A DNA stretch of 64,000 nt from Oscillospiraceae bacterium (lineage in GTDB: Bacteria; Bacillota; Clostridia; Oscillospirales; Ruminococcaceae), in contig JAISLD010000008.1 of NCBI GenBank assembly GCA_031260665.1, positions 37,196 to 101,195 on the forward strand, written 5' to 3'. Made by a program: the position numbers and the translations under genes. Positions 1 through 64,000 of the stretch are shown here, piece by piece (the stretch's first letter is position 1; every line of letters starts with the position of its first letter). The notes below the pieces were generated by a model. The model ran no database searches and was not told the DNA's origin. It saw only the letters and a program-made list of their open reading frames with translations.

Positions 1-41
1 AATTAAGTTTAATATGTATAAATTGTTTCAAAAAGGTTTGT

Positions 42-1430
42 ATGAACTCGTTTGATGAGATATGGAAAACCGCGTGCGAGATTGTCGATTGCTCGGCGAC
101 GGCAAAAGGCGTATGGCTCAACAACCTGCGCCCTGTTTGCCTTGCCGACAACAAAGCTGTGTTTCTTTGTGAAAACGAATTTGCGAAGAAAACGATAGAA
201 GAAAACTTCGCGGAGGTGATAGCCGACGCGATAGAGCGAACAATCGGTTTCCCCGTGAAACCCGCGTTCAAGGTTGAAAACGAACTCTCAAACGAACAGC
301 GAGTGAAGATGAATCTGCCTGTTCCTCGTATCTATGAAAAAATTGACGAACTTGAGGACGACGAGGAGATGACCGAGAAGCTCCGCAGAGCGGAGAACGC
401 CGGCATATACAAATACACGTTCGATACGTTTATCACAGGGGAGAGCAACCGACTCGCTTATTCCGCCTGCAAGTCAATCGCTCAAGGGAAAACGGGTACA
501 TACAATCCGCTGTACATCTACAGCGAACCCGGACTTGGAAAGACGCACCTCCTAAAAGCCGTTGTTGATGAACTGAAAGCGAACTTTCCGTCAATGCGGA
601 TAGTTTTTGTGTCGAGTGAGAACTTTGTCGGCGAGTACGTCAGCTCAGTCAAAAACGGCCGAACCACCGAGTTTCGCGACAAATACCGCAACACCGACAT
701 TCTGCTGGTTGACGATGTGCAGTTTCTCGCGGGAAAGAAAGAATCGCAGTCGGAACTTTTCTTCACGTTTAATGAACTGCAAGACAAGGGCAAGCAGACG
801 ATATTCACAAGCGACAGACCGCCGAAAGAGATTCTCGATATAGAGGTGCGGCTTCGCACACGGTTTGAATGGGGGCTTTTAGCTGATATCGGGTTGCCCG
901 AGTTTGAAACACGGCTTGCTATCGTCAAACGAAAAGCGGAGCTGATAGGTTTTGTTATCCCAAACCACATAATGGAAGTGTTGGCCGACAAGCTGAAAGA
1001 CAACATTCGGCAGATAGAAGGCGCGGTTATCAAGCTGCACGCTCTTTGCTCAATCACGGGGCTGGCAAGTCCGTCAATGACACAGGCGCAGAACGTCATT
1101 CGTGAGGTGATGAGCGAAAAGGTTGACGTTCCGTTGACGGTTGAGAAGATAACGGGAGAGATAGCGGCAATCTATGGCGTGTCACGCGAGGAAATCCGCG
1201 GAACAAACCGTGCCGCCAACGTGTCAACAGCAAGGCAAATCGCTATCTATGTGGTTCACAGGTTGACGGGGCTTAGTTACGTTGAGATAGGCAAAGAGTT
1301 TTCGGGGCGTGACCACTCCACGGTGGTCTATGCCATATCGAAAGTGAAAAAGAAGATTAACGAGGACGCGGCGTTTCGTGCCACAATCGAGGACATCGTT
1401 CGCAACATCGGGAATCTCGGCAGTTTATAA
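42..1430 (+). CDS. dnaA: Chromosomal replication initiator DnaA
   Basis: AAA+ motifs (LLVDDVQFLAGK, RTRFEWGL) and C-terminal GRDHSTVVYA DNA-binding signature. Confidence 0.97.
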   Translation: MNSFDEIWKTACEIVDCSATAKGVWLNNLRPVCLADNKAVFLCENEFAKKTIEENFAEVIADAIERTIGFPVKPAFKVENELSNEQRVKMNLPVPRIYEKIDELEDDEEMTEKLRRAENAGIYKYTFDTFITGESNRLAYSACKSIAQGKTGTYNPLYIYSEPGLGKTHLLKAVVDELKANFPSMRIVFVSSENFVGEYVSSVKNGRTTEFRDKYRNTDILLVDDVQFLAGKKESQSELFFTFNELQDKGKQTIFTSDRPPKEILDIEVRLRTRFEWGLLADIGLPEFETRLAIVKRKAELIGFVIPNHIMEVLADKLKDNIRQIEGAVIKLHALCSITGLASPSMTQAQNVIREVMSEKVDVPLTVEKITGEIAAIYGVSREEIRGTNRAANVSTARQIAIYVVHRLTGLSYVEIGKEFSGRDHSTVVYAISKVKKKINEDAAFRATIEDIVRNIGNLGSL

Positions 1431-1438
1431 GGTTTGAA

Positions 1439-2971
1439 ATGAGATACGTAGTAACGGCAGAACAAATGAAAATCGCTGAACTTAACGCCGAGATGCTCGG
1501 CGTTTCGGCGTTTTCGCTTATGGAGCGAGCAGGCGAGGCGACCGCCGACATAATCGAGCGGCGACTCGGCGGTGTTGCGGGCGGACGCGCCGTCATTCTT
1601 TGTGGTCGCGGCAACAACGGCGGCGACGGAATTGCTCTCGGTGCGTCGCTTGTGGAGCGAGATATGTCGGTTACTGCTGTGTTCGTGAACGGAGAGCCGT
1701 CAAGTGAAACTGCTTTACAGTGCTTTGACAAGTACTGCGTGCAGCACAAAACCTTTACGCGAATGAATTATCGTGGTCGCGAACATGTTGTGCGCGACCT
1801 TTTGGCGGAAGCGGACATCATCTGTGAATGTGTTTGCGGTACGGGGTTTCGTGGTTCACAGATAGAACCGTATCTCTCCGAACTCTTTTCTTATGTGAGA
1901 TTTGAGTGTGTAAATGCACTTAGGTTGTCGATCGACCTGCCGTGTGGCGTGACGACAAACGACGGTCAGATTGTTCGCGGTGCGTTTCAACCTGATTTGG
2001 TTGTCAGCCTCGGTGGTGTAAAGCTTGGCGCATTGTCACACCGTGCTTTTCAGTTTTGCGGCGAGATTCTCTATGCCGACATCGGTATCCCTGCTGAGTG
2101 TTACACCGAGTATGCCGCGCTTTTCACTACCGACGAGGTGCTTGACTGGTTCCCAAAGCGAACGGTTGCTTCGCATAAAGGCACGTTCGGCAGGCTGCTG
2201 AACATTGCGGGCAGTGTGAACTATCCCGGTGCTGCGGTGCTGTCAACCAAAGGGGCTTTGCGGTCGGGTGTTGGTGTGATGGTGCTGTGTTCCGCACCGA
2301 GTGTTCTTGCGGCGGCTGCGGTGTCAACCCCCGAAGCTGTACAGCTGCCGATACTGCAAAACGGCAAGTTCTCGACTGACAATCAACTTGAGTTGACAGA
2401 GCAACTCGACAAAGCGACTGCGGTGTCAATCGGGTGTGGACTCGGCACATCGGCTACCGCGAAGCGTGTCGTAAACTTTGTCCTTAAAAACGCGAAAACC
2501 CCGATTATTTTAGACGCGGACGGAATAAATCTGGTTTCGGACAATATAAATAGCTTAAAGAACGGCAAACCCTTGCTTCTCACGCCGCACCCGGGCGAGT
2601 TCTCGCGGCTGACGGGGCTGGGAATCGAGGATATTCAAGCGGACAGGGTTGGGCACGCAAGGCGTTTCGCGATGAAACACGGCGTTCATCTGCTCCTCAA
2701 AGGCGCGAGGACTGTGATTGCGGCGGCTGACGGCAGAGCGGCGGTGGTCAGCTCGGGTTGCGCCGCGTTGGCGCGTGGAGGAAGCGGCGATGTTCTCACC
2801 GGGATAATCGGCGCACTTGCGGCAGGCGGGGTGCCGCTGTTTGAGGCGGCAATGCTTGGGGCGCACGTCCACGGGCTTGCGGCTGACAAGCTGACCGAGC
2901 AACTCTCCTCGTTTGGCGTGCTGCCGTCTGATGTCGCGGAGTTTTTGCCATTCATACGAGCGGGGCTGTAA
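1439..2971 (+). CDS. nnr: Bifunctional NAD(P)H-hydrate epimerase/dehydratase
   Basis: N-terminal YjeF-like domain (CGRGNNGGDG) plus C-terminal carbohydrate-kinase-like domain (LTPHPGEFSRL, GGSGDVLTG). Confidence 0.93.
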   Translation: MRYVVTAEQMKIAELNAEMLGVSAFSLMERAGEATADIIERRLGGVAGGRAVILCGRGNNGGDGIALGASLVERDMSVTAVFVNGEPSSETALQCFDKYCVQHKTFTRMNYRGREHVVRDLLAEADIICECVCGTGFRGSQIEPYLSELFSYVRFECVNALRLSIDLPCGVTTNDGQIVRGAFQPDLVVSLGGVKLGALSHRAFQFCGEILYADIGIPAECYTEYAALFTTDEVLDWFPKRTVASHKGTFGRLLNIAGSVNYPGAAVLSTKGALRSGVGVMVLCSAPSVLAAAAVSTPEAVQLPILQNGKFSTDNQLELTEQLDKATAVSIGCGLGTSATAKRVVNFVLKNAKTPIILDADGINLVSDNINSLKNGKPLLLTPHPGEFSRLTGLGIEDIQADRVGHARRFAMKHGVHLLLKGARTVIAAADGRAAVVSSGCAALARGGSGDVLTGIIGALAAGGVPLFEAAMLGAHVHGLAADKLTEQLSSFGVLPSDVAEFLPFIRAGL

Positions 2972-3015
2972 ACATAGATACGTTTACACCTCGTAATTCT
3001 TGCGAGGTGTTTTTT

Positions 3016-3552
3016 ATGTTCAAAAAAGTGGCTGTCTTGGTGTCAACCTGTTTTGGTTTAGTGCTTATGTCCTCTTGTGCTGTTATGCCGTTTGCCCCCT
3101 CGCTTGATAAGTCGTGGGAGTTCTCGGCTGTGATTGATGAGCAAGGCGAGCAAATTGAAGCGACCTTGATTCGCAAAGCCGACGGGGTGTGGGACGCCGT
3201 GTTTTCCGCGCCTGAAACGCTTGACGGCACGCGAATGACGGTGAAAAGCGGCGAAGTTGCGATGAGCAGGGGAGATGTGGCTGTCACGTTGCCCGCGAAC
3301 ATCGAGGGTGTAATCCTCAAAGCGTTTACAGCGTTTGACAAGGCGGCGCGTGGTGAAACGAACGCCGTCAAACCGGGAAAAGAGGACATTATATACATCG
3401 GCGACGGGTACACATTGACAGCCGAACGCGGCACGGGTGTGCCGATAAAGCTCACACTCGACCGTGCCGTCATTGACTATAAATCTGCAAAGGTTTACAC
3501 CTACGACGAGCCTGCTGAAACAAACGTACAGCCGACAGACGTGACGTTTTGA
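3016..3552 (+). CDS. Putative lipoprotein
   Basis: Signal peptide with lipobox-like LMSSC; ATG 3016 preceded by GAGGTG at SD spacing. Confidence 0.7.
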   Translation: MFKKVAVLVSTCFGLVLMSSCAVMPFAPSLDKSWEFSAVIDEQGEQIEATLIRKADGVWDAVFSAPETLDGTRMTVKSGEVAMSRGDVAVTLPANIEGVILKAFTAFDKAARGETNAVKPGKEDIIYIGDGYTLTAERGTGVPIKLTLDRAVIDYKSAKVYTYDEPAETNVQPTDVTF

Positions 3553-3704
3553 CGTAGATATTATTATAAAAACATCTGAGTAATAAGCTATTTGTGTTAT
3601 TTAATCGGTATTTATAAAATTAAACACCTTTTCTTATGGGAGAGGTGTTTTTTGCTGAAACTTGGTTAAACTAAACATATCATTCAAACAAAGGAGCTAA
3701 CACA

Positions 3705-4331
3705 ATGAGAAACTTCAGCGACATTTTGCTTGACCCTGCCGAAACCGCAATCGTCATCGTTGACCACCAACCGCAGATGTACTTTGGCGTTGAGAGCGCG
3801 CCGCGTGCCGTGATTCTGAAAAACATCGTTGCCCTTGCCAAAACCGCGCAAGTGTTTGGCGTGCCTTGCGTGCTGACGACAGTCGCCGAAAAAGAGTTTT
3901 CGGGACTTCTGTTGTCGAAAATCCAGTCGGTCTATCCCGGTGTTGTGCCGATAAACCGCACGTCTATCAACGCGTGGGAGGACCAGAACCTGAAGAAAGC
4001 GGTACTCGGCACACGAAAGAAGAACATTCTTTTCGCGGGGCTGTGGACCGAGGCCTGCGTGACTTTCCCCGCGTTGTCGGCAAAAAGCGAGGGGCACAAC
4101 GTCTATGTCGTGACCGACGCGTGTGGCGGCGCGACAAGAGAAGCGCACGATATGGCGGTTTCTCGTATGACGCAGCAGGGCGTAATCCCGGTGACGTGGC
4201 AGCAAGTGCTTCTTGAATTCCAACGCGATTGGAACAACAAAGACACCTACAACGCGGTTATGGGAGTGGTGCAAGAGTTTTCGGGGGCGTATGGTATCGG
4301 TGTGGAGTACGCGAACACGATGCTGCAGTAG
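3705..4331 (+). CDS. Isochorismatase family hydrolase
   Basis: VDHQPQMYFGV start, internal AGLWTEACVTFPALSA motif. Confidence 0.85.
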   Translation: MRNFSDILLDPAETAIVIVDHQPQMYFGVESAPRAVILKNIVALAKTAQVFGVPCVLTTVAEKEFSGLLLSKIQSVYPGVVPINRTSINAWEDQNLKKAVLGTRKKNILFAGLWTEACVTFPALSAKSEGHNVYVVTDACGGATREAHDMAVSRMTQQGVIPVTWQQVLLEFQRDWNNKDTYNAVMGVVQEFSGAYGIGVEYANTMLQ

Positions 4332-4397
4332 CACACATCGCTTATTCGGTTAAATCAAAACGCACCTCTCCTGCAATAGAGAGGTGCTTTTATTTTG

Positions 4398-4661
4398 TTA
4401 TCTCGGCTTTTTATTCGGTGGCTGAACCTCACAGGTGACAAGAATCGTATCCTCACCGATAACCTCTATCTCTTCCCACGCGATTGCGGTGTCCTCGCCG
4501 CGACCGAACAAACCGAAGAACTTCCCGCGACCACGCACAAGCAGCTTGCAGACTCTCGCGGTGTAAACATCGAACTCAATGTCGTCGGGGAAGCCGAGTT
4601 TCGCTCCGTTTTTGATGTTGATTATCTCTTTGTATTTCAGGTCGTCGAAACTGCAGAGCAT
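4398..4661 (-). CDS. YlmC/YmxH family PRC-barrel sporulation protein
   Basis: SFDDLKYKEIINIKNGAKLGFPDDIEFD pattern of the YlmC/YmxH family. Confidence 0.8.
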   Translation of the reverse strand: MLCSFDDLKYKEIINIKNGAKLGFPDDIEFDVYTARVCKLLVRGRGKFFGLFGRGEDTAIAWEEIEVIGEDTILVTCEVQPPNKKPR

Positions 4662-4753
4662 AACGCTACCTCGTAAGCCTACTTAATGCTGATTGAATAA
4701 TTATTTTGTGTTCTTCCCCCCACAAAAGGGGGAGAACACAGCTTTTAATTGTT

Positions 4754-4926
4754 TATAGTAGGTTAAATTAAAAACGCTAAAGCGTTTTTGCAGTCGCTTT
4801 TAGCGACTGCCGCGCCTACGGCGCGGATTTACCCGTCCTGATACGCCAGTGCGCGGCAAAGCCGCGCCGCCGCTTCGCGGCGAAAACTCAAAACACTTTA
4901 GTGTTTTGAGTTTAATTGGCTATATA
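4754..4926. repeat. Family A modular multi-hairpin element
   Basis: TATAGTAGGTTAAAT...TTTAATTGGCTATATA enclosing six hairpins and the spacer complementary to GGCGTATCAGGACGG. Confidence 0.9.
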
Positions 4927-5240
4927 ATATATTCAAGCAAAAGTTCGTCCGATAACTGCGGACGCTTGTTTGTTGATGATTGAAACACATATCCCGACGG
5001 TCATACCCCTCGGGTTGGTGCCCGACAGGTAATAAGCTGATTGCCCATACGCCCCAACTTAAAAAATACTTTGTATTTTTTAAGTTAAACGGCTATATCA
5101 ACGCGTCGCCTTTCACCTTATTGTCTCTCGGGCACCAAGCTTTACAAGTATTATCAAATATGTTATAATTAAAATGTATACTTTGACGCGGACAACGCGT
5201 CATATACTAAACACATAGGTATACAAAGAAAGGAAACGGT

Positions 5241-5813
5241 ATGAAATACGACATCACAGAGATAGGGCGTCGCTTGAAAGAAACGCGCGAGTATCTTGAC
5301 GTTTCGCCTCAAGAAATGGCGGACAAGCTGCGAATTAGTCAGACAGAGTATCTGGCGGCGGAATCAACGCCTGATGCGCTGTCGCTTTCAACACTGTACG
5401 AATGTGCCGAAGTCCTCGGCGTCGAGTTGGTCGAGCTGCTTACGGGGGAACAACCGCGGTTAAGCAAGTTCTCGCTGGTCAAAAACGGCGAGGGTTTCCC
5501 GATGAAACGGCGTGAGGGTTTCTCTTATCAGCACTTGGCACATCTGTTTACCCATAAGAAAATCGAACCGCTTAAAGTCGTGTCGCCTGCCCTGCAGGAC
5601 GCCGAAACAAAGCCGCTTCATATGTCAAGCCACGACGGACAAGAGTGGGACTATATCTTGACGGGGAAACTGCGCTTTGCGATAGGTGAGGAGGAAAACC
5701 TCCGTGAAGTTGTGCTTGAACCGGGAGACAGCGTTTATTACGACAGCAAGAACCCACACGGTATGGTCGCAATCGGCGGCGAAGCCTGCGAGTTTTTGGC
5801 TGTGCTAATCTAA
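5241..5813 (+). CDS. XRE-family transcriptional regulator with cupin domain
   Basis: N-terminal HTH (RRLKETREYLDVSPQEMADKL) and C-terminal cupin (HDGQEWDYILTGKLRF...EPGDSVYYDSKNPHGM). Confidence 0.9.
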   Translation: MKYDITEIGRRLKETREYLDVSPQEMADKLRISQTEYLAAESTPDALSLSTLYECAEVLGVELVELLTGEQPRLSKFSLVKNGEGFPMKRREGFSYQHLAHLFTHKKIEPLKVVSPALQDAETKPLHMSSHDGQEWDYILTGKLRFAIGEEENLREVVLEPGDSVYYDSKNPHGMVAIGGEACEFLAVLI

Positions 5814-5832
5814 CTACAAAGGAAATTATACA

Positions 5833-7509
5833 ATGAGATTCAATACAATTGCCGAATATCACGAAAACTTTGTTGATGTCGGCTTTGACAGGCGCGGCGT
5901 GTTCTCGTCGATGAAGATAACCGCACCCGATAACTTTAACTTCGCGTATGACATAATAGACAAATTCGCGGAGATGGAACCCAACAGACCGGCACTCGTT
6001 TGGACAAACGGCGCTGACGAACGACGATTCACTTACGGCGACTTGTCGCGGCTGTCAAACCAAGCGGCTAACCTTTTCGCGGCGGAGGGGATAAAAAAAG
6101 GCGACAAGGTTATGCTGGTGCTGAAGCGGCACTATCAGTTTTGGTTTGCTCTGCTTGGTTTGATGAAACTCGGCGCGGTCGCGATACCCGCGACTCATTT
6201 GCTGACCGAGAAAGACTTTTCGTATCGCTTCAAGAACGCGGAGGTCGTGGGGATTGTCGCAACAGGGGCGAATCCCGAAGTCGCCGAGTATGTCGACTTG
6301 GCTGAAAAAGAACTCGGCGTGTCGCTGAAAGCAAAGCTAATCGCCAACGGTGAAGTGAAGCAAGCAGGTTGGAAAAATTTTGACGAACTGATTGACAGTC
6401 AGCCCGACACCTTTCAGCGAGTGGAGAACACGGCCGACGATATGGTGCTGCTCTACTTCACGAGCGGCACGACAGGCTATCCCAAGATGGTGACGCACGG
6501 TCACCGCTATTCGCTGTCGCACCTGCAATCGGGAATGTGGCAGAACCTGCAACCCGACAGCCTCCATCTCACGATTGCCGACACGGGTTGGGCGAAAGCC
6601 GTGTGGGGCAAGTTTTTCCCGCAGTTTTTGTTTGGGGCGCAAGTCTTTGTTTATGACTTTGAGAGATTTGTTGCTGAAGATATACTGCGAGTAATAGAAA
6701 AGTTCAAGGTTACGTCTTTTTGTGCGCCGCCCACGATGTATCGGTTCTTCATTCAAGAGGATTTGAGCAAGTACGACTTGTCGGCACTGAAGTACACCAC
6801 GACAGCAGGGGAGGCGCTTAACCCCGAGGTCTTTGAGAAGTGGAAGAAGCAGACAGGCAAGATGATAATGGAGGGCTTCGGTCAAACCGAGACCGTCATT
6901 ATGCTTGCCAATCTCCCCGGCACAACGCCAAAGCCCGGTTCACTCGGCAAGCCGCTGCCACTTTACAACATAGACTTGGTTGACGCGGACGGCAACTCGG
7001 TGAAAGATGGTGAAAACGGCGAGATAATCATGAGAGAAACAGGAAACGGGAGAAAAAGCGACGGATTCACCCCGGGGTATTACAAGAACAGCGAGATGGA
7101 CGACAAACTGTGGGAAGGCGGCGTGTTCCACACGGGCGATGTGGCTTGGCGAGATGAGGACGGGTTCTACTGGTATGTCGGCCGCAACGACGACGTTATC
7201 AAGTCGTCGGGATACCGAATCGGACCGTTTGAAGTGGAGAGCGTGCTTATGACGCACCCTGCCGTGCTTGAGTGTGCGGTCACAGGCGCGGACGACCCTG
7301 TACGCGGCAAAGTCGTCAAGGCAACGATTATCCTCACAAAGGGATACGCACCCTCGCCCGAACTCGCGAAAGAACTGCAAGCTCACGTCAAGAAGAACAC
7401 CGCTCCTTATAAGTATCCGCGTATCGTTCAGTTTGTTGACGAACTGCCCAAGACAATAAGCGGCAAGATAAAACGCGCGGAGATAAGAGAACGCGACAAC
7501 TCTAACTGA
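5833..7509 (+). CDS. AMP-binding acyl-CoA synthetase
   Basis: YFTSGTTGYPKM, GFGQTET, GDVAWRDEDGFYWYVGRNDDVIKSSGYRIGPFEVE, PKTISGKIKR. Confidence 0.93.
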   Translation: MRFNTIAEYHENFVDVGFDRRGVFSSMKITAPDNFNFAYDIIDKFAEMEPNRPALVWTNGADERRFTYGDLSRLSNQAANLFAAEGIKKGDKVMLVLKRHYQFWFALLGLMKLGAVAIPATHLLTEKDFSYRFKNAEVVGIVATGANPEVAEYVDLAEKELGVSLKAKLIANGEVKQAGWKNFDELIDSQPDTFQRVENTADDMVLLYFTSGTTGYPKMVTHGHRYSLSHLQSGMWQNLQPDSLHLTIADTGWAKAVWGKFFPQFLFGAQVFVYDFERFVAEDILRVIEKFKVTSFCAPPTMYRFFIQEDLSKYDLSALKYTTTAGEALNPEVFEKWKKQTGKMIMEGFGQTETVIMLANLPGTTPKPGSLGKPLPLYNIDLVDADGNSVKDGENGEIIMRETGNGRKSDGFTPGYYKNSEMDDKLWEGGVFHTGDVAWRDEDGFYWYVGRNDDVIKSSGYRIGPFEVESVLMTHPAVLECAVTGADDPVRGKVVKATIILTKGYAPSPELAKELQAHVKKNTAPYKYPRIVQFVDELPKTISGKIKRAEIRERDNSN

Positions 7510-7606
7510 TGTTTGCCTTGTCGGCAAGAAAAGAAACAGTGTGCTTTCCCCCGCGTGGGTGGGGGAGAGTACACTGAATGGTTACTTACATTTATAACGA
7601 GAACTT

Positions 7607-8119
7607 ATGACAATTACATACGACAACACAGACGCGGAATATATATTGGGATACCGAATCTTCTACAACAAGTTTGGCTGGCGGTCAAAGGTCTTTGCGG
7701 GTGTGTTTATCCTTGCGGCGGCTCTTGGCGTCAATATGGTGGTCGTTTCGGGGTTCAGCAGCCTGTACGGCTACTTGCTCGTGGGAATCGGCGGCTTTAT
7801 GGCGATACAGCGGCTGATGACACCGCGAACAATGGCGAAGAAACTGCGCCTTTATTTAGCGGAGATGCCGAAAGAAACCTACTCGCTTTCACTTCAAGAA
7901 CAGCGGTTTGTGATTACGACAAATTTTGAAAACACGGAAAAGCCGCCGCATATCGACACCGTGTCTTACACGACAGAGCAAGTTGACGTGGTGGTGAAAG
8001 AGGAACTATACTTGTTTGTCGTCAACCGCAAGGTGCTGTACAGCGTGCCGAAACGCTGCTTGACCGAAGAACAAGTAGCCTCACTTGACGAATATTTGAA
8101 AGATAAGGCATTGATATGA
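7607..8119 (+). CDS. YcxB-like membrane protein
   Basis: Two predicted TM segments followed by a soluble C-terminal domain; YcxB-like organisation. Confidence 0.5.
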   Translation: MTITYDNTDAEYILGYRIFYNKFGWRSKVFAGVFILAAALGVNMVVVSGFSSLYGYLLVGIGGFMAIQRLMTPRTMAKKLRLYLAEMPKETYSLSLQEQRFVITTNFENTEKPPHIDTVSYTTEQVDVVVKEELYLFVVNRKVLYSVPKRCLTEEQVASLDEYLKDKALI

Positions 8120-8150
8120 CGTTTAACTCGTTAAAGGAGCATATATTACG

Positions 8151-9305
8151 ATGACAACAATAGCTGAAGAATCCTTGCGGAAGCACAAAGAGTGGCGTGG
8201 GAAAATTGAGGTTATCTCACGCGCACCGATTACAACGAAAGAAGAACTTGCGCTTGCGTACACACCGGGTGTAGCCGAGCCTTGTTTGAGAATAAAGGAC
8301 GACCCCGATTTGTCTTACGAGTACACTCGGCGCGGCAACCTCGTGGCGGTGATTACCGACGGGACAGCGGTGCTTGGTTTGGGCGACATCGGCGGACTTG
8401 CGGGAATGCCCGTGATGGAAGGAAAGTGCGCCTTGTTCAAAGAGTTTGCGGGAGTTGACGCGTTTCCGCTTTGCATAAAGACAAAAGATACAAGCGAGTT
8501 TATCAGAACAGTCGAGCTGCTCTCTGATAGTTTCGGCGGGATAAACCTTGAGGATATCGCCGCTCCCCGTTGCTTTGAGATAGAGCGTGAACTGAAGAAA
8601 CGCCTTTCTATCCCCGTGTTTCACGACGACCAGCACGGCACGGCGGTGGTTGCGGCGGCGGCACTCATCAATGCGCTGAAAGTCGCGGAGATAGATATTC
8701 ACGAAGCGACAGCCGTGATAAACGGTGCGGGAGCGGCAGGTATTTCGGTTGCGCGTCAGTTCTTGGCACTCGGTGTCGGCGATGTGCGCCTTGTTGACCT
8801 CTGCGGTTGCCTAAACGCCGACGAAACTTACGACAACGCGGCACACGCCGAGATATCAAAGCTGACAAACAAGAAGCGACTGCGTGGCGGCTTGAAAGAC
8901 GCGCTTGTGGGCGCGGACGTGTTTGTCGGGGTGTCGAAACCCGGGGTGCTTAACCCCGAGTGGCTCTCGCTGATGAACTCACGCCCGATTGTCTTTGCGA
9001 TGGCTAACCCTCTGCCCGAGATTATGCCCGACGAAGCAAAACAGGCGGGTGCGTTCATTGTCGGCACGGGGAGGAGCGACTTCCCGAATCAGATAAACAA
9101 TCTGCTCGCGTTCCCCGGGATATTTAAGGGGGCGTTGATGTCACGGGCGAGAGATATCACCGAGGAGATGAAGGTCGCCGCGACATACGCAATAGCGGCG
9201 GTTGCGGAGGAGGACGGGCTGTCAACGGAGTATATCATACCTTCGCCGCTTGACAGACGAGTGGCTGACCGAGTGGCGGAAGCTGTTTCCTACTGTTCCG
9301 TTTGA
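8151..9305 (+). CDS. NAD(P)-dependent malic enzyme
   Basis: AYTPGVAEPCLRI, VFHDDQHGTAVV, NGAGAAGISVARQ. Confidence 0.95.
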   Translation: MTTIAEESLRKHKEWRGKIEVISRAPITTKEELALAYTPGVAEPCLRIKDDPDLSYEYTRRGNLVAVITDGTAVLGLGDIGGLAGMPVMEGKCALFKEFAGVDAFPLCIKTKDTSEFIRTVELLSDSFGGINLEDIAAPRCFEIERELKKRLSIPVFHDDQHGTAVVAAAALINALKVAEIDIHEATAVINGAGAAGISVARQFLALGVGDVRLVDLCGCLNADETYDNAAHAEISKLTNKKRLRGGLKDALVGADVFVGVSKPGVLNPEWLSLMNSRPIVFAMANPLPEIMPDEAKQAGAFIVGTGRSDFPNQINNLLAFPGIFKGALMSRARDITEEMKVAATYAIAAVAEEDGLSTEYIIPSPLDRRVADRVAEAVSYCSV

Positions 9306-9383
9306 CCGAACAAGCGTTCCGTTTGACCGTATAAATTAAATTAAAACATAACTTCAGCCCGACCTACAAGGTCGGGTGTTGGT

Positions 9384-11246
9384 TTGTTGAGGAAAACAAT
9401 GCTTGACTATGATGTGGTGATTATCGGTGCGGGGCACGCGGGTTGCGAGGCGGCGCTTGCGGCGGCACGATTAGGCGTGAGAACCGCGGTGTTCTGCTTG
9501 TCGCTTGACACGATTGCCAATATGCCGTGCAACCCGTGTATCGGCGGCAGTGCCAAGGGGCAACTGGTCGGTGAGATTGACGCGTTAGGCGGTGAAATGG
9601 GCAAAGCGGCCGACGAAACCGCGATACAGTTTCGTACGCTCAATATGGGCAAAGGCGCGGCGGCACGGTCGCTTCGCACGCAAAACGACCGCGCCGCGTA
9701 TCACGCGAGAATGAAACGGGCACTTGAACAAACCGCGAACTTGTTTATCCTGCAAGACGAAGTGACGGAGATTCTCACGGTTGACGGAGCGGCGACAGGC
9801 GTCAAGACGCGAAATGGGCTGACCTATAACGCGAATGCGGTTGTTATAACCACGGGAACTTATCTCGGCGGCACAATCCATATCGGTGAAACGTCTTACT
9901 TGTCGGGGGCTGACGGTGTGAACGCGGCGACTGAACTGACGCGTTCGCTTCAACGGCTTGGCATACCGACAAAGCGATTCAAGACGGGGACGCCTGCGCG
10001 TGTGCATAGACGGTCGATTGATTTCTCTCTGCTTCAAGAGCAAGCGGGAGATGAATACCCCACGGCGTTCTCGTTCGACAATCGGCGTGAGCTTGTAAAC
10101 AAAACCGTTTGCCACATAACATATACAAATGAAAAAACGCATAAAGTGATATTGGCGAACCTCGACCGTTCGCCGCTCTATTCGGGGCGAATTGTCGGCA
10201 CAGGACCGCGTTACTGCCCGTCTATCGAGGACAAGGTGGTGCGGTTTGCCGATAAAGAACGGCACCAGTTTTTCATCGAGCCAACGGGACTCGACACCGA
10301 CGAGATGTATCTGCAAGGTATGTCGTCGTCGCTCCCTCCCGATGTGCAAGACGCGTTTCTTCGTACAATCAAAGGGCTTGAACGCGTCGAGATTATGCGG
10401 CACGCCTATGCAATCGAGTACGACTGCATTGACCCGACAAGCTTGAAGAACACGCTGATGTTTCGGGACATACGCGGCTTGTTCTCAGCGGGGCAGAGCA
10501 ACGGCACAAGCGGATACGAAGAAGCGGCGGCGCAAGGGCTTGTCGCGGGGGTCAACGCCGCGAAGTATGTTCAGCATCGCGATATGCTTGTGCTGACGCG
10601 GGACAATTCGTACATCGGGGTTATGCTGGACGACTTGACAGTGAAAGGCGCACCCGAACCTTATCGTATGATGACGGCACGCGCCGAGTTTCGGCTGTTG
10701 CTGCGTCAAGACAACGCGCCCGAACGACTCTGCGGAACAGGGCACGACATTGGCTTGCTTTCAGACGAGAGATTCGCGGCATATCTTGCGAGAGAACGAG
10801 CTGTTGCGGACGAGCTTGAACGAACGAAGGAGGTGGTTATTAACCCAAGCGAGGAGCTGAACAAGCAACTTGTTCCACGTGGAACATCGCCACTTAACGC
10901 CCCTGCAACGCTGTTTGACTTGCTGAAACGACCGCAGATAGATTACGATTTGCTTCAGCGGTTCGATTCGAGGTGCGGCAAGGCGACGCGGCTTGTTTGT
11001 AAACGTGTGGAGATTGAAATCAAGTACGAGGGGTATATCAAGTTGCAGCAACAGGAAGCGGAGCGGTTTGTGAAGTTGGAGAAGCGGAAGTTGCCGATTG
11101 ACGTGGACTATTTGTCAACCGAGGGTTTGCGACTTGAGGCGCGTCGGGTGCTGGACGAGTTTCGACCTGAAACCGTGGGGGTTGCGGCACGGCTGCCCGG
11201 CGTGAACCCTGCTGATGTTAATATACTTCTACTGCTCGCGAGATGA
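9384..11246 (+). CDS. mnmG: tRNA uridine-5-carboxymethylaminomethyl modification enzyme MnmG/GidA
   Basis: VVIIGAGHAGCEAALAAARLG, NPCIGGSAKGQLV, AGQSNGTSGYEEAAAQGL. Confidence 0.97.
   Translation: MLRKTMLDYDVVIIGAGHAGCEAALAAARLGVRTAVFCLSLDTIANMPCNPCIGGSAKGQLVGEIDALGGEMGKAADETAIQFRTLNMGKGAAARSLRTQNDRAAYHARMKRALEQTANLFILQDEVTEILTVDGAATGVKTRNGLTYNANAVVITTGTYLGGTIHIGETSYLSGADGVNAATELTRSLQRLGIPTKRFKTGTPARVHRRSIDFSLLQEQAGDEYPTAFSFDNRRELVNKTVCHITYTNEKTHKVILANLDRSPLYSGRIVGTGPRYCPSIEDKVVRFADKERHQFFIEPTGLDTDEMYLQGMSSSLPPDVQDAFLRTIKGLERVEIMRHAYAIEYDCIDPTSLKNTLMFRDIRGLFSAGQSNGTSGYEEAAAQGLVAGVNAAKYVQHRDMLVLTRDNSYIGVMLDDLTVKGAPEPYRMMTARAEFRLLLRQDNAPERLCGTGHDIGLLSDERFAAYLARERAVADELERTKEVVINPSEELNKQLVPRGTSPLNAPATLFDLLKRPQIDYDLLQRFDSRCGKATRLVCKRVEIEIKYEGYIKLQQQEAERFVKLEKRKLPIDVDYLSTEGLRLEARRVLDEFRPETVGVAARLPGVNPADVNILLLLAR
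10871..10886. promoter_or_regulatory. parS-like site inside mnmG
   Basis: Perfect 16-bp palindrome TGTTCCACGTGGAACA. Confidence 0.85.
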
Positions 11247-11250
11247 CCGT

Positions 11251-11344
11251 GCGCCCGTCCGGCCGCCCCGTCGCGGGCTTCGCCCGCCGGCGCTTCGCGC
11301 CGACCGCGCCTGCGGCGCGGTGACGGGGCGGCTGGACGGAGCGC
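11251..11344. other. GC-rich fully paired four-way-junction structure
   Basis: Outer stem 11255-11272/11322-11339 (extended by 11251-11254/11341-11344), hairpins 11273-11287, 11288-11302, 11303-11321. Confidence 0.9.
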
Positions 11345-11396
11345 GCGGGTATCCCATCGAACCACGCAAAACTTGAAACAAAGAGGCACAACGCAT

Positions 11397-12071
11397 ATGG
11401 AAAACACATTCACCAAAGCAGAGCGCGAAACCTTGTTGCGGCTCACCGACATAATGCTCGAGTATAACAAAAAAGTCAACCTCACGGCGATAACGGAGCG
11501 ACACGAAATCGAAGAAAAGCACTATCTCGACTGCGTAAAAGCCTTGCGTTTAAGCGAAAGCGGCGGTTATGTTCCACGTGGAACATCTGTTGTTGACGTG
11601 GGAAGCGGCGCGGGATTCCCCGGGGTTCTGTGGGGGCTTGTCCGTCCCGACCTGCAAGTCACTCTGCTTGACTCGCTGAAAAAACGCGTCGATTACCTTG
11701 AACATATCAAAGCGGAGTTGTCGCTTGACTATACGGCCACACACGGTCGAAGCGAGGAGCTTTCGCACGCCGCCGAGTATCGCGACAGGTTTGGCGTAGC
11801 CACGGCGCGTGCCGTTGCGAACATGCCCGCTCTCATTGAGCTTTGTTTGCCGCTCGTCAAAGTCGGCGGTTTTTTCATTGCGCTCAAGACCGACAAGTAC
11901 GAGGGCGATATAACGAACGCACTCGGTTCTCTCGGCGGCGAACTTGCTGATGTGATTGACTACAGAGTGGGGGACAACAAGCGGCGTCTTTATGTGATTG
12001 CGAAGAATAAACCGACAGAAAAATCTTTCCCCAGAAAACGCGTGAATATCACCAAAAACCCGATAATTTGA
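11397..12071 (+). CDS. rsmG: 16S rRNA (guanine527-N7)-methyltransferase RsmG/GidB
   Basis: MLEYNKKVNLTAI, DVGSGAGFPGV, TARAVANMPALIEL; downstream of mnmG. Confidence 0.95.
   Translation: MENTFTKAERETLLRLTDIMLEYNKKVNLTAITERHEIEEKHYLDCVKALRLSESGGYVPRGTSVVDVGSGAGFPGVLWGLVRPDLQVTLLDSLKKRVDYLEHIKAELSLDYTATHGRSEELSHAAEYRDRFGVATARAVANMPALIELCLPLVKVGGFFIALKTDKYEGDITNALGSLGGELADVIDYRVGDNKRRLYVIAKNKPTEKSFPRKRVNITKNPII
11570..11585. promoter_or_regulatory. parS-like site inside rsmG
   Basis: Perfect 16-bp palindrome TGTTCCACGTGGAACA. Confidence 0.85.
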
Positions 12072-12216
12072 TGATATATTACCGTGAGTATATCGCATAA
12101 ACGCCGTTGCCGTTGCAAAACGGCGAAAACCGCGATATTATTGCCTTGCATTTGGCAAACAGGTGTGCTAATATACTGATAGTATATGACAAGTATATGA
12201 GCGGAGAAACGAGATT

Positions 12217-13074
12217 ATGTTTTTCACCAAACCTGTAAGCCCCGCAAGCCCTGTAAGTAATACAGAAACCTATCACGACAAACCCGTGGAACTCGGAAAG
12301 GTGGTGCAGCTTAGCACTGCTGATATCAAGCCGAACCCCGACCAACCGCGCCGCGTGTTCGACGACTATGAGTTGTCGCAACTCGCGGTGAGTATCAGGC
12401 AAAACGGACTTCTGCAACCGATAACCGTGAGAAAAACCGACAGCGGTTACGTTTTGATTAGCGGCGAGCGGCGACTACGCGCGATAAAGCTGCTGAAATC
12501 CGACACGGTCCCCGCGATTGTGATTGAAACAACGGACGAGGAGTCGGCGGTGCTTGCCGCTCTTGAGAATATTCAGCGGGCACAGCTGAACTACATAGAG
12601 GAAGCGCAGGCGTTCAAGCTGCTGATAGACGCGTACAGCTTGACACAGGAGGAGTGCGCCGCCAAGTTGGGGCTGGCGCAGTCCACCGTGGCAAACAAGC
12701 TGAAACTTTTGCGGCTGACCGACGACGAACGAACCCTTGTGCTTGACTATCGCTTGTCGGAGCGGCAAACCCGCGCCATACTTAAGCTGCCGTTTGACAA
12801 ACGAGTCGCCGCAATCGAGCAAATCAGCCGCGACGGACTGAACACACGGCAAACCGACAAGCTGATAGAAGAAATGTTGGTTGACAAGCCGAAGAAGCCG
12901 AGGAAAACCGCTTTCATTGTTCGGCACGTCAGAATGTACGTCAACACATTCGACCAAACGCTTGCCGCAATGAAAGACGCGGGTATCCCGTGTGAAGCGG
13001 AGGTCAGCAAAAGCGAAAAGCTGATTGAATATAAAATCAAAATCCCAATAAACTCGGTGTTTGACGACCTATAG
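12217..13074 (+). CDS. noc: ParB/Noc-family nucleoid occlusion protein
   Basis: NPDQPRRVFD, GERRLRAIKL, LENIQRAQLNYIEEAQAF; HTH segment QSTVANKLKLLRL and C-terminus RKTAFIVRHVRMYVNTFDQTL resemble Noc more than Spo0J. Confidence 0.85.
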   Translation: MFFTKPVSPASPVSNTETYHDKPVELGKVVQLSTADIKPNPDQPRRVFDDYELSQLAVSIRQNGLLQPITVRKTDSGYVLISGERRLRAIKLLKSDTVPAIVIETTDEESAVLAALENIQRAQLNYIEEAQAFKLLIDAYSLTQEECAAKLGLAQSTVANKLKLLRLTDDERTLVLDYRLSERQTRAILKLPFDKRVAAIEQISRDGLNTRQTDKLIEEMLVDKPKKPRKTAFIVRHVRMYVNTFDQTLAAMKDAGIPCEAEVSKSEKLIEYKIKIPINSVFDDL

Positions 13075-13240
13075 GCCCCTTGCGGGGGCCGGCAATAAGC
13101 TAATGCGCCACGTTGCTTGTTAAACGGGTTAACCGGTCGGCTGTTGCGTGTCCGGCGCAGACCCGCTTCCGCAGAAGCGGAATATCCGCAAAGAGAATTG
13201 CCCCGGTTGATTCAGATTGAGCAAATTTGTATAAAAACGC

Positions 13241-13269
13241 TTGACAAGCCTTTCCTGTTGTGATATAAT
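13241..13269 (+). promoter_or_regulatory. Predicted rpmF promoter
   Basis: TTGACA-17-TATAAT, full consensus. Confidence 0.8.
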
Positions 13270-13335
13270 AGCAAGGCACGCTAACAATTGGCGAAATTCG
13301 CCGTGCATATTACACGAGGGAAAGGGGTTAAACCA

Positions 13336-13524
13336 ATGGCAGTTCCAAAGAAACGGGTGTCGCGCACACGCCGTGACAAAAGGCGTTCCAACGTATGGAA
13401 GCTCGACGCGCCTGCTTTCTCGCGTTGCGAGCATTGCGGCGAACTGAAACTTGCTCACAGAGTCTGCAAAGTCTGCGGTTACTACAAGGGCAAAGAAATC
13501 ATTGTCCACAAAGAACGAGCATAA
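13336..13524 (+). CDS. rpmF: 50S ribosomal protein L32
   Basis: [18 protein letters not shown], CxxC...CxxC zinc ribbon. Confidence 0.97.
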
Positions 13525-13526
13525 GA

Positions 13527-13562
13527 AAAGCGGGCAGTTATTCTGCCCGCTTGTTGTTTCTT
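13527..13562 (+). terminator. rpmF intrinsic terminator
   Basis: AGCGGGCAGTTATTCTGCCCGCTTGTTGTTTCTTTT. Confidence 0.85.
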
Positions 13563-13584
13563 TTAGTAATGGAACATAAAACTT

Positions 13585-14841
13585 ATGGTTATAATAACAT
13601 CGGTGGAGCCGCGTTCACCTGCCGACAAAGCGGGCGTGAAACCAAACGACAGGCTTGTTTCGATAAACGGAAGTGAAATAAACGACCGCCTTGACTACGG
13701 CTTCTACCTTCCCGAAACTGCGGCGACTTTCACGATTTGCCGTGAAGAAAAGATATACTCGGTCAGATTAACGCCGAAGAACGGCGAGGTTGGGCTTGGG
13801 TTCTCTACCTATCTGATGAGTGAGAAGAGTCGCTGCAAAAACAACTGTATCTTCTGCTTTATCGATCAACTGCCGAAGAATTGCCGCGAAACGCTCTACT
13901 TCAAAGACGACGACGCACGACTTTCGTTTCTGCAGGGCAACTACATCACGTTGACGAACCTAAGCGACAGTGATATAGAACGAATCATCAAGATGAGATT
14001 GCCCGTCAATGTGTCGGTTCACACAACAGAGCCGCTTCTCCGTGAGCAAATGCTTCGAAACAAGAACGCGGGCAAGTCGCTCGACTATCTCTATCGGCTT
14101 GCAAAGGCAGGCAACAGCCTTAACTTGCAGATAGTTCTTTGCCCCGACATCAACGACAAAATACATCTCGACAAAACGCTTGCCGACTTGACTTCGCTTG
14201 GCGACTGTGTAAAGAGCATAGCGGTGGTGCCCGTGGGGTTGACGAAGCACCGCGAGGGACTCTGTCAGCTTCGGTCATTCACGGAAGAAGAAGCGGCGTT
14301 TGTTATCAACCAATGCGACAAGCACAAGCGGGCGCACGCGGCCGATGAGTTTTACTTGACGGCAAAGCGGGAGTTCCCGCCGTATGACGATTACGACGGC
14401 TTTCCTCAATACGAAAACGGCGTGGGAATCTGGCGTGCGTGTCACGATGATTTTCTTGACGAAAAGCAAAGTGAGTTTGACCAAACGCCCCGTTCTGTCG
14501 CAACGGGAACGGCCGCTGCGCCGCTGCTTCGAGAGCTGCTTCGCGGTTCAAACACCACGGTTTACGCAATCAGAAATGACTTCTTCGGTGAAACCGTGAC
14601 TTGCGCGGGTTTGATAGTCGGCGGCGACATACTCGCGCAACTTGAGGGCAAGCCGCTTGGCAGTGAACTGCTTATCCCGTCAACGATGTTGAAGGCGGAT
14701 GAGGACGTTTTCCTCGATGATATGACGCTTGACGAGTTGTCGCGCGGACTTGGCGTTCGTGTCAAGGCGGTCACACCGACAGGCGCGGACTTGGTGCAAA
14801 GTGTTTGCTTAGATTATAGCCGGTTAAACTCAAAACGCTAA
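13585..14841 (+). CDS. DUF512 / PDZ-radical SAM family protein
   Basis: N-terminal PDZ-like segment, KSRCKNNCIFCFIDQLPKNCRETLYFKDDDARLSFLQGNYITLTNL. Confidence 0.9.
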   Translation: MVIITSVEPRSPADKAGVKPNDRLVSINGSEINDRLDYGFYLPETAATFTICREEKIYSVRLTPKNGEVGLGFSTYLMSEKSRCKNNCIFCFIDQLPKNCRETLYFKDDDARLSFLQGNYITLTNLSDSDIERIIKMRLPVNVSVHTTEPLLREQMLRNKNAGKSLDYLYRLAKAGNSLNLQIVLCPDINDKIHLDKTLADLTSLGDCVKSIAVVPVGLTKHREGLCQLRSFTEEEAAFVINQCDKHKRAHAADEFYLTAKREFPPYDDYDGFPQYENGVGIWRACHDDFLDEKQSEFDQTPRSVATGTAAAPLLRELLRGSNTTVYAIRNDFFGETVTCAGLIVGGDILAQLEGKPLGSELLIPSTMLKADEDVFLDDMTLDELSRGLGVRVKAVTPTGADLVQSVCLDYSRLNSKR

Positions 14842-14958
14842 AGCGTTTTATAGCCGCTTTTAGCGACTGCCGCTCTCGCGGGAGCGGAATCTTTGCGAAG
14901 CAAATGGATTAGCTTTTTAACGCCGAGTATAAATTATTAAATATAGACAGGAAGTATA

Positions 14959-16284
14959 ATGAAAACAGTCGCCATAGTTGGCAGACCAAACGTCGGGAAA
15001 TCCGCGCTGTTCAACAAGCTGACGGGCATACGCGCCGCAATAGTCGAAGATGTGCCGGGTGTTACGCGTGACAGGCTTTACGGCAAGGTCGAGTGGTGCG
15101 GGCACTCGTTCAACCTGATAGACACAGGCGGAATAGAGCCGCTGTCAAAGGAGATAATCCCTGTTCATATCCGTGAACAGGCGCGCATTGCGATAGACAC
15201 AGCCGACGTTATCATCTTTGTCACGGATATACGTGCGGGGCTTACCACCGAGGACGAAGACGTGGCGAACATTCTTCGCAGAAGCGGCAAGCCTGTTGTG
15301 CTGTGCGTCAACAAAATCGATTCACCAGGCGAGCCGCCCCCCGAGTTATACACGTTCTATAACTTGGGTCTTGACGAGCCGTACCCCGTGTCGTCGGTTC
15401 ACGGCAGCGGCACAGGCGACCTGCTTGACAAAGTGGTGTCGCTCTTTTCCGACGAAGAAACCGAGGTGCTTTACGGCGGCGATACCCTCAAGGTTGCGGT
15501 CATCGGCAGACCGAACGCCGGCAAAAGCTCGCTTGTCAATCATGTGCTCGGTGAGAAACGTCTTATCGTGTCTGACATAGCGGGGACGACAAGGGACGCG
15601 ATAGACACGGCGGTCAAGGTGAACGGGCAAGACTATGTGCTGATAGACACGGCAGGGATACGCCGCAAGTCGCGAGTTGACGACTTAGTTGAAAAGTACA
15701 GCGTGCTTCGTGCTTACACTGCGGTAGAACGCGCCGACGTCTGTGTCATTATGCTTGACGCGGAGCAAGGATTCACCGAGCAGGACAGCAAGATAGCGGG
15801 GTTTGCCCACGAAAAGGGCAAAGCGTCTGTTATCGCGGTGAACAAGTGGGATTTGATTGCCAAGAACGATAAGACAATGCGTGAGTTTCAGCAGAAACTT
15901 GAAAGCGATTTCTCGTTTATGTCGTATGTGCCGTTCGTGTTTATATCGGCGACAACGGGGCAGAGAATCGACAAGCTGTTTGAACTGATAAACCACGCGG
16001 CGGAGCAAAACGCAAGACGAATAACCACGGGACAGCTGAACGACCTGCTTGCGTTCGCGACGGCGCGGGTTCAGCCGCCGACCGACAAGGGGCGCAGACT
16101 GAAGATTTATTATATGACACAAGTGGCAAGCAAGCCGCCCGCGTTTGTCGCGTTTTGCAATCGTGCCGACTTGTTTCACTTTTCATACAGGCGATATATC
16201 GAAAACCAAATTCGCGAGGCGTTCTCGCTGGACAGCACACCGATAACGCTGACCGTGAGAGAACGTGACAGAAACGATGTTTGA
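14959..16284 (+). CDS. der: Ribosome-associated GTPase Der/EngA
   Basis: Two tandem G domains (GRPNVGKSALFNKL, GRPNAGKSSLVNHVL) and KH-like C-terminus. Confidence 0.97.
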   Translation: MKTVAIVGRPNVGKSALFNKLTGIRAAIVEDVPGVTRDRLYGKVEWCGHSFNLIDTGGIEPLSKEIIPVHIREQARIAIDTADVIIFVTDIRAGLTTEDEDVANILRRSGKPVVLCVNKIDSPGEPPPELYTFYNLGLDEPYPVSSVHGSGTGDLLDKVVSLFSDEETEVLYGGDTLKVAVIGRPNAGKSSLVNHVLGEKRLIVSDIAGTTRDAIDTAVKVNGQDYVLIDTAGIRRKSRVDDLVEKYSVLRAYTAVERADVCVIMLDAEQGFTEQDSKIAGFAHEKGKASVIAVNKWDLIAKNDKTMREFQQKLESDFSFMSYVPFVFISATTGQRIDKLFELINHAAEQNARRITTGQLNDLLAFATARVQPPTDKGRRLKIYYMTQVASKPPAFVAFCNRADLFHFSYRRYIENQIREAFSLDSTPITLTVRERDRNDV

Positions 16285-16456
16285 TATAGCCGTTTAACTT
16301 AAAAACACTAAAGTGTTTTTAAGTTTGGGCGCATATGCGCCCCTGCGGCGAAGCCGCGAAACGGCGTATCAGGGCGGTTAAATCCGCTTCTGCGGAGCGG
16401 TAGCCGCCGAAAGCGGCTATAAAAACGCTTAAGCGTTTTTAATTTAACCCACTATA
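16285..16456. repeat. Family A element, opposite orientation to 4754
   Basis: Same six-hairpin order with diverged but self-complementary stems. Confidence 0.9.
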
Positions 16457-16472
16457 TCAGGAGGTTCGCCCA

Positions 16473-17126
16473 ATGTTTGCTATCTCTGTTGTGCTGATGA
16501 TAGTTGTTCCGTATTTTATCTGCGGCATCAACTTCTCGATTATAATCACCAAGCTGAAGTCGGGGCAGGACATAAGAAAACTCGGCAGTGGAAACCCGGG
16601 GCTGACAAACGTGCTTCGCACTCAAGGCAAAACCGCCGCACTCATTGTCGTGCTGCTTGACCTCGCGAAAGGATACACGGCAGTCACTCTTGTTCGCGTT
16701 TTGTTTGAACAGATAGCCGACACGGGACCGCTTGCCGGTTCCGACCACGGTTATCTGCTTTACATAGCGGCGTTGTGTGGTGTGATAGGAAGCGTTTTCC
16801 CGATATACTACGGGTTCAAAGGTGGGAAAGGTGTGATGTCAACAGCAAGCACGCTTTGTGCCGTGAAGCCGCTGACTGTGCTTATCCTCATCGGTTTGTT
16901 CGCTGTAATCGTCGCGATAACGCGTTATGTGTCGCTTGGCTCAATGATTGCGGGCACACTGCTGACTCCCGCTGTCTTTGTCGCGAGCTACGCGGCAGGC
17001 GAACCGTCGGCGCTGATGAACGCTGTTTTCACGGCGGGAATATCGATACTGCTGGTCACATCTCACAGGGCTAACATCACGAGGCTGAAGAACCACACCG
17101 AGAAACGATTCGGCGTTAAGGAGTAA
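16473..17126 (+). CDS. plsY: Glycerol-3-phosphate acyltransferase PlsY
   Basis: GSGNPGLTNVLRTQGK, YYGFKGGKGVMS. Confidence 0.95.
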   Translation: MFAISVVLMIVVPYFICGINFSIIITKLKSGQDIRKLGSGNPGLTNVLRTQGKTAALIVVLLDLAKGYTAVTLVRVLFEQIADTGPLAGSDHGYLLYIAALCGVIGSVFPIYYGFKGGKGVMSTASTLCAVKPLTVLILIGLFAVIVAITRYVSLGSMIAGTLLTPAVFVASYAAGEPSALMNAVFTAGISILLVTSHRANITRLKNHTEKRFGVKE

Positions 17127-17132
17127 CAACAG

Positions 17133-18116
17133 ATGGCAAACATAACGGTTCTCGGTTGCGGATTCGGCACGGCATTGTCGGTGCAGTTTGACAGACAGGG
17201 CCACAAAGTGACCGCTTACACGAAGTTTCAGTCCGAAGTGGACGATATCCTGCGCGACGGAGAACACAAGCGGCTTCTCCCGGGTGTGCCTGTGCCGTCA
17301 AGCATTTCGTTCACGACTGACATAAGCAAGGTGCGTGACGCTGACTTCGTTGTTGTCGCGATACCGACCAAGTTCTTGCGAACAACGATAGCGGAGATAC
17401 CGCCTTTCGTGACGGCAAACACAATCATCGTTGACGTGGGCAAAGGGCTTGAGGACGACACGCTGAAACGCCGCACCGAAGTTATCGCCGAATATCTGCC
17501 CGACAACCCGCTCGTTTATCTCACAGGTCCGTGCCACGCAGAAGAAGTCGGGCGCGGAATGCCGACCGCGATAGTCGCCGCCTCAACAGACAAAGCGGCG
17601 GCGTTGACGGTGCAAGCGGCAATCGGCAGCGAAAGCCTGCGGGTCTATGCTTCAAGCGACATAATCGGCTGTGAATTCGGTGCGGCACTGAAAAACCCGA
17701 TTGCTCTTTGTGTCGGTATCCTTGAGGGAATGGGTTGCGGCGACAACACACGCGCCGCTCTTATGACACGCGGTCTTGCTGAAATCACGCGGCTTGCCTG
17801 TGCAGTCGGCGCGAATCCGCAGACGCTTCTCGGTTTGTCGGGAGTCGGGGATTTAATTGTTACCTGTATGTCGGCACACTCACGAAATCACCGCGCAGGG
17901 CTTCTTATCGGCGGCGGAATGAACGCGGCGGAAGCGGTGGCGAAGGTCGGCACGGTCGAGGGGTACGAGTGTGCGCGTCCCGCACTTAGGTTGGCGCAAA
18001 AGCACGGAGTTGAAACCCCGATAATCGCTGAGTTGTGTGATATATGCTTCGGTGAGAAGAAACCGTTTGATTCTCTCGCCGAGTTAATGCAGCGGGAAAG
18101 CAAATCAAAAGAATAA
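17133..18116 (+). CDS. gpsA: NAD(P)-dependent glycerol-3-phosphate dehydrogenase
   Basis: TVLGCGFGTALSV, LTGPCHAEEVGRGMPTA, GLSGVGDLIVTCMSAHSRN. Confidence 0.96.
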   Translation: MANITVLGCGFGTALSVQFDRQGHKVTAYTKFQSEVDDILRDGEHKRLLPGVPVPSSISFTTDISKVRDADFVVVAIPTKFLRTTIAEIPPFVTANTIIVDVGKGLEDDTLKRRTEVIAEYLPDNPLVYLTGPCHAEEVGRGMPTAIVAASTDKAAALTVQAAIGSESLRVYASSDIIGCEFGAALKNPIALCVGILEGMGCGDNTRAALMTRGLAEITRLACAVGANPQTLLGLSGVGDLIVTCMSAHSRNHRAGLLIGGGMNAAEAVAKVGTVEGYECARPALRLAQKHGVETPIIAELCDICFGEKKPFDSLAELMQRESKSKE

Positions 18117-18319
18117 GTCTGTATAACTATAGAGCGACTGCCGCGCTTACGGCGCGAATTTAACCGGCTATATTCAAGTGAACAACGCCGTTCCGATAAG
18201 GAGCGGCGTTTGCTTATTGCCTGCTCGTCACGGACTTGCGTTTGTTGCGTAAATATGTTATAATGAACACATATGTCTGCTATGTGATATTTGCATATTA
18301 TTCAGAGGGAGATACACAG

Positions 18320-18559
18320 TTGAAACTAATCGACATAGGTTACGGCAACGCGCTGAATATCGAACGCATTGTGGCTGTTGTGGCGGCGGATTCCGCACCG
18401 ACAAAGCGTTTGTGTGCCGCCGCGAAAGAAAAGTTGCTGCTGATAGATTCGACTTGCGGAAAGAAAATGCAGTCCGCTTTTATTATGGACAGCGGGCATA
18501 TCGTGCTGTCTGCGCGAAGCGTGGACAAGTTTGTTGAGGAAAACAAGAACCATGGGTAA
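18320..18559 (+). CDS. remA: RemA-like regulator (DUF370)
   Basis: KLIDIGYGNALNIERIVAVVAADSAPTKRL, SGHIVLSARSVD; TTG start in frame; followed by gmk. Confidence 0.85.
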   Translation: MKLIDIGYGNALNIERIVAVVAADSAPTKRLCAAAKEKLLLIDSTCGKKMQSAFIMDSGHIVLSARSVDKFVEENKNHG

Positions 18560-19115
18560 ACAGGGGGTACTCCTTGTGGTGTCCGCCCCGTCGGGTTGCG
18601 GAAAAGACACGCTGTTGGCTGAAGCCTTTAGGCAAGAGCCGCGCCTTACTCGCTCTGTGTCGGCCACGACGCGCGCGCCGCGTGAGGGCGAGGTGAACGG
18701 CAGGGATTATATTTTTATGACCGAACGCGACTTCAAGCTGCTGATTGAACTGAACGGCTTGGTTGAATACACAAACTATGTCGGGAGCTTTTATGGCACA
18801 CCGAAAGCTGAACTCGGCAATCTGCTTGCGGCAAAAGACGGCGTGGTGCTGAAGATTGAAACCGAGGGAGCGGCGAGAGTGAAAGCGATGTTCCCTGAAA
18901 GTGTTTCCGTGTTTATTATGCCGCCATCTGAAGCGGAGCTTGAGCGGCGACTACGCAGTCGCGGTACTGACACCGAAGAAAAAATAAAACAGCGGCTTGC
19001 CGTTGCGAAAAGCGAGATGGCTTTAGCTGAGAACTACGACCGCGTTGTCGTTAACGACGACCTTGACACAGCGGTGAACGAATTTTTGGCGATATTCAGA
19101 GAATACTCAAGTTGA
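18552..19115 (+). CDS. gmk: Guanylate kinase
   Basis: VVSAPSGCGKDTL, SATTRAPREGEVNGRDYIFM. Confidence 0.96.
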   Translation: MGKQGVLLVVSAPSGCGKDTLLAEAFRQEPRLTRSVSATTRAPREGEVNGRDYIFMTERDFKLLIELNGLVEYTNYVGSFYGTPKAELGNLLAAKDGVVLKIETEGAARVKAMFPESVSVFIMPPSEAELERRLRSRGTDTEEKIKQRLAVAKSEMALAENYDRVVVNDDLDTAVNEFLAIFREYSS

Positions 19116-21550
19116 TTTATTTGGAAAACTGCGCCTTGACAGGCACGACCGCGCTGGTTGCTCTCGATAAAGCCGAATATAGTTTCGACAAGCTGTACGA
19201 ATACGCGGTGCCGAGCGTTTATGTTCCGTTTGCCGCGATCGGGTGCCGCGTCACCGTGCCTTTCGGCAGAGGGAAACGCTATGTAAAAGGCACGATAATC
19301 GAACTGACAGCGAACAAAGAATACGACCCAAACGTAATCAAACGAATACGCTTTCTCCTTGACAGAGAGCCGCCGATAAACGACGAACTCGTGAAACTCG
19401 CGAGATACCTCAAGACCGACACGTTCTGCACCTACGGCGACGCAATCCGCACGGTTATGCCGCCCGGTTTGAACCTGCCGACCGCAAGATACGTAATCTC
19501 AAACAAAAAAAGCCTGCCCCTTTCTGAAAGGGCGCGTAATATATTAAACGAACTTCACGCGCGCAAAGACTTTCGCTCACGCGACGAACTGCTTGACGAA
19601 CTGTCGTTCACCGAAGCCGACACGTGGGGCGAGTTGCTTGAGGTCGGCGCGGTGCGTCTGCCGCCGCCTCCCGCGACTGTTGAGGGCGTGAAACGACGCA
19701 AAGCCTATCGGATAACCGACAAAGCCATTGACTCCGCGTTGACCGAAAAGCAAACCGCGGTGATTGCCGCGTTGTCGGACAACTGCGGAGCGACACAGGC
19801 GGAACTCTGCCTGCTTGCCGAATGTTCGGCAGGTGTGATTCAGTTGATGGTGAAGCACGGCTTGCTTGACGAGATTGAGATATCCTCTCCGCTGTCGTTC
19901 AGCGACAAAAAGACCGCGACAAAGCCGCTGCCAATACTGAACGAACAACAGCAAGCGGTGTTTGCCCGACTGACTGAACTGCTTGACACAGGCAAGGCGA
20001 ACGGCGCGCTCCTTCACGGGGTGACGGGCAGCGGCAAGACCGCCGTGTACGTGCGGCTTATCGCCGAAGCGATGAGCAAAGGCAAGACCGCGCTTCTCCT
20101 TGTGCCGGAGATTGCATTGACACCGCAGACACTTGAAACTTTCTCGGAGATATTCGGCGACACAGCGGCGGTTATCCACTCGGGGCTGACACTCGGTGAG
20201 AGAGCCGCAGAGTATCGGCGGCTGAAAGACGGCGCGGCAAAGATTGCCATTGGCACAAGAAGCGCAGTGTTTGCGCCGATAAAGAACATCGGCGTCATTA
20301 TTATAGACGAAGAGGGCGAGCAGACCTACACGTCCGACCGCTCACCGCGATACAACGCGAGAGAAACAGCGAAGCAACGCGCTTTTTATCACAACGCCTT
20401 AATTGTTCTCGGTTCGGCGACGCCAAGCCTTGAGAGCTTCTATCTCGCTAAGACAGGCAAGTATGAGCTTCTGACTTTAACAAAAAGATACAAAGAAGCG
20501 ACGCTCCCTGATGTCTACATAGTCGATATGCGGGAGGAACTAAAGCGAGGTAATCGCTCGGGGTTCTCTGAGCCGCTTCTTCACGACATAAAGCACACCC
20601 TTGAACGCGGTGAGCAGGTGATTATACTGAAGAACAGGCGCGGGTATAACACCAAGGCGTTCTGCAGTGAATGTGGCGCGGTGATAAACTGCCCGCTTTG
20701 CCAACTCGCACTCACCTATCACAAGCAAATCAATCGGCTTTGTTGCCACTACTGCGGCTACACAGAGGCGTACCCCACCGCTTGTCCGACCTGCAAAGGC
20801 GAGATGTCGCGAAGCGGAAGCGGCACACAGCGAGTGGAGGGCGACCTCGCCGACTTCTTCCCGCAAGCGAAGATACTGCGAATGGACAGCGACTCGGTGA
20901 ACGGGCGCGAATCTTATGAAGAAAAGTTCGCGGCTTTCAAGAACCGCGAGTACGACATTCTTATCGGCACACAGATGATAGCAAAGGGGCTTGACTTTGA
21001 AAACGTCACGCTTGTCGGTGTGACTGAACCCGACGCGGCACTCTTCTCGGGCGACTACCTCGGCTTTGAACGCGTGTTTTCCCTCCTCACCCAAGTAATC
21101 GGGAGGTGCGGACGCGGCGGCAAGAAAGGCAGAGCGTATATCCAGACCTACACGCCACAGCACCACATTCTCATTCAAGCGGCACGGCAAGACTACGCCG
21201 CGTTTTATGACGGAGAGATAAGAATACGCACGTCCCTGCTCTTTCCTCCTGCGGTCGACTTTATCGTGTTCACTTTCGCCGCATATGATGAGACGACGGC
21301 ACACAAAGCGGCGGAACGCTTCATCGCTATCTTTCAAGAAGAAGCGGCGGGCTTCAAGGCTGAAGCGCTCGGTCCCGCGCCATCGGGGAACGGCTCAGTC
21401 GGCGGCAAGTATCGGCGCAAGGTTATACTTCGGTGCAAGAACAACCGCGCTTTTCGTTCTCGCGTCGAGAATATGATAAAGCGAATGTACAAAGAAAACG
21501 ATATCTTCGGTGAAACAAGTTTTTACGCCGATGTAAACGGAAGTTTGTAA
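19112..21550 (+). CDS. priA: Primosomal protein N' (PriA helicase)
   Basis: LLHGVTGSGKTAVY, LLLVPEIALTPQ, zinc cysteines CSECGAVINCPLC...CCHYCGYTEAYPTACPTC. Confidence 0.97.
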   Translation: MIYLENCALTGTTALVALDKAEYSFDKLYEYAVPSVYVPFAAIGCRVTVPFGRGKRYVKGTIIELTANKEYDPNVIKRIRFLLDREPPINDELVKLARYLKTDTFCTYGDAIRTVMPPGLNLPTARYVISNKKSLPLSERARNILNELHARKDFRSRDELLDELSFTEADTWGELLEVGAVRLPPPPATVEGVKRRKAYRITDKAIDSALTEKQTAVIAALSDNCGATQAELCLLAECSAGVIQLMVKHGLLDEIEISSPLSFSDKKTATKPLPILNEQQQAVFARLTELLDTGKANGALLHGVTGSGKTAVYVRLIAEAMSKGKTALLLVPEIALTPQTLETFSEIFGDTAAVIHSGLTLGERAAEYRRLKDGAAKIAIGTRSAVFAPIKNIGVIIIDEEGEQTYTSDRSPRYNARETAKQRAFYHNALIVLGSATPSLESFYLAKTGKYELLTLTKRYKEATLPDVYIVDMREELKRGNRSGFSEPLLHDIKHTLERGEQVIILKNRRGYNTKAFCSECGAVINCPLCQLALTYHKQINRLCCHYCGYTEAYPTACPTCKGEMSRSGSGTQRVEGDLADFFPQAKILRMDSDSVNGRESYEEKFAAFKNREYDILIGTQMIAKGLDFENVTLVGVTEPDAALFSGDYLGFERVFSLLTQVIGRCGRGGKKGRAYIQTYTPQHHILIQAARQDYAAFYDGEIRIRTSLLFPPAVDFIVFTFAAYDETTAHKAAERFIAIFQEEAAGFKAEALGPAPSGNGSVGGKYRRKVILRCKNNRAFRSRVENMIKRMYKENDIFGETSFYADVNGSL

Positions 21551-21561
21551 TTAACATTGAT

Positions 21562-21655
21562 TATAGTAGGTTAAATCAAAAACGCTAAAGCGTTTTTATA
21601 GCCGCAAAGCGGCGACGTGCGGCTTGCCGCACGAAGAAATAGCTTGCTATTTCCC
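21562..21655. repeat. Partial or variant family A element after priA
   Basis: TATAGTAGGTTAAAT + AAAAACGCTAAAGCGTTTTT followed by three other hairpins. Confidence 0.75.
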
Positions 21656-21773
21656 CTCTTTACCGGTGTGTGAAAAAACCGTGTTCCCTCCCCACCGGGG
21701 TGGGGGGACACAAAATGGTTAGCTAATGAACGGTCACTATTCTATAAACAAAAGCAAAAGGGAGCAACAAACA

Positions 21774-22307
21774 ATGGCACTTCGCGAAATATTGACAGAG
21801 AAAAAAGACGAACGTCAGCTGAGAAAGACCGCAAGAGAAGTCACGGTGTTTGACGAACGGCTCTTCTCGCTTCTTGAGGATATGAAAGAAACGATGATTC
21901 ACTATATGGGCGCAGGAATCGCGGCGACACAAATCGGCGTGATGAAACGCGTGGTGGTCATCGACCTTGACGACGGAGAGGGAGTTATCGAACTGATAAA
22001 CCCCGTCATCACCAAGGAAAAAGGCAAGCAACGCGAAGTTGAAGGGTGCTTGTCGCTCCCCGGCAGCTGGGGCTATGTGGTGCGCCCCGAATACATCACG
22101 CTCCGTTATCAGACACGAATCGGCGAAGAAGTCGAGATAAACGCCGAGGGTTTGTTCGCCCAGTCTATCTGCCACGAGGTTGACCACTTGAACGGCGTGC
22201 TGTTCATTGATTTGGTGGATGAGATGATTGACGAGGAAGAAGCGGGGCGTTCAATGGAGAAACGCCGCTACAATCATACGAAGAAGAAGCAAAAACGTGC
22301 GGTGTGA
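21774..22307 (+). CDS. def: Peptide deformylase
   Basis: GAGIAATQIGV, EGCLSLPG, QSICHEVDHLNGVLFID. Confidence 0.95.
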   Translation: MALREILTEKKDERQLRKTAREVTVFDERLFSLLEDMKETMIHYMGAGIAATQIGVMKRVVVIDLDDGEGVIELINPVITKEKGKQREVEGCLSLPGSWGYVVRPEYITLRYQTRIGEEVEINAEGLFAQSICHEVDHLNGVLFIDLVDEMIDEEEAGRSMEKRRYNHTKKKQKRAV

Positions 22308-22310
22308 CCT

Positions 22311-23243
22311 ATGAACACGATTTTTATGGGGACGCCGCAGTTTGCCGCAACTGTGCTTGAAGCACTTGTAAACGGCGGTTTCAAGCCGGCTGCGGTGTTC
22401 ACTAACCCCGACAAGCAAAGCGGCAGAGGGCACAAGCTGACGGAGTTGCCCGTGAAAACATTAGCACAGTCGCTCGGCATACCTGTTTATCAGCCGACAA
22501 CGCTGAAAAACAATGCCGAGGTGATTGACACAATCAGTGAGATTCAGCCGGATGTGATAGTCGTTGCGGCATACGGGAAGATTTTGCCGAGTGAGGTTAT
22601 CAACTTGCCGCGACTCGGCTGCCTAAACACGCACGCGTCGCTGCTGCCAAAGTTTCGCGGCGCTTCGGCAATCAACGCGGCAATCCGCGAGGGCGAGAAA
22701 AAAACAGGCGTGACGATAATGCAAATCGCACCGGGGCTTGACACGGGAGATATAATCACGGCGGCGGCAACCGATATAAAAGACGGTGAAACCGTGACGG
22801 AACTGACGGCGCGGCTTGCGCATATCGGCGGCGACCTGCTTGTTGAAGTGCTGAACCACCTTGACAATGGAGAAAGGTTGACACCCACGCCACAAGACGA
22901 CAGCCTTGCGACGTTTGTTTATCCCATAACGAAAAGCGAGTGCCGCATTGATTGGGACAAGCCCGCCGATAAGGTGCGCAACTTCATTCATTCGCTGTCT
23001 GACAACCCTGCGGCGTTTACAGAAATTAGCGGTAAACGTCTAAAGGTTTACAGGGCTGATATCACGAACGAAACGCAAGACTTTGCGGTAGGTACGGTGT
23101 TAATCAAAAAAGGTTTATATGTTGTTTGTTCAAATGGTGAAACGCTGAAGCTGACTGAAGTTGCACCTGAAAACGGCAAGCGAATGAGCGGCGCGGCGTT
23201 TGCCGCGGGTGCCGCGAAGCACAACGGCGTGGTGCTGACGTGA
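22311..23243 (+). CDS. fmt: Methionyl-tRNA formyltransferase
   Basis: IFMGTPQFAATVLEAL, CLNTHASLLPKFRGASAINAAI. Confidence 0.96.
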   Translation: MNTIFMGTPQFAATVLEALVNGGFKPAAVFTNPDKQSGRGHKLTELPVKTLAQSLGIPVYQPTTLKNNAEVIDTISEIQPDVIVVAAYGKILPSEVINLPRLGCLNTHASLLPKFRGASAINAAIREGEKKTGVTIMQIAPGLDTGDIITAAATDIKDGETVTELTARLAHIGGDLLVEVLNHLDNGERLTPTPQDDSLATFVYPITKSECRIDWDKPADKVRNFIHSLSDNPAAFTEISGKRLKVYRADITNETQDFAVGTVLIKKGLYVVCSNGETLKLTEVAPENGKRMSGAAFAAGAAKHNGVVLT

Positions 23244-24484
23244 CAGCAAGACAGATTGCGTACCGTACACTAATAAAGGTTGACAGCGGTGGATTCAGCG
23301 GCAAACTGCTTGCGGGGAGCGACAACGTGACCCCGGCGGCGACCGCGCTGGTTTATGGCGTGACGAAGCGGCGATTTACGCTGGACTACATCATACGACA
23401 AAATTCAGCGACAGAATTTGATAAATTAGATAGTGAAGTAAGAAACGCGTTGCGGCTTGGGCTGTATCTGCTGCTTTATGACAACGGCACGCCCGAAAGT
23501 GCCGCCGTTAACGAAGCCGTCGCGTTGGTGCCGCCGCATAGGCGTGCGTTTGTCAACGCGGTGCTTAGAAACTTTGTGCGTAAAGGCAAACAGGTTGACA
23601 CCGGTGAAGTCACGGACGACTACCTCAGGACAGCGATAAAGTATTCGTGTCCTCGCCGATTGGTCAAGCTGTTTTGCGAACAATACGGCGAACAAACCGC
23701 GACGCAAATCCTTGAGGAAAGTCTGAAGCCGCGACCCACTTTTATCAAGGTCAATACGATTAGGTTTACACCGTTATCGGTGAAGTCGGCGCTTGAAAGT
23801 GAGGGCGTATATGTAAACGAAACGAAGTTTACAGACGTTTTCACGGTGAGCGGCGGCGCGTTCGCCACAACTGCCTATCACGAGGGAATGTTCTTTGCTC
23901 AAGATATATCGCCGCATAAGTTCTGCCGCAGACTTGGCATAACAGGCGGCACGGTGCTTGACGTTTGCTCGGCACCCGGCGGCAAAGCGTTTGCTGCCGC
24001 CGATTTGTCGGGAGGACGGGCGGCAATCACGGCGTGTGACGTGATGGAAAGCAAAACGAAAGTCATCGAAGAAAGTGCAAACCGTTTGAGGTTTACAGGC
24101 GTTCGCGCCACCTTGAACGACGGGCTTGTGTTTAACGAGGACCTGCCGCAAGCGGACGTGGTTCTGGTGGACGCGCCTTGTTCGGGGCTTGGTGTTATCG
24201 GAAGAAAACCCGAGATAAAGTATCGTGACAGCGGGGATTTCAGCCTGTTCACCGAAAAGAGTTTACAGCTTCTGTCGATGTCGGCTCGCTATGTGAAGCC
24301 AAACGGCAGGCTTGCGTTCTCAACCTGCACGTTGAACAAAACCGAAAACGAAAACGTAGTCGCGGCGTTCCTAAGCAGTGACAACTCGTTCAAGTTGACA
24401 GAACAGCAGACCTACATTCTCGGCGAGGACAACGGCGACGGTTTGTTCTTCGCGATTATGCAAAAAAAAGATAGTGTTAAGTAA
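23240..24484 (+). CDS. rsmB: 16S rRNA (cytosine967-C5)-methyltransferase
   Basis: NusB-like N-terminus, VLDVCSAPGGKAFAAADL, VDAPCSGLGVIGRKPEIKY. Confidence 0.95.
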   Translation: MTARQIAYRTLIKVDSGGFSGKLLAGSDNVTPAATALVYGVTKRRFTLDYIIRQNSATEFDKLDSEVRNALRLGLYLLLYDNGTPESAAVNEAVALVPPHRRAFVNAVLRNFVRKGKQVDTGEVTDDYLRTAIKYSCPRRLVKLFCEQYGEQTATQILEESLKPRPTFIKVNTIRFTPLSVKSALESEGVYVNETKFTDVFTVSGGAFATTAYHEGMFFAQDISPHKFCRRLGITGGTVLDVCSAPGGKAFAAADLSGGRAAITACDVMESKTKVIEESANRLRFTGVRATLNDGLVFNEDLPQADVVLVDAPCSGLGVIGRKPEIKYRDSGDFSLFTEKSLQLLSMSARYVKPNGRLAFSTCTLNKTENENVVAAFLSSDNSFKLTEQQTYILGEDNGDGLFFAIMQKKDSVK

Positions 24485-24486
24485 AA

Positions 24487-25509
24487 ATGATTGACATATT
24501 ATCCCTTGAGCTTTCCGACATTGAGCAGGCACTTCTCGACTTGGGCGAAAAGAAATATCGGGCAAAACAGATTTTTGTTTGGCTGCACAAAAAGCAGGCG
24601 GTCACGTTTGACGAGATGTCGGACTTACCTGAAGCACTCCGCGTAAAACTTACGCAAAAATATACTATAAGTAGAATCTTTCCGCAAACCGTGCTGACCT
24701 CACGGAAAGACGACACCGCGAAGATTCTCTATTGTTTGCCCGACAACGAGCACGTTGAAACCGTCATTATGCGCTACAAGTACGGCGATACGCTCTGTGT
24801 GTCGTCACAGGTCGGGTGCAAAATGGGTTGCGTGTTTTGCGCAAGCGGCAAGGCGGGGTTTGTGCGCAACCTCACGGCAGGTGAGATTCTGTCGCAAATC
24901 TATGAAACCGAGCGAGTGACGGGGCGCGTTGTTCACAACCTTGTGATGATGGGCATTGGCGAGCCGCTCGACAACTACGACAACGTGACAAAGTTCTTGC
25001 GGATATTGGCGCACAAGGACGGGCGGCAAATGAGCCACCGCCACGTTAGCCTGTCAACCTGCGGACTTGCCGACAACATAGAAAGGTTGTCAGCTGAAAG
25101 CACCGGTTTAACGCTGTCCGTGTCGCTTCACGCCGCAACGGACAGTCAGCGTGATGAGATAATGCCAATCAACAAAAAGTATAACATAGCGAGAGTTATT
25201 ACCGCGTGTAATAACTATAACAAGGTTACAGGACGGCGAATCAGCTTTGAATACGCGGTGACGAACGGTTTCAACGACTCGGACGCGGACGCGAAGCGAT
25301 TGGCGGCACTTGTGAAGCCACTCGGTGCGTATGTCAACGTCATTCCCGTCAACAAGATACGCGGCAGAGAAAACGTGGGCGGCGGCAACGCCGCGGCGTT
25401 TCGGGACAAGCTGCTGCTTCTTGGTGTGACGGCGACGGTTCGGCGGACACTCGGCGAGGACATCGAAGCGGCGTGCGGTCAACTGAGAGCAAACACGGAA
25501 AACATATAA
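24487..25509 (+). CDS. rlmN: Dual-specificity rRNA/tRNA methyltransferase RlmN
   Basis: SSQVGCKMGCVFCASGKAGFVRNLT, MGIGEPLDNYDNV, LSLHAATDSQRDEIMP. Confidence 0.97.
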   Translation: MIDILSLELSDIEQALLDLGEKKYRAKQIFVWLHKKQAVTFDEMSDLPEALRVKLTQKYTISRIFPQTVLTSRKDDTAKILYCLPDNEHVETVIMRYKYGDTLCVSSQVGCKMGCVFCASGKAGFVRNLTAGEILSQIYETERVTGRVVHNLVMMGIGEPLDNYDNVTKFLRILAHKDGRQMSHRHVSLSTCGLADNIERLSAESTGLTLSVSLHAATDSQRDEIMPINKKYNIARVITACNNYNKVTGRRISFEYAVTNGFNDSDADAKRLAALVKPLGAYVNVIPVNKIRGRENVGGGNAAAFRDKLLLLGVTATVRRTLGEDIEAACGQLRANTENI

Positions 25510-25534
25510 CCATTATATATCGGTGTCAACAGCG

Positions 25535-25665
25535 TAAGCTCACATACCGAAGGTCATACCCCTCGGGGCAGAGGCGGGCGGCCGGAACGACTCGGTCGAC
25601 GCCCTTGCCGCTTCCGCAGGAGCGGAATCCTCGTAAATCAAATTATTTAAGTTGTTAACACTGCA
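25535..25665. repeat. Family B intergenic element
   Basis: CCGAAGGTCATACCCCTCGGGGCAGAGGCGGGCGGCCGGAACGACTCGGTCGACGCCC. Confidence 0.85.
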
Positions 25666-25693
25666 ATATATATAACACAAACGGAACTTGACG

Positions 25694-26425
25694 ATGAAAA
25701 CATTCACGGTTTACACCGCGACACACATTGGTCAGCGAAAAGAGAATCAAGACCGCGTAATCGCAGGACGGCTGTCAGGCGAGGCAGTGGCGGTGGTGCT
25801 GTGCGACGGAATGGGCGGTGCGGCGGCAGGCGGTTATGCCGCAAGCTTGACCGCCGAGTTCGTGTCGAAACGGCTGTCAGGTGGTTTTCGTGCCGAGATG
25901 AGCCGCAACGCTTTGCGAAACCTGTTGCTCACATCGGTCACAGCCGCTAACGCCCTTGTTTGGGAGCAGGCGCAGTCGGACAACAACTTGTTTGGAATGG
26001 GCACGACCTGTGTGGCGGCAGTGCTGTTTCGTGAACGCGCCTACATCATGAATGTGGGCGACAGCCGCTTTTATCATATCAGCGGCAACAACATCACGCA
26101 AATCACTCGCGACCACACCCGTGTGCGTCAGCTGATTGACGATGGGATTCTTCGCGAAGAAGATGAAAAACTCTATCCGGCGCGCAACGTGATAACCAAG
26201 GCGATAGGCGGCGAATCAATCATCACCCCCGATTACTTTGAGCTTGACTTAGGTTTCGACAGTGCCGCAGTTGTTTGTTCGGACGGGCTTTACAATATGC
26301 TCCCCGACGACAGAATCGCCGAATTTGCCCTCAAGTCGCCCGCTTCGGGTTCAGCCGAACGGCTCGTGTCTTACGCGGCGGAGCAAGGCGGCAGGGATAA
26401 CATCACGGTTGCGGTGATAGTATAA
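25694..26425 (+). CDS. prpC: PP2C-family Ser/Thr phosphatase
   Basis: IGQRKENQDR, LCDGMGGAAAGGYAAS, NVGDSRFYHI, GGRDNITVAVI; precedes the PASTA kinase. Confidence 0.93.
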   Translation: MKTFTVYTATHIGQRKENQDRVIAGRLSGEAVAVVLCDGMGGAAAGGYAASLTAEFVSKRLSGGFRAEMSRNALRNLLLTSVTAANALVWEQAQSDNNLFGMGTTCVAAVLFRERAYIMNVGDSRFYHISGNNITQITRDHTRVRQLIDDGILREEDEKLYPARNVITKAIGGESIITPDYFELDLGFDSAAVVCSDGLYNMLPDDRIAEFALKSPASGSAERLVSYAAEQGGRDNITVAVIV

Positions 26426-26431
26426 TATCAA

Positions 26432-26517
26432 CTCGGCATATATCCCGAAGGTCATACACCTCGGGGCAGAGGCGGGCGACCGGAACGACTCGGTCGACGC
26501 CCGACAGGCGATATATA
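26432..26517. repeat. Family B intergenic element
   Basis: CCCGAAGGTCATACACCTCGGGGCAGAGGCGGGCGACCGGAACGACTCGGTCGACGCCC. Confidence 0.85.
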
Positions 26518-26708
26518 CTCCGTAACGGGTTAAACTTTCAGTTTAACTTTCCGCCGTTTCACGGCGTATACTTGGCGTAACAAGCCGCTTCGCGGCTTCG
26601 GCACTTTGCAAGCGCCGAAGCTTAAAAACTCGGTGAGTTTTTAAGCGGTTATTTGAGTTTAACCGGCTATATAGCGTTAATCATAAACTTTATCAACTCG
26701 GAAATAAT

Positions 26709-28910
26709 ATGGACAGCAATATAGGACAAAAGCTCGACGGCAGATACGAACTGCTTGAGATGATAGGCGCGGGAGGAATGGCCGACATCTACCGCGCACG
26801 GGATATACAAGAGGACAAGATTGTCGCGGTGAAGATTCTTCGGACAGAATTCGCGGGCAAAGAGGACTCGCTTCGCCGCTTCCGCAACGAGTCAAAGGCG
26901 GTCGCGATGCTTTCTCACCCGAATATCGTCAAGATATTCGATGTTGGTTTCACCGACCGCGTAAGCTTTATCGTAATGGAATACGTTGACGGCGTGACGC
27001 TTGCGGAGCTGATTGAACGTGACGGTGCGCTTAAGTGGCGTGACGCGGCAAAGCTGACCGCCCAGATACTTCGTGCGCTGCAACACGCACACGACAACGG
27101 GATAGTCCACCGTGACGTCAAGCCAAGCAACGTCATGCTTGCCGATGACGGAGAAGTGAAGGTCATGGACTTCGGCATTGCACGGTTCAACCGCGAGGTT
27201 GACATGACACGCCACGAAAAGGCAATCGGCACCGTGCATTACATCAGCCCCGAACAGGCGCAAAACGACGAAACCGATGAAAAGAGCGACATATACTCAG
27301 TCGGTGTGGTTCTCTTTGAAATGCTGACGGGGAAGAAGCCGTTCACGGGGGACAGCCCTGTTGCCGTGGCGACAAAGCACATCAATGACGAACCGCCTAA
27401 GCCCTCAACGCTGAACCCCGCGATACCCGACGGACTTGAAGAAATCGTTCTCCGTGCAATGAGGAAAGACCCGCGTGCCCGTTATATGACCGCAGGCGAT
27501 ATGGTGAACGACCTTGAGGAGATTAGGCGCAACCCGGGAGCGATGTTCGGCTATAATCAACCCAAAACTTCCCTTTCACGACCAAAAACAAACAGCGAGG
27601 ACGCAAAACCGATGAACGACAAATACCGAAAGCCCGACGACTTTGAGGCGACACGCCCGATACCGAACAAGTCACGTCAAGGATATATCCCGATAAAGGA
27701 CAAGCTTGACGACGAGGACGACGACCACGAGTTTGACGAGGACGAATACCTGACGGAGCGGCGTTCGCCGCTGCTGCCGATTCTTCTTGCTGTCGCAAGT
27801 GTGTTTGTTATATTCTCGGCGATTCTTATATACAAGATAGTCACCGACAAAGTGGGCGGCATCACAGCGGGTGCGGGAGAAGATATCGTTGTGCCGAAGT
27901 TAGTCGGTATGCTTTACGAAGACGCGGTAAAGGCGTATGGCGACCTCAACCTTATCCCGACACAGGAATTCTCAAAAGAATTTGACAAAGATGTGATAAT
28001 GGAGCAGGGAGTGAGCGAGGGACGCAAGATAAAGTCAAACCAGCGTGTTGAAGTGGTGGTGAGCAAGGGGGCGCACCTCATTGACATTGCCGACTACAGC
28101 GGCGGCTTGACGACACTTGAGGATGCGGAGTCACTAATCAAAAAGCAGGGTTTCCCCGCGCCGAACCGCGTGTATGAATACAGCACGGAAGTAGCCGAAG
28201 GGTTTGTTATCCGCACCGAACCCGCAGCGCGCACCCTTGCCGACGAGGACACGGTAATCACCGTCTATGTTTCAATGGGAGAACTCGGCAAAACGACGAC
28301 TGTGCCCGACCTCATCAACTTGTCTGAATCGGCACTTGACGACCGCGCAAGTATGTATAAAATCGTGATAACACGAGTGAACGTGCCGAGTGAGGAGGAC
28401 AAGAAAGGGCGCGTTATTTCGCAGAATATCAACCCATTGACCGAAGTCCCCGAGCAGACCGTGGTGGAGGTGCAGATAGGCACGGGTGTGCCGCCTGTCA
28501 TCAAAGGCACACTGCCGCCGACAGGCAGAGCCGTGACGGTCAACACATCAGTCACAGGCAAATACGTCATCGAGTATTATATCGACGGCAATCTTCAAGC
28601 CAACTTGACCGAGAACCGCAACATTGAACTGAATCGCGACATCTTCTGGGAGTTCACGGGGAACGGAATCCACACCTACACCATAATGATAACTTCCGAA
28701 GCAACGGGAAGAAGCGCGACGTTCCTTGAATACAAAGTCGATTTCTCGGGTACTGAGCCTGTTTATGAAGAGCTTGTAAGAAACGCGACGATATTCAGGG
28801 AAATCAACGATGGTGCGGCGGTGACTGACGAACCGTACACGGACGACAGCGCAAACGAAGGGGTCGAGGACGAGGGCTGGCTTGACGACCCAACAGAAAA
28901 CGGAGAATAA
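26709..28910 (+). CDS. prkC: PASTA-domain Ser/Thr protein kinase
   Basis: Kinase motifs (IVHRDVKPSNVML, DFGIARF), TM segment, PASTA repeats. Confidence 0.95.
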   Translation: MDSNIGQKLDGRYELLEMIGAGGMADIYRARDIQEDKIVAVKILRTEFAGKEDSLRRFRNESKAVAMLSHPNIVKIFDVGFTDRVSFIVMEYVDGVTLAELIERDGALKWRDAAKLTAQILRALQHAHDNGIVHRDVKPSNVMLADDGEVKVMDFGIARFNREVDMTRHEKAIGTVHYISPEQAQNDETDEKSDIYSVGVVLFEMLTGKKPFTGDSPVAVATKHINDEPPKPSTLNPAIPDGLEEIVLRAMRKDPRARYMTAGDMVNDLEEIRRNPGAMFGYNQPKTSLSRPKTNSEDAKPMNDKYRKPDDFEATRPIPNKSRQGYIPIKDKLDDEDDDHEFDEDEYLTERRSPLLPILLAVASVFVIFSAILIYKIVTDKVGGITAGAGEDIVVPKLVGMLYEDAVKAYGDLNLIPTQEFSKEFDKDVIMEQGVSEGRKIKSNQRVEVVVSKGAHLIDIADYSGGLTTLEDAESLIKKQGFPAPNRVYEYSTEVAEGFVIRTEPAARTLADEDTVITVYVSMGELGKTTTVPDLINLSESALDDRASMYKIVITRVNVPSEEDKKGRVISQNINPLTEVPEQTVVEVQIGTGVPPVIKGTLPPTGRAVTVNTSVTGKYVIEYYIDGNLQANLTENRNIELNRDIFWEFTGNGIHTYTIMITSEATGRSATFLEYKVDFSGTEPVYEELVRNATIFREINDGAAVTDEPYTDDSANEGVEDEGWLDDPTENGE

Positions 28911-29746
28911 TGAATAATGGTTTAGTAATCAACTCAAACTCAGGCTTATACCGCGTGAGAACAGACGGCGGCGAGGTTGTCTGTCGGGCAAAAGGTCTGC
29001 TGCGGCTTGGCACCGTGTTCCCTGTCACGGGGGACACGGTGACGTTAGCGGAGGAGGGCGGCGCGTTTCTTATTGACGGCATAGGCGGGCGAAAAAACTT
29101 TTTGGTTCGCCCCCCACTCGCAAACTTAGACGCGGTGGTTCTTGTCGTGTCAACGGTCGCTCCCGCGCCAAACACCTTTGTTCTCGACAAGCTGACCGCG
29201 ATAATGGAAAACTGCGGCATAGAAACGGCAATCTTGTTCACCAAATGCGACTTGAAACGCTTTGAGGATATGGAGGCGGTTTACCGCAAAGCGGGGTTCG
29301 CCGTGTTCACTTCCCCAAGTGAGCAAACCGACTTGAAGGATTTTCTTCGTGGGAAAACCGCGGCGTTAATCGGCAACACGGGAGCAGGCAAGACGACACT
29401 GCTGAACAACCTGTCAGGCGGCGCTATCGCGGAAAAAACCGCCGAGGTGAGCCGTAAACTCGGCAGGGGCAAACACACGACAAGGGAAACCACGATGTAT
29501 CAGTTAGACGGGTACTCGTTGGTTGACACACCCGGGTTTTCGGCAGTCGAGTCGGCACGATACGGCGATTTCTCGCGTGACAGACTGCCGCACCTGTTCC
29601 GTGAGTTTGCGCCTTACATAGAGAGGTGCGGTTATGCCGACTGCCGCCACATCAAAGAAAACGACTGCGAGATACGTGCGGCACTATCACGGGGAGAGAT
29701 AGCAGAGACGAGATACGAAAGCTTTTGCCAAATGACAGCCGAATAA
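28910..29746 (+). CDS. rsgA: Ribosome small subunit-dependent GTPase RsgA
   Basis: LIGNTGAGKTTLLNNL, LGRGKHTTRETTMY, VDTPGFSAVE, YADCRHIKENDCEIRAAL. Confidence 0.95.
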   Translation: MNNGLVINSNSGLYRVRTDGGEVVCRAKGLLRLGTVFPVTGDTVTLAEEGGAFLIDGIGGRKNFLVRPPLANLDAVVLVVSTVAPAPNTFVLDKLTAIMENCGIETAILFTKCDLKRFEDMEAVYRKAGFAVFTSPSEQTDLKDFLRGKTAALIGNTGAGKTTLLNNLSGGAIAEKTAEVSRKLGRGKHTTRETTMYQLDGYSLVDTPGFSAVESARYGDFSRDRLPHLFREFAPYIERCGYADCRHIKENDCEIRAALSRGEIAETRYESFCQMTAE

Positions 29747-29766
29747 CAAACAACAAACCTCTCCCA

Positions 29767-29970
29767 ACGGAGAGGTTCTTTTTGCTTGTTAAATAACGTA
29801 TCGCATTAACTTAATTGCCGGTCCGGCACGGACGGAGAGGTTCTTTTTGCTTGTTAAATAACGTATCGCATTAACTTAATTGCCGGTCCGGCACGGACGG
29901 AGAGGTTCTTGTTTTGTCTGATAACGTATCGCATTAACGTAATTGCCGGTCCGGCACGGACGGAGAGGTT
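29767..29970 (+). repeat. Three-copy ~65-bp tandem repeat starting inside the rsgA terminator
   Basis: GGAGAGGTT...GCCGGTCCGGCACGGAC units at 29769, 29834, 29899, with a final GGAGAGG at 29962. Confidence 0.95.
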
Positions 29971-29997
29971 TGTTGTTTTGAACACTTGTTCAAGTGT

Positions 29998-30699
29998 TCA
30001 ATTGTTTGCTTCATAGTGGCTCATTGAGCCGAAGTCGTTTACATTGTCGACCACGTTGTCCGGTACAGACACGATATAAGTATAAGCCTCGGGGACAACG
30101 CCGACAATGACGGTTTCAGCCGCGATGAACTCGGTTTCGGCGGTGGTCGAAGCTGTGTACCCGGGGATAATCGCCGAAACATCAACGCTGACTGTTATGA
30201 TAATCTTGTGCAGCGTTTGGTTTATCCCCGCCGACTTAAACTCGCTTGCCACACGCACATCGGCAAAACCTTTCGGTCGTGAGATTACGTTGACGTCGGG
30301 TCCTCTGCCGTAAAGCATTTGCACCCCCGAGAGTGTCCCCGCAGCAACCGCAAGCTTGCGTTCGCCCATCTCACGAAGAGCCTCGTTTATCTCAAGTGCG
30401 GCGCGCGACTTCATTCGGTTGACACTCACAACGTCGGTTTCTATCCCCGCAATCTGTCCGTTTTCACCGTAGTTCAGGTGAACCAACTTGTCGTAAGTCA
30501 CGTTTTCGTCAGTCAAGGCGTGCTCAATTGCGCCGTTCACTATGTCGGTTGCGAGGATACGCGACTGATACGCCGCCGTTTTCGTGATAATCGGGCGGAG
30601 CGCCGTGTCAACCGAGGTGAGCAGAATCATCACCAACAATGTGCCGACTATCAGCGTGTATCCCACCGCCCTTTGTTTCCCGCGCCTTCGTCTTGACAT
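29998..30699 (-). CDS. yunB: Sporulation protein YunB-like
   Basis: Single TM N-terminus, ENVTYDKLVHLNYGENGQIAGIETDVVSVNRMKSRA, IIPGYTASTTAETEFIAAETVIVG. Confidence 0.88.
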   Translation of the reverse strand: MSRRRRGKQRAVGYTLIVGTLLVMILLTSVDTALRPIITKTAAYQSRILATDIVNGAIEHALTDENVTYDKLVHLNYGENGQIAGIETDVVSVNRMKSRAALEINEALREMGERKLAVAAGTLSGVQMLYGRGPDVNVISRPKGFADVRVASEFKSAGINQTLHKIIITVSVDVSAIIPGYTASTTAETEFIAAETVIVGVVPEAYTYIVSVPDNVVDNVNDFGSMSHYEANN

Positions 30700-30734
30700 A
30701 TCGTGCCCCTTTCAAGTAAGTGTCGCCTCTATTC

Positions 30735-30868
30735 AAGCGCAACACCGAAGGTCATACCCCTCGGGGCACAGGCGGGCGACCGGAACGACTCAGTCGATGC
30801 CCTTGCCGCTCCCGCAAGAGCGGAATCTCTGCGCAACGAATGGTTTAAGTTGCTAACGATGATTATAT
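30735..30868. repeat. Family B intergenic element
   Basis: CCGAAGGTCATACCCCTCGGGGCACAGGCGGGCGACCGGAACGACTCAGTCGATGCCC. Confidence 0.85.
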
Positions 30869-30902
30869 AGCACCACCTCTATTCTATTCAAGAGCAAAAC
30901 AA

Positions 30903-31058
30903 AAAACCTCTCCGTCCGTGCCGGACCGGCAATTAAGTTAATGCGATACGTTATTTAACAAGCAAAAAGAACCTCTCCGTCCGTGCCGGACCGGCAATTA
31001 AGTTAATGCGATACGTTATCAAACAAAACAAAAACCTCTCCGTTTGGGAGAGGTTCTT
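30903..31058 (-). repeat. Second 65-bp terminator repeat array, inverted relative to 29767-29970
   Basis: CCTCTCCGTCCGTGCCGGACCGGCAATTAAGTTAATGCGATACGTTAT in two copies plus the terminator hairpin. Confidence 0.95.
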
Positions 31059-31072
31059 GTTTATTTGATGAC

Positions 31073-32119
31073 TCAATTATCTATCATCAGTTCCGCCCAA
31101 AGTTCATCATAGAGCTTTCTGGTTTCGGGGGGGAGGTTGATAAAGACTTCAAGGCGAGCCATCGTTTCATCGTCGGGGTAGCAGATATCCTCGAGTTCGT
31201 CGTTCGCTTTCAGCTTTTCGTAGACGCTGACTAGCGGTGTAGAATACCCGACAGCGATTGCGTTGCGATAACCCGAGTCTGTCGAACACATAAAGTTGAT
31301 GTACTGTTCCGCCGCAGTCTTGTTCTTTGCCGACTTCGGGATACACATTGCGTCAACAAAAGTGTTGGTCGTTTCTTTTGGGATAACAACGCCGAGGTTC
31401 GGGTTGTCCTCTCTCATAAGGAAGTAATCCCCGACATAATAGGGCGCGACAACCGCTTCGCCGCCGCCCATTTTGTCAAACACTTGGTCCATAACATAGG
31501 CTTGAACAAGCGGTCGTTGCTCTTTAAGCAGAGCGTATGCCTCACGAATTTCGCTTTCGTTTGTCGTGTTAAGACCGTAGCCCAGCACAGCGAGAGCGAT
31601 AGCGAACGCGTCACGCGGATTGTCAAACATCAAGATGTTGCCCGCATACTGCTTGTCAAAGAGAGCCGTCCAACTGTCAGGTGCTTCGGACGTGGTTGAC
31701 GCGTCATAAATCAAACCTACTATTCCCCACGTGTACGGCACGCTGTACTCGTTGTCAGGGTCGTAGAGCAGACCTTTCTTTGACGGGTCGATGTCGTTGT
31801 AGTTTGGGATATTGGTGAAGTCGAGCGGGAGGAGCATATCTTCCTCAATCATACGCGCCACCATATAGTCGCTTGGGATAATGACGTCGTAAGACGCGCC
31901 GCCGCTCTTCATTGTTGAATAGAGCATTTCGTTCGTGGTGTAGGTCTTGTAGTTTACCACTATGCCTGTTTGCTTCGTGAACTCCGCGTTCAGGTCCTCG
32001 TCGATGTATTCGCCCCAATTAAAGACGTTTACGACTTCCGCCGGTTGGCAGGACGACACAAGCGATAGGCTTGCGGCGGTGGCGAGTGTGAGCGCCAAAC
32101 ATTTGCTGAATTTTTTCAA
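31073..32119 (-). CDS. potD: Spermidine/putrescine ABC transporter substrate-binding protein
   Basis: Lipoprotein signal, VNVFNWGEYIDEDLNAEFTKQTGI, DVIIPSDYMVARM. Confidence 0.93.
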   Translation of the reverse strand: MKKFSKCLALTLATAASLSLVSSCQPAEVVNVFNWGEYIDEDLNAEFTKQTGIVVNYKTYTTNEMLYSTMKSGGASYDVIIPSDYMVARMIEEDMLLPLDFTNIPNYNDIDPSKKGLLYDPDNEYSVPYTWGIVGLIYDASTTSEAPDSWTALFDKQYAGNILMFDNPRDAFAIALAVLGYGLNTTNESEIREAYALLKEQRPLVQAYVMDQVFDKMGGGEAVVAPYYVGDYFLMREDNPNLGVVIPKETTNTFVDAMCIPKSAKNKTAAEQYINFMCSTDSGYRNAIAVGYSTPLVSVYEKLKANDELEDICYPDDETMARLEVFINLPPETRKLYDELWAELMIDN

Positions 32120-32946
32120 AACTTTTTCTCCTTGTTTTTATCTTTCGCTTGGATTACGTTGATGATAACAAGCAGCAACATAACCGACACGAACATTATT
32201 GTACTCAGTGCGTTGATTTCGGGGTTGATGCGTTTTCTTGTCATTGCGTAGACTGCCACCGACAGCGTTTGCACGCTTGAGCCGCTTGTGAAGTAGCTGA
32301 TAACAAAGTCGTCAATGCTCATCGTGAAGGCAATCATCATTCCGCTGACGACGCCGGGCATTATCTCGGGGAGGATAACCTTGCGGAAACCTTGAAACGG
32401 TGTCGCGCCTAAGTCAAGGGCGGCCTCGAGGGTGTGCTTGTTCATCTGGCGAAGCTTTGGCATTACTGAAAGTATAATATATGGGATATTAAACGTAATG
32501 TGTGCCAGCAACAGTGACCAGTAACCAAGCGAGATATCCGCGCCAAGGGTGCGAAGAAACGTCGTTATCGCGACAAAGAGAAGCATAAACGACACGCCCG
32601 TCAAGATATCCGGGTTCACCACCGGGATATTGTTGACGGTCATAACCACGTCGCGGGTTTTCTTCCTCATTCGGTGGATACCGAGTGCCGCCGCTGTGCC
32701 GATGATTGTAGCCGCAAGACTCGCTATAATGGCGACAGACAGCGTGACGACAAGCGCCTCAAGAATCGCCCTGTCGCGAAAGAGTTCTCCGTACCACTTC
32801 AACGTAAAGCCCGTCCAGACGGAGCGGCTTTTGCTGTTGTTGAACGAGAACGCCGCCATAACGAATATCGGTGCGTAGAGAAATATATAAAGCAGACCTT
32901 GAAGCGCAAAGCTGAACACGCGAAAGCGTGGTTTCTGTGTTGACAT
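32116..32946 (-). CDS. potC: Spermidine/putrescine ABC transporter permease
   Basis: FNNSKSRSVWTGFTLKWYGELF, EAALDLGATPFQGFRKVILPEIMPG. Confidence 0.92.
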   Translation of the reverse strand: MSTQKPRFRVFSFALQGLLYIFLYAPIFVMAAFSFNNSKSRSVWTGFTLKWYGELFRDRAILEALVVTLSVAIIASLAATIIGTAAALGIHRMRKKTRDVVMTVNNIPVVNPDILTGVSFMLLFVAITTFLRTLGADISLGYWSLLLAHITFNIPYIILSVMPKLRQMNKHTLEAALDLGATPFQGFRKVILPEIMPGVVSGMMIAFTMSIDDFVISYFTSGSSVQTLSVAVYAMTRKRINPEINALSTIMFVSVMLLLVIINVIQAKDKNKEKKF

Positions 32947-32968
32947 TGGTTATATACTCTTTAAGTTA

Positions 32969-33874
32969 CTAAAACATCGACGTTTCTTCGCCACCGTCGC
33001 CGAACTTGTTCATCACAAACATACAGACGAGAACAATCAGCATCATCACAATGCTGACCGCCGAGCCGATGTACGGGTTGTAGGCGTTGCCGAGAAACTG
33101 CATTTCAATCAAATCGCCAAGCAAAAGCGTCTTGCCCCCACCCAGCAGTTTTGAGATGACAAATGTGCTGACACTCGGCACAAATACCATTGTCACGCCA
33201 CTCAGCACACCGGGGAGCGACAGCGGAAACACAACGCGAAGAAACGTGCGCACGCCGTTCGCGCCCAAGTCGCTCGAGGCTTCAAGCAAACTGCGGTCGA
33301 GCTTTTGCAGAACCGTCAGTATCGGGAGGAGCATAAATGGCAGGTAGTTGTAGACCATACCGAGAGCCACCGCCGCTTCCGTGTTGATTATCGACACTTT
33401 GCCGATACCGAGGAGGACAAGCAGCTTGTTCAGCAGCCCGTTGTTCTCGAGAATCGACATCCAAGCGTAGGTGCGAAGCAGAAAGTTTATCCACATCGGC
33501 ACCATAAGCAGCACCATAAACACCGACTGAACCTGCGGGGTTTCCCTCGACACGACATAAGCAATCGGGTAGCTGATGAGCAGGCATATTGCCGTGGCAT
33601 AAAAAGCCAAGCGAAAACTTGCGGCGAACACAGGTCGAAACTCCCACATCGACTTGAAGTTGTCGAGGGTTACTCCCCCGTTCTCCCCTGTGAAAGCGAA
33701 CACAACAACGATGATAAGCGGCGCGATTACAAAGACGGTCAGCCAAAAGAAATAAGGAGCGGCGAGTTTCCTGCTAATATGAATCGCCCCCTTCCGCTTT
33801 GGCTTCGCCCGCAGACTTGTGCATGATGTGGATATCTTCCGGCGTGAGAAAAAGCCCCACGTTTTCGCCCACAT
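32969..33874 (-). CDS. potB: Spermidine/putrescine ABC transporter permease; true start probably at or after the potA stop
   Basis: PYFFWLTVFVIAPLIIVVVFAF, LLEASSDLGANGVRTFLRVVFPLSLPG. Confidence 0.88.
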   Translation of the reverse strand: MWAKTWGFFSRRKISTSCTSLRAKPKRKGAIHISRKLAAPYFFWLTVFVIAPLIIVVVFAFTGENGGVTLDNFKSMWEFRPVFAASFRLAFYATAICLLISYPIAYVVSRETPQVQSVFMVLLMVPMWINFLLRTYAWMSILENNGLLNKLLVLLGIGKVSIINTEAAVALGMVYNYLPFMLLPILTVLQKLDRSLLEASSDLGANGVRTFLRVVFPLSLPGVLSGVTMVFVPSVSTFVISKLLGGGKTLLLGDLIEMQFLGNAYNPYIGSAVSIVMMLIVLVCMFVMNKFGDGGEETSMF

Positions 33875-34847
33875 TAGGGGCTTTTGTGGAGTGAATAAGC
33901 CAGTTGTAACCGTCTGCTTCTATCGTTGACTCGTAGTGCACGCCCTTGAACGTAACCGACAAAACACGACCTTTTATGGGTGAGTCGTCTGTTGAAACCA
34001 GCTGAATATCTTCGGGGCGAATTACCACATCGACAGGCGACTCTGTATCAAAACCTTTGTCGACGCAGACCCAGCGGACACCGCCGAACGTGACGTCAAA
34101 GTCTTTGTGCATTGTGCCGGGCAAGATGTTGCTTTCACCGATAAAGTCGGCGACAAAAGCGTTCTTCGGTTCGTTGTAGATATCAACAGGCGTGCCTATT
34201 TGCTCAATCACGCCGCCCCGCATAACCGCGACGGTGTCGCTCATCGTCAGCGCTTCTTCTTGGTCGTGGGTGACATAAATAAAAGTAATGCCGACTTGCC
34301 GCTGAATACGCTTCAGTTCCACCTGCATTTCTTTTCTCATCTTGAGGTCAAGCGCACCAAGCGGCTCGTCAAGCAGCAGAACCTCAGGTTGATTGACTAT
34401 AGCTCTCGCGATAGCCACGCGTTGCTGCTGACCACCCGACATCTGTGTGACCCGCCGCTTATCGAAGTTTGTAAGCCCGACAAGTTCAAGCGCGGCGCCT
34501 ACGCGGCTTTTTATCTCGGATTCGGTTTGTTTTGCGATTCTCAAACCGAAAGCGATGTTTTCGTATACATTCAAATGGGGGAACAACGCGTACTTCTGGA
34601 ACACAGTGTTCACCCGCCGCCGATATGGCGGCAAATCATTTACCCGTTTTCCGTCGAAGAAGATGTCCCCCGACGTCGGTTTTTCAAATCCGCCGATGAT
34701 TCGGAGCGTGGTGGTTTTGCCGCAACCTGACGGACCAAGCAGTGTCAAAAACTCCTTGTCGTTGATATACAAGTTGATGGATTTAAGCACTGTTTCCCCG
34801 TCGAACGTCATCACGCAGTCTTTCAAGCGGATAAGTTCTGTTGACAT
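33774..34847 (-). CDS. potA: Spermidine/putrescine ABC transporter ATPase
   Basis: LLGPSGCGKTTTLRIIGGFEKPTSGDIFFDGKRVNDLPPYRR, LSGGQQQRVAIARA. Confidence 0.95.
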   Translation of the reverse strand: MSTELIRLKDCVMTFDGETVLKSINLYINDKEFLTLLGPSGCGKTTTLRIIGGFEKPTSGDIFFDGKRVNDLPPYRRRVNTVFQKYALFPHLNVYENIAFGLRIAKQTESEIKSRVGAALELVGLTNFDKRRVTQMSGGQQQRVAIARAIVNQPEVLLLDEPLGALDLKMRKEMQVELKRIQRQVGITFIYVTHDQEEALTMSDTVAVMRGGVIEQIGTPVDIYNEPKNAFVADFIGESNILPGTMHKDFDVTFGGVRWVCVDKGFDTESPVDVVIRPEDIQLVSTDDSPIKGRVLSVTFKGVHYESTIEADGYNWLIHSTKAPNVGENVGLFLTPEDIHIMHKSAGEAKAEGGDSY

Positions 34848-34900
34848 TTATCAATCCCCCTCTCGCACAACGGGCTATCCGTTGTACACAAATTTATGAA

Positions 34901-35210
34901 CTCGTTTCTAATTATAACATATCGCAGATATGTTATAATTGCGCATCAGAGGGCGGTTGCCCCAACGGGGCGAGCCCGTGCGCAATATAATAAGCGCTCG
35001 TTTCTAATTATAACATATCGCAGATATGTTATAATTGCGCATCAGAGGGCGGTTGCCCCAACGGGGCGAGCCCGTGCGCAATATAATAAGCACTCGTTTC
35101 TAATTATAACATATCGCAGATGTGTTATAATTGCGCATCAGAGGGCAGTTGCCCCAACGGGGCGAGCCCGTGCGCAATATAATAAGCACTCGTTTTTAAT
35201 TATAACATTA
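34901..35210. repeat. 96-bp tandem repeat, three full copies and a partial fourth
   Basis: Exact period: CTCGTTTCTA at 34901, 34997, 35093; CTCGTTTTTA at 35189. Confidence 0.97.
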
Positions 35211-35230
35211 TTTCGACAAATGTCAATACA

Positions 35231-36397
35231 TCACTGATTCACAAACTCGGCAATCCGCTTCATCGCCTCGCCTATGTGCTTCAGCGAATACGCGTAGGAT
35301 ATCCGAACGTATCCCTCGCCGCTTGCCCCGAATGCCGAACCGGGAACAACCGCGACTTTCTTCTCGTTTATCAGCCGAACACAAAACTCTTCTGATGTCA
35401 AACCTGTTTTCGTGATGTTCGGGAAAACGTAGAACGCGCCGCCCGGTGTGAAGCAAGGCAGCCCCATATCGGCGAGAAGCTGCACGCAAAGTCGCCGCCG
35501 CATATCGTACTCGTCAACCATACGCGCCACGTCGTCGGCACAATCTGTCAACGCTGTGACCGCGGCAAGCTGGCTGGTGGTGGGGGCGCACATTATGGCG
35601 AACTGGTGGAGTTTCAGCATTTGCGAGAGAATCGGCTTCGGTGCAAGCGCATAGCCAAGCCGCCAGCCCGTCATAGCGAACGCCTTTGAGAAGCCGTTGA
35701 TGACGACAACGCGCTCTCTCATGTTGGGAAGCGACGCGATAGACACGTGCTTGTCGCCGCCGTATGTCAGCTCGGAATATATCTCGTCTGATATCACCGC
35801 GATGTTCGTGCCTTTCAGCACCTCGGCTATAGCAAGCAAGTCGCTTTCCGTCATAACCGCGCCTGTCGGGTTGTTCGGGAACGGGAGGACGAGAGCTTTT
35901 GTCTTGTCGGTAATCTTCGATTTAAGATTCTCGGCAGTCAGCTTAAAGCCGTTCTCTTCTCTTGTCACAAGCGGCACGGGGACACCGCCGGCCATCTCTG
36001 TTATCGGTGAGTAGCAGACGAAGCAAGGTTCGGGGATAAGCACCTCGTCGCCAAGGTTCACAAGTGCGCGAATCGCGAGGTCGATTGCCTCGCTGCCGCC
36101 GACAGTCACGAGAATCTCGTCAACAGGACTATAGGTCACGCCGATTTGCTTTGCCGTGTATGTCGCTATCGCCTCACGAAGGGCAAGCGTGCCGCTGTTG
36201 CTCGTATAGCTTGTGCGTCCTTTTTCAAGTGAGGTTATCGCGGAGCGGCGAACCCGCCACGGCGTCTTGAAGTCGGGCTCACCGACCGACAGCGAGATAA
36301 CATCGTCCATTGTCGCCGCTATGTCAAAGAACTTCCGTATGCCCGACGGCTTAAGTGATTTGATTTTATCGGATAAAAGAGAATCGTAGTTCATCAC
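35231..36397 (-). CDS. Class I/II pyridoxal-phosphate aminotransferase
   Basis: SVGEPDFKTPWRVR, NNPTGAVM, NGFSKAFAMTGWRLGY. Confidence 0.93.
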   Translation of the reverse strand: MMNYDSLLSDKIKSLKPSGIRKFFDIAATMDDVISLSVGEPDFKTPWRVRRSAITSLEKGRTSYTSNSGTLALREAIATYTAKQIGVTYSPVDEILVTVGGSEAIDLAIRALVNLGDEVLIPEPCFVCYSPITEMAGGVPVPLVTREENGFKLTAENLKSKITDKTKALVLPFPNNPTGAVMTESDLLAIAEVLKGTNIAVISDEIYSELTYGGDKHVSIASLPNMRERVVVINGFSKAFAMTGWRLGYALAPKPILSQMLKLHQFAIMCAPTTSQLAAVTALTDCADDVARMVDEYDMRRRLCVQLLADMGLPCFTPGGAFYVFPNITKTGLTSEEFCVRLINEKKVAVVPGSAFGASGEGYVRISYAYSLKHIGEAMKRIAEFVNQ

Positions 36398-36882
36398 AGT
36401 TTACCGCGTTCGTCGGTGTCGTCGTCGTCGCCGAACACCACGCCCTCTTCTTTGTAACGCCGCAGAATTATCTTTGTCCGTGTTGACATCACGCCGTCTA
36501 TTGTCGCCAAGTTTTCCGACACAAAGAACGCGATATCACGGAAGCTGCTGCCACGCATAGTGACGAGCAGGTCGCAGTTGCCGCTCATCAGCTGAACGCC
36601 CGCTATCTCGGGGAAGCCGCAGAGTCGTTCCGCTATGCCGTCATATCCGTTTTCGGCTTGAGGTGTGACTTTCAGCTCTATTTGAGCGGTCACGGCGTTG
36701 CGGTCGAGCCGCTCTTCGTCAATCAGCACGGTATAGCCGCGAATAACGCCGTCGCGTTCCAACTTCGCTATTCTGTCGGTCACTTCGCTTTCGGGCACGC
36801 CGAGCATTGACGCGAGTTCACGCGGGTCTGTCCGTGAATCTTGGCGCAGGAGTTTTATCAGTTTCTCATTCATTTTATTCAC
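36394..36882 (-). CDS. Lrp/AsnC family transcriptional regulator
   Basis: LLRQDSRTDPRELASMLGVPESEVTDRIAKLERDGVIRGYTVLI and a RAM-like C-terminus; overlaps the aminotransferase start. Confidence 0.9.
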   Translation of the reverse strand: MNKMNEKLIKLLRQDSRTDPRELASMLGVPESEVTDRIAKLERDGVIRGYTVLIDEERLDRNAVTAQIELKVTPQAENGYDGIAERLCGFPEIAGVQLMSGNCDLLVTMRGSSFRDIAFFVSENLATIDGVMSTRTKIILRRYKEEGVVFGDDDDTDERGKL

Positions 36883-37699
36883 CTATATATTCATCAATAG
36901 GAATCGCGACAGGCCGCCGCTTCACGTAGTACGTGACTTCGGCAAACCCTATGTCGCGGAGTTTTTTCGCTGTATCTTTCAGCCCCGTGCCGAGCATCCA
37001 CGCTTCGTGTGCGTCGCTGCCGAGGGTCACGCGCCTGCCGCCTAACTCGAAATAACGCGAAATCATTTCAAGATGTGGGTCGGTGCGGTTGTAATAGCTC
37101 ATTCGCAGCCCCGAGGCGTTGACTTCAAGCGATTTGTCGTTCTTTATAAGTATCCTGAACACATCGTCTATGCTGTTTGACCAACGCGTGAGGTCGAGAG
37201 GTATGCCCTCTCTGCCGAGAATGTATCGCAGAGGATAGGTGATGTGGGCAAGCGAGTCAAAGCCGTTCCACTCGGTTACTTGAATCAGTTCATCGAAGTA
37301 GCGGTCGAGGTGCGGCACGGGGTCGGTGCCGCGATAGTTGGTGTGATAGAAGTCGCGTTCGCCTTTCAACTCGTGGAGTGAGCAGAGGATAAAGTCAAAC
37401 TCGTGTGTTCGTAAGAACTCGTTTGTCACATCGGGCAGGTGGCAAGGCTCGCCGAGTTCAACGCCGCGATAGAGAACAACTGTGTCTTTGTACTTCTCCC
37501 TGAAGCCGTCAAACTTGGCGTAACCGCGTTCAAAGAGGTCGTGGCTGTTGCTCTTCGGGTCGCTGTAAGCCGTCATATCCGCGTGTTCGGTGAAACAAAG
37601 CGCCGACAAACCGAGTGAAGGGCATTTCTCCGCGTATTCGTCAATGGTTGCGCGTCCGTCGGCGCTGAAGATAGTGTGCAGGTGTGTGTCGATATACAT
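36875..37699 (-). CDS. Histidinol-phosphatase / PHP-domain phosphoesterase
   Basis: MYIDTHLHTIFSADGRATIDEYAEKC, CFTEHADM, LGSDAHEAWMLG. Confidence 0.87.
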   Translation of the reverse strand: MYIDTHLHTIFSADGRATIDEYAEKCPSLGLSALCFTEHADMTAYSDPKSNSHDLFERGYAKFDGFREKYKDTVVLYRGVELGEPCHLPDVTNEFLRTHEFDFILCSLHELKGERDFYHTNYRGTDPVPHLDRYFDELIQVTEWNGFDSLAHITYPLRYILGREGIPLDLTRWSNSIDDVFRILIKNDKSLEVNASGLRMSYYNRTDPHLEMISRYFELGGRRVTLGSDAHEAWMLGTGLKDTAKKLRDIGFAEVTYYVKRRPVAIPIDEYIGE

Positions 37700-37708
37700 T
37701 GTTGTTAT

Positions 37709-38437
37709 TTATTCCAAGTTAGTCCAGACGTTTTGAACGTCGTCGTTGTCGTCAAGCGAGTCGAGCAGTTGTTCCATTCGGCGTTGATGTTCTTCGCTTT
37801 CAAGTGACGTGTAGGTGTCGGGCAAGTAGACCGCTTCCGCTGACAGCACCTTGTAGCCCGACTTGGTGAGGGAATCAGCCGCTGTCGTCACTTCAGTCGG
37901 TTCGGAGAACACCTCGGCAGTGTCGTCGTCAAGGTCAAAGTCCTCGCAACCCGCTTCAATCACGGCTTCCATCAGCTTGTCATAGTCGATGTCGCCGTCC
38001 TCGTTGTCCAACGTCACAAGTCCACGCCGCTTGAACATAAACGACACGCAACCCGCCGTCCCCATATTGCCGCCGCTTTTGTCAAAGAAGTGGCGGATTT
38101 CACCTGCGGTGCGGTTGCGGTTGTCGGTAAGGCAGTCAACCATAACGGCGACGCCGCCGGGACCGTAACCCTCGTAAACGCAGTTCTCGTAGTCGTTCTT
38201 TTCGGTGCCGCCTGCCGCTTTTTTGAGAAGCCTGTCGATGTTGTCGTTCGGTATGTTGTTGCTTTTCGCCTTGGCGATGAGGTCACGCAGTTTGCCGTTA
38301 GACGCGGGGTCGGCTGAACCCGACTCTTTTATGCAGACAAGTATCTCGCGCGATATTTTCGTGAAGATTTTGGCTCTCGCTCCGTCTTTCTCGCCCTTTT
38401 TGCGTTTGATTGTGCTCCATTTGGAATGTCCTGACAT
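37709..38437 (-). CDS. yebC: YebC/PmpR family DNA-binding regulatory protein
   Basis: MSGHSKWSTIKRKKGEKDGARAKIFTKISREI, YEGYGPGGVAVMVDCLTDNRNRT. Confidence 0.96.
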   Translation of the reverse strand: MSGHSKWSTIKRKKGEKDGARAKIFTKISREILVCIKESGSADPASNGKLRDLIAKAKSNNIPNDNIDRLLKKAAGGTEKNDYENCVYEGYGPGGVAVMVDCLTDNRNRTAGEIRHFFDKSGGNMGTAGCVSFMFKRRGLVTLDNEDGDIDYDKLMEAVIEAGCEDFDLDDDTAEVFSEPTEVTTAADSLTKSGYKVLSAEAVYLPDTYTSLESEEHQRRMEQLLDSLDDNDDVQNVWTNLE

Positions 38438-38459
38438 AAATAATACCCTTATATAATGT

Positions 38460-39077
38460 TTAGTTTGACTTAAAAACGTATTGCTTTAAGCTTGCGGCAA
38501 TCGTGCCGCCGCAAACGCCGCAGACCGCCGCTTCGATAATTCCGTTGGTGAAGATAAGCGTCGCGAGTATCGGGATAACGCCGTCTTTCACTGCGGGGAG
38601 ATTCCCAAACAGCAGAATAATCGCGCCGAGAAACAACACGGTGTTGAGAAGCGAGCCGATGATAGCCGCGGCGGTGTGGCACCACGCTTTCTGTTTGTCG
38701 ATTTTCTTGAACAAGTCGAACAACAGCCCGACCAAGAAACCTGTGAGTGTACGGGTCAGCACTAACGCAATGAAAGTAAACAGAGGGTTTGCGGCAAGGA
38801 GAATTATACCGAGAGGCGAAACAAACGCCATGATAAAACTCGACAGTCCAAATGCCGTGCCGAGAATCGCGCCGCATAGTTTGCCCTTTGTCATTGCGCC
38901 GACAACAACGGGCACCATCATAATCGTTAGTTCAAACGCCGGGTTGATTGGGATATAGCCTATCCCTGTGAGGTGGAACATGAGGAGCACTGCCAGCAGA
39001 ATGCCGGTCACTGTCAGGAATTCCGTTTTTCCTCTGTTGAGGGTGATGACATTGCTGTTGCTGTTGTTTTCGTCCAT
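38460..39077 (-). CDS. ECF transporter S component
   Basis: Multi-TM protein, LTGIGYIPINPAFELTIMMVPVVVGAMTKGKLCGAILGTAFGLSSF. Confidence 0.78.
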   Translation of the reverse strand: MDENNSNSNVITLNRGKTEFLTVTGILLAVLLMFHLTGIGYIPINPAFELTIMMVPVVVGAMTKGKLCGAILGTAFGLSSFIMAFVSPLGIILLAANPLFTFIALVLTRTLTGFLVGLLFDLFKKIDKQKAWCHTAAAIIGSLLNTVLFLGAIILLFGNLPAVKDGVIPILATLIFTNGIIEAAVCGVCGGTIAASLKQYVFKSN

Positions 39078-39148
39078 TGTTTTCTCCTTTGATGGGCGTT
39101 CGTTTTATCAAATCGCCCTCGTAATATATCGCGTAAGAACTCGTGTTC

Positions 39149-39937
39149 TTACAGTTTCTCACCTTTGAATAATGTGCCGATGTTTTCTCCCTCAAACAAA
39201 GAATAAAGGTTGTCGGGGCTGTCGCCTTTCAGTATAATTGTGTCGACATTATACTCGGAAGCGATGCGCGCCGCTTCCAGTTTGGCAAGCATACCGCCGC
39301 TTGACAGCGAACTGCCCTTGTCGCCCACAGAAGCAAGCATATCTGCTGTGATTCTCGTCACGAGAGGTATCAGCTTTGCGTCGGGAAGGCGTGGGTCGCG
39401 GTCAAACAGTCCGTCAACGTCGGTCAAGATGACAAGCAAGTCGGCTCCGCATATCCCCGCAACGATTGCCGACAATGTGTCGTTCTCGTCGAAGTCAAGG
39501 TTTTCTATCGACACGCAGTCGTTGGCGTTCACCACGGGGATAACGCCCATATCGAGGAGCTTGCGAAACGTGTTGGTTATGTTTGCTTTGCGTTCGGGGT
39601 TTGAGATGACGTCGCGTGTCATAAGAATTTGCGCTGATTTGTGGTTGTACTTTGCGAACTCGCGGTCGTAAAGATTCATCAGCTCGGCTTGTCCGATTGC
39701 GGCGCAGGCTTGCCGGCCCGGCATATCCGAGGGTTTTTCGGCCAGACCTGCCTTTGACATACCGACCGCGACCGCTCCGCTTGTGACAAAGACTATCTCT
39801 TTGCCGCTGTTCTTCAAGTCGGAGAGGACGCGAAGCAGCTTCTCAACTCGTCTGAGGTTGAGGCAACCGTTTTGATAGGCGAGGGTTGAGGTGCCTGCCT
39901 TTATCACAACGCGTTTTTTTTCGGAAGAAGTTTCCAT
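39149..39937 (-). CDS. proB: Glutamate 5-kinase
   Basis: VVIKAGTSTLAYQNG, VTSGAVAVGMSKAGL, FDENDTLSAIVAGICGADLLVILTDVDGLFDRDPR. Confidence 0.93.
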   Translation of the reverse strand: METSSEKKRVVIKAGTSTLAYQNGCLNLRRVEKLLRVLSDLKNSGKEIVFVTSGAVAVGMSKAGLAEKPSDMPGRQACAAIGQAELMNLYDREFAKYNHKSAQILMTRDVISNPERKANITNTFRKLLDMGVIPVVNANDCVSIENLDFDENDTLSAIVAGICGADLLVILTDVDGLFDRDPRLPDAKLIPLVTRITADMLASVGDKGSSLSSGGMLAKLEAARIASEYNVDTIILKGDSPDNLYSLFEGENIGTLFKGEKL

Positions 39938-40395
39938 TAAAATATACTTTCTAATTCTGTTTCAAGTGCCGTTCGCTCGCTTTCGTAAACCAACAAAGCT
40001 ATCTCGTCAACGCCTGTTGAGATGAGAAGCGGCACGATATCGAGGCGTTCAAGCACAGAGAACACCTTTGCCGCGAAACCCGTTTCGTTCTCCATTTCGT
40101 CTGAATGAACGGTTATCTTGATGTTGCCCGTGTTGAGAAGCGGCGTCACCTTGGGGTATTTGTCGGCGAGAGCCGAGGTGAGCGGCAACAACTTTGACAT
40201 ATCGCTGTCGGACAACGTGAACCCAAACGATATCCTGTCGGCGGTTGACGGCGCCTGCGAAATCATATCGATGTTTATTCCCGCGTGTGCCGCGTTTTGA
40301 AACAACTCGGACAAGAAGCCGCCGCCAAAACGCGCGGGTATGTCGTTGAAGTTCACAACAGAGGTGTTTTCGGTTACTTTTATTGATGTTGACAT
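39937..40395 (-). CDS. Stand-alone tandem ACT-domain protein resembling an aspartokinase regulatory region
   Basis: Two ACT-like units: AAHAGINIDMISQAPSTADRISFGFTLSDSDM and TGFAAKVFSVLERLDIVPLLISTGVDEIALLV; no kinase domain. Confidence 0.75.
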   Translation of the reverse strand: MSTSIKVTENTSVVNFNDIPARFGGGFLSELFQNAAHAGINIDMISQAPSTADRISFGFTLSDSDMSKLLPLTSALADKYPKVTPLLNTGNIKITVHSDEMENETGFAAKVFSVLERLDIVPLLISTGVDEIALLVYESERTALETELESIF

Positions 40396-40421
40396 AATGT
40401 TTGCCTTTCTTTGGGTTTGTT

Positions 40422-41186
40422 TCAGACTAAATCTTTCATTGTGTAAAGACCGGGTGGTTTGCCGGCAATGAACACCGCCGCGGATAGCGCGCCTGCCGCG
40501 AACACTTCTTTCGAGCGCGCCGAATGTGACAGCGTGATTATCTCGTCGTGACCCGCGAAGATGACGCTGTGCTCACCGACAATTGTTCCGCCGCGAACCG
40601 CGTGGAAGCCGATTTCACGTTGTTCACGCGGCTTGCGGACGTTATGGCGGTCGTAAACATATTCGGGGATATACGAAAGCCCGTTCTCCGCCGCTTTTGC
40701 CAGCATAAGAGCGGTGCCTGACGGCGAGTCTTTCTTTAAGCTGTGGTGTTGCTCGATTATTTCCACATCGAAAGTTTCGCCGAGGACAGCCGCCGCACGT
40801 GTCACCAAGTCGGCAAGCAAGTTGATACCAAGCGACATATTGAACGTGAAGAACACGGGTATCTCGTTTGCGGCGGCTTTGATGTTTGTAATCTCCGCCT
40901 CCGAGTAGCCCGTGGTCGCGATGACAAGCGGCACGTTTCTTGTTTTGCCGTATGACAGCAGGCTGTCAAGCTGTGATGAATGTGAGAAATCGACCACGAC
41001 GTCGGGGTCGGCTTCCATATCGAACAGGCTTTTATGAACAGGGAACGGTTTGTCGTCACTTGCGCGTGTGTCAACGCCTGCTGTGATAACGCAGTCGGCG
41101 CGTCCGTCCGCAAGCGAGGCGATAACGCCGCCCATCTTGCCGAGTGCGCCGCTTATCGCGATTTTTACTTCTGTTCTGTCGTTCAT
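40422..41186 (-). CDS. dapB: 4-hydroxy-tetrahydrodipicolinate reductase
   Basis: VKIAISGALGKMGGVIA, NMSLGINLLADL, EQHHSLKKDSPSGTALML. Confidence 0.95.
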   Translation of the reverse strand: MNDRTEVKIAISGALGKMGGVIASLADGRADCVITAGVDTRASDDKPFPVHKSLFDMEADPDVVVDFSHSSQLDSLLSYGKTRNVPLVIATTGYSEAEITNIKAAANEIPVFFTFNMSLGINLLADLVTRAAAVLGETFDVEIIEQHHSLKKDSPSGTALMLAKAAENGLSYIPEYVYDRHNVRKPREQREIGFHAVRGGTIVGEHSVIFAGHDEIITLSHSARSKEVFAAGALSAAVFIAGKPPGLYTMKDLV

Positions 41187-41211
41187 TGAGGTCTTTCTAT
41201 AGTAGGTATGA

Positions 41212-42096
41212 TTACAGCAAGCCGAGGTTCTTCAGCGTTGATGTCAGCTTTGCTTTTACGCCGTCGTCTGTTTCAACAAGCGGCAAGCGAACACCGCCGA
41301 CGTTTTGCCCGATGATGTTCATCGCTTCTTTCAGCGGTATCGGATTCACATCGGCAAACAGCGCGTTGATGAACGGCAGAAGCCGCAGCTGCTCGCGTCC
41401 CGCCTCAAGCACCTTGCCTTGAAGAGCGAGTTCGCACATATTGTGTATGTCCTCGGGGATAATGTTCGCCGCCACGGATATCACGCCTTTGCCGCCGAGT
41501 GACATAACAGGCACGGTCATTCCGTCGTCGCCTGAATATACATCGATATCAACAGACGAGAGAATCTTTGCGAAGTAGTTGATATCGCCGCCGCTTTCCT
41601 TGACCGCGTATATGTACGGATGAGCCGCGAGTTCCTTGAACGCGTCAATCCCGATGTTCACGTTGGTTCTTCCGGGAATGTTGTAGAGCACAACAGGCAG
41701 CTCCGCCGCATCCGCAATCGCCGTGAAGTGACGCACCAAACCTCGCTGTGACGTTTTGTTGTAATAAGGCGACACGAGGAGAAGCGCGTCAGCACCCACG
41801 GACTTTGCCGACTTTGATAATTCAATCGCGTAAGCCGTGTCGTTGCTGCCCGTACCCGCGATAACAGGCACGCGCCCCGCCGCCGCCTTGACCGCTGTTT
41901 CTATCACGCGAACGTGTTCGTCGTCGGTCAGCGTGCTGGCTTCGCCTGTCGTTCCTGCCGCTACTATGCTGTCTACTCCGCGTTTGATGAGGTCGTCAGT
42001 CAATGTGGCGAGTCGGTCGTAGTTTACCGACAAATCGTCATTGAAGGGCGTAACTACAGCAACACCCGCGCCTTTGAAGATAGTGTTCTTGCTCAT
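41212..42096 (-). CDS. dapA: 4-hydroxy-tetrahydrodipicolinate synthase
   Basis: GVAVVTPFNDD, AAGTTGEASTLTDDEH, LYNIPGRTNVNI, AVKESGG. Confidence 0.96.
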   Translation of the reverse strand: MSKNTIFKGAGVAVVTPFNDDLSVNYDRLATLTDDLIKRGVDSIVAAGTTGEASTLTDDEHVRVIETAVKAAAGRVPVIAGTGSNDTAYAIELSKSAKSVGADALLLVSPYYNKTSQRGLVRHFTAIADAAELPVVLYNIPGRTNVNIGIDAFKELAAHPYIYAVKESGGDINYFAKILSSVDIDVYSGDDGMTVPVMSLGGKGVISVAANIIPEDIHNMCELALQGKVLEAGREQLRLLPFINALFADVNPIPLKEAMNIIGQNVGGVRLPLVETDDGVKAKLTSTLKNLGLL

Positions 42097-42120
42097 ATCA
42101 ATTACCTGTGTGTGTGAAAG

Positions 42121-43200
42121 TTAAAGATAACCTTTTGCCGCGAGATATTCAGCCATAAGCACCGCGCCGCCTGCCGCGCCGCGAAGCGTGTTGTGTGACA
42201 GACCGACAAACTTGTAGTCAAACAGCGAATCCTCGCGAAGCCTGCCGAGTGACACGCCCATACCGCCGTATAAGCCGCGATGAAGTTTCGCTTGAGGGAA
42301 ATTGTCCTCGTCAAAGTATGTGAGGAAGTGTTCGGGTGCGGAGGGAAGTTTAAGCGTCTGCGGTTCGCCGACAAAGCCGCGCCACTTTGTGATAATCTCG
42401 TCTTTAGTCGGTTTTTTGCCGCTTTTGAACTTAATAAACGCGGCGGCAAAGTGCCCGTCACTCAGCGGCACACGAAGGCATTGTGCCGTGAACACGGGAG
42501 AAGCGGCAGGGACAATCGTTTCGCCGTTGAAGTTTCCGAATACCTTGAGTGGTTCTTGCTCCGACTTTTCTTCTTCCCCACCTATAAAAGGTATCACATT
42601 GTCCGTCATTTCGCCCCACGTTGCGAACGTCTTGCCTGCTCCCGATATCGCTTGATATGTACAGACGGCGACACTCTCAAGGTTCTCCGCGCCGAGGGGA
42701 TAAAGAGCGGGGACGTAGCTTTGAATGGAGCAGTTTGACTTGACGGCGATGAAACCGCGTGCTGTGCCGAGTCGTTTTCGCTGTGAATGAATGACTTCGG
42801 CGTGAGAACCGTTTAGTTCGGGGATAAGCATAGGCACATCGGGTGTGAAGCGGTGCGCCGAGTTGTTCGACATCACGGGGATTTCAGCCTTTGCGTAGGC
42901 TTCCTCGAGGGCTTTTATCTCGTCTTTCTTCATATCAACGGCACAGAAAACAAAGTCGGCGTGGGTTTTCACCGCCGCAATGTCAGCCGCGTCTATGATT
43001 TTCATATTCTTCAGCTTTTCGGGGAGAGGTTCGGTGAGGTTCCAACGCCCCAACGTCGCTTCTTCGTAAGTCTTGCCTGCCGAACGAGGCGAAGCCGCAA
43101 GCGCGCTGACATTGAACCACGGGTGGTTCTGCAGCAGAACGGCAAACCGTTGACCGACCATTCCTGTCGCGCCGATTATCCCGACATTGTACTGTTTCAT
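42121..43200 (-). CDS. asd: Aspartate-semialdehyde dehydrogenase
   Basis: VGIIGATGMVGQRFAVLLQNHPWF, KSNCSIQSYVPALYPL, AISGAGKT; start chosen at MKQYNVG. Confidence 0.94.
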   Translation of the reverse strand: MKQYNVGIIGATGMVGQRFAVLLQNHPWFNVSALAASPRSAGKTYEEATLGRWNLTEPLPEKLKNMKIIDAADIAAVKTHADFVFCAVDMKKDEIKALEEAYAKAEIPVMSNNSAHRFTPDVPMLIPELNGSHAEVIHSQRKRLGTARGFIAVKSNCSIQSYVPALYPLGAENLESVAVCTYQAISGAGKTFATWGEMTDNVIPFIGGEEEKSEQEPLKVFGNFNGETIVPAASPVFTAQCLRVPLSDGHFAAAFIKFKSGKKPTKDEIITKWRGFVGEPQTLKLPSAPEHFLTYFDEDNFPQAKLHRGLYGGMGVSLGRLREDSLFDYKFVGLSHNTLRGAAGGAVLMAEYLAAKGYL

Positions 43201-43238
43201 TATTAAAGTGACCTTTCGTATATGCAAAGCTACATTTA

Positions 43239-43267
43239 AGTATAGCACATTCAGATGTTATTGTCAA
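43239..43267 (-). promoter_or_regulatory. Predicted asd promoter, TTGACA-17-TATACT
   Basis: Minus-strand -35 at 43267-43262, -10 at 43244-43239, spacer 17. Confidence 0.75.
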
Positions 43268-43444
43268 TTGAAACAGAAACGTCAACAACTGAAACCTTTG
43301 CTTTGCGGGAATTCCGCTCCCGCAGTCGCCACGTTCATAAAGAACGGCGTTTCGACCGTGCCGCGGGGGCGCGTATGCGCCCAAACTTAAAAACACTTTA
43401 GCGTTTTTAATTTAACCTACTATAACTGTTATTGTCAATTGAAA
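43256..43444. repeat. Insertion flanked by an 18-bp direct repeat, TGTTATTGTCAATTGAAA
   Basis: Exact copies at 43256-43273 and 43427-43444. Confidence 0.95.
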
Positions 43445-43467
43445 TGAATCGATGTTTGTGGTATAAT
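43439..43467 (+). promoter_or_regulatory. Predicted queA promoter, TTGAAA-17-TATAAT
   Basis: -35 at 43439-43444, -10 at 43462-43467, spacer 17; ATG at 43474. Confidence 0.75.
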
Positions 43468-43473
43468 CACTAT

Positions 43474-44493
43474 ATGTTATTAACAAAAGACTTTTCTTAT
43501 GAGTTGCCGCCCGAACTAATCGCGCAGTCTCCTGCCGAACCGCGCGACAGCTCGCGGCTTCTTGTTGCGCCGATAAACGGCGGCGAGATAATCCACGACC
43601 GCTTTGAACAGATAACCGAGTATCTTCACCCGAACGATTTGCTTGTGCTTAACGATTCAAAGGTGTTCCCCGCTCGCCTTTACGGAGTGAAGGACGGCAG
43701 CGGTATCCCTGTTGAGGTGCTTCTCCTTGAGGAGAAAGCCGATTTCTTATGGGAAGCGGCGGTGAAACCCGGGCGGCGGCTGAAAGCGGGAGCGGTGGTG
43801 CGGTTTGACGATGATTTCTCTTGCGAAGTCGTTGAAACAACAGACGGCGGCAACAAACTGCTGAAGTTCACGACAAACGGAAACTTCTTTGATGTGTTGT
43901 CGCGTGTCGGGCACACGCCGCTGCCGCATTACATCACCGCGACATACGGCGAGGAGTTCTTACGCGAGAGATATAACACGGTCTATGCCGACAAAACGGG
44001 TTCGGCTGCCGCGCCAACTGCGGGACTGCATTTTACTGACAGTATATTTGAAAAGCTGTCGGCACTCGGTGTGAACAAGGCGTTTGTGACGCTGCACGTT
44101 GGACTCGGCACGTTTCGTCCCGTCAAAGCCGAGGTAATCACCGACCACGTTATGCACACCGAGCGTTACTTTATGCCGAAAGAAACGCAGTCGGCAATTG
44201 AAAGGTGCAAAGCAAACGGTGGGCGGGTTATCGCGGTGGGAACAACGGCGTGCCGCACACTTGAGAGTTCTCGCGGTGTTGCAGGTGGTGGTGTGACCGA
44301 CATATTTATATACCCCGGGTATAATTTCAAGGTGATAGACGGCTTGATAACCAACTTTCACCTACCCGAAAGCACGCTCATTATGCTGGTGTCGGCGCTT
44401 CTCGGCAGGGAGCGCACGCTTGACGCTTATGCCGAAGCGGTGAAGGAGCGGTATCGGTTCTTTAGTTTCGGCGACGCGATGTTTATTGCTTGA
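43474..44493 (+). CDS. queA: tRNA preQ1(34) S-adenosylmethionine ribosyltransferase-isomerase
   Basis: FSYELPPELIAQSPAEPRDSSRLLV, NDSKVFPARLYG, TAGLHFTDSIFEKL, NFHLPESTLIMLVSALLGRE. Confidence 0.96.
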   Translation: MLLTKDFSYELPPELIAQSPAEPRDSSRLLVAPINGGEIIHDRFEQITEYLHPNDLLVLNDSKVFPARLYGVKDGSGIPVEVLLLEEKADFLWEAAVKPGRRLKAGAVVRFDDDFSCEVVETTDGGNKLLKFTTNGNFFDVLSRVGHTPLPHYITATYGEEFLRERYNTVYADKTGSAAAPTAGLHFTDSIFEKLSALGVNKAFVTLHVGLGTFRPVKAEVITDHVMHTERYFMPKETQSAIERCKANGGRVIAVGTTACRTLESSRGVAGGGVTDIFIYPGYNFKVIDGLITNFHLPESTLIMLVSALLGRERTLDAYAEAVKERYRFFSFGDAMFIA

Positions 44494-44538
44494 AACAACA
44501 AGCACCTCTCTTTATAATAGAGAGGTGCTTCTTGTTGG

Positions 44539-44703
44539 TTCGGCACCGACTGCATCGGGGGCAATAAACTGCGTTTGGCCATACTGACAAGTTGTCGCGT
44601 TAGCTTATTGTGCGTTCGGCACCGACTGCGTCGGGGGGCAATAAACTGCGTTTGGCCATACTGACAAGTTGTCGCGTTAGCTTATTGCGCGTTCGGCACC
44701 GAC
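44539..44703. repeat. 76/77-bp tandem repeat between convergent queA and hsp20
   Basis: TTCGGCACCGAC at 44539, 44615, 44692 with conserved interior. Confidence 0.95.
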
Positions 44704-45138
44704 TCAGTCTATCAGTATATCTTTGCTTGTGATTTCTTTCTTCAGCTTCGGGATAGTCACGGTCAGTATGCCGTCGGTCAGCTTTGCCTTAACGCCGCTC
44801 TCCGCCGCTTCGGGGAGATGAACCCGACGTATCATCTCGCTGCAGTGACGCTCACGGTGAACATAGCCGTTCTCGCTTGTGTCGCTCTCGGCTTCACGGT
44901 GCGCTGTTATCGTCAACGTGCCGCTGTCAAGCGAGAGTTTGACTTCGCTTTTCTTGATACCCGGGAGTTCCGCTTCAACGCCGTATTCGTCGTCGTTCTC
45001 TTTCAAGTCAAGCTTGAAACCCTCGATACGTGTGGCTTCGCCGCCAAGGAAGTCGTCGAGTAGTCCGTAGAAGCCCTCAAAGCCCGTGGGATACGCTTTC
45101 CTGCCGAAAGGTGTTTGTGAAGTGATTGCTGTTCTCAT
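44704..45138 (-). CDS. Hsp20/alpha-crystallin family small heat-shock protein
   Basis: Alpha-crystallin pattern VEAELPGIKKSEVKLSLDSGTLTITAHRE ... GVKAKLTDGILTVTIPK. Confidence 0.93.
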   Translation of the reverse strand: MRTAITSQTPFGRKAYPTGFEGFYGLLDDFLGGEATRIEGFKLDLKENDDEYGVEAELPGIKKSEVKLSLDSGTLTITAHREAESDTSENGYVHRERHCSEMIRRVHLPEAAESGVKAKLTDGILTVTIPKLKKEITSKDILID

Positions 45139-45182
45139 AATAGTGTCCTCCTGAATGTTTGTTGTTGTGAATCGCCCTTGAC

Positions 45183-45207
45183 TGGCACTCTCAAGGCAAG
45201 AGTGCCA
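45183..45207. promoter_or_regulatory. CIRCE-like inverted repeat (variant)
   Basis: TGGCACTC-N9-GAGTGCCA upstream of hsp20. Confidence 0.7.
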
Positions 45208-45223
45208 AAGATGGGGCTAAAAT

Positions 45224-45250
45224 TTAGCACTCTCAAGGCTTGAGTGCTAA
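45224..45250. promoter_or_regulatory. CIRCE element (HrcA operator)
   Basis: Perfect TTAGCACTC-N9-GAGTGCTAA. Confidence 0.93.
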
Positions 45251-45518
45251 CGCTGTATATACTATACCACGTTTCGGCGTGGCTGTCAATGGAAGCCGCA
45301 TAAAAACATCGTGAATGTTTTGTGAAGCGAACAACACTAACAAAAAGCGCTCCCTGTGCCGAAACTTCAATTCTTAATTACATTGTAATCGTTTTGCAAT
45401 TGACTTGAGGGGGTTTCGGTGGTATACTCTTAAAGAGAAGAAAGCGGCTTTGCATTGTGCGATATGACGGAAAGTTAAAAAATAAGTGATAAAACTTCAT
45501 TATTTTTGTGCAAAACGC

Positions 45519-45547
45519 TTGACAAACGACCTCTTTTTTGGTAAGAT
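45519..45547 (+). promoter_or_regulatory. Predicted promoter for the carbohydrate ABC operon
   Basis: TTGACA (45519) -17- TAAGAT (45542). Confidence 0.6.
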
Positions 45548-45684
45548 TATTAAAACAGCTTGGTATGCTACCCCTTTCGCCCCCTTTCCCTACATAACAC
45601 ACGATATAGGTTGGTTTTGTGTTCAGCAGATGAAGGACGCGCGTTTTGCGGAGTAGCGGCTTGGCGGAAATACGGAGGGTCGTT

Positions 45685-46662
45685 ATGGCAACACACGTCG
45701 CCGCTTCGTCCGGTGGAAAGTCTACCGGTATGGCGAGTACGGACTTGAAAAAGAACTTGATTCTTTGCTCGATGACGTTACCCGGACTAATTTGGTTGAT
45801 ACTCATTCGGTATCTCCCGATGTTCGGTATTATCGTTTCGTTCAAAGACTTTAAGTTGCCGAGTCCCCGCGCAACTAACATCATCTCGGATATCTTCTCT
45901 CGCGAATGGGTCGGGCTGGACAATTTCGGTCAGCTCTTTTCCTCGCCCACGACTTGGCAGTTCATGAAGAACACAATAGTGTACAACGCTATCTTCATAG
46001 TGCTTGGTCTTGTCCTCGCTGTTGCGTTCGCAATACTGATAAGCGAACTCACAACGAAGTTCCTCGCGAAAACTTATCAAACCTTGATGTTCTTCCCCTA
46101 CTTCCTCTCGTGGGTCGTGGTAAGCTACTTCGTGTGGGCTTTCCTCTCGCCGACGGCTGGTCTGTGGCGCGACGGCTTCGTCAACAGCCTCGGAATGTCC
46201 GCGTGGTACAACGACGCGAAACCGTGGCCGTTTATCCTTGTCATTGCGAATCTCTGGAAAAACACCGGCTACTCGTGCATACTTTACCTCGCGGCTATCA
46301 CCGGTATCGACACCTCACAGTATGAGGCGGCTCGTATCGACGGCGCGAACAAGTGGCAGCAAATCTGGCACATCACTCTTCCCCACCTGCGCACAATCAT
46401 CATTATCCTCTTTATAATGAACGTGGGACGTATCTTCAACGCCGATTTCGGTCTGTTCTATCAGGTGCCGAGAGGCGGAGCGGGCGCACTTACAAAGGCG
46501 ACCGAAGTCGTCGATACTTACGTTTACAAAATGCTGAAAGATACCATCAACATCGGCGTATCCACCGCCGTCGGTTTCTTCCAGAACATTGTCGGGTTTG
46601 TCTGCATAATGGTGGCTAACACCATAGTGCGCAAGGTTGACCCTGACAGTGCTATGTTTTAA
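45685..46662 (+). CDS. Carbohydrate ABC transporter permease (LplB/UgpA type)
   Basis: LPGLIWLILIRYLPMFGIIVSFKDF, EAARIDGANKWQQIWHITLPHLR. Confidence 0.92.
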   Translation: MATHVAASSGGKSTGMASTDLKKNLILCSMTLPGLIWLILIRYLPMFGIIVSFKDFKLPSPRATNIISDIFSREWVGLDNFGQLFSSPTTWQFMKNTIVYNAIFIVLGLVLAVAFAILISELTTKFLAKTYQTLMFFPYFLSWVVVSYFVWAFLSPTAGLWRDGFVNSLGMSAWYNDAKPWPFILVIANLWKNTGYSCILYLAAITGIDTSQYEAARIDGANKWQQIWHITLPHLRTIIIILFIMNVGRIFNADFGLFYQVPRGGAGALTKATEVVDTYVYKMLKDTINIGVSTAVGFFQNIVGFVCIMVANTIVRKVDPDSAMF

Positions 46663-46674
46663 GGGGGTGCGAAG

Positions 46675-47586
46675 ATGGAAGAAAAACAAAAACCAAGCAA
46701 GAATCGCCTCACTTCCGTGTCGCTTGGCACCGAAGTCATATTTCATATCATTATCGCCGCGTTTTCTCTCGCCTGCATCATTCCGTTTATCTTTGTCGTA
46801 ATCATCTCGTTCACATCTGAAGACGCAATCAAGGCAAACGGATACTCTTTCTTCCCCGAAGCGTGGTCGGTGAAAGCCTATACCACGGTCTTTGACCTCG
46901 GCAAGACGCTTTGGATGGCGCTCGGGACCAGCGTGTTTATCACCGTACTCGGCACAATCCTTGCAATGGTGGTAACCTTGCTCTACTCCTACGCGCTGTT
47001 CCGCCGCGACTTCAAGTATCGCAACGTCTTCACTTTCATCTGCTTCTTCACGATGATATTCGGCGGCGGTCTTGCACCTACATATATCGTCTGCAAAAAT
47101 ATCCTCGGTATGCACAACAACTACTGGGCACTCTTCATACCAATGCTGTTGAACCCGTTCAACGTCATCATTATGAGGACCTTCTTCCAGTCGTCGGTGC
47201 CGGAAGCACTGATTGAGTCCGCTTCTATCGACGGTTCGGGCGAGTATCGCACGCTTGTGCAGATAGTTATACCCGTGTCGCTACCCGGTATCGCAACGGT
47301 GTCGCTTCTCAATATGCTTGCTATCTGGAACGAGTGGTTCTTGGCGCAACTATATATAGACGACGTCGAACACGTTCCGTTGCAGTATCTGCTCGTAAAG
47401 ATGCAAAAGACCGCCGAGTATATGGCGCGCAACTCCGGCAAACCGGGCGCGGTAACCGCAAGTATGCCTACTGAATCACTTCGTATGGCACTCTGCGTAA
47501 TCATCGTTATACCGATTGCCTTCGCCTACCCGTTCTTCCAGAGATACATCATCGCGGGACTTACCGTCGGTGCTGTCAAAGGATAA
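46675..47586 (+). CDS. Carbohydrate ABC transporter permease (YtcP/UgpE type)
   Basis: Multi-TM, EALIESASIDGSGEYRTLVQIVIPVSLPGIAT. Confidence 0.92.
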   Translation: MEEKQKPSKNRLTSVSLGTEVIFHIIIAAFSLACIIPFIFVVIISFTSEDAIKANGYSFFPEAWSVKAYTTVFDLGKTLWMALGTSVFITVLGTILAMVVTLLYSYALFRRDFKYRNVFTFICFFTMIFGGGLAPTYIVCKNILGMHNNYWALFIPMLLNPFNVIIMRTFFQSSVPEALIESASIDGSGEYRTLVQIVIPVSLPGIATVSLLNMLAIWNEWFLAQLYIDDVEHVPLQYLLVKMQKTAEYMARNSGKPGAVTASMPTESLRMALCVIIVIPIAFAYPFFQRYIIAGLTVGAVKG

Positions 47587-47762
47587 CAGCTCATCTCGCT
47601 TGAACCGCTTGAATACGCGGTTCAAGCGAGAACACCGCGGCTGACCGCCACACGGGCAAGCCGCGCACAATCTTATGGTAACAAGGGGTTCGCCCCTGTT
47701 ATGGAAACCAAGTTTCCGATAAACGGCGGGCAACCCCCGCACACATTATTCAGGAGGAATCA

Positions 47763-49364
47763 ATGAAAAAAAGAATTCTCGCAATTCTTCTCGGCTCGTG
47801 CCTCGCGCTCTCTGCTTTCACAGCGTGCGACAAGACAGAAACCACAGAAGAAACCACCACAGCAGGCACAACAACTGCTGCTGACGCAAACGCTGAAACC
47901 ACAACTCCCGCTCCCGTGGAAGTTGAAGCAGGTCAGTTTGAAGGCGTAACCGTTACAGTCGCTTACATGACAAGTGCAGCGGTTAACTCCGGCGACAAAG
48001 CAAGAATCGAAGGCGTTATCAACGAATACGTCGGCGAAAAACTCGGTGGACTTCAGGTAAAATGGCTTGAAGCAGGTCCCGCTTGGTCTTTTGACACAGT
48101 TACACAGCAAATCCAGTCCGGTTCGGCTGACTTTGACATTCTTCCCGCATTCTCATGGTCTGCACCTACAGTTCTTGCAGGCGCACAATCAGGTCAGTTC
48201 CTTCGTCTTGACGACCCTGACAACAACCTCCTTCAGTCCTACGGTTCAGGCCTCTTCACAGGCGCAGCAGGCGCAGCAATGAAGGGCGCATCGACCTATG
48301 CAGGTCCTGACGGCGTTGGCGTCTATGCAGTCGCAGTTGAAAAAGACGGCGCGTCTGACGGCGGCTATCTCGTAAACAACGACGTTCTCGCAGCAGCTGA
48401 CAAGTCAATCTCTGACCTCAACCTCGGCGACTTCACTTCTTGGGGCGACACTCTCCAGGCAGTTAAGGACAGCGGCGTAACATTCCCGCTCGTAGTTGAA
48501 GCAGAAGTTCTCGACCGTATCGTAAACCACGTGGCTTACGTTGGTAACACAACAACAATCCTCGGTATCCAATTCGGTTCCGACCCCGCAAGCGCACCCA
48601 CAACTATAGTTAACCGTTATGCAACCGACGACTATTCAAAGTTCGTTGACACAGTAAACGGCTACTACAGCAAGGGCTTCATCGACCCCGCAACAACAAT
48701 CCAAGATTCCGCTCCTGACGCAATCACAACAGCTCGTAACGCAGGTACGTTTGCAGTTGCTACATACCTCGCAGACGCTTCGGGCGCAGCAACCAACCCC
48801 GCAGCAGCAACACAGAACATCACTTATCACAGCCAGTTCCTCTATATGGACTCGCTGACATCAACAGGCGCAGGCTTCGCTCTCTATGCAGGCACAAAGA
48901 ATGCCGACGCAGCAGCAGCGTTCCTCGGCCTCTGGTTCACAGACGCAACACTTAACAACTACATCAACTGGGGCGAAGAAGGCACAGATTTCACACTCTC
49001 AGGCAATGTAGCTACAGCAATCGAAGGCAAAGACCACAACCCGCTCGGCGCTTGGCAGAACGGTTCAGGTCTCCTGCAGGTTGCTGGCTCTTATGAGACA
49101 GTTCCCAACGCATTCACAAACCAACAGGCACAGAACGCAGCAGCAAAGATTCTCTCGTCAATGGGCTACCAGTTCGACGCAAGCAAGGCTGAAGTTGAAT
49201 TCAACAACACAGGCGCTTGGGTTGCTTCCAACGCGGTTCCTCTCGGCGCAGGCGCAGTTGAAGTTTCAAAACTCGCTGCTCTCCTCACAGAACTCGAATC
49301 AGCTGGCGCTTCCAAGCTCGTAACAGAAGCTCAGGCTCAACTCGACCAGTTCCTCGCAGGCTAA
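47763..49364 (+). CDS. Extracellular solute-binding lipoprotein
   Basis: Lipobox LSAFTAC, Thr/Glu-rich linker, SBP-like body; downstream of the two permeases. Confidence 0.88.
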   Translation: MKKRILAILLGSCLALSAFTACDKTETTEETTTAGTTTAADANAETTTPAPVEVEAGQFEGVTVTVAYMTSAAVNSGDKARIEGVINEYVGEKLGGLQVKWLEAGPAWSFDTVTQQIQSGSADFDILPAFSWSAPTVLAGAQSGQFLRLDDPDNNLLQSYGSGLFTGAAGAAMKGASTYAGPDGVGVYAVAVEKDGASDGGYLVNNDVLAAADKSISDLNLGDFTSWGDTLQAVKDSGVTFPLVVEAEVLDRIVNHVAYVGNTTTILGIQFGSDPASAPTTIVNRYATDDYSKFVDTVNGYYSKGFIDPATTIQDSAPDAITTARNAGTFAVATYLADASGAATNPAAATQNITYHSQFLYMDSLTSTGAGFALYAGTKNADAAAAFLGLWFTDATLNNYINWGEEGTDFTLSGNVATAIEGKDHNPLGAWQNGSGLLQVAGSYETVPNAFTNQQAQNAAAKILSSMGYQFDASKAEVEFNNTGAWVASNAVPLGAGAVEVSKLAALLTELESAGASKLVTEAQAQLDQFLAG

Positions 49365-49394
49365 TCACAACAAGTTTAGCAAAACAAGAAGCGT

Positions 49395-49421
49395 CGCCCC
49401 GATTGGGGCGGCGTTTTTTTG
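49395..49421 (+). terminator. Intrinsic terminator of the SBP operon
   Basis: GCGTCGCCCCGATTGGGGCGGCG followed by a T run. Confidence 0.85.
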
Positions 49422-49510
49422 TAGTTTCTTTTTGAATTCGACACTCTACGACAGAATAATACGACAAGATGTGATATAATGTACTCAACAAAACAAGAAA
49501 GAGGTACATT

Positions 49511-49681
49511 ATGACAGAAAACTTTGAAAAACCGTACACATCGCTGTTCAACGGATTGACGGACACAATCGATGAGATGGAGGTGCTTCTCGTAAGATTG
49601 AAGCGGTTGCAGATTGAAGCGGAGGAAAGATTTATAAACACAGGTGAGTCAAAGATTGCGCTGATGACACACGCAAGTTAA
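49511..49681 (+). CDS. Small 56-aa protein
   Basis: MTENFEKPYTSLFNGLTDTIDEMEVLLVRLKRLQIEAEERFINTGESKIALMTHAS; AAAGAGG SD and extended -10 TGATATAAT upstream; below the ORF-track cutoff. Confidence 0.65.
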   Translation: MTENFEKPYTSLFNGLTDTIDEMEVLLVRLKRLQIEAEERFINTGESKIALMTHAS

Positions 49682-49806
49682 CACAAAGTTAACATAAAAT
49701 TAACCTTTTGTTCATACATTCTCGTCGAAATAGAGGTATAATAGGAACAGTAACAAGATAGGTGAATTGTCGCTTATCCTCTTGCCTTCCTCGAAAGGAG
49801 GAGATT

Positions 49807-50502
49807 ATGGCTATCGATCCAATCAGCGCGCTCGCTACATCGGCAGTTGCTGTGTCACAAATCGCACCGCGACCGAAAGTCGGGGGCGTTCAGCAGGCAC
49901 AAAAGCCGGAGCGCGGTAACATAATAGAGTCGCTTCAAAAGAAGCAAGCGGAGGTTGCAACACAGAAACCTCAAGGTCAGGTCAGCGAAGCAGACATTAC
50001 GCATCGTGATGTGCAAATCCCTGTGGAACGGACAGCGCAGCAGCCTGTTCAGACGGAACAGCCGCAGCAGTATCGTGCGGTGCGGTTGCTTGACGAAGGT
50101 GTGCCCGAACAAGTTCCTGTTGAGGTTGCGGAGCAACGCGAAACCCGTGTGGAGAACAACAACACGGTTCGGGAACAGCAGACGGTGCAGTCACGCCCCG
50201 ACACGGAGTCGAACACGATTGAACAACGGCTTGAAAGCTCAAAGCAACGCGTTGACGCACAACTTACTGAACGAAACATCGAAGAAACACTCGCAGACGT
50301 CAAGGCAAGCGAAAACCGCAACGTGGTGAGCCGTGCCGCAGAAGAAACTGCCGACACGACACGCGCAAACCAAGGCGAGGGCGTTTCCGCGAACAGCGAC
50401 AGACAACTGACCGCAGCACAAGAGCAAGGTCTTGAAACATACGAACAAATCCAAAGCTATGCCGACCCCGTGAACCTTTCTAAAGCTGCAACAGCTGCTT
50501 AA
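49807..50502 (+). CDS. Hypothetical Gln/Glu-rich, low-complexity protein
   Basis: Good SD (AAAGGAGG) before ATG 49807; conserved family not recognised. Confidence 0.65.
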   Translation: MAIDPISALATSAVAVSQIAPRPKVGGVQQAQKPERGNIIESLQKKQAEVATQKPQGQVSEADITHRDVQIPVERTAQQPVQTEQPQQYRAVRLLDEGVPEQVPVEVAEQRETRVENNNTVREQQTVQSRPDTESNTIEQRLESSKQRVDAQLTERNIEETLADVKASENRNVVSRAAEETADTTRANQGEGVSANSDRQLTAAQEQGLETYEQIQSYADPVNLSKAATAA

Positions 50503-50703
50503 CGGCTCTACATAACAAAAACCTATCCTTTCGGAACGGTTTGTCAAGGACAGATTTTGTGTGTTCACAGAAAATTTACAATTACGATGATTGTGCCGTT
50601 AATTTTGAGGGTTGAAATTTGTTGCTACTTGTGTTATACTGACTTTGTTAGCTCGTTAGCAAAGTCCGATTAATTAGAATTTGTAAAGAGAGGATTTGGT
50701 AAC

Positions 50704-50820
50704 ATGAAAGAGTATTTTACCGTTGGAAGCGATAAATGGAAAACTACTGTTAAGGTCTGTGTTTTAATTGGTGGAATTATCGGATTGATTAGTGGAGCAA
50801 AAATCTTCTTTTATATGTGA
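50704..50820 (+). CDS. Small 38-aa putative membrane protein
   Basis: MKEYFTVGSDKWKTTVKVCVLIGGIIGLISGAKIFFYM; promoter TTGAAA-17-TATACT (50612-50640) and AGAGGA SD. Confidence 0.65.
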   Translation: MKEYFTVGSDKWKTTVKVCVLIGGIIGLISGAKIFFYM

Positions 50821-50931
50821 GAGAAATGAATTTTTGACACATCGACAAATTCCAGTTTGTCGAGAACCTTAGCTGCTTAAAGGCTCTGCATAACAAAAAC
50901 CTATCCTTTCGGATAGGTTTTTGCAATTGGT

Positions 50932-51504
50932 TTACTTCACAATCTCGGCGAGATAACCCACGGGGAGGTTCAGTGTGTTGCTCTCGTCTGTGTCGATGTG
51001 CGCCGCCTCGGTGAACGAGTCGCGAACACGCACCACCACGTCGTCAAGCAGCGCCGCTCTGCCTGTGCCCGCGATTTTCAGCTTGATGATGTCGCCATTG
51101 TTCAGCCCGTTTTCTTCAGCAAACTTCGGCGTCATGTGCGCGTGGCGTTTCGCCACGATCACGCCCTCGGCGATAGTCAGCTCGCCTGCAGGGCCAATCA
51201 GCGTGCAGCCGGGAGTGCCTTTCACGTCGCCCGACTCGCGAATGTCAATCTTCACGCCGACAGAGCGTGCGTCAGTCGCCGATAACTCAACTTGAACCGC
51301 CGCCCTGCACGGACCGAGAATCGACACGCCGGCAATCTCTCGCTTCGGTCCTTTCACGGTCACGCGTTCGTCGCAGACAAACTCGGTCGGTTGTGACAGC
51401 CTTTTCTTTTCGGTCAGCGTCGCGCCTTTGCCGAACAACGCCTCGAGCGCTTCTTCGGTGACGTGAATGTGACGCGCCGATGTTTCAACAAGAATCTTTG
51501 CCAT
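50932..51504 (-). CDS. pduL: PduL-type phosphate acyltransferase
   Basis: VETSARHIHVTEEALEALFGKG, GPCRAAVQVELSATDAR, VIVAKRHAHMTPKFAEENG. Confidence 0.92.
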   Translation of the reverse strand: MAKILVETSARHIHVTEEALEALFGKGATLTEKKRLSQPTEFVCDERVTVKGPKREIAGVSILGPCRAAVQVELSATDARSVGVKIDIRESGDVKGTPGCTLIGPAGELTIAEGVIVAKRHAHMTPKFAEENGLNNGDIIKLKIAGTGRAALLDDVVVRVRDSFTEAAHIDTDESNTLNLPVGYLAEIVK

Positions 51505-51528
51505 TTTGTTGCTCCTTTATATTTGTAT

Positions 51529-51645
51529 TTACATACCGGTCCAGAATGTCGGGTCGAAGATAATGCCGAGAAGAATACCGACAGCGAGAATCCCCGCCCC
51601 GATACGCACGACCCACTTCATTCCCTCGCGTTGTTTCTTATTCAT
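51529..51645 (-). CDS. Small 38-aa putative membrane protein overlapping the engB stop
   Basis: MNKKQREGMKWVVRIGAGILAVGILLGIIFDPTFWTGM; ATGAATAA overlap with engB. Confidence 0.6.
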   Translation of the reverse strand: MNKKQREGMKWVVRIGAGILAVGILLGIIFDPTFWTGM

Positions 51646-52261
51646 CGCTTTTTTCCTTTTCTCCTGTTGAGAGTTGTGTGATTATGTGGCGAAGCTCGTT
51701 TAGCCCAAGCCCGTTTATCGCTGAGAATTCAACGACCTTGACCGCGTCGGGTTCGATTTCAAGCAAACTCATCTGCTCACGAAACATCACGCGGTTCGCC
51801 TCGGTTTCGTTTTTGCTCAGTTTGTCGGCTTTGGTGAGAACAATGACGAACGGTATCTCGGTAGTGATGAAGAAGTTGATGGAGTTGAGGTCGTCTTTCG
51901 TCGGTTTGTGGCGAAAGTCAATCAGCAGGAACACGACCTCAAGCGACTCCGCCCTGCTCTCGAAGTACCCGCTCACCAAACTTGCGTAACGCCGCCGTTC
52001 GTTTTGCGGCTGTTTTGCAAAGCCATAACCCGGCAAATCGACGAGATAAACGTCGCCTGCCGAGTAGAAGTTGACTGTGCCCGTCTTGCCCGGTGTGTTG
52101 CTGACACGCGCAAGGCTTTTGCGCCCGAACAAGGCGTTCAGCATTGACGATTTGCCGACGTTGCTTCGCCCCACGAACGCGAACTCGGGCTTGTCACATG
52201 GGGGCAGTTGCTCTTTGGTGCCGTATGCGGCGCAAAACTGCGCGCTTTTGAAATCAATCAA
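51638..52261 (-). CDS. engB: Ribosome biogenesis GTPase YsxC/EngB
   Basis: FVGRSNVGKSSMLNALFGRK, VDLPGYGFAKQP. Confidence 0.95.
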   Translation of the reverse strand: MIDFKSAQFCAAYGTKEQLPPCDKPEFAFVGRSNVGKSSMLNALFGRKSLARVSNTPGKTGTVNFYSAGDVYLVDLPGYGFAKQPQNERRRYASLVSGYFESRAESLEVVFLLIDFRHKPTKDDLNSINFFITTEIPFVIVLTKADKLSKNETEANRVMFREQMSLLEIEPDAVKVVEFSAINGLGLNELRHIITQLSTGEKEKSDE

Positions 52262-52272
52262 GGATTCTCCTG

Positions 52273-54666
52273 TTAAAATTTGGTGAAGCGTGACGCTTCT
52301 GCTTTTATGCGCCAGATGTTCTCTGCATAGTCTTTGATGGTGCGGTCGCTGCTGAAGAACCCCGCGTTAACGGCGTTAAGCCAGCACTTTTTGTAGAAAC
52401 CGCGCTTGTCGCCCACAAAGTCGCGGTTCAGCTGAAGTTTGGCGTCAACGTAGGAACGGAGGTCGTAAAGCAGATAGTAGTTATCCGCTTTGTGCCAACT
52501 CGCGCCCTCAAGAAGCGAGTAGTACAGCTCGCGGAAGTTGCCGCTGCCATCGTCTGACAACGTGCCGTCTATCAGTGAGAGGAGGACTTTCTCTATCTTG
52601 CTGTCGTCAAGGATAATCTTGCGCGGGTCATAGTTTGGACCGAACTTTTCTATATCTTCCACCTTGGCACCGAAGATGTAGTTGTTCTCCTCGCCTGCTT
52701 CACGCACAATCTCGATGTTCGCCCCGTCATAGGTGCCGAGTGTGACCGTGCCGTTTTGCATAAACTTCATGTTCCCGGTGCCCGAAGCTTCCGTGCCCGC
52801 AGTGCTGATTTGCTCTGACACGTCGGCGCCGCTGACCAAATATTCCGCGTAAGACACGTTGTAGTTTTGCACGAACAGAACTTTAATGAGGTCGCGAAGC
52901 TGCGGGTCGCTTTTAATGAATTTCGCTATCTCGTTGATGTATTTGATGATTGTTTTGGCACGAGTATAAGCGGGTGCGGCTTTTGCGCCGAAGATGAAGG
53001 CGGTCGGCTGAAAGTCTTTTATCTCGCCCGACTTTATCCCGTAGGCGATGTAGAGAATAGAAAAGGCGTTAAGCAGCTGACGCTTGTATTCGTGGAGCCG
53101 CTTCACTTGCACGTCGAAGATAAACGACGGCGCAATTTTCACGCCCTCGCGCTTCTCGATGTAATCCGCGAGCTTTTGCTTTCGTATTTCTTTGATACGA
53201 ACAAACTTGTCAATCACCGACATGTCGTCCGCGTACTTAGCGAGGGGCTTCAGCTTGTCGGTGTCGCGCACCCAGTCGCCACTGCCGAGAAGCTCTGTGA
53301 ACAACGCCGACAACTCGGGGTTGCAGAGAGCAAGCCAACGGCGTGGAGTTATGCCGTTGGTTTTGTTTTGGAATTTCTCGGGGTCAAGCGAGTACCAGTC
53401 TTTCAGCACCGAGGCTTTCAGTATCTCAGTGTGAATCTCCGCCACTCCGTTGACCGCGCCGCCCGCATAGACAGCGGTGCGCGCCATGTGAGCCACGGTG
53501 TTGCTGTTTGAAATCAGTTTCATATTCTCAATGTGCGCCTTGGTGAAGTCCTTGGCGTACATTTCAGATATGAACCGCTCGTTTAGTTGAACCAGCACCT
53601 TGAACAGACGCGGCACAACGTCAATCAGCATTGTGCTGTCCCACTTCTCAAGTGCTTCGGGCATGATTGTGTGGTTGGTGTAGTTAAACGTGCGTTTAGC
53701 GATATCAAACGCCGCGTCAAAGTCAAGGTTATAGACACGCGTAAGCTCGTCGATAAGGGCGGGGATAGCGAGAACAGGGTGCGTGTCGTTCAGCTGAATC
53801 GCGTGGTACTTGTGGAAGTCGCGGAGGTCACGCCCCGCGTTTAGGTGATGACGAATCGCGTCTTTGACAGAAGCGGTCGAGAAGAAAACCTCTTGCTTCA
53901 GCCGCAGAAGCCGCCCCTCGTAAGAGTTGTCGTTCGGATAAAGCACAGCCGAGATGTTTTCGGCTTCACGGTCGGAAGCGGTTGCGCCGAGATAGTCGCC
54001 GCGGTCAAACTTGGCGAAATCAAAGCCGCTTGTTCCCTCGGCTTGCCACAAACGAAGCGTGCCGATGTGGTTTGTGCCGTACCCGATAATCGGCATATCG
54101 TAGGGAACCGCTCTCACAAACACACCGCCGCCGTATTCAACCACCACGCTCTCTTGTTCACGGCGAACGCTCCACGGGTCGCCAAACTGTGACCAGTTGT
54201 CGGCCGCTTCACATTGCCAACCGTTCACGAAAGACTGCCTGAACAGCCCGTACTTATAGCGTATGCCGTAGCCGTCAAGGGGGAGGTCAAGAGTCGCCGC
54301 GCTGTCCAAGAAGCAAGCGGCAAGCCGCCCAAGCCCACCGTTGCCGAGAGCCGCGTCCTCAATCTCCTCAAGTGAGTTGATATCCGCGCCGAGATCTTTC
54401 AGCAACGTGTCGGCGTTGCCGAGAAGCCCCAGACACAGCAGGTTGTTATAGACAGCCCGCCCCATAAGGAACTCCATTGACAGATACATTGCGCGCCGAC
54501 TTGAGAGGTGCGCCTTTGTCGATTTGTTCCACGAGGGAGCAATCAGCTCTGTCACTTGCTCGCCGATTGCGTTGTGAAGTTGCCACGGTGTGGCTTTGTC
54601 GGCCGAAACGCCGTACTTTGTTTCAAGGTTTGATATCAGTTTCGCTTTATCGAGTGAGTATGGCAT
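52273..54666 (-). CDS. glgP: Glycogen/maltodextrin phosphorylase
   Basis: SMEFLMGRAVYNNLL, GNGGLGRLAACFLDSAATL, TNGITPRRWL, EASGTGNMKFMQNG. Confidence 0.96.
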   Translation of the reverse strand: MPYSLDKAKLISNLETKYGVSADKATPWQLHNAIGEQVTELIAPSWNKSTKAHLSSRRAMYLSMEFLMGRAVYNNLLCLGLLGNADTLLKDLGADINSLEEIEDAALGNGGLGRLAACFLDSAATLDLPLDGYGIRYKYGLFRQSFVNGWQCEAADNWSQFGDPWSVRREQESVVVEYGGGVFVRAVPYDMPIIGYGTNHIGTLRLWQAEGTSGFDFAKFDRGDYLGATASDREAENISAVLYPNDNSYEGRLLRLKQEVFFSTASVKDAIRHHLNAGRDLRDFHKYHAIQLNDTHPVLAIPALIDELTRVYNLDFDAAFDIAKRTFNYTNHTIMPEALEKWDSTMLIDVVPRLFKVLVQLNERFISEMYAKDFTKAHIENMKLISNSNTVAHMARTAVYAGGAVNGVAEIHTEILKASVLKDWYSLDPEKFQNKTNGITPRRWLALCNPELSALFTELLGSGDWVRDTDKLKPLAKYADDMSVIDKFVRIKEIRKQKLADYIEKREGVKIAPSFIFDVQVKRLHEYKRQLLNAFSILYIAYGIKSGEIKDFQPTAFIFGAKAAPAYTRAKTIIKYINEIAKFIKSDPQLRDLIKVLFVQNYNVSYAEYLVSGADVSEQISTAGTEASGTGNMKFMQNGTVTLGTYDGANIEIVREAGEENNYIFGAKVEDIEKFGPNYDPRKIILDDSKIEKVLLSLIDGTLSDDGSGNFRELYYSLLEGASWHKADNYYLLYDLRSYVDAKLQLNRDFVGDKRGFYKKCWLNAVNAGFFSSDRTIKDYAENIWRIKAEASRFTKF

Positions 54667-54737
54667 AGTTATCTCGTTTGGAATTTATGTGGTTACACAA
54701 TTATAACATATAGTAGGCTTTAAGTCAACAAAGCACA

Positions 54738-55313
54738 TCACGCAATGCCCGATATAAACAGCTTGACGCCGACAGCTACCAACACCGTGCCACCGATAAG
54801 CCCCGCCTTTGAACCGAGGAGCGAGCCGAACTTTTTGCCCAGAAGCGCGCCGACAAAGCAGATGATAAACGTCACCGCACCGATAATCCCGACCGCGGCA
54901 AACGCGTTTGCGCCGTGAAGCCCCATTGCGGGGAAGCTGACACCGACCACAAGCGCGTCTATCGATGTGGCGACTGCCTGAACAGCCAAAGCGACAGGCG
55001 ACAGCACCGACTTCGCGGCTTTGTCGTCGTGGTGCTTCAGTGAATCGATAAACATCTTTGTTCCGATAACACCGAGGCAGATAAGCGCAACCCAAGGCGC
55101 GAACCGCTCAATCGTCGCGGCGAACAAGCTGCCGAGCAGATAGCCGAGAAGCGGCATTATCGCTTGCGCCACAGCAAAGATTGCCGCCACGATGAACGCG
55201 TGGCGTAACTTAAGCGGACTCAGCGCCATACCGTTGGCGGCGGACACGGCGAGTGCGTCCATTGAGAGGGCGACGCCTATGACGGCAGTTTGAAGAATAA
55301 GACTTATGTCCAT
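54738..55313 (-). CDS. mntP: Putative manganese efflux pump MntP
   Basis: ALSMDALAVSAANGMAL, AVATSIDALVVGVSF. Confidence 0.92.
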   Translation of the reverse strand: MDISLILQTAVIGVALSMDALAVSAANGMALSPLKLRHAFIVAAIFAVAQAIMPLLGYLLGSLFAATIERFAPWVALICLGVIGTKMFIDSLKHHDDKAAKSVLSPVALAVQAVATSIDALVVGVSFPAMGLHGANAFAAVGIIGAVTFIICFVGALLGKKFGSLLGSKAGLIGGTVLVAVGVKLFISGIA

Positions 55314-55321
55314 TAAGAATG

Positions 55322-56452
55322 TTATATCACTTTCCCGAGAATCGGCGTGTATTTCGCCCTGAACGCGGCGAAATCGCCTTGTTCAATCGACTGCCTTATC
55401 TCACGGATAAACGTGTTGTAGAAATAAAGATTGTGCAGAACGCCAAGCCTGCCCGCAAGGGTTTCGTCCGCTTTGAAAAGATGACGAAGATATGCGCGTG
55501 AGTGACGCTTGCAGGTGGGGCAACCGCAGTGTTCGTCAACGGGGCGGTCGTCTTTTGCGTATTTCTCGTTGGTGACGTGGGTTATCCCCGACCAAGTGAA
55601 GAGCGTGCCGTGACGAGCGTTCCGTGAAGGCATTACGCAGTCAAACATATCTATGCCGCGCGCTATCGCTTCGATGATGTTGACAGGCGTGCCGACACCC
55701 ATAAGATAGCGTGGCTTTGCGGTTGGCATATATGGCGCAACCGTGTCGATAACGCGATACATCACGTCGGCGGATTCACCGACAGCAAGCCCGCCGATTG
55801 CATAGCCGTCTAAGTCAAGGGCGGCAATGTCGGTCATGTGCTTGACCCGAATGTTGTCGTAGACACCGCCTTGGTTTATCCCAAACAGCATTTGCTTTTG
55901 GTTAAGAGTGTCGGGTAGAGAGTTCAGCCTGTCTATCTCATCTTTACAGCGGACAAGCCAGCGAGTGGTGCGAGCCGCCGATTTCTCGACATAATCGTAG
56001 GGAGAAGGGTTCGCCACACATTCATCAAATGCCATTGCGATATCCGAACCGAGGTTTGACTGAATCTGTATGCTTTCCTCCGCTCCCATAAAGATTTTGC
56101 GTCCGTCAATGTGAGATGAGAAGTAAACGCCTTCTTCTTTTATCTTTCTCAGTTTAGCGAGCGAGAAAACCTGAAAGCCGCCGCTGTCAGTGAGGAGCGG
56201 TCCGTCCCAGCCCGTGAAGCGGTGCAAGCCGCCGAGACGACGAATCAGCTTGTCGCCGGGACGCAGGTGGAGATGATAGGTGTTCGACAGCATAACTTGA
56301 CACTCTGTGTCGAGCAGGTCAAACGCCGAAACCGCGCCTTTCACCGCACCCGCGGTCGCCACGTTCATAAAGAACGGCGTTTCGACCGTGCCGTGTGCCG
56401 TGGTCAACCGTCCGCGTCTTGCGTTGCCATCTGTTGTTATAAGTTCAAACAT
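55322..56452 (-). CDS. tgt: Queuine/preQ1 tRNA-ribosyltransferase
   Basis: HGTVETPFFMNVATAGAVKG, LLTDSGGFQVFSLAKLRKI, GVGTPVNIIEAIARGIDMFDCVMPSRNARHG. Confidence 0.97.
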   Translation of the reverse strand: MFELITTDGNARRGRLTTAHGTVETPFFMNVATAGAVKGAVSAFDLLDTECQVMLSNTYHLHLRPGDKLIRRLGGLHRFTGWDGPLLTDSGGFQVFSLAKLRKIKEEGVYFSSHIDGRKIFMGAEESIQIQSNLGSDIAMAFDECVANPSPYDYVEKSAARTTRWLVRCKDEIDRLNSLPDTLNQKQMLFGINQGGVYDNIRVKHMTDIAALDLDGYAIGGLAVGESADVMYRVIDTVAPYMPTAKPRYLMGVGTPVNIIEAIARGIDMFDCVMPSRNARHGTLFTWSGITHVTNEKYAKDDRPVDEHCGCPTCKRHSRAYLRHLFKADETLAGRLGVLHNLYFYNTFIREIRQSIEQGDFAAFRAKYTPILGKVI

Positions 56453-56483
56453 ATTTCCTGTTCAGGTTTTGCAGCGGCGTCAG

Positions 56484-58724
56484 CTACACGCGTTCAACCG
56501 TGATGACGCCGCTTACTTTTTTCAGCTTCTCAATCAGCATTGTCAGTTCTTTGGTGCTTGAGGTTTTCACTTTTGTGGTGATTAGCCCGTTGCCGTTCTT
56601 CAGTGTACGCGAGGACGACTCGCTGATGAAGAACCCGTTTTCCATAAACACGCCCGTCACGTCATAAAGAAGCCCAATGCGGTCGTCGGCGACGACATCG
56701 ATTGTTGTGACAAACGAGCGGTCTTTTTTGCCGTCGTATGTTCCGTTGTCATAGAGTTCACCGCCGCTGTCCCACGATACGTTGACCCACCTGTCGGGTG
56801 TGCTTTTCTCGCGCAAGTCGTCAAGATTATGGCAATCGGCACGGTGAACCGTGATGCCTTTCAGCCGCGTGACAAAACCAACGATATCGTCGCCCGGGAG
56901 CGGACCGCAACAGTTTGCCAAATGAATATCTATGTCGGAGTCGCCGTTAACCACGACTTTCCACTTGCCGCTGCCCCGCCGCTTTTGCGGAACAAACACT
57001 TTCAGTTCATTGTTGGCGGTTGCTCTTTCCGCTGTCTTTGCCATAACCAGCAGCTTCGGCGTTATGCTTGACAACAACACGCCGCCGTAACCAATCGCCG
57101 CGTAAAGGTCGTCAACCGTGGACAATCGCTGACGAAGCGTCAAGTCTTTCAGCAACTCGGGCGTTGGCTCAAGACCTGCGCGCTTTATCTCGCCGTCAAG
57201 TTTCTTCTTGCCTTCTTCTATGTTCTCGGCGCGGCGTTCTTTCTTGAACCACGCCTGTATCTTTGAACGTGCCTCGCTTGTCTTTGCTTTTTCAAGCCAG
57301 CTTCGCTTTGGCCCGGCGTTTGGCGACTTTGAGGTGCGAATCTCGACCATATCGCCTGTTTGCAGTTCATAGTCAAGCCCCGTGATTTTGCCGCCTGTCT
57401 TTGCGTCTTGCATACGGTGACCGACTTGCGTGTGAATCGCGTAGGCAAAGTCGATAACCGTGCTACCTTTCGGCAGAATCTTCACCTCGCCTTTGGGGGT
57501 GAAGACATATATCTCGTCTGAATCCACCGTGTCTTTTATCGACTGTGTGAGGAGGTTCGGGTCGGCTGACTCTTGTTGCTGCCGAATCAGCAGGTTTATC
57601 CAGCTTGTTTTGCCCATCTCCGAGTGGGAAGCGTTTACGCTGTCTTTATACTGCCAGTGTGCCGCGATACCGTAGAGGGCGTCCTCCTGCATACGTTCTG
57701 TACGAATCTGCACCTCAAACGGCAAACCTTTGCGGTCGCCGCTTGTCGTCCCGCTCATCACCGTCGTGTGAAGCGAGCGGTATCCGTTTGCCTTTGGGGT
57801 GCTGATGTAATCCTTGAATCGACCGGGCACAGCGACAAACAGGCTGTGAATAAGCCCGAGAACATTGTAGCAGCTGGTTTTCGCGTCGCCTGTGCTGTCT
57901 GATATGATAATCCGAACCGCGTATGTATCCCACAATTCGTCAAAGGTTTTGCCCCCGAGATAAACTTTCTTGTATATCCCGTAATGGCTTTTCACCCTGC
58001 CCTCAATGCGGAAGTTGCAGTATCCCGTCAGTTGCTCGGAGATACGCCGCTGAATGTTTTCAATCAACCGTTCGCGTTCCTCGCGGTTGATGTTGAGGTA
58101 CGCTTCTATCTCATCGTAGGCGTACTTGTCAAGATAAAACAAAGCAAGGTCGCCCATCTCGTCAGACATCTTGTGGATACCGCAACGGCGTGCAATCGGT
58201 GCGTAGAACGTAATCGTTTCTTTCGCGATTTTGCGCTGCTTTTCGGGGCTAAGAGCGGATAATGTGCGCATATTATGCAGTCGGTCCGCTAACTTTATGA
58301 CAATCACTCGCGGGTCTTTCGACATTGCGATGAGGATTTTGCGGATATTTTCGGCGTGAGCCTCGTCGTCGGTGAGAAGCGGCACTCTGCCTATTTTGGT
58401 TACGCCGTCAACCAAGAAAGCCACGTCTTGACCAAAACGCCGCCGTATCTCGTCAAGCGAAACGTCGGTGTCCTCCACCACGTCGTGAAGGAGCGAGGAC
58501 ACAATGGTGTCGGTGTCCATATTATAATCAAGCAGTATGTCCGCAACGGCAAGCGGGTGCATAATATACGGTTCGCCTGATTTGCGGTTTTGACCTTCGT
58601 GGTTCTCTCTCGCGAAGTCGTAAGCGGCACGGATTTGCTTTAAGTCATACGCCACTTCACCTGTGCCGAGCCTATCGGACGCGGCGTCAGCCTTTTTAAG
58701 CAGGTCGTCTATAGTAGTTTGCAT
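56484..58724 (-). CDS. relA: RelA/SpoT family (p)ppGpp synthetase/hydrolase
   Basis: HD domain (SLLHDVVEDT, KLADRLHNMRTL), synthetase (GYRSLHTTVMS), TGS and ACT domains. Confidence 0.96.
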   Translation of the reverse strand: MQTTIDDLLKKADAASDRLGTGEVAYDLKQIRAAYDFARENHEGQNRKSGEPYIMHPLAVADILLDYNMDTDTIVSSLLHDVVEDTDVSLDEIRRRFGQDVAFLVDGVTKIGRVPLLTDDEAHAENIRKILIAMSKDPRVIVIKLADRLHNMRTLSALSPEKQRKIAKETITFYAPIARRCGIHKMSDEMGDLALFYLDKYAYDEIEAYLNINREERERLIENIQRRISEQLTGYCNFRIEGRVKSHYGIYKKVYLGGKTFDELWDTYAVRIIISDSTGDAKTSCYNVLGLIHSLFVAVPGRFKDYISTPKANGYRSLHTTVMSGTTSGDRKGLPFEVQIRTERMQEDALYGIAAHWQYKDSVNASHSEMGKTSWINLLIRQQQESADPNLLTQSIKDTVDSDEIYVFTPKGEVKILPKGSTVIDFAYAIHTQVGHRMQDAKTGGKITGLDYELQTGDMVEIRTSKSPNAGPKRSWLEKAKTSEARSKIQAWFKKERRAENIEEGKKKLDGEIKRAGLEPTPELLKDLTLRQRLSTVDDLYAAIGYGGVLLSSITPKLLVMAKTAERATANNELKVFVPQKRRGSGKWKVVVNGDSDIDIHLANCCGPLPGDDIVGFVTRLKGITVHRADCHNLDDLREKSTPDRWVNVSWDSGGELYDNGTYDGKKDRSFVTTIDVVADDRIGLLYDVTGVFMENGFFISESSSRTLKNGNGLITTKVKTSSTKELTMLIEKLKKVSGVITVERV

Positions 58725-58755
58725 AAGTTTACCTATTTAGTGATGCTAAATGATG

Positions 58756-60795
58756 CTAAATGATGCTAAGCGATGCGGCAAGCCTTTTAGAGGTCGGTGT
58801 GTCGCTCAAATCGGCTTTGCCGACTTGAGGCAGGAACTCCGCCCTGCCGTTTGTGAGAGTCGCCGCGATAATCCCCGCTTCTTTTAAGATATCTACGGCG
58901 ACACGAAAGCGGCAGACGTTTATCTTCTCCAAGAACGCCGCTTCTTCGGCATAGCGGAGCGTGTGGCTTTTAAGCAAATCGAACACTCGCCGAAACGTCG
59001 CGCTGTCGGGAGTTATTCTCTCAAGAAGTTTCTCGTTTGGTGTTTTGCCGAGTGAGAACTCCTCGTAAGCGGCTTCGGCCGCCGCGTATCTGTCCTGCAG
59101 GTCGGTCACGCCGCCGAGCCTTATGTCGTTTATGATAGCGGACACGCCGCCGCGTCCCGCGAAGTCGTCGATAAAAAGCGAAACCAGCACGTCGCATTTG
59201 TCGCCGCGATGATAAGCAAAGCTGTCGTATCCCATACGAAAGCAGAGAGCGCGCAGCGACTTGCCGCCTTGTGTGAACGTGACCGATATGTACGCGCCGT
59301 TCTTCAGCGGGGCGACTGATGAGATAACCAAACCTTTCAGCATAAACAGCGGTTCGGGGTTGCCTGCGCCGCAAGGTTGCAGCAGCTGAAGCTGTTCCAA
59401 CAGATTGACTGTTATGTCCTCGGTTTTGATGAGAGCGTCAACCGTGGTCGGGTCAATCGAGAAAGACTCGAAGTAGTCGTCGCAGTATTTGTCAATCAGC
59501 TCTTCAAACCGCGGGATATCCGCAGTTTTCAGGGAAAACCCACCTGCCCTTGAGTGACCGCCGTAACGTGTCAGTGCCTCGGAGCAAGCGGTGAGAAGCG
59601 GATAAATGGAAAGACCGCCGTTGCTTCTTGCGCTGCCTTTGGCGTCTTCGCCGTTTGTTGTGACGACGAGGACGGGCTTGCCGTGCTTCTCAAGCAGTTT
59701 GCCCGCCACTATCCCGATAACGCCTTGGTGCCAACCCTCACCCGACAGCAAAAGCACACGACGTGACAACCTCTCGGGGCTGTCAGACAAATGCCGCTCC
59801 GCTTCGTGCGCTATTTGGTCGCCGACCTCACGGCGTTTGACGTTGATTTCTTTCAGTTGTTTGGCAAGCAGCTTTGCTTCGTCGGGGTCGTCAGAGAGCA
59901 GCAGGTTCGCCGCGATTTCCGCTCCTGTGAATCGACCTGCCGAGTTAATCATCGGTATCAGCTTGTAAGAAAGAAAGTTGATGTCAACAACCGTGCCTGA
60001 AGCACCGGCTTCTTTAAGTAAGGCGCAAAGCCCCAAATTCTCGCTGTGTTCAATTCGAGGAAGAGCGAAGCGGACAAGGCGGCGGTTGAAGTCGGTCAGT
60101 GGCATAACATCGGCGATTGTGCCGAGTGCCGCAAGCACGCCGAACTCCTCAGCGACTTGCGCCTTGTTGCCCTCAAGGGCGGCGATTAGCTTGAGAGCAA
60201 CCACGCACCCTGCTGTCGCCTTAAACAGCGACGTGTCGTCAGCTTGGTGCGGATTGACGATTGCTTCAGCTGTCGGCAAGTCGCCCGAGGGTTGGTGGTG
60301 GTCGGTTATCACGAGTTTTACGCCGCTCTTTTGAAGAAACTCGGCTTCGGTGTTTGCCGATATGCCGTTGTCCACCGTGATAACGAGCTTCACTCCCTCA
60401 TCAACGAATGTTTGCAACGCTTCCGTGTTCAGCCCATAGCCTTCGGTTCGCGTCGGGATATACCAGCGGACGTCCGCGCCTGCCGCCTCGAGGTACTGCA
60501 CCAGCATAACAGTCGCGGTTATGCCGTCGCAGTCGTAGTCGCCGAATATCAGTATCGGGTCGTTCGCGGTGATTGCCGCTTGCACGGTTGTGACCGCTTT
60601 TTCCATATCTTTTAGCTCAAACGGGTCGCCAAAGGTGTCCGCCGCCGCTACAGGTTGAAACATCTCGTCTGCTTTTTCTATCGAATCTATGCCACGAGAG
60701 GCGAGCACATCGCATAACAGCGGCGACAAACCCGTCACGGTTGCTATCTCCGCCGCCTTGTCGGGCTGCCGCTCCCTTAAAATCCACTTCTTCAT
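58756..60795 (-). CDS. recJ: Single-stranded-DNA-specific exonuclease RecJ
   Basis: FGDYDCDGITATVMLVQYL, ITDHHQPSGDLP, GGHSRAGGFSL. Confidence 0.95.
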   Translation of the reverse strand: MKKWILRERQPDKAAEIATVTGLSPLLCDVLASRGIDSIEKADEMFQPVAAADTFGDPFELKDMEKAVTTVQAAITANDPILIFGDYDCDGITATVMLVQYLEAAGADVRWYIPTRTEGYGLNTEALQTFVDEGVKLVITVDNGISANTEAEFLQKSGVKLVITDHHQPSGDLPTAEAIVNPHQADDTSLFKATAGCVVALKLIAALEGNKAQVAEEFGVLAALGTIADVMPLTDFNRRLVRFALPRIEHSENLGLCALLKEAGASGTVVDINFLSYKLIPMINSAGRFTGAEIAANLLLSDDPDEAKLLAKQLKEINVKRREVGDQIAHEAERHLSDSPERLSRRVLLLSGEGWHQGVIGIVAGKLLEKHGKPVLVVTTNGEDAKGSARSNGGLSIYPLLTACSEALTRYGGHSRAGGFSLKTADIPRFEELIDKYCDDYFESFSIDPTTVDALIKTEDITVNLLEQLQLLQPCGAGNPEPLFMLKGLVISSVAPLKNGAYISVTFTQGGKSLRALCFRMGYDSFAYHRGDKCDVLVSLFIDDFAGRGGVSAIINDIRLGGVTDLQDRYAAAEAAYEEFSLGKTPNEKLLERITPDSATFRRVFDLLKSHTLRYAEEAAFLEKINVCRFRVAVDILKEAGIIAATLTNGRAEFLPQVGKADLSDTPTSKRLAASLSII

Positions 60796-60930
60796 ATAAT
60801 GTTAATGTCCTTAAATGATTATATCGCCGATTAACTAATCGCTTAGTGTTCTCTATTATAGTTAATCGGTATACTCTTTCAGTTTAACTCTCCGCCGTTT
60901 CACGGCGGTTGGCGTAACAACGTATCCCAT

Positions 60931-61103
60931 TATAGTAGGTTAAATTAAAAACGCTAAAGCGTTTTTATAGCCGCTTTCAGCGGCTATCGCTCCGCAGGAG
61001 CGGATTTAACCGTCCTGATACGCCAGTGCGCGGCAAAGCCGCGCCGCCGCTTCGCGGCGAAAATTCAAAACACTTTAGTGTTTTGAATTTAACTGGCTAT
61101 ATA
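60931..61103. repeat. Family A element
   Basis: Near-full match to 4754-4926 with altered d/e stems. Confidence 0.92.
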
Positions 61104-61185
61104 ACAACGCCTCGGTTGCCGACATTAGGTATTCCCCCACCCGAAGGCGGGGGAATACCGATAATAACCTATTCGCTCAGCGGTC

Positions 61186-61319
61186 ATAGTAGGTTAAATC
61201 AAAAACGCTAACGCGTTTTTGATTTAACCATCCTGATACGCCAGTGCGCGGCAAAGCCGCACCGCCGCTTCGCGGCGAAAATTCAAAACACTTTAGTGTT
61301 TTGAGTTTAACTGGCTATA
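61186..61319. repeat. Family A element lacking the d and e hairpins
   Basis: Same ends and spacer, two hairpins absent. Confidence 0.92.
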
Positions 61320-61346
61320 CTTAAGCACACAGAAAGGAGAATTAAA

Positions 61347-61556
61347 ATGAATTCGATATTATTTATCACACGGTCGCAGACCGACGCGCAACGCGCGCGT
61401 GTTTATCTTGCGAGGAACGGGATATCCTCCGTGGTAGAGAAAACGACGTTTAAGCGTGGAGGTTGCGCGTTTGGCGTCCGTGTGCGCGGCGATTCCTCCA
61501 ATTGCGCCGAAATTCTCGCACGATATGGTATCGTGATAATTGAAACAAGAACCTGA
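61347..61556 (+). CDS. DUF3343-like small protein
   Basis: 69 aa, ILFITRSQTDAQRARVYLARNGISS...GGCAFGVRV; AGGAG SD upstream. Confidence 0.55.
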   Translation: MNSILFITRSQTDAQRARVYLARNGISSVVEKTTFKRGGCAFGVRVRGDSSNCAEILARYGIVIIETRT

Positions 61557-61721
61557 CACAACAAAAGCCCTACATCGGGCTTTTGCTTGACAATATATAC
61601 CAATGTCAACAACTCAACTTTGCGCGGGTCGGTGCCCGACAGGCAATAAGGCCTTCCGGTCGCCCGCCTGCGCCCCGAGTTAGGATATATTCCATTAGTT
61701 TATTGTGTGTCCGGCACAGAC

Positions 61722-63104
61722 TTATTTTGGCAACGTCACGGTCACGGTCGCACCTTCGCCAAGTCTGCTTGTCAGCTTAAGCGTGCCGTCGTGAAGCGAC
61801 ACGATTTCTTCCGCTACGGACAACCCTATCCCCGAACCTTTGACGGAGTTTGCTCCCTTGAAGAACCGCGTTTTCACTTCGGGGAGGTCCGCCTCGCTGA
61901 TTCCTCTGCCGTCGTCACGCACTGTCACCACAATGCTGTCTGTCAAAAACTCCGCTGTTATCACCACTTCGTGTTCGGCATACTTGACAGCATTGTCGAT
62001 TATGTTGATAAATACCTGTCGCAGTCGGTTCTTGTCGCCGAAAATCACCGCTGCCGCGTCAGGTTCGTCATACTCTATGTGTTTGTTTTCTTTTCTCGCT
62101 TTTTCTTTGTAGAACATCGCGGCTTCGCCGAGTTCCGCAAGCAAATCAATGTTCTCTTTCTTCAGGGTGAACCGCCCCGACTGTATCTTCGAGAAGTCAA
62201 GCAGTTCTTCAACCATTGTTGAGAGCCGCTCCGTTTCAGCGATTACCACACGCATACCTTTTTCAAATTGAATCGAATCCGCTCCCGATTCAAGCACCGT
62301 TTCACTCCAGCCTTTCACCGCGGTCAGCGGCGTTCGCAGTTCGTGAGATACCGAAGATATAAAGTCGTTTTTCACGTTCTCCGAGGTTTCAAGTTCAGCC
62401 GCCATATTGTTGAACACGCGGATAAGCTGAGCAATCTCGTCGTCACCCTCGGGTTCGGGTATGCGGTTCTTGTAGTCGCCCGACGACAGCTTCTTTGCCG
62501 CCGCACCGACTTGGCGAAGCGGCGACACTATGGAACGAACGAAGTAAAGCCCCAGCAGCGTGACTACCGTAAGCACAAGCGTGGTGGCGAAGCCGAGGAG
62601 AAGAGCGTAACGCGTGGTGTCAACCGACACGTTTTCAACCGAGGTGACAAGGCGTATCGCGGCATACGCCGAAGTGTCGGGCAGGAGCGCCGTCACCGCC
62701 ATATATCTTTCGCCTGTCAGCAGTTTGCCGCTGTATTCAGTCACTTCGCCTGTTCTCTTCGCTTCTTCAAAGTCGGGCATAGGCTCGCCGGGGTCAGGTG
62801 TGAAGCCGCTTGACGTGATTACCGCGAGTCCGCTTCGGCTTATCGCCATCAGCTCCATCTTGTCTTTTTTGTCAAACTCCGATATCGTTTGACGGACAAG
62901 CGGCGCGTAATCCCCCGCATAGAGAAGTATCCCGCGTATTGTCGCCGCCTCACCGCGAAGATATTGCGCCACGGAGTTGGTCTGCACCTCGCGAAGCGAC
63001 AAAAACACCGCCGAGTCAGCCGCCAACAGAACGGCAAGCACAGTGGCAAGACTGTTTGCGAACCAACGCGCGGAGATACTTTTGAAGTGAAACTTCTTTT
63101 TCAT
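61722..63104 (-). CDS. Sensor histidine kinase
   Basis: HAMP segment, SSVSHELRTPLTAVKGWSE, GRGISEADLPEV, GSGIGLSVAEEI. Confidence 0.95.
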   Translation of the reverse strand: MKKKFHFKSISARWFANSLATVLAVLLAADSAVFLSLREVQTNSVAQYLRGEAATIRGILLYAGDYAPLVRQTISEFDKKDKMELMAISRSGLAVITSSGFTPDPGEPMPDFEEAKRTGEVTEYSGKLLTGERYMAVTALLPDTSAYAAIRLVTSVENVSVDTTRYALLLGFATTLVLTVVTLLGLYFVRSIVSPLRQVGAAAKKLSSGDYKNRIPEPEGDDEIAQLIRVFNNMAAELETSENVKNDFISSVSHELRTPLTAVKGWSETVLESGADSIQFEKGMRVVIAETERLSTMVEELLDFSKIQSGRFTLKKENIDLLAELGEAAMFYKEKARKENKHIEYDEPDAAAVIFGDKNRLRQVFINIIDNAVKYAEHEVVITAEFLTDSIVVTVRDDGRGISEADLPEVKTRFFKGANSVKGSGIGLSVAEEIVSLHDGTLKLTSRLGEGATVTVTLPK

Positions 63105-63107
63105 TCG

Positions 63108-63815
63108 TCAATTGCCTGTATGCCACTTGTAACCAAAACCCCAGACTGTCTGGATAAACCGCGGTTCGGAGGAGTTGTCCTCAATCTTTATGCGAAGCCG
63201 ACGGATATTGACGTCGACTATTTTTTCATCACCGTAATAGTTCTCGCCCCACACGCGGTCAAGGATACTGCCGCGGTCAAGGGCGGTGTCCTCATTCTCG
63301 ATGAAATACTCGAGAATCTGAAACTCAACCTGCGTCAGTTCAAGCGGCTTGTCGTGTTTCGTGACAATGCGGCTCTTCCGGTTAAGCTGAAACGGACCCG
63401 ATATGACGGGGGTGTCGGCGGGCTTTTGCTTTGACGTGGTGACGCGGCGATAAAGCGAGTCGGTCACGGCGACAAGTTCCGACGGAGAGAACGGCTTGGT
63501 CATATAGTAATCCGCGCCAACAGACAGCGAACCCACCTTGTCGGCTTCCTGCGACTTTGCCGACAGCATAATTATCCCCGACAACGCACTGGTTGCGCGA
63601 ATCTTGCGGCAAAGCCAAGTGCCGTCCTCACCGGGGAGCATAACGTCTAATATGCAGACGTCAAACGGCTCTCCCTTGTCGTATTCGGCATAAAACAGAC
63701 CAAACGCTTCTTCGGCGTTGCCTGCGGACTTCACTTCATAGCCGCCGCGTTCAAGGTTCACCTCGACCAACTCGCGGATTGTCGGCTCGTCTTCACAAAC
63801 AAGGGCTTTCTTCAT
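63108..63815 (-). CDS. OmpR/PhoB-family response regulator
   Basis: VCEDEPTIREL, ILDVMLPGEDG, MTKPFSPSELVA, winged-helix C-terminus. Confidence 0.95.
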   Translation of the reverse strand: MKKALVCEDEPTIRELVEVNLERGGYEVKSAGNAEEAFGLFYAEYDKGEPFDVCILDVMLPGEDGTWLCRKIRATSALSGIIMLSAKSQEADKVGSLSVGADYYMTKPFSPSELVAVTDSLYRRVTTSKQKPADTPVISGPFQLNRKSRIVTKHDKPLELTQVEFQILEYFIENEDTALDRGSILDRVWGENYYGDEKIVDVNIRRLRIKIEDNSSEPRFIQTVWGFGYKWHTGN

Positions 63816-63883
63816 AGTGTACCATTAGTGATATAAATATAACAAACATTGACTCACTGATTTTTGCTTTGCTGTTTGATAAA

Positions 63884-64000
63884 TATAGCCAGTTAAACTC
63901 AAAACACTAAAGTGTTTTGAGTTTTCGCCGCGAAGCGGCGGCGCGGCTTTGCCGCGCACTGGCGTATCAGGACGGTTAAATCCGCGCCGTAGGCGCGGCA
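63884..64000. repeat. Family A element truncated by the window end
   Basis: TATAGCCAGTTAAACTCAAAACACTAAAGTG...GGCGTATCAGGACGGTTAAAT. Confidence 0.92.

Follow-up and report, generated by a model that had tools for sequence, protein, structure and literature searches.

The closed four-way junction between mnmG and rsmG is one copy of a dispersed, lineage-restricted, intergenic repeat, whose shape is conserved and whose pairing is kept while its stems change. We favor, with moderate confidence, the view that this clover is a G+C-rich, MITE-like palindromic repeat which spread as DNA and whose architecture is an outer stem enclosing exactly three abutting hairpins. The initial annotation had offered three guesses, a cruciform-prone mobile repeat, an mRNA processing element and a protein-binding site between two parS-like sites, and it is the first that three dispersed copies, compensated stems and a genome full of clovers favor. 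The genome searched comprises 1.46 Mb in 48 contigs; the window is the whole stretch of 64,000 nucleotides that was analyzed.

The clover behind mnmG

Features of the clover, and of related elements in the window, are listed in Table 1. The names mnmG and rsmG come from the initial annotation and from translations, with no family search behind them. An outer stem of 18 bp with one G-U pair, as well as three abutting hairpins with no unpaired junction nucleotides, had been described previously, and both the fold and a strict shape scan recovered them. The same description extended the outer stem by GCGC/GCGC across a single bulge; the bulge (A 11340) is there, but the extension is really 8 pairs long, CCGTGCGC with GCGCGCGG. 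The outer stem thus totals 26 bp (18 bp and 8 bp across the bulge) with two G-T pairs, and because of the longer extension the clover directly adjoins the mnmG stop codon (TGA, 11244-11246), with no base between them.

RNA folding confirmed the clover, with a minimum free energy of -100.4 kcal/mol against -66.7 +/- 3.8 kcal/mol for 200 dinucleotide shuffles (z -8.96, 0/200 as good). The opposite strand gave -92.2 kcal/mol (z -7.6), and DNA parameters returned the same clover fold on both strands. After shuffling of the window (five shuffles), the strict scan found no three-hairpin clover. The element had been called far more GC-rich than its surroundings, and G+C is indeed 86% in 11251-11344 compared with 52% in the window. 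An Rfam search with the clover yielded nothing at the gathering score, and the weak sub-threshold matches were taken as chance.

Table 1. Clover features and double-clover elements in the window
Feature	Position	Strand	Description
Class A clover, whole closed four-way junction	11247-11348		Fold, shape scan, DNA parameters
Outer stem, outer part, left arm	11247-11254	+	8 bp with 11341-11348; locus-specific, absent from the other two copies
Outer stem, left arm	11255-11272	+	18 bp with 11322-11339; contains shared inverted end TCCGGCCGCCCCG at 11258-11270
Hairpin 1	11273-11287	+	6 bp, loop TTC; GCGGGC-TTC-GCCCGC
Hairpin 2	11288-11302	+	6 bp, loop TTC; CGGCGC-TTC-GCGCCG
Hairpin 3	11303-11321	+	8 bp, loop TGC; ACCGCGCC-TGC-GGCGCGGT; best conserved hairpin among the three copies
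Outer stem, right arm	11322-11339	+	Fold, shape scan
Outer stem, outer part, right arm	11341-11348	+	Beyond bulged A at 11340
B+C double clover	4753-4927	+	Same architecture as class A, unrelated sequence; B half slightly decayed
B+C double clover	16284-16457	-	Clovers 16289-16365 and 16376-16449
B+C double clover	60930-61104	+	Clovers 60938-61011 and 61022-61097
C-type clover of a further copy (61148-61322)	61240-61315	+	Shape scan
C-type clover, copy cut by contig end	63888-63963	-	Shape scan

The likely start of rsmG is the ATG at 11397 (MENTFTKAE), co-directional with mnmG. A position directly behind a stop codon and extreme stability would suit an unusual transcription terminator for mnmG. 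However, no T-tract follows the stem, a terminator scan made no call there, in agreement with the earlier view that this is not a standard terminator, and co-directional rsmG follows some 50 bp on; we therefore regard termination as quite improbable. As a separate observation, terminator-like hairpins at many gene ends of this genome (e.g. L007:9547, L008, L015, L161 and L173:13644) are built on one recurrent stem, (A)ACCTCTCC...GGAGAGGT(T), and give the impression of a terminator family that has spread.

The two parS-like sites around the clover are real and exact: the 16-mer TGTTCCACGTGGAACA occurs at 10871-10886 in mnmG and at 11570-11585 in rsmG (0.01 expected). The clover, flanked by them at distances of 370 and 220 bp and lying upstream of a ParB-like gene at 12217, might accordingly be a site of a ParB/parS centromere. 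However, the flanks of the two further class A copies, taken to about 1.5 kb in both directions, contain no exact parS 16-mer, and the rsmG parS is present in many relatives that have no clover. Thus the suggested protein-binding site between the parS sites did not hold up, a centromere role is extremely unlikely, and the parS link is incidental.

Class A copies and the clover shape

Three copies, all of them three-hairpin clovers, make up class A: the one behind mnmG, C42:58491-58593 and C46:9142-9220. A genome-wide search with the outer-stem core pattern matched these three copies plus four unrelated places. Class A is thus short, non-coding, dispersed and situated at unrelated intergenic loci, as looked for in a MITE. 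Each copy begins no more than ~15 nt from a stop codon, between co-directional genes (for the C42 and C46 copies, the downstream neighbor was read off the sequence), and orientation with respect to the upstream gene varies among the three. It had been reasoned beforehand that substitutions breaking the stems without compensation would speak against the structure; the stems are kept and their changes compensated, which favors it. In an imperfect alignment of the three copies, 8/35 core pairs are changed on both sides yet still paired, a count that is likely too low since the alignment displaces hairpin 1 of the C46 copy by one base.

Class A appears restricted to this lineage. It was absent from 59 relatives searched by BLAST and from 118 searched with a covariance model, a search that the initial annotation had proposed, and those mnmG-rsmG gaps of relatives where the junction is readable hold no clover. 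The RsmG proteins of relatives are at most ~60% identical, so that no empty site can be aligned at the nucleotide level, and no target duplication is visible in the class A flanks. Matches to the core pattern in named genomes, a search that may not include records of the window's own genome, numbered 12 and were taken as chance; none was a clover by the strict scan, and most came from organisms which we presume to be G+C-rich.

The clover shape itself is far more widespread than class A. The strict scan, which required abutting hairpins (each stem 5 bp or longer) enclosed by an outer stem of 6 bp or longer, covered 780 kb (54% of the genome) and found 36 three-hairpin and no four-hairpin clovers, compared with none of either kind in 1.04 Mb of shuffled sequence. 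Two-hairpin forms were near background (22 in the scanned 780 kb versus 18 in shuffles). Most of the scanned clovers belong to families unrelated in sequence to class A, namely B (outer stem GGTTAAAT), C (GCCAGT or GCCGTTT) and D (GCGTAAC). Nearly all clovers of the genome are intergenic, and those outside class A lie mostly further from genes and in both orientations. Since unrelated families in one genome fold alike, it is the shape, not the sequence, that seems to be kept. A strict scan of ~831 kb of relatives gave four matches, mostly simple repeats and none resembling these families.

B and C form a tandem pair separated by ~10 bases; the resulting element of ~170 bp is present in ~40 places, often at contig ends. 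In the listed copies it ends in TATAG...CTATA with TA on either side, the kind of ends sought for a MITE. In the congeners G012 and G069, BLAST alignments to B+C are confined mainly to its outer 38 bases. The interior of one G012 copy forms two three-hairpin clovers whose stems differ for the most part, and the copies in G069 look partly decayed.

Several other repeats were observed in the window. Another structured element, whose core is CCGAAGGTCATACCCCTCGGGGC...GGCGGGCGACCGGAACGACTCGGTCGACGCCC, recurs at 25536-25659, 26434-26557 and 30734-30857, with an inverted part-copy at 61649-61679, and occurs also at L162:8409-8538 and near position 1619 of G000:C17; several copies sit inside a long outer stem, and comparison with Rfam gave no convincing match. 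Tandem 65-bp repeats at 29767-29959 face an inverted set at 30901-31033 across a segment of ~1 kb, the arms being 94% complementary. Three tandem 96-bp repeats at 34872-35208 each contain the palindrome AATTATAACATATCGCAGATATGTTATAATT, and tandem 77-bp repeats at 44557-44709, behind a gene end, carry many small inverted repeats.

Upkeep of the pairing and mode of spread

The clover is probably co-transcribed between mnmG and rsmG, and the question arises whether its pairing is maintained in RNA or in DNA. On the RNA side, the clover in the mnmG-rsmG transcript could block 3' exonucleases, be cut by RNase III or uncouple rsmG, with selection acting on the RNA; REP, NEMIS and ERIC elements are reported to act likewise on mRNA elsewhere. 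The place of all three class A copies within reach of a stop codon and between co-directional genes also fits such a role, as does the extreme stability of the fold. In addition, there is a precedent for RNase III cutting MITE ends in mRNA (PMC10969869). However, the neighboring genes differ among the copies, and the readable mnmG-rsmG gaps of relatives are without a clover. Orientation varies, few G-U pairs occur, the other strand folds equally well, and most other clovers, in either orientation, are further from genes. We consider an mRNA element unlikely on balance; since the clover is probably co-transcribed, a role in mRNA processing may be a side effect.

Several features point to DNA instead. 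Template switching in replication is described as leaving paired changes, stem extension and inverted loops (PMC8794818). Among the clovers of the shape scan, G-T pairs account for 9/1167, although this figure is an underestimate because the scan trims G-T at helix ends. In the aligned double clovers, the changed cells comprise 41 compensated Watson-Crick, 14 G-T and 27 mismatched ones. Two whole hairpins are inverted with the stem unchanged (CGCTTTTAGCG/CGCTAAAAGCG and CGCCTACGGCG/CGCCGTAGGCG). The inverted loops, the very few G-T pairs and the locus-specific extension of the stem therefore suggest that pairing of these palindromic repeats is probably kept by template switching in replication.

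The ends of class A bear on how it moved. A 13-bp inverted end, TCCGGCCGCCCCG, is common to two copies and shorter in the third, and pairing goes on beyond it: the sequence that the first two copies have in common ends at TCCGGCCGCCCCG, while the stem continues outside in 3/3 copies with locus-specific sequence. A simple MITE would not run past its shared inverted end into locus-specific palindromes, and this counts against the simplest form of the reading that we favor. A serious alternative, albeit one to which we assign a low probability, is that a core with 13-bp ends targets DNA hairpins behind stop codons, so that the locus-specific outer stem would be the old target palindrome. The sharp ends of the core, and flanks that pair in every copy with different sequence, are consistent with such insertion into ready-made palindromes. 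Hairpins behind stop codons are also common here (106/615 genes versus 9 in shuffles), and YPAL is reported to insert at or beside dyad symmetry (PMC2229807). However, if the core were taken out, what remained would be palindromes with little or no loop, whereas real 3' hairpins in this genome have loops, and only 15 places in 780 kb have arms of at least 10 bp around a loop of 0-1.

If the clover is instead a repeat that spread as DNA, its copies would have arisen by transposition-like insertion through a trans-acting enzyme, one of them landing behind the mnmG stop codon. Hairpin-primed template switching in replication may then have made or mended the near-perfect Watson-Crick pairing, and the same process could have extended the outer stem into the flank of each locus. 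Between mnmG and rsmG the clover would be largely passive, influencing the operon mRNA locally if at all. A more speculative and decidedly doubtful possibility is that the folded four-way junction itself is the substrate, and that an enzyme of this lineage copies or moves three-hairpin clovers by junction shape, in the manner of a Holliday-junction enzyme. Recognition of the junction shape would explain why unrelated families share that shape and why stems vary while remaining paired.

Candidates for a mobilizing enzyme were sought in the genome. Y1 transposase (PF01797) gave no match, whereas controls matched, so that the enzyme looked for in REP/REPIN systems was not found here; DDE_3 transposase likewise gave no match. 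An IS110-type candidate was set aside, as it was a sub-threshold match only, in a 1416-aa open reading frame, with no tie to the clovers. This frame, at L182 (G000:C29:17438-17674, where the sub-threshold match is IS110/RuvC-like), is by its size perhaps Cas9. A reverse transcriptase was also considered and rejected, again with no tie to the clovers. Its gene, at L183 (G000:C30, ~15060-15554), lies beside a formylglycine-enzyme/C-type-lectin-like protein and phage-like genes, and the arrangement resembles a diversity-generating retroelement within a prophage-like region.

Comparison with known systems

The RUP, Correia/NEMIS and ERIC MITEs (PMC2229807, PMC10969869) resemble the clover repeat in being short, non-coding, dispersed and intergenic, with inverted ends and strong folding, and RUP has TA at both ends, as does B+C. 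They are, however, described as long simple stem-loops, whereas the clover unit is a closed three-hairpin junction, and class A differs from them further in being G+C-rich and without TA ends or a visible target duplication. REP, BIME and REPIN sequences with their RAYT (Y1) enzymes (PMC2817692, PMC3116915, PMC8266576) are, like class A, G+C-rich extragenic palindromes often located behind genes. Nevertheless, REPs are single imperfect hairpins of 20-40 bp, present in high copy and served by a Y1 transposase, whereas class A is a clover of ~80-100 bp in three copies in a genome without a Y1 match.

YPAL/RU-2 of Yersinia (PMC2229807) shares with class A a composition that is not A+T-rich, the lack of TA ends and, reportedly, a location at or beside dyad symmetry. 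It is ~168 bp long with internal inverted repeats, and the text consulted mentions no three-hairpin junction. The two arms and linker of Caulobacter CIR (PMC2229807) recall the B+C double clover, but each CIR arm is a long inverted repeat carrying a GANTC motif and not a clover. Bacteria frequently carry short palindromic repeats, which in the literature searched are described as simple stem-loops or pairs of them. No paper describing a three-hairpin clover repeat was found in that search, whose reach excluded most subscription journals.

The clover repeat is thus best read as a variant of bacterial MITEs and palindromic repeats, distinguished by unrelated families that adopt one closed three-hairpin shape. 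The turnover of stems with pairing kept in these families suggests that the shape is what is propagated. Such a system lends itself to distinguishing hairpin upkeep at the DNA level, by template switching, from RNA-level selection, as well as to the search for a junction-recognizing mobilizing enzyme.
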